Source: Candidatus Gastranaerophilales bacterium (lineage in GTDB: Bacteria; Cyanobacteriota; Vampirovibrionia; Gastranaerophilales; Gastranaerophilaceae). From it: a stretch of DNA of 46,295 bases. The stretch lies in assembly GCA_944326115.1 (NCBI GenBank), contig CALVCQ010000016.1, positions 1 to 46,295 on the forward strand, read 5' to 3'. Under the pieces are notes generated by a model. That model searched no databases, was not told where the DNA came from, and saw only the letters and a list, made by a program, of their open reading frames with translations. Shown one piece after another: positions 1-46,295 of this stretch. The position numbers were made by a program, and so were the translations under genes. Each line of letters begins with the position of its first letter. The stretch's first letter is position 1.

Positions 1-230
1 GAAGCAAAACGAACGACAGTACCGAGCGAAAAGCAAATCCAAGACAGCGGATTTGCGGACGGACGACACGACCCAAGGGAGTTAGTCCGGTAAGCGAGGT
101 ACGAAGTGACCTAACAGCCTGTGAGAAAGGTTGTTGAAATAAAGGAATTTTATAATAAAATTTTGAAATGGAATAAAAAACCTTACGAACGCCAATAATC
201 AAAGACGTAGTCAGAGTCAGTTGACTATAT
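1..230 (+). repeat. Stem-loop-rich intergenic repeat, truncated by the window edge
   Basis: This stretch is more GC-rich than its surroundings and no gene is recognised in it. It folds as successive inverted repeats: gcaaatcc at 33-40 pairs with ggatttgc at 49-56, and gttag/ctaac brackets about 80-114. Module 41-62 matches 25623-25644 at 20 of 22 positions. The segment 207-230 matches the reverse complement of 28413-28436 at 22 of 24 positions. It therefore belongs to a dispersed mosaic repeat family. The left boundary lies outside the window. Confidence 0.6.
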
Positions 231-268
231 AAAAATATATTACGGTTATAAAGTATAAAGAGAGTTTT

Positions 269-1450
269 ATGGGTGAAAATTTAAATGTAATTATAATAGA
301 TAAAGATGAAACTTCGAGAGATATAATAAAAAATTATCTTTCTTCTACTGATAATGTATATGTAAGTGCGGAGTTTTTTGATTTTGCTCTTGCTGAAGAA
401 TTTATAGCAAAAAGCGGCAAATGCATAGTTTTGACGGATGTATCAGAAGATTACCCAAAAGCTGTTTCTTTGATAAAAAATATTAAAACAGAGAATAAAG
501 ATGCATACATTGTCGCCTTATCAACAAAACCGTCAACAGAAACTATAATAAAAATAATGCGTGCCGGCGCAAAGGAATTTTTGAATAAACCGGTGATAGA
601 AACAGAATTTTTGAATTTGATTAACACTATAAAATCAGAATTAGAAAATGATGAAATATCCGAGGGATGCAAAATTATTTCTACATTTTCCAATAAAGGC
701 GGCATCGGAAAAACATCTATTGCGGTCAATCTTGCAGTTGAACTTGCACAGATAACAAAAGAAAAGGTTGCATTACTTGATTTAAATTTACAACTCGGAG
801 ATGTTTCAACATTTTTAGACTTAAATCCGGCATTTGCAATGGATTATATTGCAGCAAATATAAATAATTTGAGTCAAGAAGATTTTTTGAACGTAATGAC
901 ACGCTATAAAAACACGAGTCTTTATGTTATAGCTGATCCGCTAAATATTGACAAATCTAATGATATTACGGCAGAACAAATAAAAAATATCCTTTCAGCT
1001 TTAAAAAAATCATTTTCATACATAGTTATAGATATAGGCACAAATATTGACTCAAAAACAATAGCGGCATTAGATGCAAGTGACTTAATACTTTTGATAG
1101 CAATAGTAAATCTTCCTGCAATAAGAAGTACGCAAAGATGTATGGAATTGTTTAACAGGCTGGGATATTCAGCAGATAAAGTTAAACTTATTTTGAACCG
1201 TTACATGGAAAATGAAGATATAAAAACCGCAGATATTGAAGAAGTTGTTAAACAAAAAGTATACTGGAAAATTCCCAATAACTATCTCACAATGATGTCT
1301 GCTATTAATAAAGGTGTACCTGTAGAAGAGATTAATCCGGAAGCGAATATTGCAATAAATTATAAGGACTTTTCACAAAAAATTTCTGATTATTTGATTA
1401 CACAAAAACTTAATAAAAAATACAACGAAAAAGAATTAAAAATAATATAA
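269..1450 (+). CDS. CpaE/TadZ-like protein: receiver-like domain plus MinD/ParA-type ATPase
   Basis: The protein has 393 residues. Residues 5-120 look like a response-regulator receiver, with acidic residues near the start, a candidate phosphoacceptor D57 and K107 in a KP pair. Residues 135-380 are a MinD/ParA-family P-loop ATPase with the deviant Walker A KGGIGKTS at 143-150. This architecture is known from CpaE/TadZ proteins, which help localise type IVc (Tad/Flp) pilus machinery at the inner membrane. No other tad gene follows, so a pilus role is an inference and a different positioning or regulatory function is possible. A short purine-rich stretch precedes the ATG. The next gene starts 10 bases downstream, suggesting co-transcription. 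Confidence 0.8.
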   Translation: MGENLNVIIIDKDETSRDIIKNYLSSTDNVYVSAEFFDFALAEEFIAKSGKCIVLTDVSEDYPKAVSLIKNIKTENKDAYIVALSTKPSTETIIKIMRAGAKEFLNKPVIETEFLNLINTIKSELENDEISEGCKIISTFSNKGGIGKTSIAVNLAVELAQITKEKVALLDLNLQLGDVSTFLDLNPAFAMDYIAANINNLSQEDFLNVMTRYKNTSLYVIADPLNIDKSNDITAEQIKNILSALKKSFSYIVIDIGTNIDSKTIAALDASDLILLIAIVNLPAIRSTQRCMELFNRLGYSADKVKLILNRYMENEDIKTADIEEVVKQKVYWKIPNNYLTMMSAINKGVPVEEINPEANIAINYKDFSQKISDYLITQKLNKKYNEKELKII

Positions 1451-1460
1451 TGGAGCAGAC

Positions 1461-1868
1461 ATGTCATTAAGAGAGAGATTAAAAAGCAAAAAAGATGCGA
1501 AAGCAACAGCACAAAAAGGTGAATATGTAATATCTATAGCAAAAGTATCCAATGCTGTAAATAAAATAAAAAATCCTGCTGATTTAGGTAATATAGTTAA
1601 AGAATTTTCAAAATTTTTAAATACTCTAGAAACACAAAATGCAAGAATAGTTTTTAGCGGAGATTTTGATCTGGGACAAAGAACACTTCTAAATTGTATT
1701 TTAGGTAATTTTCTTGATGACGGAGCTAAAGCTAAACAAATATTATCTGATGCAATAATACAAGATGAACAGGGCGACTCATCAAATATACAGGAAACTA
1801 AAATAAGCAAAAGAAGAAAAACAATAAGAGAAAGACTTGCAGCCAAAACAGAAACTGATGACGAATAA
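1461..1868 (+). CDS. Small hydrophilic protein of unknown function downstream of the CpaE-like ATPase
   Basis: This 135-residue protein is not recognised. The start is supported by GGAG at 1452-1455, five bases before the ATG. It is charged, has no signal peptide or membrane segment, and is probably largely helical. Its two ends carry a similar short motif, SLRERLKSK at residues 2-10 and TIRERLAAK near residue 121, each next to a lysine/arginine-rich stretch. Ten bases separate it from the CpaE-like gene, so it is probably an operon partner. It ends one base before the convergent ogt gene. Confidence 0.7.
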   Translation: MSLRERLKSKKDAKATAQKGEYVISIAKVSNAVNKIKNPADLGNIVKEFSKFLNTLETQNARIVFSGDFDLGQRTLLNCILGNFLDDGAKAKQILSDAIIQDEQGDSSNIQETKISKRRKTIRERLAAKTETDDE

Positions 1869-1869
1869 A

Positions 1870-2325
1870 TCAGCTGTTTGATTTTTCAAAATCAAGCAAA
1901 TATTTTTTTGCATCAGTTCCAAGTGCAAATTTTCCTATTTGTCCGTTTGATTTAATAATTCTGTGACATGGCATAACTAAAGGTACAGGATTTTTAGCCA
2001 GAGCATTGCCTACGGCACGTGAGCCTTCCGGAACACCTATCATCTGTGCTAATTCTTTATATGTTTTGGTTTTTCCATATCTAATACTCAAAAGAGCATC
2101 ATAAACTTTTTTTTCAAATTCAGTTGCAGCGTTAATTTCAACAGGAATATTAAAGGTAAACAAGCGACCTGCAAAATATTCGTCTAATTGTTCCATCACA
2201 TTATAATTAAAAGCAGAACACTCAAAATCATTTCTGGCATCTACAAGCTGAATCTTATGCAATGCATAGTCTGAAGAAAATATTTTTAGTATACCTATTG
2301 GAGATTTATAAAATGCTACTTCCAT
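1870..2325 (-). CDS. ogt: Methylated-DNA--protein-cysteine S-methyltransferase
   Basis: This suicide repair protein takes the alkyl group from O6-alkylguanine in DNA onto its own cysteine. The 151-residue length fits Ogt/MGMT. The family signature is clear: GSRAVGNALAKNP at 101-113, followed by PCHRII with the acceptor cysteine C120. The N-terminal part is the usual poorly conserved ribonuclease-H-like domain. The C-terminal region reads GKFALGTDAKKYLL, a variant of the more common GYAGG-type substrate loop. There is no Ada-type transcription factor domain, so it is a stand-alone repair enzyme. It converges on the preceding gene with one base between stops. Confidence 0.93.
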   Translation of the reverse strand: MEVAFYKSPIGILKIFSSDYALHKIQLVDARNDFECSAFNYNVMEQLDEYFAGRLFTFNIPVEINAATEFEKKVYDALLSIRYGKTKTYKELAQMIGVPEGSRAVGNALAKNPVPLVMPCHRIIKSNGQIGKFALGTDAKKYLLDFEKSNS

Positions 2326-2451
2326 ATTAATATTATATTTAATATATTATGTTAGCGTCAATCTAATTAATATATGATTAAAATTACTTGTTTGTTGAAG
2401 TTCTTTTTTCTATGATTTTATATGTAAATATCTGAGAATGGAATTATATTT

Positions 2452-3672
2452 ATGCATAAGATAATAGAAGAAGCACAGGAAAAAGTACAGGAACAATTTA
2501 GATACGTTGATAAAATAAAAGAATTTAATCAAAATAAAGTTTTACAAGCTTTTAGAAAGAATAAAGTAGGACTCGAACATTTTGCAACAGTAAGCGGATA
2601 CGGTCATGACGACATGGGAAGAGAAGTACTGGACAAAACATTTGCTGATGTTTTCAATACCGAATCTGCAATTGTGCGTAATCATTTTGTATCGGGAACA
2701 CATGCAATTGCATGTGCATTATTCGGTAATTTACGATATGGAGAAAAACTGGTTTCCGTTGCAGGTACCCCATACGATACAATGGAAGAAGTAATAGGAA
2801 CAAGAGGCAATTATCGTGCATCTTTAATGGGACACGGTGTTTTATATGAAGAAATACCTCTGATTAATAATATGTTTGTAGATTTTGAAAAACTGGAAAA
2901 GACCATGGATAAATCCACCAATATGGTAACAATTCAACGATCCAGAGGCTATTCTACAAGAAAATCACTTGATATTGAAACCACAAAAGAAATAATAGAT
3001 ATAGTGAAATCAAAAAATCCTGATTGTATATGCTTTATTGATAATTGTTACTGCGAATTTGTAGAAGATAAAGAGCCATTAGAAATAGGTGCAGATTTAG
3101 TTGCCGGTTCTTTAATTAAAAATCCGGGAGGCGGCATAGTTGAGACCGGCGGATATATAGCAGGAAAAGAAGAATATGTAATGCAAGCCGCATACAGATT
3201 GACTGCGCCAGGAATAGGACCGGATGGCGGTGCAATGCTGAATCAAACAAGATTAATTTTTCAAGGATTATTTATGGCACCATCCGTTGTTGCTGATGCA
3301 GTGAAAGGTTCAATACTTGCTTCACAGGTATTTGAAGATATAGGATTTATTTCAACCCCCAAAGCTTTTGAAAAGAGGACAGATCTAATTCAAACAATAG
3401 AATTTGGTAAACCCGAGCCACTGCTGGCTTTTTGTAAAGCTTTGCAGCACAACTCGCCTATAGAATCATATCTAACGCCTATTCCTGATGAAGTACCAGG
3501 ATATGATGATAAATTGATTATGGCAGGAGGCAGTTTTATTGAAGGCTCAACTATTGAACTTTCGGCTGATGGTCCTATGAGACCGCCTTATGCCGCATAT
3601 ATGCAGGGCGGCTTAAATTACGCTCATGTAAAAATAGCTCTGGACGGAGTATTGAAAGAATTGGGACTATAA
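2452..3672 (+). CDS. PLP-dependent methionine gamma-lyase-family protein (PF06838, 'aluminium resistance' family)
   Basis: This 406-residue protein belongs to the fold-type I PLP family annotated as 'methionine gamma-lyase family' or 'aluminium resistance protein' (like B. subtilis YnbB). Characteristic stretches are SGYGHDDMGRE (residues about 48-58), FVSGTHAIACALFG, and the probable PLP-lysine context AGSLIKNPGGG, with the lysine near residue 223. The C-terminal part contains ELSADGPMRPPY, typical of the family. The true substrate is not established for the family, so I give no specific reaction. The gene stands alone and is followed directly by a strong terminator shared with the convergent ompH-like gene. 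Confidence 0.85.
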   Translation: MHKIIEEAQEKVQEQFRYVDKIKEFNQNKVLQAFRKNKVGLEHFATVSGYGHDDMGREVLDKTFADVFNTESAIVRNHFVSGTHAIACALFGNLRYGEKLVSVAGTPYDTMEEVIGTRGNYRASLMGHGVLYEEIPLINNMFVDFEKLEKTMDKSTNMVTIQRSRGYSTRKSLDIETTKEIIDIVKSKNPDCICFIDNCYCEFVEDKEPLEIGADLVAGSLIKNPGGGIVETGGYIAGKEEYVMQAAYRLTAPGIGPDGGAMLNQTRLIFQGLFMAPSVVADAVKGSILASQVFEDIGFISTPKAFEKRTDLIQTIEFGKPEPLLAFCKALQHNSPIESYLTPIPDEVPGYDDKLIMAGGSFIEGSTIELSADGPMRPPYAAYMQGGLNYAHVKIALDGVLKELGL

Positions 3673-3706
3673 AAAACAGCGTTCCCATAAAATGGAACGC
3701 TGTTTT
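3673..3706. terminator. Bidirectional intrinsic terminator
   Basis: A perfect stem, aaacagcgttcc paired with ggaacgctgttt around a short AT loop, is flanked by A residues on the left and T residues on the right. It sits between the convergent lyase-family gene and the OmpH-like gene and can serve both. Confidence 0.88.
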
Positions 3707-3721
3707 TATTTTTTTTAATTT

Positions 3722-4165
3722 CTATTTTCCCTCATTTAAGGTTTTAATTATATCGTTAGTGATATCAGTTGTTCCGTACAAAGCATTATTGCTGGTAAGA
3801 ATAAGAGCATAAACACCTTTTTTACCTTCAGCATCTATAGCCTTTTTAACATCCTTTTCTAAACTTTGCAGAGCTGAAACCTTTTCTTTTTGAAGAGCAT
3901 CCATTTTTGATTTTAACTCTTTAGCATATTTATCTTCAAGCTTTTTACGCTCAGAATCAGTTGTAGCACCTACTACACTTTTTTGTGCATCAACTATAAA
4001 AACTCTGATTGCAGCTTCTTTTTCCTGTATTGATTTATTAATCACAGCTGTTTTTTTATAGCCTTTCAATACTTTATCCAAATCAACGGACGCATATTTA
4101 TCAGCCGCAAAAACAGGTGTACAGAAAGCTAAAACAGCAAAAAGTGTTAATAATTTTTTCATCAA
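3722..4165 (-). CDS. OmpH/Skp-family periplasmic chaperone-like protein
   Basis: This 147-residue protein has a Sec signal peptide ending near residue 20 (TPVFA followed by ADKYA). It continues with the OmpH/Skp pattern: a short strand (YASVDLDKVLKGYK), a long charged coiled-coil arm at about 40-115, and a C-terminal strand-like segment (YALILTSNNALYG). Skp proteins hold unfolded outer-membrane proteins in the periplasm. Homologues in this part of the tree are short and divergent, so chaperone activity is inferred from fold. The first two codons are both ATG, and either could be used behind a gagag ribosome-binding stretch. Confidence 0.8.
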   Translation of the reverse strand: MMKKLLTLFAVLAFCTPVFAADKYASVDLDKVLKGYKKTAVINKSIQEKEAAIRVFIVDAQKSVVGATTDSERKKLEDKYAKELKSKMDALQKEKVSALQSLEKDVKKAIDAEGKKGVYALILTSNNALYGTTDITNDIIKTLNEGK

Positions 4166-4249
4166 ATTCTCTCTTTTCTTTTTTGTACTAACTAAATATT
4201 ATTAATTTTTATCTAGATTAGCATATTTAGCTTAATTAGTAAATAAAAA

Positions 4250-4277
4250 CAAGCGGGCAATTTAAAATACCCGCTTG
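4250..4277 (-). terminator. Intrinsic terminator of the coiled-coil protein gene
   Basis: On the minus strand caagcggg pairs with cccgcttg (eight base pairs) and is followed by a T-rich tract. It lies just past the stop codon of the 4283-4633 gene. Confidence 0.85.
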
Positions 4278-4282
4278 TTTAA

Positions 4283-4633
4283 CTATTTAATAGAAAAAGC
4301 ATCCTTCAAATTTTCTATAGCATCTTTTCTTTGTTGTTTTTTCTTTTGATAAGCATCTTTTCTGGCTTGCTGTTGTTTTTTATATGCCTCTTGTTTTGCC
4401 TGCTGCTGCTTTTTATATTCTTCCTGCTTTTTCTTCATTGCAGCTTTATCTGCTTCTCTTTTCTTTTGTGCTTCTTCTTGTTTTTTTTGATATTCGTTTA
4501 TTTTAGCATCCTGTTTTTTTATTGCAGCATTTCTTTTGTTTTGATAATCCTGCAGAAAGTTTGTTGCCGCAAAAGATGCACTTGAACCAAACATAATGGC
4601 TGCCGCCAACAAAAGAGTTGATAATTTTTTCAT
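4283..4633 (-). CDS. Secreted Lys/Gln-rich coiled-coil protein of unknown function
   Basis: The start is placed at 4633, the MKKLSTLLL methionine, because GGAGG lies five bases upstream; an in-frame ATG four codons earlier would place that site inside the coding region. The 116-residue product has a clear signal peptide (cleavage near SASFA-ATN) and an almost uninterrupted helical body rich in lysine, glutamine and alanine, with recurring KKQQQA- and AYKK-type blocks. This is a periplasmic or exported coiled coil. No domain family is recognised. It follows the same strand and style as the OmpH-like gene, but has its own terminator. Confidence 0.75.
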   Translation of the reverse strand: MKKLSTLLLAAAIMFGSSASFAATNFLQDYQNKRNAAIKKQDAKINEYQKKQEEAQKKREADKAAMKKKQEEYKKQQQAKQEAYKKQQQARKDAYQKKKQQRKDAIENLKDAFSIK

Positions 4634-4688
4634 AATAACCTCCATTTCTCAGGACTAGATTATAACAGTATTTAATTTTGATATCAAG

Positions 4689-4859
4689 TTAAAAATCCTC
4701 CGGTAAATATAACTCATTCTTATTCAGCTTTTGCCTTATTTCTTCATAATTTGAAGATTCACAAGCAATTTTCTGGTAAGTTTGTACTATTGAAATAACA
4801 TCATCCGTAGATACACGAATCAACCTTCTTCCGTGCATATTTTCTATAATTACCGCCAT
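4689..4859 (-). CDS. 56-residue protein of unknown function
   Basis: This short gene begins MAVIIENMHGRR and ends NELYLPEDF. A good ribosome-binding site (aggag, seven to eight bases before the ATG) supports it. Its codon use resembles neighbouring genes, with no stop over 56 codons. There is no signal peptide or membrane segment. The N-terminal half looks like a small beta hairpin followed by a helix. It is not recognised and could be a small regulator or accessory factor. No terminator is seen before the coiled-coil gene 56 bases downstream, so the two may be co-transcribed. Confidence 0.6.
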   Translation of the reverse strand: MAVIIENMHGRRLIRVSTDDVISIVQTYQKIACESSNYEEIRQKLNKNELYLPEDF

Positions 4860-5085
4860 TTTTTGTCTCCTTTTATATGTTATTTCGTCGGAATAAATAT
4901 TTTCTTTAGCAATTTCATTAATATTACTTAGAACACTTTGTTTAAATAAGATTTAATAAAATAATGCCGATTGTATATAGAAACAAGTCTAACAATTTTT
5001 ATACAGTGGAGCGATTTATTTCACCTGCAAACCAAACTAAAATTTTTACAGCGATATGAAGCAGTCAAAAAGGAGGAATGGTACA

Positions 5086-5949
5086 ATGAATAATTCTATT
5101 ATTCAAGCTCAGTGTGTAAATCTGGATGAGTTAAATCATCTCTTTATTGATTTGGAATATTCAAAGCCTCAAAATAGAAATATTAACGTATACAGAAGCA
5201 GAAGTTTCAATCAAAAAAACAAAAAGTATTTGCAGCTTGATGAAATAAAAAATGAGCTAAAGAAAATTGACAAAACAAAATTAAAGTACATTTACATTAC
5301 GGGCAACAATGCAATGTCCCATCCGGAATTTAATCATATATTAAGATATTGTTTATCAGTATGTTCTGTTACGATTTTTTCTGACGGAAGCTGTATAAAT
5401 GATAAGAAATCCCGATTCCTAAAACGTGTTGAAGAAGAAGGTACAAATGAAATTGTATTTAAAATAAAGATAAACCACTATAATGAAAAAATTAACGACG
5501 AAAAAACAGGACGAGGCTCCTTCAGAAAAGCACTGCATGCAATCACAGCATTAAACAAATACGGATTCAATCCGATACTGGTAATAAAGTCAGATATGAA
5601 AAATACTGAGGATTTAAAGCAAGGATTCATTGAATTAGGAAAAAAGTTCAGATTTGAAACAGAAGACATTAATTTTTCATTTATTCCCGATATTAAGACA
5701 AAAAAAGAAAATGAAAACACACAAGACTGTATAGCACAGAATTCAACAGCAGAATTTGAGACTGATTGTATGAATTCAAGACTGCTGGCAAAATCCGGAG
5801 TTTATAATTGTCCTATCCTTATTAATGATTACAGAGGCAGAAGCGGAGCATCACTTAGCAGCTACAGCAGCAAGTGTTATCTTGAAACTGAACAATGCCA
5901 ACAGTGCAAAGCTTTTGGCAAAAAGATTTATACAAATCACTGGGCATAA
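5086..5949 (+). CDS. Degenerate radical-SAM-superfamily-like protein lacking the Fe-S cluster motif
   Basis: The start is placed at 5086 because AGGAGG at 5071-5076 has ideal spacing; an upstream in-frame ATG at 5056 would contain that site within the gene. The 287-residue product follows the radical SAM barrel pattern: a helix region, then YIYITGNNAMSHPEFNHILR at about 69-88, then a strand plus turn SVTIFSDGS, which mirrors the ITGGEPxxHP and VTVLTNGT segments of the family. However, the CxxxCxxC cluster motif is absent from the N-terminus and GGEP is replaced by GNNA. The C-terminus keeps a cysteine set (YNCPIL, then CYLETEQCQQC) like radical SAM proteins with an auxiliary cysteine domain. 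I infer a catalytically dead homologue, perhaps a binding protein. There is no obvious partner nearby. Confidence 0.65.
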   Translation: MNNSIIQAQCVNLDELNHLFIDLEYSKPQNRNINVYRSRSFNQKNKKYLQLDEIKNELKKIDKTKLKYIYITGNNAMSHPEFNHILRYCLSVCSVTIFSDGSCINDKKSRFLKRVEEEGTNEIVFKIKINHYNEKINDEKTGRGSFRKALHAITALNKYGFNPILVIKSDMKNTEDLKQGFIELGKKFRFETEDINFSFIPDIKTKKENENTQDCIAQNSTAEFETDCMNSRLLAKSGVYNCPILINDYRGRSGASLSSYSSKCYLETEQCQQCKAFGKKIYTNHWA

Positions 5950-6098
5950 AAAAACAGGTTAGAAAACTTTTAAACCAAGCCCGAAAACTTTTTTTATCGC
6001 AACCCCGAAAAAAGTGCCTGGATGTTAACTAACCCGTATATTTATAATACCACATTGTGATATTTTTTAAACATGCTTTAGCTGTAATTTGGGATAAT

Positions 6099-7181
6099 TT
6101 AATCAGCTGTTAAAATTTCTTTTGCAATTAAATCACCCATCTGTGTTGTACCTACCTGTATTGCTTTTCCAAAACAAATATCAGGTGTCCTGTACCCCTG
6201 TCTCAAAACAGATTTAACCGCATTTTCTATTGTACTTGCAGCAATATCTTTACCAAAACTATACCTCATCATCATTGCAGCAGAAAGTATAGTTGCTATG
6301 GGATTTACAACATTTTTCCCTTTTAAATCAGGAGCAGACCCGTGTATCGGTTCGTAAAGACCTTTTTCATTATTTGAAAGGCTGGCACTTGGCAGCATGC
6401 CTAACGAACCTGAAATCATTGAAGCTTCATCAGATAAAATGTCCCCGAAAATATTACCTGTTAAAAGTACGTCAAACTGCCGCGGATTTCTTATAAGCTG
6501 CATTGCTGCATTATCAACGTACATATGAGTTAACTCAACCTCCGGATAACTATTAGAAACAGAAGTCACAACTTCTCTCCATAAACGAGATGCATCAAGA
6601 ACATTTGCCTTATCGACAGAGCAGAGCCTTTTATTACGTTTCATTGCTGTTTGGAAGGCAACATGTGCTATTCTTTCAATTTCTTTTTCAAAATAAATCA
6701 TGTTATTAAAACCGGCACGCTCACCGTTTATGTAATCTATACCTCTTGGCTGCCCGAAATATACATCGCCGGTCAATTCTCTGACTATCATGATGTCAAC
6801 ATTTTTTATTATTCCGGGTTTTAGTGTTGATGATTCTAAAAGTTCATCAAAAACAATTGAAGGTCTTAAATTTGCAAAAAGATTTAATTCCTTTCTTATA
6901 CCTAGCAATGCTTTTTCGGGACGCACTTCCGGAGGAAGAGCATCATATTTCCAGTCACCAACAGCACCGAGATAAACGGCATCCGAATCTTTTGCTATCT
7001 TTACTGTCGAATCCGGAAGAGGTTTTCCGCAATCATCATAAGCGCAGCCCCCAATCAACGCCTTTTCGTATTCGAAACAATATCCGAATTTTTGTTCTAT
7101 TGCATTTAAAACTTTAATTCCTTCATCCAGTACAGCGGGACCAATTCCGTCACCTGCTAAAAGTGCAATTTTATATCTCAT
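6099..7181 (-). CDS. leuB: 3-isopropylmalate dehydrogenase
   Basis: LeuB oxidises and decarboxylates 3-isopropylmalate to 2-ketoisocaproate in leucine biosynthesis, using NAD+ and a divalent metal. The 360-residue protein matches the family's usual length. It opens with the nucleotide-fold start [13 protein letters not shown] and contains [18 protein letters not shown], the [14 protein letters not shown] loop, [16 protein letters not shown], and the metal-binding [19 protein letters not shown] and [13 protein letters not shown] stretches. It overlaps the 3' end of leuD by 11 bases, so the two are translated from one message. No leuC or leuA is present in this window. Confidence 0.95.
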
Positions 7182-7683
7182 TTTTTACTCCGAGTTTTTG
7201 TTTAGTGTATTCTACCAGCCCACCGGCTTGTATAAGCTTGTTTATTTCTTCTGGAAACCGGGTACACGTATATTCTTTATTTTTTGTGAGATTTGTTACA
7301 ATCCCTTTATTCAAATCTACACGTATCCTATCACCTTTATCACATTCATCAGCAAGCACAGGATGTTCTAAAATTGGCAATCCTATATTAATTGCATTTC
7401 TAAAAAAGATTCTGGCAAAAGATTTTGCAATTACTATTGAAATACCTGATGCTTTTATGGCAATCGGAGCATGCTCTCTGGAACTTCCACAGCCAAAGTT
7501 TTCACCCGCAACAATTACATCTCCCTCTTTAACTTCTTTAGCAAAATCCCTGTCTAAATCCTCAAGACAATGAGATGCAAGTTCATTTTCATCAGATGTA
7601 TTTAAATATCGAGCCGGTATTATAACATCAGTATCAATATTGTCACTATATTTAAAACAAATTCCCTCAATTGGTGGATTCAT
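7171..7683 (-). CDS. leuD: 3-isopropylmalate dehydratase small subunit
   Basis: LeuD is the small (swivel) subunit of isopropylmalate isomerase, which interconverts 2- and 3-isopropylmalate together with the Fe-S subunit LeuC. The 170-residue length matches the short, LeuD-type small subunits. The substrate-specificity signature [14 protein letters not shown] is intact, as are the N-terminal [14 protein letters not shown] and the [15 protein letters not shown] helix. GGAG lies upstream of the ATG. It is the first gene of a leuD-leuB pair transcribed leftward from the 7684-7778 control region. Confidence 0.95.
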
Positions 7684-7713
7684 GTGTAAACTCCATTTAC
7701 AAATTTATAAAAA

Positions 7714-7734
7714 TATACTATATATAATAGTATA
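7714..7734. promoter_or_regulatory. Palindromic operator/promoter candidate between leuD and the winged-helix gene
   Basis: A perfect inverted repeat, tatacta and tagtata around a seven-base AT spacer, lies in the 95-base divergent region. The spacer and right arm contain a TATAAT-like hexamer. It could be a -10 element, an operator, or both. No clear -35 was found. Confidence 0.4.
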
Positions 7735-7778
7735 CATTTTTGTTATCACACACACAAGAAGATGAAGGAGATTAAAAG

Positions 7779-7997
7779 ATGAATTATTTTATCGGTGAAG
7801 CAGCTGGAAAAGTTTATGAATTTTTAGCAGATGAAAAAAACAATGAAGCTACAATTTCTAAAATTGAAAAATCATTGGATTTAAGCGAAAATTTTGTAAA
7901 CATGGGTATCGGCTGGTTATCACACGAAGGTAAAGTTGATTTATCAGGTAAAGGTGCAAGAACAAAAGTAAGACTTACTGAAGATATCAACAACTAG
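7779..7997 (+). CDS. Winged-helix domain protein (DUF2582/PF10771-like)
   Basis: This 72-residue protein is a single winged helix-turn-helix of the DUF2582 type. The pattern is AAGKVYEFLADE, then SKIEKSLDLSENFVNMGIGWLSHEGKVDL, with the conserved GWLxxEGK wing entry. Family members are small, stand-alone DNA- or protein-binding proteins of undefined role. GAAGGAG upstream of the ATG marks the start. It is transcribed divergently from leuDB and has its own terminator. A role in controlling the adjacent leu genes is possible but not shown. Confidence 0.8.
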   Translation: MNYFIGEAAGKVYEFLADEKNNEATISKIEKSLDLSENFVNMGIGWLSHEGKVDLSGKGARTKVRLTEDINN

Positions 7998-8020
7998 TTA
8001 TTAAAATCAAATTTGATAAA

Positions 8021-8044
8021 AGGGCAGATGAAAATCTGCTCTTT
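8021..8044 (+). terminator. Intrinsic terminator of the winged-helix gene
   Basis: agggcagat pairs with atctgctct around gaaa, with one G-U pair, followed by a T-rich run. Confidence 0.85.
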
Positions 8045-8219
8045 TTATTTTTATTACTAATTAAACTTTTATTATCGAAAAACAATAAACAATAACATTT
8101 ATAAAAAGTCGGGTAATACATCCGAAACGAATAAAAAACAGTCTGCCAAACAACAGTCTTTTGCAGATGGATCAAATTTTTAACACAGACATCTTAAAGT
8201 AAAAAATGCAAACATCAGT

Positions 8220-8432
8220 TTACTTATCTGTCTCACTCAAATCGAGTACTTTATTATCACTATTTGAGATTTTAGCAATTTCTTCGACAACATTTCTTCC
8301 TGCTTTGTCTTTAAATGAGAAATTAATATCCGGAGTATATATATAATAAGTATTAGATTCAGGATCTTTTTCTATGTATTTAATTGATTCTGTTTTTATA
8401 TACAAGTCTCTTGATTTATAAGTATCTTCCAA
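8220..8432 (-). CDS. Small hypothetical protein, TTG start
   Basis: This 70-residue frame starts at TTG, with an agagaa stretch five bases upstream. It is acidic and likely forms beta strands (SIKYIEKDPESNTYYIYTPDINFSF) followed by a helix. There is no signal peptide, membrane segment or known domain. It lies 109 bases downstream of pdxJ on the same strand. The start is uncertain, and it could be a remnant rather than a working gene. Confidence 0.4.
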   Translation of the reverse strand: MEDTYKSRDLYIKTESIKYIEKDPESNTYYIYTPDINFSFKDKAGRNVVEEIAKISNSDNKVLDLSETDK

Positions 8433-8541
8433 AAATTCTCTTTTTTTTATATTAAATTTTAAATATGCACCAAAAGATTAATTCTTTAAATTTATAGATC
8501 TTATTGAGTTTATAATCATTTTATCTCCCAAATATCTGTAT

Positions 8542-9252
8542 TTACTGAATTAATTCTTTCATAGATTTAACAGCATATTCCAAACCGTCAAATACTGCTC
8601 TTGCTATAATATTATGTCCTATATTTAATTCTATTAGTTCAGGGATTTCTTTCATTCTGTGAACATTCTCATAAGTTAATCCATGTCCCGCATTAACTTT
8701 CAATCCCAATTTAGCGGCAAGTGATGCTGCGGTCTTTAGATTTTGCATTTCAAATTCTTCATTTTCTGTTCCGTATGCTTCAGAATATCTTCCGGTGTGA
8801 AGCTCTATAAACTGAGCTCCGGTTTCAGCTGCAGCTTTTACCTGATTTTCGTCAGCATCAATAAAAAGACTTACAACAATCCCTGCATTTGTAAGAGGTC
8901 TGACAAAATCCGAAACGAACTCTATTCTTGATGCCACATCAAGACCTCCTTCCGTTGTCACTTCCTGCCTTTTTTCAGGAACAAGACAAATATTTTCGGG
9001 CAGCGTCTTAAGGGCAATTTTTTGCATTTCGTCAGTAAGTGCCATCTCTAGATTTAATCTTGTTTTTAAGATATTTTTTAATTCTGTAACATCGTTATCT
9101 CTTGTATGACGTCTGTCTTCTCTAAGATGGACAGTAATTCCGTCTGCGCCGGCTTTTTCACATATTTGTGCAGCCTGCATAAGATTCGGCTCTAGCCCCC
9201 CTCTTGCATTTCTCAATGTAGCTATATGATCAATATTCACGCCTAATAACAT
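8542..9252 (-). CDS. pdxJ: Pyridoxine 5'-phosphate synthase
   Basis: PdxJ closes the pyridine ring of vitamin B6 by condensing 3-amino-2-oxopropyl phosphate with 1-deoxy-D-xylulose 5-phosphate. At 236 residues it is the normal size for this TIM-barrel enzyme. Diagnostic stretches are the N-terminal [35 protein letters not shown], a [15 protein letters not shown] loop, IELHTGRYS and [11 protein letters not shown]. Its presence indicates the DXP-dependent route to PLP. It is separated from the glycosyltransferase gene upstream by 89 bases. Confidence 0.96.
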
Positions 9253-9341
9253 AACTATACCTCTATACTAGTTCAATAAGCAAAGTATAGCGCAAAATAA
9301 TAAACAAAATAAGAGGAATTTATAAAGATATTATTAAATTT

Positions 9342-10124
9342 TTATTTTTTCTTTTTTAAATACTCATAATACTTTACACGTGACAGAAATTTATAGAAGC
9401 CAATAAAAACACACCATATAAAGCCATCCACACCCAGTTTATATGCGCCACCAAAATACATCTCAAAAGTACGCCAGATAGATTGAAAATAAGTATAATA
9501 GATATTGATTTTTTTTCCTTTTCGGACCAGCTTTTCAACTTCAAAATCAGTATATCTGTTGAATTTTTCAATTATTTCATGTATTGACAAACTTACAACA
9601 TGCTCAAGTACAACTCCTTCACCGGTATATGGAAAATCATAAATCTTGCCTGATTTGATAACAGGTGTACTGTGAACTTCAGGCGGCCAGTCCACATCGT
9701 CTTTACGGAAGAGTCTTATTATGTACTCCGGTACATCAAGTTTCATATCATCCGGATATTGTGTTTTGTCATCAATATCCCTGGCTCTCCTGACAATTCT
9801 TGCTGCTGTATATTCACCCGGATTTTCCACAAATTCTCTTATTTTTTTCTTTAACGGTTCTTTTATCCATTCATCGGAGTCAATAACAAGAACCCAGTCA
9901 TTTGATGCACTTTGTATGGCAAAGTTTCTTGCCGGTTCTGCATATCCGCTTCTTTCAAACATTACAATTTTCGCTCCATACTCTTTTGCAATGTCCAGAG
10001 TTTTGTCATCAGAATACATATCACATATAACAATTTCATCAAAATCTTTTACTCTTTCAAGGCAATCCCTTAAAATATTTTCACAATTGAAAGTATGAAT
10101 AACAACAGAAATTTTTGTGCTCAT
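9342..10124 (-). CDS. Family 2 glycosyltransferase (WaaE/KdtX-like)
   Basis: This 260-residue protein has a GT-A fold N-terminus: ISVVIHTFNCENILRDCLE, EIVICDMYSDDKT, ARNFAIQSASNDWVLVIDSDEW. The last supplies the DxD-type metal and sugar-nucleotide site. The compact length and the C-terminal KFNRYTDFEVEKL helix resemble the lipopolysaccharide-core glycosyltransferases of the WaaE type. It has a hydrophobic C-terminal patch but no clear membrane segment. It diverges from the next glycosyltransferase across an 84-base region. Donor and acceptor sugars cannot be read from the sequence. Confidence 0.85.
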   Translation of the reverse strand: MSTKISVVIHTFNCENILRDCLERVKDFDEIVICDMYSDDKTLDIAKEYGAKIVMFERSGYAEPARNFAIQSASNDWVLVIDSDEWIKEPLKKKIREFVENPGEYTAARIVRRARDIDDKTQYPDDMKLDVPEYIIRLFRKDDVDWPPEVHSTPVIKSGKIYDFPYTGEGVVLEHVVSLSIHEIIEKFNRYTDFEVEKLVRKGKKINIYYTYFQSIWRTFEMYFGGAYKLGVDGFIWCVFIGFYKFLSRVKYYEYLKKKK

Positions 10125-10208
10125 AACTGCCCTCTCTTTTTATATACTCGTTAAAATAATTATATCAAATATAATTTTTTATGCTAATATTAAAAAAAGG
10201 GTTCGGCG

Positions 10209-11099
10209 ATGAATGATGTATCAATTATTCTGGTAAATTACAAAACAAAAGATCTTGCACTAAGGTGTCTGGAATCTGTTTATAAAAAAACAACGGATAT
10301 AAATTTTGATGTTTATGTAATAGATAATGCATCTTACGACGGAATAAAAGAAGAATTAGAAAAACAATTCCCGAATGTTAAATTTATCCAGAGTAAAGAA
10401 AACAATGGATTTGGCGCAGGAAACAATATTGCACTTAAAATATTTGATTCCAAATATGCATTTTTAATCAATACCGATACAATACTCATAAACAATGCTG
10501 CAAAAATTCTTTTTGATTTTATGGAAGCAAATCCTGAAATAGGAGCGTGCGGCGGAAATTTGTATGATGAAAAAGGAAACAACATACACTCTTACGGTGT
10601 TTTTCATAACCTCAAGGATTTATTTTTAAAAACGTTCTTCTTAAGATATTTTTTCCCTAAAAACGAAAAAAGATTAAAAGACAAAGGGTTAAACAAAGAG
10701 AATCTAACTAAAAGTGTTGACTTTATCACAGGTGCAGATTTAATGCTGAGAAAAGAGGCACTGGATAAAGCGGGGCTTTTTGATGAAAGATTTTTCATGT
10801 ACGCAGAAGAAGCTGAATTGCAATACAGAATACGACAGGCAGGATATGATATTTTCATAAATCCGGATGCAAAAATAACACATTTGCATAATAAATCCCC
10901 GAAAAAAAGAGAACACATGTACTATGAATTTCTAAAAAGCAAATATTTATATTTTAAATTGTGTTTCGGAACAAAGAATAACATTATGTTTATAAAATAT
11001 CTTATTATTTTAAGTACAATAAGCAAGGCTATTATGCACAGAGAAGCAATTTTTAAATTATATAAATATATCCTAAAAGACGGTGATGAAAAATGTTGA
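10209..11099 (+). CDS. Family 2 glycosyltransferase (rhamnosyltransferase/WbbL-like)
   Basis: This 296-residue GT2 protein starts VSIILVNYKTKDLALRCLES and shows VYVIDNASYDG, NNGFGAGNNIAL and the donor-site segment FLINTDT. It is followed by the later motifs FITGADLMLRKEAL and DERFFMYAEEAELQYRIRQAGY. This layout is typical of rhamnosyl- or similar transferases for surface polysaccharides. A weak purine stretch precedes the ATG. The fluoride-channel gene starts seven bases before its stop, so the two are co-translated, which is an unusual pairing functionally. Confidence 0.87.
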   Translation: MNDVSIILVNYKTKDLALRCLESVYKKTTDINFDVYVIDNASYDGIKEELEKQFPNVKFIQSKENNGFGAGNNIALKIFDSKYAFLINTDTILINNAAKILFDFMEANPEIGACGGNLYDEKGNNIHSYGVFHNLKDLFLKTFFLRYFFPKNEKRLKDKGLNKENLTKSVDFITGADLMLRKEALDKAGLFDERFFMYAEEAELQYRIRQAGYDIFINPDAKITHLHNKSPKKREHMYYEFLKSKYLYFKLCFGTKNNIMFIKYLIILSTISKAIMHREAIFKLYKYILKDGDEKC

Positions 11100-11461
11100 A
11101 TATTCTGGCAGTTTTTCTTGGCGGAGGAATAGGCGCCGTATGCAGATATCTGCTGACAACTTTTTCAATAAGATTTAGCGGTATGCCACACTGGGGAACA
11201 TTCAGTGCAAACATAGCTGGTTGTTTCCTGATAGGATATATTTTCGGATTAACAGAAGATAAGTTTCAAGGTCTGCCGCCGGCAATAAAATTATTTCTGA
11301 CAGCAGGTTTTTTAGGCGGACTTACAACATTCAGCACATTCAGCTGTGAGTCATTTTGTATGCTGAGAGAGGGAAAAATTCTCCATTGCTGCATTTATAT
11401 TATTGCCAGTCTTACAATAGGGTTAAGTGCAACTTATGCAGGTTTTTTACTTTCCAGATAA
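11093..11461 (+). CDS. crcB: Fluoride ion channel
   Basis: CrcB/Fluc is a dual-topology dimeric channel that exports fluoride across the inner membrane. The 122-residue protein has four hydrophobic segments and the family motifs GGGIGAVCRYLLT, GTFSANIAGCFLIGY and GFLGGLTTFSTFSCES, which carry the pore phenylalanines and the TTFS break. It is a single-gene version, so it would work as a homodimer. It is translationally coupled to the upstream glycosyltransferase and has no fluoride riboswitch of its own. Confidence 0.94.
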   Translation: MLNILAVFLGGGIGAVCRYLLTTFSIRFSGMPHWGTFSANIAGCFLIGYIFGLTEDKFQGLPPAIKLFLTAGFLGGLTTFSTFSCESFCMLREGKILHCCIYIIASLTIGLSATYAGFLLSR

Positions 11462-11495
11462 AAACGCCACGTGAAGTTATTTTACAGGTATCAAG

Positions 11496-12881
11496 CTATC
11501 TGGAGCAGATAATTCTTGCTGCATGAATACCCGAAGCAGATGCTTGAATGAGTCCTCTTGTTACACCTGCACCATCTCCTATTGTAAATAAATTTTTCAC
11601 CTGTTCCGTTTCCAGTTCTTTCGTAAGCTTTACTCTGCCAGAGTAGAATTTAACTTCAATACCGTACAAAAGTGTATATCTTGAAGCTACACCGGGAGCA
11701 ATTTTATCAAGAGCCTGAAGCATTTCAATTATTGCTGTCATCTGTCTGTAAGGAAGTACAAGACTCAAATCACCTGGTGTTGCACATTGTAATGTAGGAG
11801 TAATAGTACTTGATTTTATTCTGTCAGGGGTAGAACGTCTTCCGTCTAAAAGGTCACCGAAGCGTTGTACAAGAATACCGCCTGAGAGCATATTTGCAAG
11901 TCTTGCAACATGTTGTCCGTAGGCAATCGGCTCTTTAAACGGCTCTGTAAATTTCTCACTTACTAACAGCGCAAAGTTCGTATTTTGTGTTCTTTTTTCA
12001 GCATAACTGTGCCCGTTTACCGTAGCAATACCGCTGTAATTTTCAGCAACAACTTCTCCATAAGGGTTCATGCAGAATGTTCTTACTTCATCGCCGAAAG
12101 TTTTTGAATAATACACAAGTTTTGACTCATATAGTTTATCTGTAATATGAGAGAATACAGGTGCGGGAAGTTCCACACGGACTCCTATGTCTACAGCATT
12201 ATTAACCATACCGATTTTATTTTTTGCAAATTCTTTTGTAAGCCAATCTGCACCTTCTCTGCCGGGTGCGATTATTAAATATTCCGCACGAATTTCTTCT
12301 CCGTCGGATGTAACAAAACCTTTTACCTGCTCATTCTCAACAATAAGACTTGCTGCAGTTTTTTTATTTAAAATTGTTACTCTTTCATTCAGATAATCCT
12401 GCATATTTTTTAACACGCCGAGACTTCTTTCAGTTCCCAGATGTCTTACCGGAGAATGCACCAGTTTTAGTTCCGCAAGCGTTGCAGCTCTTTCAATTTC
12501 GGCAAAATCATCACGATTAGTTCCAAAAACCTCGTCTGTAGCGCCAAATTTAAGATACAGGTCATCTGTATATTTTATGAGTTCTTCTACTTCATTTCTT
12601 TGCATATAATCAAGCAAATGTCCGCCCACATCAGGAGTAAGCGTCAATTTTCCGTCTGAAAAAGCACCGGCTCCGCCCCATCCGCATAAAAGACCGCATG
12701 TTTTACAATTCAAACACTTTTTCACGCCTTCTCTTAAAAAGCACTTTCTTTCTTCTATTTTCAGACCTTTTTCTATAATAACAACTTTCCAGTCCGGTTT
12801 TAACTTCATTATTTCTAATGCTGCAAATATTCCTGCAGGACCGGCACCTATTATAGCAACGTTATAATTTGATTGTATCAT
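11496..12881 (-). CDS. FAD-dependent dehydrogenase of the COG2509 type
   Basis: This 461-residue protein opens with the dinucleotide-binding motif VAIIGAGPAGIFAALEI. A cysteine-containing segment (CLNCKTCGLLCGWGG, about 57-71) follows, then AFSDGKLTLTPDVGG. The C-terminus has a second FAD contact, LFTIGDGAGVTRGLIQASASG. This combination defines the 'uncharacterised FAD-dependent dehydrogenase' family, related to the HI0933/GidA-like flavoproteins. The reaction is unknown. It is monocistronic, convergent with crcB, and separated from gdhA by a 209-base divergent region. Confidence 0.85.
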   Translation of the reverse strand: MIQSNYNVAIIGAGPAGIFAALEIMKLKPDWKVVIIEKGLKIEERKCFLREGVKKCLNCKTCGLLCGWGGAGAFSDGKLTLTPDVGGHLLDYMQRNEVEELIKYTDDLYLKFGATDEVFGTNRDDFAEIERAATLAELKLVHSPVRHLGTERSLGVLKNMQDYLNERVTILNKKTAASLIVENEQVKGFVTSDGEEIRAEYLIIAPGREGADWLTKEFAKNKIGMVNNAVDIGVRVELPAPVFSHITDKLYESKLVYYSKTFGDEVRTFCMNPYGEVVAENYSGIATVNGHSYAEKRTQNTNFALLVSEKFTEPFKEPIAYGQHVARLANMLSGGILVQRFGDLLDGRRSTPDRIKSSTITPTLQCATPGDLSLVLPYRQMTAIIEMLQALDKIAPGVASRYTLLYGIEVKFYSGRVKLTKELETEQVKNLFTIGDGAGVTRGLIQASASGIHAARIICSR

Positions 12882-13037
12882 TTTAAATGTTCCTTTATTT
12901 ATTAATGTTTAGTAATTCCACAATAATTTAATTTATGCATACAAACAAATTGTACCGTAAAAATCTTAATTTTTATATCAATTAAAGTAAGATATAAAGA
13001 AAATATTTACATCTCAAAAAAAATAAAAAAACCGTGA

Positions 13038-13083
13038 TATAATTTTTTCACAAAATAAGCGAAGGACCTGAACGGTCAAGGAG
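13038..13083 (+). promoter_or_regulatory. Extended -10 promoter, leader hairpin and ribosome-binding site of gdhA
   Basis: TATAAT at 13038-13043 has a TG one base upstream (extended -10). No good -35 is seen. The short leader carries a small hairpin, gacc 13065-13068 with ggtc 13074-13077, abutting AAGGAG at 13078-13083, seven bases before the ATG. Confidence 0.6.
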
Positions 13084-13087
13084 TTGA

Positions 13088-14434
<1,347 letters not shown>

Positions 14435-14443
14435 ATAATCTTG

Positions 14444-15013
14444 TTATTTTCTGATTTCAAGTGTCATATTTTCCTCGGTCAGAGGATTTAAAAACAATAG
14501 CCTCATAAACGGATAATATCGTTTTAAGGCTATTGTTTTTATTGTAAGTTTTTCACCGGATTCCAATACAACAGGAAATGTTGTTTCAATATCATATTTT
14601 TTTGCTTCTTTTTGAGCATTAGAGTTTGATAAATTGTTAGAAATCACTATAAAAGGAGCTGACAGCGTAACTCCGATGAGAGAAAGAGTCAAAGTCGGAA
14701 TAGAATACCTGGCTCCTTTGGAAAATGCAGATTTCACAACCTCCTTATTTGTCTTCTTTACGGATAAATAAGCTACTGTAGAATTAGCATTGTCAAAAAT
14801 ACTTATATTTTGTATTGTCACAGGTTTGTCATAAATATTTTTTATAATATATTCATAACCGTTATATGTTTCAGAAAGACGGCTTTTCAAAGTTTTTGTT
14901 TCTCTTTGAATTTCAATATAATCATTTTTTTCAGTTTTGATTTGTACTGCGCAAAAGCTTTGATTGCAAACAAGAGCAAATAGTAAAATTAATGCAAAGA
15001 ATTTTAATTTCAT
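14444..15013 (-). CDS. Exported protein of unknown function with one central hydrophobic segment
   Basis: This 189-residue protein begins with a signal peptide (residues 1-21, ending NQSFC-AVQ). It continues with a beta-rich N-terminal part containing YEYIIKNIYDKPVTIQNISI, the look of a small Ig-like or DUF domain. A hydrophobic segment at about 106-124 (IPTLTLSLIGVTLSAPFIVI) may be a membrane helix, and the C-terminal domain is beta-rich. No family is recognised. The start lies 24 bases after the stop of the large zinc-ribbon protein gene on the same strand, so the pair probably forms an operon. Confidence 0.7.
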   Translation of the reverse strand: MKLKFFALILLFALVCNQSFCAVQIKTEKNDYIEIQRETKTLKSRLSETYNGYEYIIKNIYDKPVTIQNISIFDNANSTVAYLSVKKTNKEVVKSAFSKGARYSIPTLTLSLIGVTLSAPFIVISNNLSNSNAQKEAKKYDIETTFPVVLESGEKLTIKTIALKRYYPFMRLLFLNPLTEENMTLEIRK

Positions 15014-15037
15014 GATTTATCAATTCCGGCTTAAGTT

Positions 15038-18000
15038 TTAAGATATCTGTGACATTATTCTTTTTAAATTTTCAATTTTTGAATTATATAGCTTTAATGT
15101 CGCTGCATCCTGTTGACTGTTAATAACAATATTATAAACATACATCAACATATTCGCAATTTTTGGCATGTAAACAAATAATTGTTTTTTATATGCAATA
15201 TCAAAAGCCTGTTCTGAAGAGAATAATACCTGTTCAAAATCAATCTTTAAATTCAACAGTATTTCAGCAGACAGCATTTTAAACATAAGTGTAAAATAAT
15301 CACCTGCATTGCTGTCGCTTTCAATATTTAATATTGCATTGTTTACCAGTCCGACTGCCATTTCACTGTTTCCGTCTTTAAATTCAGATTCTGCAATCAA
15401 TAGCCAGCTTAAATATGTGATATTTTTAAGCCCTCTCTCTTCTGATATATCGAGTATATTGTAGAAAATCTGTTTCGATTTTTTGGTATTTGAAAGATTC
15501 TGATAAGCCATTCCAATCATCAAATCACAAAAAGACTCTATTTGATGAAGTCTTGCAAATGCAGATTTTAATTTTGCGTCATATATGTAATTTCCAAAAT
15601 TTTCCCAATCCTGATTTTTCCAGACAACAAGACTTTTTAATACAGGCAAAAGAATTTCTGAATATTTATCAAGTTTTTTCTTTGAAAGTTTTGATAAATC
15701 AGCAGCTATATTTTTCCCTGCCAAGAATTCTTTCAGAAGAATCAAAAAATCAAAACAAGAATATTTCTTTCCAACACTTTGTGATAATTTTTGCAAATAT
15801 TCCATTGTGTCATCTTTAAGCTGTATTACTCTAGATATGCTGATAAAGAATAAACCGTCCAGCAATGCATCTTCAAATTGTTTTTTAGAAAATCCTTCCG
15901 GTAAAATAGTTTCAGACAGCGTATTTATATCAATATATCTGAAAACCTCATCTCCAAGTTCAACACATTCATTTAGCCGTCCGAGATTAAAATATATTTC
16001 AAGTGTAACGAGGTTTATAAGAAAATAATTTAAATTAAAGTTTTTACTATTCGGATTAAAACTGCCTTTTTGTGTTCTGGAAATAAGTTTTCCCACATAC
16101 TCCAGCGCATTATTATAATTGCCGCTCATAAGACAGATTTGAACAAGTTTATTTGCTATTTCTTTTATTTTATTATCGTCATTTTGTGCTTCAAATTTAG
16201 TAAGCAATATTTGCATGGAATTCAGGATTTTATCAGGATAATATTTATACATTAACGCCGCAAGTTCAGTATAAACATCTGTTTTTATCTGTTCAACAGT
16301 TCTGTCGGCATCTGCATCAATAACATTTTCCACCAGAGACAAAAATCTGTTTGTGCAATTCAAATATGCACTGAAATCTCCTATCTGGCTGGATATCATA
16401 GCAAGTGTATGCCACTGTGCAAATGCCTCTTTTTTTAAGTTTGCGAACTCTAACACTTCTGCTTTTGTTGTGTCAGGTATTTTTATATTTATATAAATTT
16501 TTTCCAGCAGATTTTTTGCAATACTTTCTATTTTTGCTTTATCGTCAGTATTTAGAATATTATTTCTGTAAAAATTGTAATTATTTATTAATATTTCCTT
16601 ATCATTAACAAGCGTAATAAAATTACGCTCTTCAAGATATTTTATAATACTTGCCGGCTTTTGAAATCCTGTATTTTGTAAAATACTTACCGGCATTTTA
16701 GGACCGATTAATAAAAGAGAAATAAATAACTCATAAGCATTTTCTTTAACCTGCAGGTATGAGAGCCTTTTTTGAAAAAGTTCATCTACCACTTTGGGTA
16801 TGACAACCATTCGTTCTTTTCCGATTTTATATTTATTATCTTTGTATTCAAGAACACCATTGTCAATAAGATAATCAATTGCAGCATTAAAATAGAATAG
16901 TGAACCTTTAGTATTTTCAAGTATTTTTTCTATAAAAAATGATTTTTGTATATCTTTAAGTTTATTTATATTCTTCTGAAGAATTATTTTATTTGAGGAA
17001 GGTTTAAGTTCAATTTCAAAATAATTTTGAGCGGTCATCAATTTGTATATTTTTCTGTGAAGAGAATAGTTTTCATCATAAGAAATCAAAAAACCAACAT
17101 TTGATGTATATCCGTAATTTTCAAATATGTATTTTAATATATCGAGAGAACCTTCATCAATATTATCAAAATCTTCTATTACAAAAAGTGTTTTATACGG
17201 AATTGTTAAAATAAATTTTGAAAATGCTTCAAAATAGGTATAACGCCAATCCTCAGGATGATTCTGCTCATTTATTTGCATCTTAAATAAATCTTTTAAA
17301 TGACGGTCGCTGATTGTCGAATCAATAATTGAAGTATTAAAAATAGCAGAAAAGTTATCAGTTTCGTTATAATAAAGCAGCATCTGTTTAAATAAACCAA
17401 ATGCTGTATATTTATAGTATTTTGGACACGTTAGTCTGATAATTCTGCAGTCTGCAAAAATATTTTGGAGTTGTTCCGTACTAATAAGAGACAACTTACC
17501 CAGTCTTGCGGAACTTTTTACTGAAATTATGGGATTTGTAATATTTTTATTGCTTATTTTTTCAATTTCGCCTAACAGGTTTTGCTGATTTGCTTTCAAA
17601 AAAGTACAACTAATACTTGCAAAATTAATTAGTTTGGCGTCACTTAACTCCTCTTCCGGTTCATAATCTATATTTTTGGGTAATACTACATTATTAATAT
17701 CTACGATCTTTTCTTTTTCCTCTTTAATAATTTTATGAAGCATTAACTCAAAAAACATTACCATCTGATTCTTTACATAAGCAGCACTCAATGATTGAAA
17801 AGGATATTGAGTTTTTACGGATTGATATATGTATGAATCGACTATTACTTCTGTGTTATGAAATCTATGAGCACCGGAAGTTGAAGAGTATACAACATTT
17901 ATATTTATACCTGCTTTATATTCATCAGTTTTTGAGTATATATCTCTTTTTTGGATCGCCATTTGGGTCTTCAACTCAACACCTTTTACATCAAAGAGTT

Positions 18001-18514
18001 TTTTATTAAGCTCAGTAACAGTTTGTGCAATATAAATAGAAAAGTCTATAGCCGATTTACACGACTCAGCAAAAGTATAATCTTTACAAAACCTGATTAT
18101 AAAAGTATTTTCAATAAATTGAACCCTGAGTTTTTTCTGTAATGCAGCCTTTTTTATCATTCCATAAAAATTACGTTTAAATTTCTGCATTATTTTATCA
18201 CTTTTAAATGCATTTTTTATGTCATCAAAATTGGTTATTTCAATAGTTAATGCAGCAAATTCTTCTATGACAGATTCTCTTAATCCGATACTTGCATTAA
18301 TATCAAGACCGCAGTTAGGGCATTTTTCTAAAGTTGTTGAATTGAGTTTTCCGCATTTATAACACTTGTTCAGAATTACAGTCCCGCACTTTTCACATAC
18401 TGTATTTTTAGTCACTGCACCGCAAGTATGACACTGCAGCTTCAACACTTTTTTGCATTTAGGGCAGACAAGCTCTCTATCGCTTATTTGTGTTTTACAT
18501 TTCGGACAATTCAT
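15038..18514 (-). CDS. Giant zinc-ribbon / degenerate nucleotidyl-cyclase / STAND-like ATPase / TPR-type protein
   Basis: This 1158-residue cytoplasmic protein is built in sections. Residues 1-70 hold six CxxC knuckles (C3/C6, C17/C20, C28/C31, C40/C43, C51/C54, C65/C68), i.e. three zinc ribbons. Residues about 88-260 follow the class III cyclase homology pattern, but the metal-binding positions read EITNF and IENTF instead of D-containing motifs. Residues about 280-560 resemble an AAA_16/STAND NTPase: the Walker A position reads SSARLGKLSL, lacking the normal GxxGxGK[ST], while Walker B (TLFVIEDFDNID) looks intact. From about 600 to the end it is all-helical with TPR-like periodicity. I infer a signalling scaffold derived from cyclase-ATPase-TPR regulators, probably with impaired catalysis. 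It precedes the 14444-15013 gene. Confidence 0.65.
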   Translation of the reverse strand: MNCPKCKTQISDRELVCPKCKKVLKLQCHTCGAVTKNTVCEKCGTVILNKCYKCGKLNSTTLEKCPNCGLDINASIGLRESVIEEFAALTIEITNFDDIKNAFKSDKIMQKFKRNFYGMIKKAALQKKLRVQFIENTFIIRFCKDYTFAESCKSAIDFSIYIAQTVTELNKKLFDVKGVELKTQMAIQKRDIYSKTDEYKAGININVVYSSTSGAHRFHNTEVIVDSYIYQSVKTQYPFQSLSAAYVKNQMVMFFELMLHKIIKEEKEKIVDINNVVLPKNIDYEPEEELSDAKLINFASISCTFLKANQQNLLGEIEKISNKNITNPIISVKSSARLGKLSLISTEQLQNIFADCRIIRLTCPKYYKYTAFGLFKQMLLYYNETDNFSAIFNTSIIDSTISDRHLKDLFKMQINEQNHPEDWRYTYFEAFSKFILTIPYKTLFVIEDFDNIDEGSLDILKYIFENYGYTSNVGFLISYDENYSLHRKIYKLMTAQNYFEIELKPSSNKIILQKNINKLKDIQKSFFIEKILENTKGSLFYFNAAIDYLIDNGVLEYKDNKYKIGKERMVVIPKVVDELFQKRLSYLQVKENAYELFISLLLIGPKMPVSILQNTGFQKPASIIKYLEERNFITLVNDKEILINNYNFYRNNILNTDDKAKIESIAKNLLEKIYINIKIPDTTKAEVLEFANLKKEAFAQWHTLAMISSQIGDFSAYLNCTNRFLSLVENVIDADADRTVEQIKTDVYTELAALMYKYYPDKILNSMQILLTKFEAQNDDNKIKEIANKLVQICLMSGNYNNALEYVGKLISRTQKGSFNPNSKNFNLNYFLINLVTLEIYFNLGRLNECVELGDEVFRYIDINTLSETILPEGFSKKQFEDALLDGLFFISISRVIQLKDDTMEYLQKLSQSVGKKYSCFDFLILLKEFLAGKNIAADLSKLSKKKLDKYSEILLPVLKSLVVWKNQDWENFGNYIYDAKLKSAFARLHQIESFCDLMIGMAYQNLSNTKKSKQIFYNILDISEERGLKNITYLSWLLIAESEFKDGNSEMAVGLVNNAILNIESDSNAGDYFTLMFKMLSAEILLNLKIDFEQVLFSSEQAFDIAYKKQLFVYMPKIANMLMYVYNIVINSQQDAATLKLYNSKIENLKRIMSQIS

Positions 18515-18703
18515 AAAAATAGTTACTTCCGTATAAAGTAATATTCAAATTCTTATATTATAATAACAGCTTTATAAAAGTAATCATACTAATCATTGAA
18601 ATTATCTCAGTCAGAACCGCTTGCACACGTAACATCCTAATATGCAGTACATGTTTTAATCTTTAAACTACACACAGAAACAATGCTACTGAGTACGAAT
18701 AAT

Positions 18704-19099
18704 TTGTCCGGAAAAAATTCGTGATAAGACTCTTCCGAACAAAGCAATCCTGTGAATTGTTTTATGAGAGGTAAATGACAGACTTTGTACGAAAGGTGCC
18801 TGTGGCAGGTTTCGAATAGAGACTCTGCCGAATAAAATATGACCAAATGTCATATTTTATGAGAGGTCCTAAGTCAAAAGCGAAGCTTTTGCGTGCCAAG
18901 AACTCTTTGAGAAATTGACTAAATGTCAATTTCAAATAGAGACTCTGCCGAATAAAATATGACCAAATGTCATATTTTATGAGAGGTCCTAAGTCAAAAG
19001 CGAAGCTTTTGCGTGCCGTATACTAATTATGATATATTGAAAAGATAAGCATTGACGGTTCGAAGGTTCGAGGAGACAACTGCGGCACCGGATTAGATA
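18704..19099 (+). repeat. Composite stem-loop repeat element, copy A
   Basis: This block fills most of the 660-base gap between the zinc-ribbon gene and the lipoyl operon; I see no gene in it. Its first 25 bases (18704-18728) match 25446-25470 at 23 positions. Its last 28 (19072-19099) match 25731-25758 at 23 positions. The interiors differ. Internal hairpins include aaaatatgac/gtcatatttt, aaaagc-gaa-gctttt, aaattgac/gtcaattt and cgaaa...tttcg. The conserved ends and variable, hairpin-filled middle suggest a mobile or recombining intergenic element. Confidence 0.7.
18811..19017 (+). repeat. Tandem duplication inside repeat element A
   Basis: Positions 18811-18897 and 18931-19017 are identical over 87 bases except for one position, with a period of exactly 120 bases. 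A diverged third unit precedes them from about 18728 (gactcttccgaa...ttttatgagagg compared with gactctgccgaa...ttttatgagagg). Confidence 0.85.
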
Positions 19100-19176
19100 A
19101 TAAGCGTATCAAAAACAGATTTCTCAGGGCAATAAACAATCCCGGATACAGACAGGAATAATTGAGAATATTCAAG

Positions 19177-19878
19177 TTAAACACAAAACTTAGCTGCAAA
19201 CTTTATATTAAAATGCTCTTCAAACCCGGATTTTAAAAGAACACAAAGACTATTTACATCAATTTCCGGCAAAAGTTCATTTAACGTCGTTATTTTAGAA
19301 CTATCAGGAATTTCTTTGAATATATTCATAATGAGTTCTTTGTCGTAATTAAACATAATCGAACCATGCTGCAGAATATAGCCTTGTTTTCTGTATTGCG
19401 CCGAACCGACTATTTTTTTCCCCTGATAATTCAAATCAGCCCCTGTTGAGAGCGACATACAGTATTCATAGTTTGTTTTAGCTTTCTTTTCTTGCGGGAA
19501 TGATATCACAATACCTGCTTTTTTAAATCCTAACACGAGAGCTCCGGATATCTCTTTATATGATTGAATAACAGATTCACCGTGAGTTAAAAATTTTACC
19601 GGACAAACAAAAGAATATGTAAGTTCTCTGTCATGCAGCAGAGCTCTGCCTCCTGTAAGCCGTTTTACAATATCTATTTTGTGATATGTACAAAAATCTT
19701 TGTTAATATGCGCTTCACTCTGATTCCGACCTAAAGAAACGCAGACAGGAGACCAGCCGTAAAATCTTAATACAGGTTCTGATAAAGACTTTTTAATAGC
19801 CGTATTTAAAATCAGCTCATCAAAATCCATATTGTATTTTCCTGTATTAATACAGTAGGGTATAAAAAATCCTGCCAT
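19177..19878 (-). CDS. lipM: LipM-type octanoyltransferase / lipoate-protein ligase family protein
   Basis: This 233-residue protein is of the BPL/LplA/LipB fold. Motifs are SLGRNQ at 48-53, VKRLTGGRALLHDRELTYS at 71-89, and C140 followed by the LipM-like block GKKIVGSAQYRKQG with ILQHGSIMF. The cysteine about 14 residues before the GKK lysines matches the acyl-accepting cysteine of LipM octanoyltransferases, which transfer octanoate from ACP to lipoyl domains. LplA ligases lack it, so I favour LipM, but a ligase cannot be excluded. The protein is shorter than typical LipM. It is the last gene of a trmL-nnrD-lipM operon, five bases after nnrD. Confidence 0.75.
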   Translation of the reverse strand: MAGFFIPYCINTGKYNMDFDELILNTAIKKSLSEPVLRFYGWSPVCVSLGRNQSEAHINKDFCTYHKIDIVKRLTGGRALLHDRELTYSFVCPVKFLTHGESVIQSYKEISGALVLGFKKAGIVISFPQEKKAKTNYEYCMSLSTGADLNYQGKKIVGSAQYRKQGYILQHGSIMFNYDKELIMNIFKEIPDSSKITTLNELLPEIDVNSLCVLLKSGFEEHFNIKFAAKFCV

Positions 19879-19883
19879 GTCAA

Positions 19884-20771
19884 CTAAACAGCCTCCGATA
19901 ATTTCTTTAAAGCAGCGGGGATAAATGCTATCTGATCTGTAGCCAGCACAGAATATTTTGTTAAATTTATTGAGGCAAGATCTCCGGTCAATCCATGTAT
20001 ATAAACTCCGAGAATCGCTGCATTTTCTACAGACAAGCCCTGAGCAAGAAGACCTGCAATCATTCCGGTCAATACATCTCCGCTTCCTGCTTTTGCAAGT
20101 GCACTATTACCGCTTGTATTGATAAATAATTTTGCTTCTTTTGTTGCGATAACGGTTTTGTTACCTTTTAAAACAACGCAGCATCCGAATTTTTCCGCTG
20201 TTAGAGCTGCATATTTTAATCTGTCAGATTGTATTAACTCAACGGGTGTTTTTATAAGCCTGGATAATTCAACAGGATGCGGGGTGATAACCGAATTTTC
20301 AGGCAGCGTCTTTAATTCTGACTTTGCAATTACATTTAGTGCATCTGCGTCTATTACTGTTTTGTGTTGTGAGTCCATCAGATATTTTATTAAATCTGCA
20401 ACAAAGTCACCGGTTGCCGGAGTATCAGAAAGTCCCGAACCAACAGATATTACATTATAATTGCTTATTATGTTCTTTAAATCTGAAAAAGCATCCGGAG
20501 CAATGCATTTTTTGTAATAATCTTTAAGCGGAAAGTATGTTACCCAGGGGCAGCTTCCTGCTATATTGTTAATTACCTGTTCTATAGTGGCGAGTGTAAC
20601 AAGTCCGGCACCGATTTTTAGCGGTGCTAATGATGAAAGATAGGCAGCTCCTTCATATTCATAGCAGCCAGCAACATTCAATACTTTACCGAAGGTTCCC
20701 TTATTGCTTTCTTCTGGTCTTGGCGGCAATAGTAATTTTGCTGTTGATAAAGTTATTTCTGTATAGTTCAT
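19884..20771 (-). CDS. nnrD: ADP/ATP-dependent NAD(P)H-hydrate dehydratase
   Basis: This enzyme repairs damaged (hydrated) NADH and NADPH at the expense of ATP or ADP. The 295-residue protein is the YjeF C-terminal (ribokinase-like) domain alone. Markers are KGTFGKVLNVAGCYEYEGAAYLSSLAPLKIGAGLV near residues 23-57, ISVGSGLSD, VIDADALNVI, VITPHPVELSRL, VVLKGNKTVIA, and the catalytic NTSGNSALAKAGSGDVLTGMIAGLLAQG. The N-terminal epimerase domain found in many bacterial NnrD/NnrE fusions is missing and not encoded nearby. Two bases separate it from trmL. Confidence 0.92.
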   Translation of the reverse strand: MNYTEITLSTAKLLLPPRPEESNKGTFGKVLNVAGCYEYEGAAYLSSLAPLKIGAGLVTLATIEQVINNIAGSCPWVTYFPLKDYYKKCIAPDAFSDLKNIISNYNVISVGSGLSDTPATGDFVADLIKYLMDSQHKTVIDADALNVIAKSELKTLPENSVITPHPVELSRLIKTPVELIQSDRLKYAALTAEKFGCCVVLKGNKTVIATKEAKLFINTSGNSALAKAGSGDVLTGMIAGLLAQGLSVENAAILGVYIHGLTGDLASINLTKYSVLATDQIAFIPAALKKLSEAV

Positions 20772-20773
20772 TA

Positions 20774-21238
20774 TTAATAACCCGTTTGCCTTAATGCTTC
20801 ATATACAACAATAGCTACAGAATTAGAAAGATTCAAACTTCTTTGTCCGTCCTGCATTGGTATTGTGATTGAATGGCTACCTTTTGACAAAAGTAAATCT
20901 TCCGGCAGCCCTCTTGTCTCCGGACCAAAAACAAGAAAATCGCCGCTTTTAAACTTTACACCGGTATAAAAATTTTGTGCTTTAGTGGTCAGATAGTAAA
21001 AATCATTGTTTGGAAATTCTTTCCATAAATCTTCTAAATGTTCAACCCTTCTTATATTGACAGAATCCCAGTAATCAAGACCGGCTCTTTTCAGATGTCT
21101 GCTGTCTATTGAGAAGCCAAGTTTACCTATAAGATAAACATCACAGTTTGTGCATGCGGCAAGACGCACAATATTGCCTGTATTTTGAGGTATTTCGGGT
21201 TCATATAAAACTATATTCAATTTTGTTTTTATATTCAT
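20774..21238 (-). CDS. trmL: tRNA (cytidine(34)-2'-O)-methyltransferase
   Basis: TrmL is a SPOUT-class enzyme that 2'-O-methylates the wobble base of certain leucine tRNAs. The 154-residue length is typical. Signature parts are NIVLYEPEIPQNTGNIVRLAACTN, LGFSIDSRHLKRAGLDYWD, the knot segment FLVFGPETRGLPEDLL, and IPMQDGQRSLNLSNSVAIVVYEALRQ. It is the first gene of a tight leftward operon with nnrD and the lipoyl gene, and is divergent from the cysteine-rich small exported protein. Confidence 0.94.
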   Translation of the reverse strand: MNIKTKLNIVLYEPEIPQNTGNIVRLAACTNCDVYLIGKLGFSIDSRHLKRAGLDYWDSVNIRRVEHLEDLWKEFPNNDFYYLTTKAQNFYTGVKFKSGDFLVFGPETRGLPEDLLLSKGSHSITIPMQDGQRSLNLSNSVAIVVYEALRQTGY

Positions 21239-21405
21239 TAGTCCTGTCCGTAAGAATAAAATCTATTTTATTTTACCACGTTTGGCAGAAAAGTTGTTTC
21301 TATAAAATAGTACTTTTAGTTATAAATGCGAGTAATTGTTATTTGTGCAAAAATCAATTAGCTTTTTATCGAGCAAATTTTAGTAATTATTTTCAAGGAG
21401 ATTAT

Positions 21406-21747
21406 ATGAAAAAAATATTCAGTGCAATCATAGCAATATTTTTATGCTGCAGTACAGCTTTTTCTGCCTGTGACAATTGTTCCCAAAACAGCAATAATTG
21501 CAATTACAGAATGCAGAAGAAAATGCTTCATAACCATAAAATGATAAAAAATAAAGTCATTAATGCTCAGGTGAAAGGCAAAATGCTTGCAATACAGGAG
21601 TTGTCAAAAGAAGATTACTGCAATAGCCCTGAGACCAAGCAAAAAATTGCCTGTTACCAAAAACAGATAGAAGATTTAACAAATCAAAAAATGTGTCTGA
21701 AAAAAGAATACAAGACCTCTTTACAGGCACTCAAAGCTTCACGTTAA
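21406..21747 (+). CDS. Small cysteine-rich exported protein of unknown function
   Basis: The start is placed at the ATG at 21406, five bases after AAGGAG at 21395-21400; the frame is open further upstream but without support. The 113-residue product has a signal peptide (MKKIFSAIIAIFLCCSTAFS, cut near residue 20). Then comes CDNCSQNSNNCNY and a charged helical body with further cysteines at DYCNS, IACYQ and KMCLK. Seven mature cysteines in about 90 residues suggest periplasmic disulfides or metal binding. The C-terminal half resembles a coiled coil. Its last codons overlap the convergent apeR stop by four bases. Confidence 0.65.
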   Translation: MKKIFSAIIAIFLCCSTAFSACDNCSQNSNNCNYRMQKKMLHNHKMIKNKVINAQVKGKMLAIQELSKEDYCNSPETKQKIACYQKQIEDLTNQKMCLKKEYKTSLQALKASR

Positions 21748-22970
21748 TCAAAATTTTTAAAGATTAGAGAAGTGTTAATTCCGCCAAAAGCAAAATTATT
21801 CGACATGATAATATCTGTGTCAATATTTCTTCCAGTTCCTGTTATGTAATCCAGCGGAGCACAGTTTTCATCAATATTATTTAGATTCAATGTCGGAGAA
21901 TACCAGCCGCTGTTTAACATTTTTAAAGATAATATTGCCTCTATTGCACCGCAGGCGCCAAGTGTGTGACCTGTATAGCTCTTTAAAGAGCTGATTGGTA
22001 CTGCACGTTTAAAAATATCGTATGTTGCTGTGCTTTCTGCTACATCACCCTGCAGTGTCGCAGTACCGTGGGCATTTATGTAACCGATATCATTTGAACT
22101 TATGCCTGCATCTTTTATAGCAAGTTCAAGAGCTCTGCCCATTGTTTCATGACACGGGTTTGTAATATGGGTTCCGTCAGTGGAAGTGCCAAAGCCTATA
22201 ATTTCCGCATAAATTTTTGCACCTCGTTTCTTAGCATGTTCGTACTCTTCTAATATAAGAGTTCCTGCTCCTTCTCCCAGAACAAGACCGTCTCTGTCTT
22301 TATCAAAAGGAGACGGAGTAAGTTTTGGAGTATCGTTTTTAAGGCTTGTTGCATACAATGTATCAAATATAGCAATATGAGAGGGATGGAGTTCTTCTGC
22401 ACCGCCTGCAATCATTACTGTTTGATAACCGTGTTTTATAGCTTCATAAGCATATCCGATGCCCATTGAGCCGGAGGTACATGCTGTTGAGGTCGGTATT
22501 AATCTGCCTTTAGTTTTAAAGTACAGGGAAATATTAACGGTTGTAGTCTGCGGCATCATTTTTATGTATGAGCCTGAATTTACACAGCGGACTTTTTTTT
22601 CAACATCCATTGTATAAAAATCTATAATGGATTCCAAAGACCCCGATGAAGAACCGTAACTTACGCCGGTCTGTCCGTTTGATATAATTTCGTCTCCTAA
22701 TAACCCCGCATCCTTTAAAGCGTCTTCAGAGACTGCCGTACTTAATACAGCAACACGCCCCATTGTTCTCAATACTTTACGGTTAAAATGCTCAGGAGTC
22801 ACAAAATCTTTTACAGGCGCAGCCAGACGTGTGTTCATATTCTGGAATTCATCCAGATCTTTCCAGTATTCAACACAGTTTTCAAATTTTTTTAAATTTT
22901 CGTATGCAGTATCAACACTGCAGCCAAGTGAACTGGCAAGAGCCATGCCTGTAACAACTACTCTTTTCAC
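21744..22970 (-). CDS. apeR: ApeR-like beta-ketoacyl-ACP synthase
   Basis: This 408-residue FabF-type ketosynthase has the complete Cys-His-His triad: C164 in STACTSG, H301 in NAHGTAT and H335 in SYTGHTLGACG. It performs decarboxylative Claisen condensation of an acyl group with malonyl-ACP. It is the last gene of the leftward arm, whose order KS-dehydratase-ketoreductase-KS equals apeO-P-Q-R of known aryl-polyene loci. By that synteny it is ApeR, the ketosynthase thought to start chain growth. It overlaps the ketoreductase stop by four bases. Primary fatty-acid FabF is less likely given the context. Confidence 0.85.
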   Translation of the reverse strand: MKRVVVTGMALASSLGCSVDTAYENLKKFENCVEYWKDLDEFQNMNTRLAAPVKDFVTPEHFNRKVLRTMGRVAVLSTAVSEDALKDAGLLGDEIISNGQTGVSYGSSSGSLESIIDFYTMDVEKKVRCVNSGSYIKMMPQTTTVNISLYFKTKGRLIPTSTACTSGSMGIGYAYEAIKHGYQTVMIAGGAEELHPSHIAIFDTLYATSLKNDTPKLTPSPFDKDRDGLVLGEGAGTLILEEYEHAKKRGAKIYAEIIGFGTSTDGTHITNPCHETMGRALELAIKDAGISSNDIGYINAHGTATLQGDVAESTATYDIFKRAVPISSLKSYTGHTLGACGAIEAILSLKMLNSGWYSPTLNLNNIDENCAPLDYITGTGRNIDTDIIMSNNFAFGGINTSLIFKNFD

Positions 22971-23719
22971 CTGTACATTCCTCCGTTTACGGAAATGACC
23001 TGTCCCGTGATGTATGATGAATCTTCACTCATAAGATAGTTAACAAGACTTGCAACTTCTTTTGCTGTTCCGAGCCGCTTCATTGGTATCATTTTTTTGA
23101 CTTCATCAACAGGAATCCCCTCAACCATATCAGTATCAATTACCCCCGGGGCAACGCAGTTTACAGTGATACCTCTTTTGGCAAGTTCAAGACTCAGGGC
23201 TTTTGTTGCGCCAATGATGCCTGCTTTTGATGCGCTGTAATTAACCTGCCCCCTGTTTCCGGCAAGACCTGAAATTGAGGACATTGTAACAATTCTGCCC
23301 TTTACTCTGTTTTCTATCATAGACATAACAACAGGTTTTAAAACATTATAAAAACCGCCGAGATTCGTATTTAAAACATCATCCCATTCATCGTCTTCCA
23401 TAACAGGAAACACATTATCCTTTGCAATGCCTGCATTTAAAACAACACCATAGTATGCACCGTTTTGTTTAATATCGTTTTCAATAATCTCTCTGCATTG
23501 AACCCTGTTTTTTACATCAAATTGCAGAACACCTGCACTGCAACCAAAAGTTTCTATTTCTTTTTTTACGTCTTGAGCTTTAGCCGGATTGCTGTTGCAA
23601 TGCAGTACAATTTCCGTGTCTGGATTATTTTTGGCTATATATAAAGCGGTTTGTGCTCCGATACCTCTGCTGGAACCGGTTATTAAAATACGTTTATTAC
23701 CCATGAACTCTTTCAACAC
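22967..23719 (-). CDS. apeQ: ApeQ-like 3-oxoacyl-ACP reductase (FabG family)
   Basis: This short-chain dehydrogenase reduces the beta-keto group on ACP with NADPH after each extension. The cofactor motif ITGSSRGIGAQTA is followed by VVLNAGIAKDN and the catalytic S148, Y161 and K165 (SSISG...YSASK). The C-terminus has VAPGVIDTDM and SYITGQVISVNGG. The first codon of the longest frame is GTG at 23719; the ATG at 23704 (MGNKRILITG) with AAAGAG just ahead is a good alternative. It sits between ApeP and ApeR in the same order as in known aryl-polyene loci. Confidence 0.87.
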   Translation of the reverse strand: MLKEFMGNKRILITGSSRGIGAQTALYIAKNNPDTEIVLHCNSNPAKAQDVKKEIETFGCSAGVLQFDVKNRVQCREIIENDIKQNGAYYGVVLNAGIAKDNVFPVMEDDEWDDVLNTNLGGFYNVLKPVVMSMIENRVKGRIVTMSSISGLAGNRGQVNYSASKAGIIGATKALSLELAKRGITVNCVAPGVIDTDMVEGIPVDEVKKMIPMKRLGTAKEVASLVNYLMSEDSSYITGQVISVNGGMYR

Positions 23720-23739
23720 CCTTTAATAATTAAACTCTG

Positions 23740-24189
23740 CTAAATAGCGGCAGTTTCGTCGTCTTTCGGCTGAAAAACATTAACCGTAGCCTTTGCGCAT
23801 TCTATATCATCATTATAGATAAAACAGTCAAACGAAACAAGCTCATTGTCCGAAAACACCTGATTAGCTTTAATTATATAAGTTTTGTCTTTTTCAAATT
23901 TTTCAATATGACATACATACTGTCTGCTGCCTAAAAGATAACCTATCTTCGGGGCAGTTTGATTATTTTTATAGTATGCAAAACAGCCTGCTGTTTGTGC
24001 CATAAATTCTATGCCCGCAAGAGGGGATATGCCGTTTAGTGTTTTATCGTATAAAACTTTATCCTCATTAATTGTAACAGAAGCGCATACAGTGTTTTTA
24101 TCCGTATCAACTTCCAATAATTCATCAATAAGTATCATTGGATAATCATGAGGCAATATTTTTTCAAGATTTTTTTCCGAAATACGCAC
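23740..24189 (-). CDS. apeP: ApeP-like hotdog-fold 3-hydroxyacyl-ACP dehydratase
   Basis: This 149-residue single-hotdog protein begins with a FabZ-like pattern: ILPHDYPMILIDELLEV, whose HDYPM position corresponds to the HRYPF active-site histidine. The helix SPLAGIEFMAQTAGCFAYY is the central hotdog helix. Residues after it (GYLLGSRQYVCHIEKFEKD) fit the family. In characterised aryl-polyene systems ApeP pairs with ApeI for dehydration. The ApeI counterpart here is fused to the AMP-ligase on the other arm. It lies 20 bases downstream of apeO and 20 upstream of the longest apeQ start. Confidence 0.83.
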   Translation of the reverse strand: MRISEKNLEKILPHDYPMILIDELLEVDTDKNTVCASVTINEDKVLYDKTLNGISPLAGIEFMAQTAGCFAYYKNNQTAPKIGYLLGSRQYVCHIEKFEKDKTYIIKANQVFSDNELVSFDCFIYNDDIECAKATVNVFQPKDDETAAI

Positions 24190-24210
24190 TGTCTGTTTTC
24201 CTTTACTCTT

Positions 24211-25380
24211 CTACTCTGCTTTGGCAAGTATCATAACTGCATTCGACCCGCCAAATCCAAATGCGTTGTTCATTACGTATTTTATATTATCTGCTGTTTG
24301 TCCGTATTTTACAAGGGAAAGAACAGGCAGCCTGTCATCATATTCTCCGTCAAACTTGTGCGGTAAAAGGTTGTTATGCTTGTTAATTTTTTCATCAAGC
24401 ATAGCACAGCACAAAGCCGTTTCAACGGCAGCTGCAGCACCGAGACAGTGGCCGGTTTGTGATTTTGTCGAACTGACAGGAACATTACTTTTAAAAATCT
24501 TATATACAGCATTTGCTTCCATCAGGTCATTTGTAATAGTTGCAGTACCGTGTAAATTTATATAATTAATATCCGTGCTCTTAAGCCTGCTTCTGTGAAG
24601 TGCTTCTTCCATAGCTTTTGCAGCCTGTACCCCTTCAGGGTCAGGGGTAGCACAATGGTATGCATCAGAGCTTTCTCCGATTCCTAAAATAGAGATTGAG
24701 GAATCTAAAGAAGCTTCTTTTTCGACCAAAAACAACGCTCCTCCCTCGCCTATATTTATACCGTTTCTGTTTTGGCTGAAGGGCAGGCAGGGTTTATCCG
24801 ACAGCACTTCAAGAGAATGAAACCCGAATACGGGCATTTTGCACAAAGCATCAACTGCTCCGGCAATTACTGCATCGCAGATATTATTTTCAAGAAGTTT
24901 TTGTGCTGTTGAAAAAGCTTTTATACCGGAAGTACAGGCGGTTGATACCCCGCTGAAATAACCTTCTAAGCCGAGGTATTTATGTAAAAAGCCGGCAGGA
25001 TTGCCTATTTGCGAGTGATCTATATCACCTGATAATGCGTATTCATCAACTCCGGAATTTGTTGTACCGATTACTACACCTACACGATTTTTGCCGTATT
25101 TTTTTATCGCATTATCAATTTTGTCTTTTATCTGATTATAACAGTGCAAAAGTATCCTGTTACAGCGCAAATTATATTTAAAATCCTGTATTTGGGGCAA
25201 TTCTGTTTTTATTTTTCCAAAATAAAATGAAGAACCTTTTACAATTGAATCATCAAGTGTTAAAAAATCAGAATCTTCATTTATTGCATTTTTAAACATG
25301 GTTGAAATATCATCACCAATAGAAGAAATTGCACTGTATGCATTTATATAGACTTTATGCTCTGTACATGTTTTTTTCAT
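24211..25380 (-). CDS. apeO: ApeO-like beta-ketoacyl-ACP synthase
   Basis: This 389-residue ketosynthase has the triad C149 (STACTSG), H277 (NLHGTAT) and H311 (SQTGHCLGAAAA). In known aryl-polyene systems ApeO works as a heterodimer with the inactive chain-length factor ApeC, which here is the first gene of the opposite arm, transcribed divergently. It is somewhat shorter and more divergent than ApeR in this locus. It is the first gene of the leftward operon, starting 65 bases from the repeat element at 25446. Confidence 0.84.
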   Translation of the reverse strand: MKKTCTEHKVYINAYSAISSIGDDISTMFKNAINEDSDFLTLDDSIVKGSSFYFGKIKTELPQIQDFKYNLRCNRILLHCYNQIKDKIDNAIKKYGKNRVGVVIGTTNSGVDEYALSGDIDHSQIGNPAGFLHKYLGLEGYFSGVSTACTSGIKAFSTAQKLLENNICDAVIAGAVDALCKMPVFGFHSLEVLSDKPCLPFSQNRNGINIGEGGALFLVEKEASLDSSISILGIGESSDAYHCATPDPEGVQAAKAMEEALHRSRLKSTDINYINLHGTATITNDLMEANAVYKIFKSNVPVSSTKSQTGHCLGAAAAVETALCCAMLDEKINKHNNLLPHKFDGEYDDRLPVLSLVKYGQTADNIKYVMNNAFGFGGSNAVMILAKAE

Positions 25381-25445
25381 TAAAGTCTTTGCCTTTTTGA
25401 TAAAAATACAAATTTATAATATGATAAATATTAGCACAAATAATG

Positions 25446-25758
25446 TTGTCCGAGAAAAATTCGTGATAAGGAGCAAAGCGACGTGAACGAATTTTTTGAG
25501 TGTCATTTGAAAAGGTGAGCAGGTGCCGGCTGCGTTGAGCGGAATCAGACTGGCACGCCGTGTGCGGAGCACCCAGTGCCACAGCGAAGGAAAACGGTGA
25601 GTTTTCCGCAGCGTCTGATTTCAAGACAGCGGAATTCCGGACGGGTGAAACCCGGTGAGCGAGTGCGAAGCTGACGGCAGCGAAGCGTAGTCAGCGGCAG
25701 CAACGAGCGGGAAGGAATTACAAGAAAGCCGGCGGCAACTGCGACACTAGATTAGATA
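25446..25758 (+). repeat. Composite stem-loop repeat element, copy B, between the two Ape operons
   Basis: This GC-rich block occupies almost the entire divergent intergenic region. Its ends match those of copy A (18704-19099). Its internal module 25623-25644 matches 41-62 at 20 of 22 positions. Hairpins seen include aaaaattcgt/acgaattttt, ggaaaac/gttttcc, cgggt-gaa-acccg and gctgac/gtcagc. The right end runs into the first base of the apeC start codon. No other gene is visible; divergent promoters must lie in or beside it. Confidence 0.7.
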
Positions 25759-26330
25759 TGATATCCGTTTTGCGGAGTAGAGATTTGGAATTTTTTATAA
25801 AGACATACTGTAAAAAGAATCCTGAGGATATCGATGTATCTTTCCTGCCTGCTATGGTAAGAAGAAAGCTTTCTGCACTTGATAAAACCGCACTCTGTAT
25901 TCTGAACGAATGCTTTTCCACACTTGATAATAAAGAAAAAAATATAAAAATTGTATTTGCTTCACAGTACGGAGAACTTGACCGTTTGAAAAAACTAGTG
26001 AAGCAGTATACTGAAGAAAATGAAGTTTCTCCGACTACATTTAGCGGCTCTGTTCATAACAGTGCAGTAGGGCAGTTTTCTCTTTTAAATAAAATCACGC
26101 AGAGCTACAATTCAATTTCGGCAGAAGATTTTACATTTGAAGCCGGTTTAACGGAAGCTGTGATAACAGCAAAAGACTGCAGCGTTTTGTTTTGCTATTG
26201 CGATGCAATTACTCCCGACAGTGCATACGGGTTTGGCTGTATAATTAGCCCCGGTAGTACACCGAATGCAAAATACACAGACAACAAACTTTATTATAAA
26301 AACGAATCGGGTGAAAAATGTATATTCTAA
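25758..26330 (+). CDS. apeC: ApeC-like ketosynthase-N-terminal domain protein (chain-length-factor type)
   Basis: This 190-residue protein matches the 'beta-ketoacyl synthase, N-terminal' family PF13723. Conserved stretches are AMVRRKLSALDKTAL (about 32-46), VFASQYGEL, and SPTTFSGSVHNSAVGQFSL (about 92-110). It has no Cys-His-His triad and only half a thiolase fold, so it cannot condense alone. In aryl-polyene systems the equivalent pairs with ApeO and limits chain length. It is the first gene of the rightward arm. Its ATG lies directly at the end of the repeat element with no good ribosome-binding site. It overlaps apeD by 13 bases. Confidence 0.82.
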   Translation: MISVLRSRDLEFFIKTYCKKNPEDIDVSFLPAMVRRKLSALDKTALCILNECFSTLDNKEKNIKIVFASQYGELDRLKKLVKQYTEENEVSPTTFSGSVHNSAVGQFSLLNKITQSYNSISAEDFTFEAGLTEAVITAKDCSVLFCYCDAITPDSAYGFGCIISPGSTPNAKYTDNKLYYKNESGEKCIF

Positions 26331-27064
26331 AACTGTGGAGAAGTTTTGTTGTAGTTTTTTTATTTGCATTTTTCGGCGCAGGTGCAATACTGATTAATTA
26401 CATTGTATTTCCGTACATTTCCGTATTTTTAAAAAAAGAAGAAAGACGGCAACACTACTGTAAGGTTGTTCATAAAACATGGAAATTTTTCTGCGATTTG
26501 ATGGAAAAATCAGGTACGATAAGAGTGATTTTGACTAATCCTGAAAAGCTGAACAATCTTCACGGAAAAATTATAGTTGCAAATCATCCGAGTTTTATAG
26601 ATATAGTTTTGTTAATCGGTCTTTTGCCTGATACTGTATGTATTGCAAAAAAAGAAATTAAAAAAAATATTTTTATGGGAAATATTGTCAAATCGCTTTA
26701 TCTTATAAATGACGAAGACAATAAACAACTTTTAAAAGACGCATCAGAAATACTCTCTCAGGGGTATAATATAGTGATTTTTCCGACAGGTACAAGAACG
26801 GAAGAAGGAAAAGCTATGAAACTCCATAAAGGTGCAGCGCTTATGGCACTGCATACAAAAGCTGATGTTATACCGGTTCATATAAGCTGTGATTACAAAT
26901 TCCTTGCAAAGCATCAAAAGATTTATGATGCCGGCATAAAGCCGATAACATATACAATTACCGTGAATGAAGAAATAAGGACAGAACACTTTAACAAACC
27001 GGAATTAACAAACATTCAAATAAGAAACCGCATAAACACTGCAATAAAAGCAAGAATTCAATAA
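26318..27064 (+). CDS. apeD: ApeD-like 1-acyl-glycerol-3-phosphate (PlsC-type) acyltransferase
   Basis: This 248-residue protein has one N-terminal membrane segment (SFVVVFLFAFFGAGAILINY), then the PlsC catalytic motif NHPSFID with H90 and D95, and the later FPTGTRTEEG and VIPVHIS motifs. Such enzymes move an acyl group onto a glycerolipid-like acceptor at the inner membrane. In aryl-polyene loci a member sits in this position and probably helps build the lipid to which the polyene is attached. Acceptor identity is not readable. It is co-translated with apeC and followed by a 59-base gap to the ACP pair. Confidence 0.83.
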   Translation: MYILKLWRSFVVVFLFAFFGAGAILINYIVFPYISVFLKKEERRQHYCKVVHKTWKFFCDLMEKSGTIRVILTNPEKLNNLHGKIIVANHPSFIDIVLLIGLLPDTVCIAKKEIKKNIFMGNIVKSLYLINDEDNKQLLKDASEILSQGYNIVIFPTGTRTEEGKAMKLHKGAALMALHTKADVIPVHISCDYKFLAKHQKIYDAGIKPITYTITVNEEIRTEHFNKPELTNIQIRNRINTAIKARIQ

Positions 27065-27123
27065 CAACCGTGAATTGACTTTGATGTATGCTTAAGCTAT
27101 AAATAAAATGAGAAGGAAACATT

Positions 27124-27381
27124 ATGACGCTGGAAGAAGAATTAAAAAAACTCATTATAGAAGTGCTGGAGCTAGAGGACATTACACCTGAAGATATCAA
27201 TACAGAAGAAGCGCTTTTTATTGACGGACTTGGGTTAGATTCCATTGATGCGCTGGAGCTTGGTATGGCGCTTAAAAAGAAATATAATCTTAAGATGGGC
27301 ACGGATAAAGAAGAAAACAAAAAGTATTTTTATTCAGTAAAAACACTTGCTGATTTTATAAGAAGCCGGCAAAATAATTAA
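27124..27381 (+). CDS. apeE: ApeE-like acyl carrier protein
   Basis: This 85-residue acidic four-helix ACP carries the phosphopantetheine attachment serine S40 in GLGLDSIDALEL. It has a good ribosome-binding site (agaagga) ahead of the ATG. Together with the ACP nine bases downstream it forms the dedicated carrier pair of this locus. The KKKYNLKM stretch and the KYFYSVKTLADFI helix match the aryl-polyene-type ACPs more than housekeeping AcpP. Activation is expected from the local phosphopantetheinyl transferase. Confidence 0.87.
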   Translation: MTLEEELKKLIIEVLELEDITPEDINTEEALFIDGLGLDSIDALELGMALKKKYNLKMGTDKEENKKYFYSVKTLADFIRSRQNN

Positions 27382-27390
27382 AGGAGCAAA

Positions 27391-27645
27391 ATGGGTTCTG
27401 AATTTACAAGAGAAGATATTGCAAAAGAACTTAAAGATATTCTGGTGGAAGATTTTGAGATTGATGCAGCCAGAATAACTCCTGATGCCAACCTTTTTGA
27501 AGATTTGGAATTTGACAGTATAGATGCAGTGGATCTTGCCGTACGTCTGCAGGATTATACCCAGAAAAAGATTTCACCAAACAATTTTAAACAAATCAGA
27601 ACAGTAAATGATGTTATAGATGCAATAGAAGAACTTGTAAAATAA
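27391..27645 (+). CDS. apeF: ApeF-like acyl carrier protein
   Basis: This second 84-residue ACP has the attachment serine S43 in DLEFDSIDAVDL and a helix-rich acidic body. GGAG lies just before the ATG. Paired, sequence-distinct ACPs are standard for aryl-polyene and related flexirubin-type loci, one probably loading the starter and the other carrying elongation. The division of labour here cannot be told from sequence. Confidence 0.87.
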   Translation: MGSEFTREDIAKELKDILVEDFEIDAARITPDANLFEDLEFDSIDAVDLAVRLQDYTQKKISPNNFKQIRTVNDVIDAIEELVK

Positions 27646-27648
27646 CGG

Positions 27649-28083
27649 ATGAATATACTGTACAGAATAAAATCAATACTAAAAAAATACGGATTTGTTT
27701 TTTCTCTGTTTTTTACAATTGCAGTTATATTAATATTTCACTTTACCCGCTTTAACGGATTGAAGATATATCCTGTAGCTGTCAATTTTTCAATATTTTT
27801 AATGTTTTTTATGTCGATTTTTCAAAAAGAAACAGTTATACAAAAATTTGCAAAAATGACAGACGGAGAACTCACAGAACCCGTCAAAATTTATACAAGA
27901 AATCTTACTTATATCTGGTGTATATTTTTGCTGATACAGTTTATACTGTCAGTTGTTACATGTTTTATGTCAGACACAGTCTGGATGATATACAACGGAT
28001 TTTTATCTTATGTGTTTCTCGGTATCTTTTTTGCGATAGAATATACTATCAGAATTATTTTCAGATTAAATAATAAACTTTAA
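27649..28083 (+). CDS. apeG: ApeG-like integral membrane protein (COG4648 type)
   Basis: This 144-residue protein has about four hydrophobic helices (residues 14-33, 40-60, 86-108, 113-137) and no enzyme motif. The context between the ACPs and the AMP-ligase is the position of the COG4648 membrane protein in aryl-polyene loci. Characteristic spots are FTRFNGLKIYPVAVNFSIFLMFF and the QKFAKMTDGELTEPVKIYTRNLTYIW loop. Its function is unknown, and it may anchor the biosynthetic complex to the inner membrane. It starts three bases after apeF. Confidence 0.78.
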   Translation: MNILYRIKSILKKYGFVFSLFFTIAVILIFHFTRFNGLKIYPVAVNFSIFLMFFMSIFQKETVIQKFAKMTDGELTEPVKIYTRNLTYIWCIFLLIQFILSVVTCFMSDTVWMIYNGFLSYVFLGIFFAIEYTIRIIFRLNNKL

Positions 28084-28088
28084 CAGAA

Positions 28089-29903
28089 ATGAATATTTTT
28101 GAAATTATTAATAAAAAAGAATATGAGAATTTATCCGTAATAAATGACGGCAAAAAAGTCTATACATTGAAAGAAATAAAAGAAATTATTCTGCCGGTTG
28201 TTCAATTTCTGAAATCACAACAAAAGAGCAAAGCCCTGATTCTGTCAAAAAACAACTTTGATTTTGCAATAAATTTTATTGCAGGAGTTTTTGCACAAAA
28301 AGAAATTCTACTGTTAGCAGATTCAAAAAAAATACAAAAGTTAGACAGTGATTATATTCTGCTTGATGAAATATACACACATTATTCTAAAGATAATCAA
28401 AAAGATACTTTCATATCGTCAACTGACTCCGACTACTTGTTGAACCTGTGCAATAAACAAGTTCAACATTTAACAACAAGTCCGGCACAGCCAACAAGTG
28501 CATGGGGTCACTTCCGTAAAATGCTAAACTCGGCGCCACTTGCACTCCGTGTACCACTCCTACAAGCGAGGTCCCACTCAGATACTTCTTTTGAATTTAC
28601 TACGCCGGAATTTGATAATACTTTTGTTACCTTTTATACATCCGGTTCCACAGGCAATCCGAAAGCAATAAAAAAGCGCCTGTCTAATATGATTATAGAA
28701 ACCAATGATTTGTTGTCTGAATTAGAAACACTGTCCGGAGATAAAACAGATATACAAATTGTTACATCAGCAAGTGCAAACCATATGTACGGCTTTGTTT
28801 ACTGGTTTTTTGCAGCGATTTGCGGCTTAGGGAGGTATATTCTAAATACATGTGAAATTGTCTATCCCGATACGGCAGATTTAGACAGCAGGATATTTGT
28901 GTCTACACCTTCCTTTCTGGAAGAGTTCAAAAAATATGCTGTAGCAATAGATAAACCGCCAAAAATTATTTTCAGTGCGGGAGACAGGCTGAAAAATGAT
29001 GTAGCTGAATATTTTAATCAATATAACGCCCAAATAATTGAAATATACGGCAGCACAGAAACAGGAACAATTGCATACAAATGCGACAATGAATATTATC
29101 ATTGTTTTAAACATGTACAAATACGCCAAAACAATGAGTCTCAAATTGTAATAAAATCGCCATACTTTATGGAAAATGAAGTCATATTGTGTGATACTGT
29201 ACAAATACTTGATAAAAACAAGTTTACGCTGGGACAGCGAACAGATAAAATCGTAAAAATACAGGAAAAAAGAGTGAATACGCAGGAAATTGAGGACATA
29301 TTAAATACAACAGGATTAATTGATAATTCCTATTGTTTTAAACACGGTGAAAAGCTTGCCTGCGCTGCAGTTCTGAATAAAAAAGGCAGGACTTTATATC
29401 TGGATAATGAAAACGGCGGAAGACAAAATGTTATAAAGCAGTTAAAAAGCTTTATAAAAGAAAAATCGGAAGTTATCCCTCAAAAGTGGAAGTTTTTATA
29501 CGAAATACCTAAAAATAGCAGAGGTAAAATTGATAAAGAAAAAATTTCTGAATTTTTTGATGTAAATCTTTCTCTGCCGCTTGTGATTAATTATAAAAGA
29601 ACGGATACTACGGCAGAATATGAACTTGTGTTTTCAAAAAACTGCAACTTCTTTGACGGGCATTTTAAAGATTTTCCTGTACTTCCGGGGGTGATACAGC
29701 TGTATTTTGCACACAGATTTGCATCAGACTCTTTTGATTGCAATGTTTTAACAACACCTGTAAAGAAAATGAAGTTTTCACACATAATAAAACCTGATAC
29801 AAAAGTGAAGTTAATATTGCAAAAATACGGTAAAAATATACATTACAAATATGAATACAATGATATAATATTTTCCGGAGGAGTTTTTGAAACAGCAGAT
29901 TAA
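28089..29903 (+). CDS. AMP-dependent acyl-ACP ligase fused to a hotdog dehydratase (ApeH-ApeI fusion)
   Basis: This 604-residue protein has two parts. Residues 1-about 480 are an adenylate-forming ligase with the P-loop FYTSGSTGNPKAIKK at about 182-196, the adenine-site EIYGSTETGTIAYK, and the C-terminal lysine motif KNSRGKIDKEKI. It would activate an acid and load it on ACP. Residues about 500-604 are a FabA/FabZ-like hotdog with FFDGHFKDFPVLPGVIQ, equal to ApeI. The two activities are separate genes in the reference order and joined here. Residues 109-170, just before the P-loop, are a poorly fitting insertion encoded by repeat-like DNA (see the repeat at 28413-28600). Product naming follows synteny; substrate is unproven. 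Confidence 0.8.
   Translation: MNIFEIINKKEYENLSVINDGKKVYTLKEIKEIILPVVQFLKSQQKSKALILSKNNFDFAINFIAGVFAQKEILLLADSKKIQKLDSDYILLDEIYTHYSKDNQKDTFISSTDSDYLLNLCNKQVQHLTTSPAQPTSAWGHFRKMLNSAPLALRVPLLQARSHSDTSFEFTTPEFDNTFVTFYTSGSTGNPKAIKKRLSNMIIETNDLLSELETLSGDKTDIQIVTSASANHMYGFVYWFFAAICGLGRYILNTCEIVYPDTADLDSRIFVSTPSFLEEFKKYAVAIDKPPKIIFSAGDRLKNDVAEYFNQYNAQIIEIYGSTETGTIAYKCDNEYYHCFKHVQIRQNNESQIVIKSPYFMENEVILCDTVQILDKNKFTLGQRTDKIVKIQEKRVNTQEIEDILNTTGLIDNSYCFKHGEKLACAAVLNKKGRTLYLDNENGGRQNVIKQLKSFIKEKSEVIPQKWKFLYEIPKNSRGKIDKEKISEFFDVNLSLPLVINYKRTDTTAEYELVFSKNCNFFDGHFKDFPVLPGVIQLYFAHRFASDSFDCNVLTTPVKKMKFSHIIKPDTKVKLILQKYGKNIHYKYEYNDIIFSGGVFETAD
28413..28600 (-). repeat. Repeat-derived in-frame insertion within the AMP-ligase gene
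   Basis: The reverse complement of 28413-28436 matches 207-230 at 22 of 24 positions. The following bases are more GC-rich than the gene around them and hold inverted repeats (gttgaac/gttcaac about 28439-28467; agtgca/tgcact further on). The segment keeps the reading frame for about 60 residues. The right boundary is estimated. Confidence 0.6.
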
Positions 29904-29908
29904 AAGTT

Positions 29909-30325
29909 ATGAAAAAGATAAAAACACAATTAATACATAAAGTTGAGTTCTATGATTTGGATCCTATGAATGTGGTATGGCATGGTAATTATATAAAATA
30001 CCTTGAAGCTGCACGCTGTGATATGCTGTCTAAAATAGGATATACCTATGATAATATGAAAAATGATAACTCGGCTTATCCGGTTGCAACAATGGAGCTG
30101 AAATATATAAAACCTGCAGAGTTCGGGCAGGAACTGTGTATTGAAACAACGCTTGAAGAAGTTGAACCTGCAATGATAATCTCTTACCTTATAAAAGACA
30201 AAATAACGGGCGAAAAGCTTTTTAAAGCAAAAAGCATGCAAATAAGAGTGGATATAAACACAAAAGAATCTTTGTATACAGTACACGAAAATTTTGCAAA
30301 AAAAATAGAGGACTACAGAGAATGA
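29909..30325 (+). CDS. apeK: ApeK-like 4-hydroxybenzoyl-CoA/acyl thioesterase (YbgC type)
   Basis: This 138-residue hotdog protein has the YbgC/4HBT catalytic block: VEFYDLDPMNVVWHGNYIKYLEAARCDML. The aspartate of DLDPMNVVWH is the catalytic residue. Thioesterases of this class release acyl groups from ACP or CoA. In aryl-polyene loci an ApeK is present, possibly as an editing or release enzyme. The gene starts five bases after the ligase stop, and its stop codon overlaps the LolA-like ATG in an ATGA. Confidence 0.87.
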   Translation: MKKIKTQLIHKVEFYDLDPMNVVWHGNYIKYLEAARCDMLSKIGYTYDNMKNDNSAYPVATMELKYIKPAEFGQELCIETTLEEVEPAMIISYLIKDKITGEKLFKAKSMQIRVDINTKESLYTVHENFAKKIEDYRE

Positions 30326-30870
30326 AAAAAATAGCGGTATTTGCTGTATTTATATTCTGCTTTTTTATATTGAAAACAGATGCAGCTGCTGCAGATGTGT
30401 TTAATTATCCGGCAACAGCAAAAAATGCTGCGGCGCAAATGCCGGAATTTGAAAGTACAAAATGTAAATTTAAGCAGAATAAATATATGATTGCGTCAAA
30501 AATAAATCTTGTATCCGGCGGCAATTTTCAATTTGTAAAAGATGAGGGAGTAAGCTTTGAAACTACTTATCCCATACATTCCGAAACCTCATACACAACT
30601 TCTAACAACAAAAATATAAATGCAATAGTGAAAGCAATTATAAATAAGAATTTTTCATATATTGAAAAGAATTTTGAAATTTATTATATGAAAACGGGGA
30701 CTTTAAATTGGATTTTGGCACTCAAGCCAAAAGTCAACAGTCCGTTGATAAGAGATATGAAATATTTAATCATAACAGGCGAGACAAAAAATACCAGAGG
30801 TATAATAACAAAGATTGTAATTTCAACGGAAAATAACACTACAACAATAAGCTTTACTCAATGCGGATAG
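30322..30870 (+). CDS. apeL: ApeL-like LolA-type lipoprotein carrier
   Basis: This 182-residue protein has a signal peptide (MKKIAVFAVFIFCFFILKTDAAA) and a beta-rich periplasmic body with LolA-style segments: KCKFKQNKYMIASK, GGNFQFVKDEGVSFETTYP, and later FEIYYMKTGTLNWILALKPK and ITKIVISTENNTTTISF. A LolA-like carrier in an aryl-polyene locus is thought to move the lipidated polyene across the periplasm. It overlaps apeK by four bases and apeM by ten, so it is translationally coupled to both. Confidence 0.8.
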   Translation: MKKIAVFAVFIFCFFILKTDAAAADVFNYPATAKNAAAQMPEFESTKCKFKQNKYMIASKINLVSGGNFQFVKDEGVSFETTYPIHSETSYTTSNNKNINAIVKAIINKNFSYIEKNFEIYYMKTGTLNWILALKPKVNSPLIRDMKYLIITGETKNTRGIITKIVISTENNTTTISFTQCG

Positions 30871-33110
30871 AATCAATGACAAAAAATACATTTTTAAATA
30901 TATTGCGTTCACTGTTTTGCATTATTTTTGCGGCAATGCTTTTATGGGTAATTTTTCATCCCAAAACTACGCAGACTAATATATTAAATGCAATATTATC
31001 TGACAGTAAACAGGACAAGATGCTTGTCAATCTGAGCCAGAAATACTCGGGGCGCTTTAATGTTATTTTTGAAGCTGATAACAGTGCAGACTCAGATACA
31101 GCACAAAAAGAGTTTCTTGAAAATCTTGATAAAACAATTTTGCAAAAAAATTTTTCTACAGGAGGCGAAATCTCAGATTTACTCTCTATTTACAAGATTT
31201 ATCACAAAAATCTTTTGTCAGTTAAAACAAAAAAAGAAATAAAAGAACACAATTTTGAACTTGTAAAACTGGAAAGCCTTGAAAGGCTCTATAATCCTAT
31301 GAGTATAAACCTTCTGTCTCTGGAAGAAGATCCTTTTATGCTTTTTAGTGACTTTTTGAATATGCTTGCTTCTCAGGACGGCAATACTATAAATGAGCTA
31401 GGCGGTAAGTTTTACAGTATACTGCCTCTCAATTTAAAAGAGGATATAACTCTTTCTCCGACTCTTTTGAATAAAGAAATGAGAAAAGTTTTGGACACTA
31501 AAAATAAAATAGAAAATGAACATAAAGATATAAAAATATATCTTACAGGAACCCCTGTCCATACCTACTATGCAAGCTCCAAATCGATGAAGGAAATAAA
31601 CCTTATTTGTATACTTTCCTCAATTTTTATCATACTCATCTGCAAATTTTATTTCAGGTCATTTAAACTGCTTTTACCTGTTGCTGTTAGTTTATCTTTA
31701 GGTATGGGTGCAGGGTATCTTTTAACTTCAATTTTATTTGATTCCATACATATTCTGACTTTTGTATTTTCATCTACTTTAATAGGAATCTGTGTAGATT
31801 ATTCTCTGCATTATTTTGCACATGACAATGATATACATATAATATTTAAAAGCCTGACGATGAGTATGCTCACTACAGTATGCGCATTTCTTGTACTCTT
31901 ATTTTCAAATATCGAGTTACTCATGCAGATAGCAGTGTTTACCTCGGCAGGACTTATTTGTGTGTATTTGTTTGTTGTTCTTTTCTATCCCGTAATCTGC
32001 AAAAATATAAAGCCAAACCCTGTCGATTTTGACTTATTTTCTTATATAAACAGAATTCCACAAAAGACAAAATTGATAACAACAGGAGTTTTTATTCTCA
32101 TTTCGTTTGCAGGATTGTTAAATCTGCATTTTAACGATGAAATAACAGATATGTATAAACCGCCAGGATTTATGGTTTATGCGGAAAAATTATACTCACT
32201 TTTAAATAAGAACACATCATCTCAGTCATTTATTATCGTACATGGTGAAAATCTGCAGGATGTGCTTGAAAAAGAAGAAAATATTACAAAACACTCTAAT
32301 CAGGATTACTTTTATGCTTTGAGCAAATTTATCCCGTCAATTAAGCAGCAAAAAGAAAATAAGAAACTTATAAACCTTTTATATAAAAGGGCGCTAAACA
32401 GTTATGCAACATTTCTTCCAGCAAAGACAAGACAAAAAATCCTTAACCGGCCCGAAAAAAGAGGTTATTTGACACTTGATAAAGTTAATTTACCTATGCT
32501 GAAAGATTTTCTTCCCGAGGAAAATACTTCTGTCATTGTACTTAAGAAGACACCGCCTCCGGATTTTATAAAGTTTGTTGTAGAAAGAAATCAGGGTGCA
32601 AAATATATTGACCTGAAAAATGATATCTCAGACAGGGTAAAAGTTTGCAGACAGGCATGCATAAATCTTATACTGCCGGCTATACTGGTATTATTTATAG
32701 TACTTTCAGCTATTTTTAAGCCGAAAAATGCTTTAAGAATAATGGCGCCGCCAATACTTGCCGGAGTATTCGTTATCGGCATATTGAGCCTTTTTAAACA
32801 GCAGATAAATCTGTTCCATGTTCTTGCTCTGTTTTTGATTGCAGGTTTCAGTCTTGATTATTCTATATTCAGATTCCAATCATCACAGACAACCGCAAAT
32901 CATCTGAAATCAAACTGGGCAGTATTTATTTCCTGTGCAACAACAGTATTTTCATTTTTATTGCTGTCTATGACCGGTTTTAAGCTGATAAGTTCTTTAG
33001 GCGTAATATTATCTGTAGGGCTCGTCAGCTCGTACATTCTGAGTCTTGTTTTGATTCCGCAGCCGTCTGCAACCGCTGAAGCCTCTGAAAATGATAGTGA
33101 AAGCATATAA
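30861..33110 (+). CDS. apeM: ApeM-like MMPL/RND-family exporter
   Basis: This 749-residue protein has RND-superfamily layout: one N-terminal helix (about 12-32), a periplasmic domain to about 235, a five-helix block at about 240-380 (LICILSSIFIILIC, then STLIGICVDYSLHYFAHD), a helix near 405-420, a second periplasmic domain, and a final five-helix block from about 600. The repeated DY[ST]x[FH] segments (GICVDYSLHYF and AGFSLDYSIFRF) are RND proton-relay-like. It is the likely inner-membrane transporter of the polyene. The first ATG overlaps apeL; a second ATG five codons on is also possible. Its last about 210 bases overlap the PPTase gene on the other strand. Confidence 0.84.
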   Translation: MRIESMTKNTFLNILRSLFCIIFAAMLLWVIFHPKTTQTNILNAILSDSKQDKMLVNLSQKYSGRFNVIFEADNSADSDTAQKEFLENLDKTILQKNFSTGGEISDLLSIYKIYHKNLLSVKTKKEIKEHNFELVKLESLERLYNPMSINLLSLEEDPFMLFSDFLNMLASQDGNTINELGGKFYSILPLNLKEDITLSPTLLNKEMRKVLDTKNKIENEHKDIKIYLTGTPVHTYYASSKSMKEINLICILSSIFIILICKFYFRSFKLLLPVAVSLSLGMGAGYLLTSILFDSIHILTFVFSSTLIGICVDYSLHYFAHDNDIHIIFKSLTMSMLTTVCAFLVLLFSNIELLMQIAVFTSAGLICVYLFVVLFYPVICKNIKPNPVDFDLFSYINRIPQKTKLITTGVFILISFAGLLNLHFNDEITDMYKPPGFMVYAEKLYSLLNKNTSSQSFIIVHGENLQDVLEKEENITKHSNQDYFYALSKFIPSIKQQKENKKLINLLYKRALNSYATFLPAKTRQKILNRPEKRGYLTLDKVNLPMLKDFLPEENTSVIVLKKTPPPDFIKFVVERNQGAKYIDLKNDISDRVKVCRQACINLILPAILVLFIVLSAIFKPKNALRIMAPPILAGVFVIGILSLFKQQINLFHVLALFLIAGFSLDYSIFRFQSSQTTANHLKSNWAVFISCATTVFSFLLLSMTGFKLISSLGVILSVGLVSSYILSLVLIPQPSATAEASENDSESI

Positions 33111-33586
33111 TTTTTCATAAATTTCATTGTGATAAAAGATAAAGCTTTTTGCTGGAGTTTAATTTCCGCTTCATATTTTGTCCAGAAATCATAAAAAAAT
33201 TCTTTATTATCGGATTTTTTCGGATATTTTACTTTGTAATAATCCAGCAGTCTGTTAAAATCCCTGTCTTTCATAAATTCAATATCCGCACCGATATCGT
33301 TATTGCAGAAAGCAGCAAGAATAATATTATCAGAATGGGAAATGCTGAATTTTACGGAATCATTGTCCTTTAAACAAGGTTTCTTATTTTTTACGATAAT
33401 CTCTGCAGCAGGCATGCTGTAATAATTTTTCAATACAAATTTTACAAGAAAACGACCGAGAGAATATTGTAAACGTCTTTTTTCAGATTTAAAAGTATTA
33501 TTTTCAAGAAAATAATCAAGCGAAGTTTTATCAATATTTTCTAAAAATTTGTCCGTATCAATAAAAAAAACATTAATGTAATCCAT
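32900..33586 (-). CDS. 4'-phosphopantetheinyl transferase, with antisense-overlap C-terminal tail
   Basis: This 228-residue frame holds the Sfp/AcpT-type catalytic motifs: SISHSDN at about 81-87, GADIE at 99-103, and FWTKYEAEIKL at 134-144, the variant of the WxxKEA motif. It would convert the two local ACPs from apo to holo form. The conserved core ends near residue 165 (NYMLSLS, the usual terminal strand). The apeM stop lies exactly opposite residues 159-160, so the last about 65 residues are read entirely antisense to apeM. The gene diverges from the methyltransferase with only 20 bases between start codons. Confidence 0.8.
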   Translation of the reverse strand: MDYINVFFIDTDKFLENIDKTSLDYFLENNTFKSEKRRLQYSLGRFLVKFVLKNYYSMPAAEIIVKNKKPCLKDNDSVKFSISHSDNIILAAFCNNDIGADIEFMKDRDFNRLLDYYKVKYPKKSDNKEFFYDFWTKYEAEIKLQQKALSFITMKFMKNYMLSLSFSEASAVADGCGIKTRLRMYELTSPTDNITPKELISLKPVIDSNKNENTVVAQEINTAQFDFR

Positions 33587-33606
33587 GTTATAATTTTAAT
33601 TGCACT

Positions 33607-34692
33607 ATGAAAGAAAAATCAACAAAAATAAAATACACAAGGAAAAAGGAAAACACTCAAAGTGCTGTTGCTGTCCTGACAGAAGCACAAAAAATCGCTT
33701 TTGCACCGTTTACTTTTCAGGTAGTGGCAGCAATGCTGGATTTTGGAATTATTCAGACTTTAAGTAAAGCGTCAATGTCAAAGAATCAGATTATGGATAC
33801 CTGCAAAGTTTCAAGATACACTGTTGACACACTTTTTGACGCAGCAATATGCATAGGATTGATTGAACAAAATCAGGATAATACATACTCAAACACAAAA
33901 CTTGCCGAAGCGTTTTTGTACGATGAAATGACAAGGGTTAACTTTAATTTCATGCGTGACATCTGCTATCTTGGCGCCGGTGAATTGACACAGTCTTTTA
34001 AAGAAAACAGACCGGCCGGGCTTCAAAAGTATTATTTTAAGTCGTCGATAATATATTCCGAACTTACAAAAATGAATGATACAATGAAAAAAAGCTGGTA
34101 CGAGTTTGACCATCATTATTCTGACGATTGTTTTGATGAAGTGCTAAAAATCATTTTTGAAAAACATCCGGATGTAATTTGCGACATTGGAGGTAATACA
34201 GGTAAATTCGAGAAAGCCTGTCTTGATTTTGACCCTGATTGCAGCATAGTTATGGTTGATTTGCCGGAAAATATTGAAGAAGCGAAAAAAACTTTTGATA
34301 CAGGAAGATGCAGTTTTATTGCAGCAAACATATTGTCAGAAGAAAAATTAAAATTTGACAAAACGCCTGACGTTTTCTTTATGAGCCAGTTTTTAGACTG
34401 TTTTTCAAGAGAACAGATTCTTTTTATACTGAACAAAGTTGCGGATGCTGCTTCTGAAAACACGAGAATATACATACTGGAGCCTTTCATTGATAATCAG
34501 GTGTTTAAAGGTGCTGCTTATGCACTGTCACATATATCTCTTTACTTTACCTGTATGGCTAACGGTTGCAGCAAAATGTACAATGAAGCTGATATGAAAG
34601 AAATAATTTCACAATCAAACCTGAAAATAGAAACTGCACACTACAACATAGGCAAATATGATTATACACTGCTGGAGTGCATAAAGAAATGA
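33607..34692 (+). CDS. SAM-dependent methyltransferase (O-methyltransferase family with winged-helix dimerisation domain)
   Basis: This 361-residue protein has an N-terminal winged-helix region (about 25-110: TEAQKIAFAPFTFQVVAAML, then GLIEQNQDNTYSNTKLAEAFL). A Rossmann SAM domain follows, with CDIGGNTGKFEKA at about 193-205 and MVDLPENIEEAKK as the acidic ribose-binding strand. The segment FFMSQFLDCFSREQI and ILEPFIDNQ match class I small-molecule O-methyltransferases. In aryl-polyene loci a methyltransferase decorates the aryl head. It shows no clear ribosome-binding site and overlaps the next gene's ATG in an ATGA. Confidence 0.82.
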   Translation: MKEKSTKIKYTRKKENTQSAVAVLTEAQKIAFAPFTFQVVAAMLDFGIIQTLSKASMSKNQIMDTCKVSRYTVDTLFDAAICIGLIEQNQDNTYSNTKLAEAFLYDEMTRVNFNFMRDICYLGAGELTQSFKENRPAGLQKYYFKSSIIYSELTKMNDTMKKSWYEFDHHYSDDCFDEVLKIIFEKHPDVICDIGGNTGKFEKACLDFDPDCSIVMVDLPENIEEAKKTFDTGRCSFIAANILSEEKLKFDKTPDVFFMSQFLDCFSREQILFILNKVADAASENTRIYILEPFIDNQVFKGAAYALSHISLYFTCMANGCSKMYNEADMKEIISQSNLKIETAHYNIGKYDYTLLECIKK

Positions 34693-35621
34693 AATGGTAC
34701 CAGCAGAAAGAGCAGGCGGCAGGTGTAAAAAGACTGCTGGTCACGTGGTATATATATAATCTTTTCGGCAAAAAAGCCGTGCAGATGATAGCATTTTTTG
34801 TATCTTTATGTGCCTTTACTTTTTCAAAACAGATAAGAAAATATACAAAGAAAAATCTTGCGATAATTTATGAATACACAAAAAATCCACAAGCAAAGCC
34901 GACATTAATAAACCGGTACAAAAATGTTCTTAATTATGCACTGTCTTTAGTAGACAAAATGGAAACTTATGCACGCACATTTGATATAAAAAAGCTGGAT
35001 TTTTCACAGGAAACAGATAAAGATGAGCTACTTGATTTAATGAATAACAAAAAAGGCATATTTTTTATATGCTCACATATAGGCAATATAGAAGTATTGA
35101 GAACATTTATTTCAAATCCAGACAACTTTGTCTGGCCTGTAAACCCGCATGTGAATATATTTTTGAGCAAAAATCAGTGCAAAGTATTCAATCATTTTCT
35201 GGATAAAATTTCCGTAAAAACAAATTTTAGTGCATATCCTGTTGAAGATATTGATGTTTCTACAGCAGTAAACATACAAGAAAGACTTCACAAAGGAGAT
35301 ATCGTATTTCTTGCAGGGGACAGGGTTTCATCAGGCACATCTAATGTGACTTTTAATGCGGATTTTTTGAACAAAAAAGTTGATTTTCCTGTCGGAACAT
35401 TTAAACTGGCGCAGCTTACGGAAGCACCTGTTTATTTTATTTGTGCAATAAAAGCAAAAAATGGTACTTACAAGATATATGTACAAAAATTTAACCCTGA
35501 CAACAATATGACAAAAAAGCAGAATCTTTTAAAAATGCAGCAGGATTATACGGATTTCTTGCAGCAAATGGTAAAAACCGCACCGTTACAATTTTATCAT
35601 TTTTATGATTTGTTTGATTAA
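34689..35621 (+). CDS. LpxL/HtrB-type lipid acyltransferase (stand-alone ApeJ C-terminal domain equivalent)
   Basis: The protein has 310 residues from the ATG at 34689, which overlaps the preceding TGA; a GTG at 34677 is a longer alternative. Pattern: a hydrophobic helix (KKAVQMIAFFVSLCAFTF), GIFFICSHIGNIEVLR with the HxxxxE-like H-I-G-N-I-E catalytic motif, and IVFLAGDRVSSGTSNVTFNADFLNKKVDFPVGTFKLA, all lauroyl/myristoyl-transferase signatures. In many aryl-polyene loci this domain is fused behind a glycosyltransferase (ApeJ). Here only the acyltransferase is present, at the locus end. It likely attaches acyl chains to the lipid carrying the polyene. Confidence 0.8.
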   Translation: MKWYQQKEQAAGVKRLLVTWYIYNLFGKKAVQMIAFFVSLCAFTFSKQIRKYTKKNLAIIYEYTKNPQAKPTLINRYKNVLNYALSLVDKMETYARTFDIKKLDFSQETDKDELLDLMNNKKGIFFICSHIGNIEVLRTFISNPDNFVWPVNPHVNIFLSKNQCKVFNHFLDKISVKTNFSAYPVEDIDVSTAVNIQERLHKGDIVFLAGDRVSSGTSNVTFNADFLNKKVDFPVGTFKLAQLTEAPVYFICAIKAKNGTYKIYVQKFNPDNNMTKKQNLLKMQQDYTDFLQQMVKTAPLQFYHFYDLFD

Positions 35622-35679
35622 TTGTATTAAAGTATAGTCTGAATTTTAATAATATTTTTCTAAATTTCTAATACCATAT

Positions 35680-35722
35680 ACACAAAATCCGATACCCGTT
35701 TTATTTCTATCGAATTTTGTGT
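35680..35722. terminator. Long AT-rich inverted repeat between convergent genes
   Basis: The 14-base arms at 35680-35693 and 35709-35722 are complementary except for one G-T-type position. The repeat lies between the convergent acyltransferase and rqcH. No long T tract follows, so a terminator or mRNA-end-stabilising role is tentative. Confidence 0.45.
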
Positions 35723-35769
35723 TCCAGTAATCAATGTACTGCATAAATTATTCAGATGTTTAGAAATAA

Positions 35770-37467
35770 TTAATCCACCACTATTTCTGTTTCATTTTTG
35801 TAGACAACAAATCCCGATTTTGTATTATTCGGTCTTTTTATATATTTTCTTTTTGTATATATAACAGCTGTTTTTGATGAGTTTCTAGCAGTTGAATATT
35901 CTTTGGCAAGACGGGCTGCTTTCAATATTAGATTATCAGGGACTTCTTTTGAAGAATTCCCGAGTTTGACTATTACATGTGAACCCGGGGTATTTAAAAC
36001 GTGAAACCATAAATCGTCAGGGGCTGAAACTTTTGAATAGAGATAATCGTTTTGTTTGCTATTTTTGCCTATATAAATTAAATAACCGTCAATTTCTTCA
36101 TTTGTTAAAGCAGCAAGGTTTGCTTTATTTGCTTTATTTTTGTGTTTTGAATAAGATTCAACTGTGTTTTGTTCCGCAGAAATTTCTTTTAATTCTTTTA
36201 TACTGTTATTAATTTCTACATCAAACAATAGTTGATTAATATATTCAATCTCTTCTTTTGTTTGTTCTATCATTTTTTCAGCAACCTGATAGGCTGTTTT
36301 ATTTTTGTTATACAGTTCAAAATATTTTTTTGCATTTTCTATTGCAGATAGATTTTCATCCAGTTCTATTTCTATATACTCACCTGTATCATAGTTATGC
36401 AATAAAACATTTTTTTCTCCTGTTTTTATATTGTATGAATTTGCAGTAAGCAGATTACCTTTTGTCATATATATTTGTGCTTTATCTTTTTTGTTGATTT
36501 GTTTTTGTTGATTCCGGCAGGTATTTTGCAATTTTTTCAATTCTTTTTCAAATTTAGATTTCAAAGATGCTTTAATGGAAACGATTTCTTCTTTTTCTAT
36601 ATTATAAGTAAAGTAATCATCAATTAAGTCATTGACGGATTGATATTCTTTATCCAGCAGGTTTAAGCAGGAATATTTTGTATATAAACGGTCGGCTGAA
36701 TATATTCTGTGTTCAGCGGATAAAAATTCATGTAAAAACACAAATAGCTGTTGCGCTTCTGTTTCTTCAATATCAATTGCAGTTTTTTGCGGATTAATTT
36801 GTTGTTTAATACAAATTTCTTCAACAATTGCCTGTGATAATGAAAAATAATTTTCTGCAATAGTTTTTCTAATCGGATCTTCAGATTTTTTTAAAACGGA
36901 TAAGAATGAATTATATTTTGTTTTTGTTAAATCTTTTTTATTGCGTTTTGGCGGATAAATATAAGGCAATCCCCCTGCTAATTCCCGTTCTTTGCTCTTT
37001 TCCGCACCGATATTATGTGCACAGCCGATAATAATATTGTTGTCCGTGTTGTATAAAATAATATTGCTGTGTTTGCCCATAAGTTCAATAGAAAGACATT
37101 CTTCGATTCTGTCTCCGAGTTCATTATAATTTTCAAATGTCAGCTCGATTATTCTTTCAAAGTCCGGCTTTTCTATTTTTAAAATTTTAGCACCTTCCAT
37201 GTGTTTTCTTAAAAGCATACAAAACATAGGAGGGTGTTTCGGAATTTCTATACTTCTCTTTTCTTCGTTTTTTTTGTTCATAAAACAGAGATGATAGAAA
37301 TTCGGGTTAATATTTATGTAAAACTTTTTTGTTAAGCCGTTATTTCTTAAAAAGAGAATAACATCTCTGCGGGTAGGCTGTTGTATTTTTTGAACCCTTG
37401 CATTTATAAAAAAATCTTTGTTCTCTTTATAAAACTCATCTAATAATAAGGAATCTATATGAAGCAT
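35770..37467 (-). CDS. rqcH: NFACT-family ribosome quality-control factor RqcH (FbpA/Rqc2 homologue)
   Basis: The start is placed at 37467 (MLHIDSLLLDEF), four bases after the upstream stop; a longer frame reads back into the upstream gene. The 565-residue protein has an NFACT-N part (RVQKIQQPTRRDVILFLRNNG; MLLRKHMEGAKILKIEKPDFERII; IELMGKHSNIIL). A central coiled coil at about 290-430 follows, then the NFACT-R domain with NDYLYSKVSAPDDLWFHVLNTPGSHVIVK-type residues near 490-518. RqcH binds stalled 50S subunits and adds alanine tails. Order, length and motifs are normal. It is co-transcribed with the CHASE2-cyclase gene. Confidence 0.92.
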   Translation of the reverse strand: MLHIDSLLLDEFYKENKDFFINARVQKIQQPTRRDVILFLRNNGLTKKFYININPNFYHLCFMNKKNEEKRSIEIPKHPPMFCMLLRKHMEGAKILKIEKPDFERIIELTFENYNELGDRIEECLSIELMGKHSNIILYNTDNNIIIGCAHNIGAEKSKERELAGGLPYIYPPKRNKKDLTKTKYNSFLSVLKKSEDPIRKTIAENYFSLSQAIVEEICIKQQINPQKTAIDIEETEAQQLFVFLHEFLSAEHRIYSADRLYTKYSCLNLLDKEYQSVNDLIDDYFTYNIEKEEIVSIKASLKSKFEKELKKLQNTCRNQQKQINKKDKAQIYMTKGNLLTANSYNIKTGEKNVLLHNYDTGEYIEIELDENLSAIENAKKYFELYNKNKTAYQVAEKMIEQTKEEIEYINQLLFDVEINNSIKELKEISAEQNTVESYSKHKNKANKANLAALTNEEIDGYLIYIGKNSKQNDYLYSKVSAPDDLWFHVLNTPGSHVIVKLGNSSKEVPDNLILKAARLAKEYSTARNSSKTAVIYTKRKYIKRPNNTKSGFVVYKNETEIVVD

Positions 37468-37471
37468 TGGT

Positions 37472-39616
37472 TTAATCGTCCATATCCGTATTATTGTTTT
37501 CAAAAAAGACCGGGGTCAATTCATATATTTTTATTTTTTCATTTGAATTTTTCATTTTTACCTGCCCTAAATAAGACGAAGATATCTTTTTATCAAGCTG
37601 TGATAATGTATTTTCTGTAACTATTATATTTTTGTCAAATTCTGTTGCTATATTTTCTATTCTTTCTGTAATATCTACTGTATCACCCATAACAGTAAAG
37701 TCAGAAACACTTGTGGAACCTATCTGTCCTATTAGAGCATCACCTGTATTTATTGCAATTTTTACGTTTATTGAGTATTTTTCTTCTGCCGTAAAATTTT
37801 GTTCGTCATAATCAAAGAAATCTATATCCTTTAAATTCAGGCTTGTATTAAATTCATCAATTTTTTGCTGAATTTCTAATGCGGCATTAACAGCATTTTC
37901 TGTGTCTTTTCTTGAATGAATTGGATATCCCCAGTAAACTAGTACTGAATTGCCGACAAATCTGTTAATGGTACCGTTGTACTTAAATATGATTTTTTCA
38001 ATACAATTAAATACATCGTTTATTAATGCAACGTATTTTTCCGGTGTTAAATCTTCCGAGATTTTAATATTATTATAAATATTGCAGGACATCACCGTAA
38101 CTTTTTGTATTGAAGATTTTAAATTTAATTTATGCGGTTTGTTTATAAGCTGTTTCAGTACGTTTTCCGATACAAGATTACCGAATATTTTTTGAATTTT
38201 CTTTTTCTTTTTTATTTCATGGTGTGCTTTTAAAATAAAAGAAATTACAAATATCGAGCATAGCCAGTACAAAGGCAATGCCATATCAATTATGATTCTG
38301 AATTTCGGGTGGCAGAACAAAAGTATAGCAAACATTGCATATATACAAATCAAAAGCAATCCGTTAATAAAAGCAAGTGTAATATCTGTTGCAATTATCA
38401 TTACAAAAATTATTGCAAGACAAAATGCACAGGTTATGATTATACCCTTATAATGTGAAATCTTTTTCAAAAAAGGTCTTTTTTGCTGGTTTGTAATATC
38501 AGAATCGTTTAAATAATTATCAATAACAGTTGCTTTTATCTGCGCATCGGTTAATTCTTTTGCAACAGGCGTATTGTGTGTTTCTGTTGCTGAATGCGTC
38601 TGGGTTACAATTACTATTTTATCTTTTAAATAACTCAAAGGATATGTTGTTTTATCGTATTCAAAGTAATCTGCCCCTCTTACCATACTTAACAGAATTG
38701 AATTTATCGGAATGTCTTCATAGGCATTTCCATGTGAATGCCAGTTTATATATACCTGCCCGTTATCGTTTAGCCTTATTCTGTGTTTACCTACTTTTAA
38801 TATATTATTTTCTATTGGGATCTCTTCCGCAAGTTTACCGATACCTTCTTTCTTCAAAAGCACTGCAAGCGCAAGCGAAGGGATATAATACTCTTTGTTG
38901 CCTTTTATTAATTTATACACCGGTTGGGAAAATTGTATATTGTCATTTTTGTTCTTTCCGGTAACAAGATTTGTGACCCCCATAGTCGTGCTGTTTGTAA
39001 ATATATTCGGGATTGGTGTATGCGAATAATATGCAATGTTTTGATCCAGTTTCTTGTTATCTATATACATATTAAGAGTATTGCTTGCAGGATTATATGG
39101 ATTTGCAAAATTATCCAGAATTTTTGCAGCATCGAAATTGTCTGATTCGCTGTAAGGTGTTCTTAATGCCGTTGATAAAACAATATTGTCATAATAAGCA
39201 AGCGTGTTTGCAAGAATCATGTCCGGAGAAGTATAATTTCTCGACAAGTCTTCATAATTTGAAAAATTTAAATCAACTATAAGTACTGATGGTTCTTGTT
39301 TTTCGATAAAATTTATGACCTTTGCCCAGACTTCTCTCGACCACGGCCAGTGTGTAAGATTCAATTCGGAAGATCTTGCTGCTTCATATTGCGTTAAATC
39401 ATTAACGGAAATGATTATGATATTATCATCCGCATGTTTGAATTTTTGAGAAAATAATCCTGTATCTGTGCTCAGGCTGCTTCTGGCATCAATAAATATG
39501 TTTTCAGCGTAATTGAAAAAATCCTGAAAAAAATAGACAAAGGCGCTTAACAGGACAAGTACAAATATTGTTACTATAATCTTTAGCCGGTTTATATACT
39601 CAATCTTAAAAATCAT
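37472..39616 (-). CDS. CHASE2-domain sensor with class III cyclase-like domain, altered metal ligands
   Basis: The start is probably the ATG at 39616; an ATG at 39667 adds 17 residues. The 714-residue product has a membrane helix at about 12-30, an extracytoplasmic CHASE2 domain (DNIIIISVNDLTQYE, WPWSREVWAKVINFI, VLIVDLNF, LKDKIVIVTQTH), then three C-terminal membrane helices around 395-460. A class III nucleotidyl cyclase homology domain is at about 495-700. In that domain the two metal aspartates are replaced: SCNIYNN where SxDI is expected, and FVGNSVL where GDxxx is expected. MGDTVDITERIEN is otherwise recognisable. A sensor with reduced or lost cyclase activity is inferred. The last domain runs to the stop. 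Confidence 0.8.
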   Translation of the reverse strand: MIFKIEYINRLKIIVTIFVLVLLSAFVYFFQDFFNYAENIFIDARSSLSTDTGLFSQKFKHADDNIIIISVNDLTQYEAARSSELNLTHWPWSREVWAKVINFIEKQEPSVLIVDLNFSNYEDLSRNYTSPDMILANTLAYYDNIVLSTALRTPYSESDNFDAAKILDNFANPYNPASNTLNMYIDNKKLDQNIAYYSHTPIPNIFTNSTTMGVTNLVTGKNKNDNIQFSQPVYKLIKGNKEYYIPSLALAVLLKKEGIGKLAEEIPIENNILKVGKHRIRLNDNGQVYINWHSHGNAYEDIPINSILLSMVRGADYFEYDKTTYPLSYLKDKIVIVTQTHSATETHNTPVAKELTDAQIKATVIDNYLNDSDITNQQKRPFLKKISHYKGIIITCAFCLAIIFVMIIATDITLAFINGLLLICIYAMFAILLFCHPKFRIIIDMALPLYWLCSIFVISFILKAHHEIKKKKKIQKIFGNLVSENVLKQLINKPHKLNLKSSIQKVTVMSCNIYNNIKISEDLTPEKYVALINDVFNCIEKIIFKYNGTINRFVGNSVLVYWGYPIHSRKDTENAVNAALEIQQKIDEFNTSLNLKDIDFFDYDEQNFTAEEKYSINVKIAINTGDALIGQIGSTSVSDFTVMGDTVDITERIENIATEFDKNIIVTENTLSQLDKKISSSYLGQVKMKNSNEKIKIYELTPVFFENNNTDMDD

Positions 39617-39969
39617 AAAAGTATTATATTTAATAACTTTTAATAAAGCAACAAAACACAAAGCCATAAAAACAAATGTTAAAATATGTAAATATATATA
39701 TTGTATATGTTTTGTAAATATACTTTAGGGCATTATATTAATGTAGCCAATTCTCTTTATACTTTCTCTTCCACTCCTTTTCTCCATGATGAAAACTTTG
39801 CCGGCTGATGTGTAAATCGGGCGGCTTTTTATTTTGCAAAAAACACCTGTTTACAAATTATTTATATTGTCAACAGACACCGGCGCTATCCCTGACTATT
39901 ATTGCCCGGTGATTCGTTTTTTGGGATTTTGTTATTAATTATTATTATCTCAAAAATTCTTGAAAAAAT
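39617..39969. other. Intergenic region without a recognised gene
   Basis: This region lies between trxB and the CHASE2-cyclase gene, both leftward. It holds a weak inverted repeat (caccgg and ccggtg around 39877-39912) and AT-rich stretches that may contain the cyclase promoter. No short gene with a ribosome-binding site was found. The first 51 bases would be coding if the longer cyclase start is used. Confidence 0.4.
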
Positions 39970-40920
39970 TTACACGGCAGTTTTTTCGACAATTTCTTCC
40001 AGATATCTTACAGCATAGCATCCTGCCACAGCACCATCAGCAGCTGCAGTAATTACCTGTCTTAGAGGAGTTGTACGGACATCACCGACAGCATAAACAC
40101 CAGCAACGGAAGTTTCCATCCTGTCATTTGTAACAATAAATCCAGCTTCGTTTTGCTCTAGCTGTGCATTTATGTATTCAATATTCGGTGTAAAGCCTAT
40201 GTAAGGGAACACTCCGTCTGTCTCAACCTCAAAGGTTTTGTCTGTTTTTACATTTTTTAAAACAATTTTTTCTACACTATCAGCGCCTTTTATTTCAATA
40301 GGAATCGTATCATAAATAAATTCAACTTTTTCATTTTTAAAAGCCCGTTCCTGCACAATTTTATCGGCTCTTAATTGATCTCTTCTGTGAATAATATAAA
40401 CTTTTTTGGCAAATTTTGTTAAATAACAGCCTTCTTCTACAGCAGCATTACCACCGCCAACAACAACCACCGTCCTATCATTATAAAAAGCTCCGTCGCA
40501 TACTGCGCAATAGCTTACGCCACGCCCAACAAATTCTTTTTCGCCCGGGATACCGAGTTTTTTTGCCTGTGCTCCAGTTGCTATAATAACAGTCTTTGCT
40601 TCAAAAATTGTCTCTTTTGTCTCTATAATTTTTGGCATAGAAAGAAGATCTATTTTCTCGATTTCCTGCATCGGATATTTGTCTGCATGAAACATATCAG
40701 CATGTTCTTCAAATTTTTCCATCATGTCATAGCCGCCAATTTTACCTAATGCCGGATAATTTTCCAATTCAAGATAATTGGACGGCTGCCCGCCAAACAT
40801 AGATATATCAACTATTGCAGTCTTTGCATTTCCTCTGGCAGCATAAATTGCTGCAGACAGCCCTGCAGGACCGCCGCCTAATATCAACACATCATAATTA
40901 AGTCTTTGTTTTTCGCTCAT
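39970..40920 (-). CDS. trxB: Thioredoxin reductase
   Basis: TrxB passes electrons from NADPH through FAD and a redox disulfide to thioredoxin. The 316-residue protein contains the FAD motif DVLILGGGPAGLSAA (10-24), the redox-active C138-A-V-C141 in SYCAVCDGAFY, the NADPH motif VVVVGGGNAAVEEGCYL, and the C-terminal FAD motif GVYAVGDVRTTPLRQVITAAADGA. All elements are intact. It is the downstream member of a leftward pair with the small exported protein at 40942-41451. Confidence 0.95.
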   Translation of the reverse strand: MSEKQRLNYDVLILGGGPAGLSAAIYAARGNAKTAIVDISMFGGQPSNYLELENYPALGKIGGYDMMEKFEEHADMFHADKYPMQEIEKIDLLSMPKIIETKETIFEAKTVIIATGAQAKKLGIPGEKEFVGRGVSYCAVCDGAFYNDRTVVVVGGGNAAVEEGCYLTKFAKKVYIIHRRDQLRADKIVQERAFKNEKVEFIYDTIPIEIKGADSVEKIVLKNVKTDKTFEVETDGVFPYIGFTPNIEYINAQLEQNEAGFIVTNDRMETSVAGVYAVGDVRTTPLRQVITAAADGAVAGCYAVRYLEEIVEKTAV

Positions 40921-40941
40921 TTTTACTCTCTCTGATTAAAC

Positions 40942-41451
40942 TTATCTTCCACTCATAAATACAGACAAAGGATTACCTGATATTTTTTGCGCATGTATTT
41001 TATATACAACTACATCAGTACTTATTTTTTTCCCGTCTTTAAATTTTTCTATAACTATTTTATCAGTTCCATAAAAATTTTCACCACTTAAAGTCAAAGT
41101 AGGTGTTTCTGTCATCTTTGCATTCTTATTTTCTGTCGTATGTGTAAATGTTATACGGTTATCTTTTACATCTTCAACTGTTACGGAAGCAACTGCTCCA
41201 GAAAAAGGATTGGCTAAAGTAATGACGTCACCTGTCTTTGATAAGTTCCAAAAATCTATTGTTGACTCATTAAAAATTTTTTTATTGTTTGTATAGGTCA
41301 TGGTTGAATTAATTTTCCAGGTACCGAAAAATCCTTTTGGTACTCTGTCTGACAGAGAGACTCCTGCTTTTAAAACAAGATTTTCCGCACACACACATTG
41401 CAGCGGATAGAGAAAGATAAAAAATAACATAATAATTATAAATTTTTTCAT
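40942..41451 (-). CDS. Exported protein of unknown function
   Basis: The 169-residue product has a strong signal peptide (hydrophobic core IIIMLFFIFLYPLQ; cleavage near CVCA-EN) and a beta-strand-rich mature part: GFFGTWKINSTMTYTN, VASVTVEDVKDNRITFTHT, TLTLSGENFYGTDKIVIEK. That looks like a small periplasmic beta-barrel or lipocalin-like fold; no family is recognised. It precedes trxB with 21 bases between, so they share a message. Upstream on its strand lies the motif cagttgacta (41481-41490) with a TATATA 17 bases later, a plausible promoter. Confidence 0.65.
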   Translation of the reverse strand: MKKFIIIMLFFIFLYPLQCVCAENLVLKAGVSLSDRVPKGFFGTWKINSTMTYTNNKKIFNESTIDFWNLSKTGDVITLANPFSGAVASVTVEDVKDNRITFTHTTENKNAKMTETPTLTLSGENFYGTDKIVIEKFKDGKKISTDVVVYKIHAQKISGNPLSVFMSGR

Positions 41452-41478
41452 ATTTCTTTATATAAGGTTAGCTTTTAG

Positions 41479-41508
41479 TATAGTCAACTGTTCCGGAGTG
41501 TGCTCCGG
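41479..41508 (-). promoter_or_regulatory. Candidate promoter element and hairpin upstream of the 40942-41451 gene
   Basis: The inverted repeat ccggag/ctccgg (41493-41508) is followed on the minus strand by TTGACT, a 17-base spacer and TATATA. The string cagttgactata is also part of the repeat end at 207-230. Confidence 0.35.
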
Positions 41509-41642
41509 ATTGTTAGCGTTGTATGGTCAGGTATCCCATTTTGAGATTTTATTCTAAAATTTCTTTATTACAATAACATTACTCACATGGCAGTTCTCAC
41601 ATCTGTTTCAAATTTTTCAATTGTTCATGGTATTATTTTGTT

Positions 41643-42116
41643 ATGAAAAAGATATTTTCAACCACCGTTAACAATCTTGATGAGACTAATATTCTTGCGG
41701 AAAAATTTGCAAAAACAATAAAAAGAACAGGTGCATTTGTCTGCCTATACGGAGATATAGGAGCAGGCAAAACAGCTTTTACAAAACTTGTTGCAAAACA
41801 TCTTAATGTAAAAGAAAAAGTAACAAGCCCGAGCTTTGTTATAATAAATGAATATTTGTCAGGTGATTTGCCGGTTTATCATTTTGACTTATACAGATTG
41901 GAAAAAGAAGGTGTTATTACTATTCTCGATGAACTTGTAGAATACACAAAACCAGGAGTTTTGACCTGTGTAGAGTGGGCAGAGTTTTCTGATATAGAAC
42001 TGCCTTTTGACAGAATAGAAATAAAAATCGATTATATAAACGAAAATACCAGAAAATTCAACTTTTTTGCACAAGGTGAAGATTATACAAAGCTTTTAGA
42101 AGGATTAAAAGATTGA
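41643..42116 (+). CDS. tsaE: tRNA N6-threonylcarbamoyladenosine biosynthesis ATPase TsaE
   Basis: TsaE is the ATPase that drives turnover of the TsaB-TsaD complex making t6A37 in ANN-decoding tRNAs. The 157-residue protein has Walker A GDIGAGKTAF (37-46), VTSPSFVIINEYLSG, the switch segment YHFDLYRLE and a C-terminal CVEWAEF motif. The stop codon overlaps the TTG start of tsaB, a standard pairing of the two t6A genes. The window contains no tsaC or tsaD. Confidence 0.95.
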   Translation: MKKIFSTTVNNLDETNILAEKFAKTIKRTGAFVCLYGDIGAGKTAFTKLVAKHLNVKEKVTSPSFVIINEYLSGDLPVYHFDLYRLEKEGVITILDELVEYTKPGVLTCVEWAEFSDIELPFDRIEIKIDYINENTRKFNFFAQGEDYTKLLEGLKD

Positions 42117-42793
42117 AAATATTAACTTTTGATACCAGTCTTGACAAGACATATATAACCTTATCAGAAAACAGTCATATTCTTTCCGATGTAATTATTG
42201 AAAACCATGACGAAAAATACCATTCAGCATATTTAATCCCATCAATAGTAAGCATTTTAAAAGACAACAATATACAGATGAAAGACATTGATGCAATCGG
42301 AACAAATATCGGACCAGGCAGTTTTACCGGTATCAGAGCCTGTGTCACCGTTGCAAGAGTTATTGCACAGCAGCTGGATTTGCCTCTTGTAGGGATAAGC
42401 TCGCTTGAAATACTTTCCAGAATCAATACATCTAATACAAAAACAGCTGTTGTTCTGGATGCGAGAAAAAATCAATTTTATACAGCTGTATACGAAAATA
42501 AAAAAGAAATTCTTGCTCCACTGCTAACCAGTGCCCAAGATTTAAAAGACTTTGACTTTTCAAATACATTTGTTATTTCAGATACTGTTTCATCTGATTT
42601 TCTAAACGAAAATTGTTCTGTTCAAACCTGTATTTATACAGAAAAGAATGCGGATTTAGGCAAATTTTTAAACAGTATTGTATATGAAAGACTCTCAAAC
42701 ACAGATCAAAATGAATTTATTTGGGGCAAGCTGAGACCATTGTACCTTCAATCACCCCCTGTCACAATTTCGGCAAAAACAAAAATTTCATAA
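42113..42793 (+). CDS. tsaB: tRNA t6A biosynthesis protein TsaB
   Basis: TsaB is an ASKHA-fold scaffold that dimerises with TsaD. It begins at TTG (42113), overlapping the tsaE TGA, with an AAGGA stretch eight bases upstream. The 226-residue protein shows MKILTFDTSLDKTYITLS, HSAYLIPSIVSILKDNNI, the signature IGTNIGPGSFTGIRACVTVA and VVLDARKNQFYTAVYE. It lacks the metal-binding histidines of TsaD, as expected. A RimI acetyltransferase is not attached. Confidence 0.93.
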   Translation: MKILTFDTSLDKTYITLSENSHILSDVIIENHDEKYHSAYLIPSIVSILKDNNIQMKDIDAIGTNIGPGSFTGIRACVTVARVIAQQLDLPLVGISSLEILSRINTSNTKTAVVLDARKNQFYTAVYENKKEILAPLLTSAQDLKDFDFSNTFVISDTVSSDFLNENCSVQTCIYTEKNADLGKFLNSIVYERLSNTDQNEFIWGKLRPLYLQSPPVTISAKTKIS

Positions 42794-43112
42794 TATTTTA
42801 TGCAAACTTATATACAATTGCAAACTTGTTCCTGAATCTTGCAGGCGGTGAGCCACTGTGAAAAACAGGACATTATGCAAAAAATCAAAGATTCCGGCAA
42901 AAGCACTCACACAGGTTACGGGATGGCAATTTTAGACTTTTTTAGCGTAAACTGCGATATAAATCCAGTAAAATGTTATTTATAAGATTCCTATACTTGT
43001 AATAAAATTTTCCTGAATTATAATAAAAATACTCACCAAACCTCATTGCAGATTTAGGGGGATGCCGGTTTACCAGCAAAACCCGGGTAAATGCAAATGA
43101 AAGGAAAAAACA
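42794..43112. other. Intergenic region holding the rpsT promoter and leader
   Basis: The first 200 bases hold no gene I can support; a short 18-codon frame from 42876 exists but lacks evidence. TATAAT at 43019-43024 with TTGTAA at 42997-43002 (16-base spacer) is a good promoter. The roughly 80-base leader before rpsT contains a hairpin (ccggttt pairs with aaacccgg, one bulged C, near 43067-43088). S20 synthesis is autoregulated in some bacteria, so a control role is possible. Confidence 0.5.
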
Positions 43113-43382
43113 ATGGCTAATATCAAATCCGCTAAGAAAAGAATTCTTGTAGCAGAAAGAAACAGACAGAAAAACGTTGCTGTAAAGTCTGAAATCAAAA
43201 CTGCAATAAGAAAAACTCTGGAATTAGCACAGGCCAAAAACGAAGCAGAATTAAAAACAGCTATGAGCCATGCATACAAACTGTGTGACAAAGCTGTTTC
43301 TAAAGGTGTTTTGCACAAAAACACTGCTGCAAGAAAAAAATCAAGATTAACACTGGCAGTAAATAAACTACTTGCTAAATAA
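43113..43382 (+). CDS. rpsT: 30S ribosomal protein S20
   Basis: This 89-residue basic helical protein binds 16S rRNA early in 30S assembly. The start MANIKSAKKRILVAERNRQKN and the C-terminal KGVLHKNTAARKKSRLTLAVNKL are diagnostic; the second resembles cyanobacterial-lineage S20. It is monocistronic, with its own promoter and terminator. Confidence 0.97.
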   Translation: MANIKSAKKRILVAERNRQKNVAVKSEIKTAIRKTLELAQAKNEAELKTAMSHAYKLCDKAVSKGVLHKNTAARKKSRLTLAVNKLLAK

Positions 43383-43396
43383 TAAGGCTTGATTAA

Positions 43397-43425
43397 AAAA
43401 GACCGGTTTATATAACCGGTCTTTT
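43397..43425. terminator. Bidirectional intrinsic terminator after rpsT
   Basis: aaaagaccggtt pairs with aaccggtctttt around tatat, followed by a T tract on the plus strand and preceded by A residues. It serves rpsT and probably the convergent omega-like gene. Confidence 0.88.
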
Positions 43426-43467
43426 TATTATTTATAAATTATTTATAATCATTAAAATAACCAAAAC

Positions 43468-43713
43468 TTATCCGACTAGTCTGCTTTCGTCAGATTCGGA
43501 AGCTTTTACCATAATAGCATGTTCAACGGGATTTTCTTTTTTAATTGAATTATCAAATCCGTAATCATCAAATCCCAGTTCGTCTTTTGGCTTTTTCATT
43601 TGATATTCATCTACTAGTTTTTTTGCCAGTTCTGCTATTTCATATACAAGCTGATATCTGTTTTCGCAATTTTCATTAAGTTCCCATGCGACATTAATTA
43701 TTTGATGAGTCAT
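43468..43713 (-). CDS. Putative RNA polymerase omega subunit
   Basis: This 81-residue protein has the layout of RpoZ: a short N-terminal stretch, then NRYQLVYEIAELAKKLVDEYQ, which corresponds to the omega core helix (N-R-[FY]-x-L-V...A.RA..L). A variable acidic linker follows, then NPVEHAIMVKASES, corresponding to the KP-V-x-x-A helix. Similarity is weak and read by eye only. An alternative is an unrelated small acidic helical protein. GGAG lies 11 bases upstream of the ATG. Confidence 0.5.
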   Translation of the reverse strand: MTHQIINVAWELNENCENRYQLVYEIAELAKKLVDEYQMKKPKDELGFDDYGFDNSIKKENPVEHAIMVKASESDESRLVG

Positions 43714-43805
43714 CTTTATATTTTCTCCAAACTTCTGTAATTATACTCGAAATAGTGATATATTAACTATAATATAATTAAAAATCAATATCAATATTGA
43801 ATTTT

Positions 43806-44975
43806 TTATAAATTAACATTAGTCATATAATTGTATATAAGAGATGATGCCTGAACAATAAAATCTTTGCCCTGAGGAGAATTATAAGGTCTGTTAACAA
43901 GCATAACAACTATGTATTTCTTACCGTTCGGGGTATATACAATACCCGCATCACCAAGCATTTTTCCAATATCCCCGGTTTTATGGATAAAAATAGCTTC
44001 CGGAGGCAAACCTGCCTGTATAAGTCTGTTGTTGTGGACATGACTCATATAATCAACTATCTTTTCACGAGAGTTCAAAGTGAGAAAATTAGGATTGTCT
44101 ATATTGTAAAGCATTGCAGCCATTTCTTTTGCTGTTGTAACATTTGTACCTGCAAGATCGGGAAGCCAGTCATTCACACGTGTTTCTTTCATTCCCCATT
44201 TTCTCAGAGATTGGTTCATTGCATTCATTCCGCCTGTAGCATCCATAAGCATGTTTGTTGCTGAATTATCAGATTCAGTAATCATTACCCGTGCCAGCTC
44301 ATCAACACTATACACAGCATTCTGTCCTTTAAACTGCAGACTTCCGGAACCTTCTGATTTATAATAATCAGTCATTGAAATTTTATCATCCAGACTAATC
44401 ATTCCCATTTCAATTGCTCTAAATAATTGAATAAGAACCGGTATCTTTATAATACTAGCAGTAGAATATACTTTTTGCGCATTAATATCTGCATATTTAC
44501 CTGACTCATAATCCCATACATATACTGACGGACGCAATGCAGGATAAGAAGCTGCAAGATTTTCAAGACTTTTTTCCAGGTTATTTATATGATAAGTTTC
44601 ATAAAGTTTTTGCATTTGCGGTTTATCTTTTTCCGTACCGGAAAGAAGATTTACTCCGAGTATATGATTATTGTAAAGATACGCAGAAGTGGGAAATGCA
44701 AGTAAGTTAATATCTGTTTTTATCTGCGGATATTTTTCAGTTCTTAAGATAATCGGACGAACTATATTATCCGTATACACAGGAGACACAAATAGAGCAA
44801 AAACAACAAAAAGAATGATTACGGAAATTATTTGCAGAGAATTATTACTTTGTACTTTTTCTCTTTTTTTTACCCTTCTAACACGTCTGAGATTTGTAGT
44901 ATATTTAGTGCCGTAAGGCGAATTTGTATCGAATCTTTTGTGTGTATAAGCTTGTTTGTACTGTGGTGCAGCCAA
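43806..44975 (-). CDS. Membrane-anchored class A beta-lactamase-related serine hydrolase
   Basis: This 389-residue protein has a basic cytoplasmic N-terminus, one membrane helix (48-64), and then an extracytoplasmic penicillin-binding/beta-lactamase domain. The catalytic S174-I-I-K177 motif, S235-D236-N237 and K332-T-G are all present in the right order and spacing for PF13354 (Beta-lactamase2). Such proteins may be beta-lactamases or cell-wall-related hydrolases. Retained anchoring and an N-terminal extension make a housekeeping or carboxypeptidase-like role as likely as resistance. It is monocistronic. Confidence 0.85.
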   Translation of the reverse strand: MAAPQYKQAYTHKRFDTNSPYGTKYTTNLRRVRRVKKREKVQSNNSLQIISVIILFVVFALFVSPVYTDNIVRPIILRTEKYPQIKTDINLLAFPTSAYLYNNHILGVNLLSGTEKDKPQMQKLYETYHINNLEKSLENLAASYPALRPSVYVWDYESGKYADINAQKVYSTASIIKIPVLIQLFRAIEMGMISLDDKISMTDYYKSEGSGSLQFKGQNAVYSVDELARVMITESDNSATNMLMDATGGMNAMNQSLRKWGMKETRVNDWLPDLAGTNVTTAKEMAAMLYNIDNPNFLTLNSREKIVDYMSHVHNNRLIQAGLPPEAIFIHKTGDIGKMLGDAGIVYTPNGKKYIVVMLVNRPYNSPQGKDFIVQASSLIYNYMTNVNL

Positions 44976-45333
44976 AACTTTGTCTCCCTCAATCTAAATA
45001 TATAAGTAATACGCAACTTAATAATATTATATTAACCTTATAAAATTTTATGTTCCATACAGTATTTGATGTATCTGATGTTACTATCCAAAACAAAACG
45101 CAATACTGAAATTATTAATTATTCCTCCTGCGCTAATCAGTACGTGATGTACACATTTTGCTGCATTACGCATACATAAATCACTAACAGATTATCATCT
45201 AAAAACATTTTTAAACAATATTTTTACAATTTTTAATTTTGGTACATTTACGTTATATACATTTTTAATTACATTTGCTATTATAATTAAATAAATTATC
45301 CAGAATTAAATAGAAAATACAAGGATTACCGTT
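44976..45333. other. Divergent intergenic region without a recognised gene
   Basis: No supported gene was found in these 358 bases. TATAAT at 45282-45287, about 50 bases before the GGDEF gene's ATG, is a likely -10 element; the -35 is weak. The left part probably holds the hydrolase promoter. Confidence 0.4.
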
Positions 45334-46212
45334 ATGAAAAACATTATTATTTTCAGTGATAAAGCCTCAAGCGATTTGGAAAACATGCTTTCTGTCGGAG
45401 AGGATTATGATGTAAGAGTTATAAATTTAGAAGAAGTAAAGGATGCACAAAAATTTAATCCTTCATTGATAATATTTAATACATCAACTGACAAATTAAA
45501 AGAAATATCAATGGTAACAAAACTGCCTGCACCGGCACTTATAGTTGCAGACAAATTCAACGATGATCTTGTATTCAGAGGTGATTCTTATGATTACGTC
45601 ACAACACCGGTTGATGAAAAAGAATTAAACTTAAGATTAAAAAATTTATTAAAAATAAAAGAACTCAGAGAAACAATAGATCAGGTTACTACAACCGATG
45701 CACTTACAGGTCTTCACAACAGAAAGTATCTGCATGAGCGTCTGGACGCTGAAATTTCACGTGCAAAACGTTATGACACAAAACTCAGCTGCCTGCTTCT
45801 AGATATTGACTTTTTCAAAGTTGTAAATGATATGTACGGATACGACTGGGGTGATGTACTTCTTAAAAAAATCGCTGAAATGTTAAAGTCCTTTATCAGA
45901 AAAGAAGATATTTTAACAAGATACGGCGATGAAGAATTTATTGTAATTCTCCCTAATACACCGGAAGAAAATGCATTTATTTTTGCGGAAAGATTCAGAA
46001 GAGAAATTGAAAAAATGGAATTTATTCCTGCAGGAGAAGAAGAAAGACACCCGATTACTATATCAGGAGGAATTTCATCTTATCCGTTCCTGCAAAATGT
46101 TGAAGAAGATGCAAATACACTTATAAGATATGCCGAACATGCTCTATACAATGCAAAAAAACGTGGAAAAAATAAAATTGTACAGTTTTCACAAATCAAT
46201 ATTGAATATTAA
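45334..46212 (+). CDS. Receiver-like domain plus GGDEF diguanylate cyclase-like protein
   Basis: The 292-residue protein has a receiver-like N-terminus (1-115) in which the usual phosphoacceptor aspartate is N49 (SLIIFNTST). A GGDEF domain (about 120-285) follows: DALTGLHNRKYLHERL, DIDFFKVVNDMYGYDWGD, and the signature at 198-202 reading GDEEF instead of GG[DE]EF. The inhibitory-site-type RxxD (R189-D192) is present. Cyclic-di-GMP synthesis is the family activity, but the changed signature leaves it uncertain. The ATG of a repeat-containing frame follows two bases after its stop. Confidence 0.85.
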   Translation: MKNIIIFSDKASSDLENMLSVGEDYDVRVINLEEVKDAQKFNPSLIIFNTSTDKLKEISMVTKLPAPALIVADKFNDDLVFRGDSYDYVTTPVDEKELNLRLKNLLKIKELRETIDQVTTTDALTGLHNRKYLHERLDAEISRAKRYDTKLSCLLLDIDFFKVVNDMYGYDWGDVLLKKIAEMLKSFIRKEDILTRYGDEEFIVILPNTPEENAFIFAERFRREIEKMEFIPAGEEERHPITISGGISSYPFLQNVEEDANTLIRYAEHALYNAKKRGKNKIVQFSQINIEY

Positions 46213-46214
46213 TT

Positions 46215-46295
<81 letters not shown>

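Follow-up and report, generated by a model that had tools for sequence, protein, structure and literature searches.

A 177-bp repeat lies in frame within the gene of an AMP-binding ligase from a Gastranaerophilales bacterium. It is very probably a selfish, non-autonomous mobile element, rare genic copies of which survive mainly when they can be translated, and the encoded peptide most likely has no function. The element belongs to a multicopy family with exact ends, clean empty sites and an AT-rich target; its copies reside in frame in unrelated genes and break genes in other phases. In the mechanism that we propose, the element would spread in the genomes of Gastranaerophilales by inserting precisely and without duplicating its target site, would be moved by a trans-acting enzyme, presumably a recombinase, and would land mostly at AT-rich intergenic sites. 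Natural selection would remove most genic copies, with purifying selection acting against the unreadable ones. A copy inserted in element-sense orientation at codon phase 1 would be read through its sole open frame, and the downstream frame would be kept (59 x 3 bp). The host would then make an enzyme that bears an additional unstructured loop of 59 residues. The ligase appears to tolerate this loop because the insertion struck a variable linker that precedes the ATP loop. The peptide would have no function of its own, and the structure would be borne by the opposite strand.

The insertion in the ligase gene

The window, i.e., the whole analyzed stretch of 46,295 nt, contains on its forward strand a gene for an AMP-binding ligase of 604 aa with a fused ApeI-like dehydratase domain (28089..29903), which was assigned from the ORF list, Pfam, and Foldseek. 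The Pfam match of the product to the AMP-binding family had an E value of 1.3e-15, and that of the C-terminal ApeI-like region had an E value of 1.1e-4, which is below the family cut-off. The Foldseek matches were acyl/aryl-CoA ligases and D-alanine ligases. The neighboring genes encode carrier proteins (27124-27645), an acyltransferase, a thioesterase-like protein, and an MMPL exporter, and the gene cluster is of the aryl-polyene type.

The original prediction had placed an in-frame repeat insertion at 28413-28600. The insertion itself was confirmed, whereas its extent had to be corrected to 28408..28584 (forward strand), slightly further upstream, based on the empty site in a sister genome and the family alignment. 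The insert comprises 177 bp, or 59 codons, and represents an older subfamily of the element. Its left terminus is of the (T)TTTCATATTGTCAACTGACTCCGACTAC type (28408..28436, forward strand; junction logos and identical ends of 56 copies), and its right terminus is of the AGCGAGGTCCCACTCAGACA type, with GATA in the ligase copy (28565..28584, forward strand; family alignment and junction logos). The closest sister genome, G014, contains the same ligase gene; the encoded protein is 93% identical and 59 codons shorter. The empty site of G014 has the sequence AAAAAGATA|CTTTTTTTGAATTT, and the site in the window reads AAAAAGATA + 177 bp + CTTCTTTTGAATTT. Deletion of the 177 bp from the window yields the G014 site, with an exact joint save one substitution. 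The suggested alignment with the same gene in relatives thus revealed an empty site, and the relatives without the repeat also lack the respective residues. GATACTT flanks the ligase copy on either side, which could be read as a target duplication. This reading was rejected, as GATA belongs to the element terminus (GACA in other copies) and removal of exactly 177 bp restores the site of the sister species.

Several other predicted properties of the insert were recovered. It is more GC-rich than its host gene (47% in 28413-28592 versus 32% in the remaining ligase gene). The expected addition of about 60 residues amounts to 59 codons, and the reading frame is open over all 604 codons, the insert included, without a stop codon or a frameshift. 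The insert is located just ahead of the ATP-binding loop, about 17 residues before TSGSTGNPK, and this downstream loop is intact (28640..28666, forward strand; protein alignment). In the homologs, the length of the linker at the insertion site varies.

A metagenome assembler might have misplaced a repeat in the ligase gene, and many contigs of the own genome do end inside the element. An artifact of this kind is nevertheless highly improbable, given that the two flanks form one contiguous gene whose joint is seamless and agrees with the sister species, that the ligase copy differs from the common copy at 10 sites, and that the same pattern was observed in other assemblies (G007 and G018). All 10 differences to the common 177-bp copy are transitions. 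Six of them are common to several other copies, and therefore the ligase copy originated from an older source and not from the recent burst. About four changes are private to the ligase copy, which indicates that the reading frame of the ligase has been maintained over a certain period.

These private changes also bear on another explanation, namely that the insertion inactivated the ligase or that the ligase is decaying, i.e., that a recent disruption happens to be in frame and is on its way to a pseudogene. Other copies of the element clearly break genes (UvrD-like helicase, nitroreductase, and radical SAM), and the pairwise dN/dS of the ligase exceeds that of its neighbors (0.33-0.53 versus 0.09-0.21 for six neighboring genes), so that the ligase may be under relaxed constraint. 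However, we regard decay as unlikely, as the 604 codons are uninterrupted and the motifs are all kept. Polarization of the amino acid replacements with outgroups assigned five to the window branch and four to the G014 branch, none of them at conserved columns. There is thus no excess and no accelerated decay. Furthermore, the fold was predicted with confidence outside of the insert: the pLDDT is about 90 throughout the structure model, with the exception of residues 98-166, which cover the insert and have a value of about 32. The 59 inserted residues are predicted to form a disordered loop outside of the structured core, and no Pfam match was found within them.

The orthologous ligase gene of G018, a third species, harbors a different insert of 111 bp (L052:1390-1500), which has a GC content of 49% and is in frame at another position. 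This repeat has 59 matches in G018, 58 in G014, and 19 in the own genome. As it differs from the 177-bp element, at least two unrelated repeat families add coding sequence in the genus. Intergenic copies of the 111-bp family are present in the window at 25446-25540 and 25727-25758.

Copies, ends, and distribution of the repeat family

A search of the own genome (2.15 Mb, 96% complete) with the 19-base terminus, allowing up to three mismatches, yielded 160 matches, versus one match for the reversed control, and thus far more than expected by chance. The genome-wide search for further copies that had been recommended thus uncovered about 160 ends, several of them in coding sequence. Within 713 kb of sampled stretches of the own genome, 60 full copies were found in differing surroundings. 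Among 56 copies with intact ends, 45 were identical across the 177 bp, and 8 represented an identical 213-bp variant with an additional hairpin module; the identity might be inflated, as assembly of short metagenome reads can make repeats look more alike.

Empty sites were found at orthologous or paralogous positions, several of them at base resolution and including nested ones, and neither a duplication nor a loss was observed. In agreement, a shuffle test did not detect a target-site duplication among the 56 copies. To the right of the element, the sequence A, T, T, T is favored; T occupies position +4 in 49 of 56 cases, and G is almost absent from positions +2 to +6. The left flank is merely A-rich, without a fixed tetra- or pentanucleotide. 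With regard to terminal inverted repeats, a weak TGTC...GACA similarity with an offset of 9 bp was noticed by eye. The orientation of the element relative to the neighboring genes showed no clear bias, and a regulatory role deduced from orientation was rejected for that reason.

The distribution of the family was analyzed in MAGs of the Gastranaerophilales and is patchy within the genus. The numbers of end matches were 148 for G000, 74 for G001, 65 for G021, 58 for G007, 43 for G004, 38 for G014, and 0-6 for the others. Many G000 contigs end inside the element (e.g., L237:1-102). As contigs break within it, the element is a main cause of the fragmentation of this MAG and hides further genic copies. 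Phage and plasmid records contained no match to the element, and a search of the literature on Gastranaerophilales repeats or insertions retrieved nothing relevant.

The family had first been noticed because the end of the insert resembles, in reverse orientation, the end of an intergenic repeat at 207-230. This resemblance is real, as 28413-28436 matches the reverse complement of 207-230 with 22 of 24 identities (E 0.002 within the window). The two repeats share the terminus, and the intergenic one is a different, longer element. It occupies positions 1..235 on the reverse strand, has the same left terminus (at 207-235), and the contig begins inside of it.

Copies within genes and coding status of the element

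The copies avoid genes and are mostly intergenic: 5 of 62 own copies were found inside ORFs, versus a coding share of 81% of the sampled DNA, as determined with a simple ORF caller. Of the six reading frames of the 177-bp element, only one is open, and the element measures 59 x 3 bp; therefore, a host gene remains readable with just one phase in one orientation. Besides the ligase gene, in-frame copies were found in the genes for an FkbM methyltransferase (Pfam PF05050), a radical-SAM protein (PF04055 spans the insert), and an MFS transporter, in the C-terminal half of the latter at a contig end. Two further cases came from the sister species G007 and concern membrane proteins, namely the genes for a DUF2142 protein (PF09913 spans the insert) and for a membrane protein of 644 aa; for the latter, G014 and G001 both possess a clean empty site. 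Every in-frame case uses frame 2 in element sense, which is the sole open frame. The radical-SAM gene (L102:9181-10419) additionally contains a copy of the 213-bp form, which is interrupted by a stop codon. With its two copies it appears to be broken, and because of the second copy the in-frame case sits in a probably dead gene. Antisense copies that contain stop codons have apparently broken the genes for a UvrD-like helicase (L101:13961-14541) and a nitroreductase-like protein (L105:9562); both names were given by eye, and Pfam backs the helicase alone.

The phase of insertion was evaluated with genic copies that had been picked via the DNA terminus pattern alone. The G007 and MFS cases were left out because they had been found with the open peptide as query. 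Four of six copies were in the readable phase, versus a share of 0.15 expected from the target preference (p 0.006). Without the index ligase, three of five copies remained (p about 0.03), which are few cases. Target preference alone was rejected as the source of the phase bias, as the expected share is just 0.15.

The insert had been described as hairpin-rich. This is only partly correct: the consensus of the gene-sense strand folds no better than shuffled sequences (z -0.7), and the antisense strand folds better (z -1.7). Folding of an alignment of 29 distinct copies from six genomes yielded a z value of -2.5 for the antisense strand versus -1.8 for the other strand, and the antisense fold contains compensatory pairs, e.g., C-G, U-A, and G-C at one position. 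The structured strand of the family and the seamless insertion would also fit an RNA that is removed from the transcript as a self-splicing intron, or a bypass element that is skipped by the ribosome, and the protein would then lack the loop. We consider this very improbable: the structured strand is antisense to the ligase gene, Rfam yielded no match at the gathering threshold, including the group I/II intron core, in the window and five further stretches, and a reverse transcriptase (PF00078), which would be relevant to group II introns only, is absent from the own genome. Moreover, removal of the RNA is not needed because the frame of the insert is open.

It might be asked whether the peptide is adaptive, either because selection keeps the coding frame or because the loop was co-opted in the host enzyme. 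The length of 177 = 59 x 3 and the frame that the 177-bp copies keep open in three related genomes would be in agreement with this view. It is nevertheless improbable, as the element of G001 has 175 bp and a closed peptide frame, the copies of G012, G019, and G008 contain stop codons in this frame, the majority of the copies is intergenic, the insert has neither a confident structure nor a Pfam match, and 30% of the shuffling trials also yielded one or more open frames. The open frame is therefore probably a lucky property of one subfamily, which widens the range of places where it can survive. The peptide is probably a by-product that the host tolerates, given that the strand with the structure runs antisense to it and that conservation of the frame does not extend to the whole family. 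For the latter reason, the term "protein-coding element" fits the effect better than the function.

Relation to known elements and mobilization

Rickettsia palindromic elements (RPEs) are short (100-150 bp) multicopy repeats, some of which are in frame inside unrelated genes (PMC10969869, PMC3767692), and orthologs within Rickettsia were reported to have most of the insertion positions in common (PMC3767692). A resemblance to these elements had been predicted, and the behavior of the repeat, which is in frame in several unrelated genes, bears this out. Like RPEs and the Wolbachia palindromic elements, the elements described here are short and multicopy, occur in several families per lineage, and reside in frame in unrelated genes. 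As for RPEs, the encoded segment is predicted to lie outside of the structured core of the host protein, and the in-frame 177-bp copies always use the same frame. There are also clear differences. The 177-bp element occurs in another phylum, and the likeness refers to behavior. The family has few genic copies, most sampled copies are identical, empty sites of sister species could be resolved to the base and revealed no target duplication, and the peptide is encoded opposite to the strand that folds better.

The element also resembles the enterobacterial ERIC and RU elements and other intragenic MITEs with ORFs, which are non-autonomous, small, and can add coding sequence (PMC2759123, PMC10969869). 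In contrast to MITEs, which have terminal inverted repeats and target duplications, the 177-bp element has no duplication, and its inverted repeats appear weak. It thus falls outside the MITE definition on account of target duplication. Insertion without target duplication and structured ends characterize IS200/IS605-derived palindrome elements (PATEs) and REPINs. The 177-bp element shares both features, but it has no fixed left-flank target, and the Y1 (TnpA/RAYT) transposase (PF01797) is absent from the own genome (96% complete; the control was detected). The IS110 transposase is absent from the own genome as well. A search for an autonomous partner, i.e., an element of 0.7-5 kb with both ends, had no hit in 2.1 Mb of four genomes. 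As no target duplication accompanies the insertion and the usual transposases are missing, the question arises of how the element moves. Tentatively, and with clear doubt, it could represent an undescribed class of mobile elements, which would be modular, structured opposite to the peptide strand, and inserted seamlessly without target duplication. Its enzyme would be outside of IS200/IS605 and IS110 and would not be a reverse transcriptase, and species-wide bursts would feed new in-frame segments into enzymes of a major gut lineage.

Translated repeat segments are best known from Rickettsia and Wolbachia, and here they occur in a distant lineage. The case is recent: sister species have empty sites, intact and broken genic copies exist together, and two families have entered the same ligase gene in two species. 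As a recent case has been caught, it becomes possible to test how proteins gain segments from mobile DNA and how selection acts thereon. Annotators should expect a segment of 59 residues that is common to unrelated proteins of this lineage and that is no sign of common descent.

Some further repeats were noticed in the window. Modules of the longer repeat at 1-235 recur at many places of the genome. The region around 18727-18990 contains three copies of a small module with the organization ACCTCTCA - variable palindrome - TTCGGCAGAGTC. The flanks of this module are conserved, and the stems vary yet remain palindromic; the 213- and 266-bp forms of the element also contain the module as a nested part. 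At its end (46219-46295), the contig consists of a pure ACAG tandem run.
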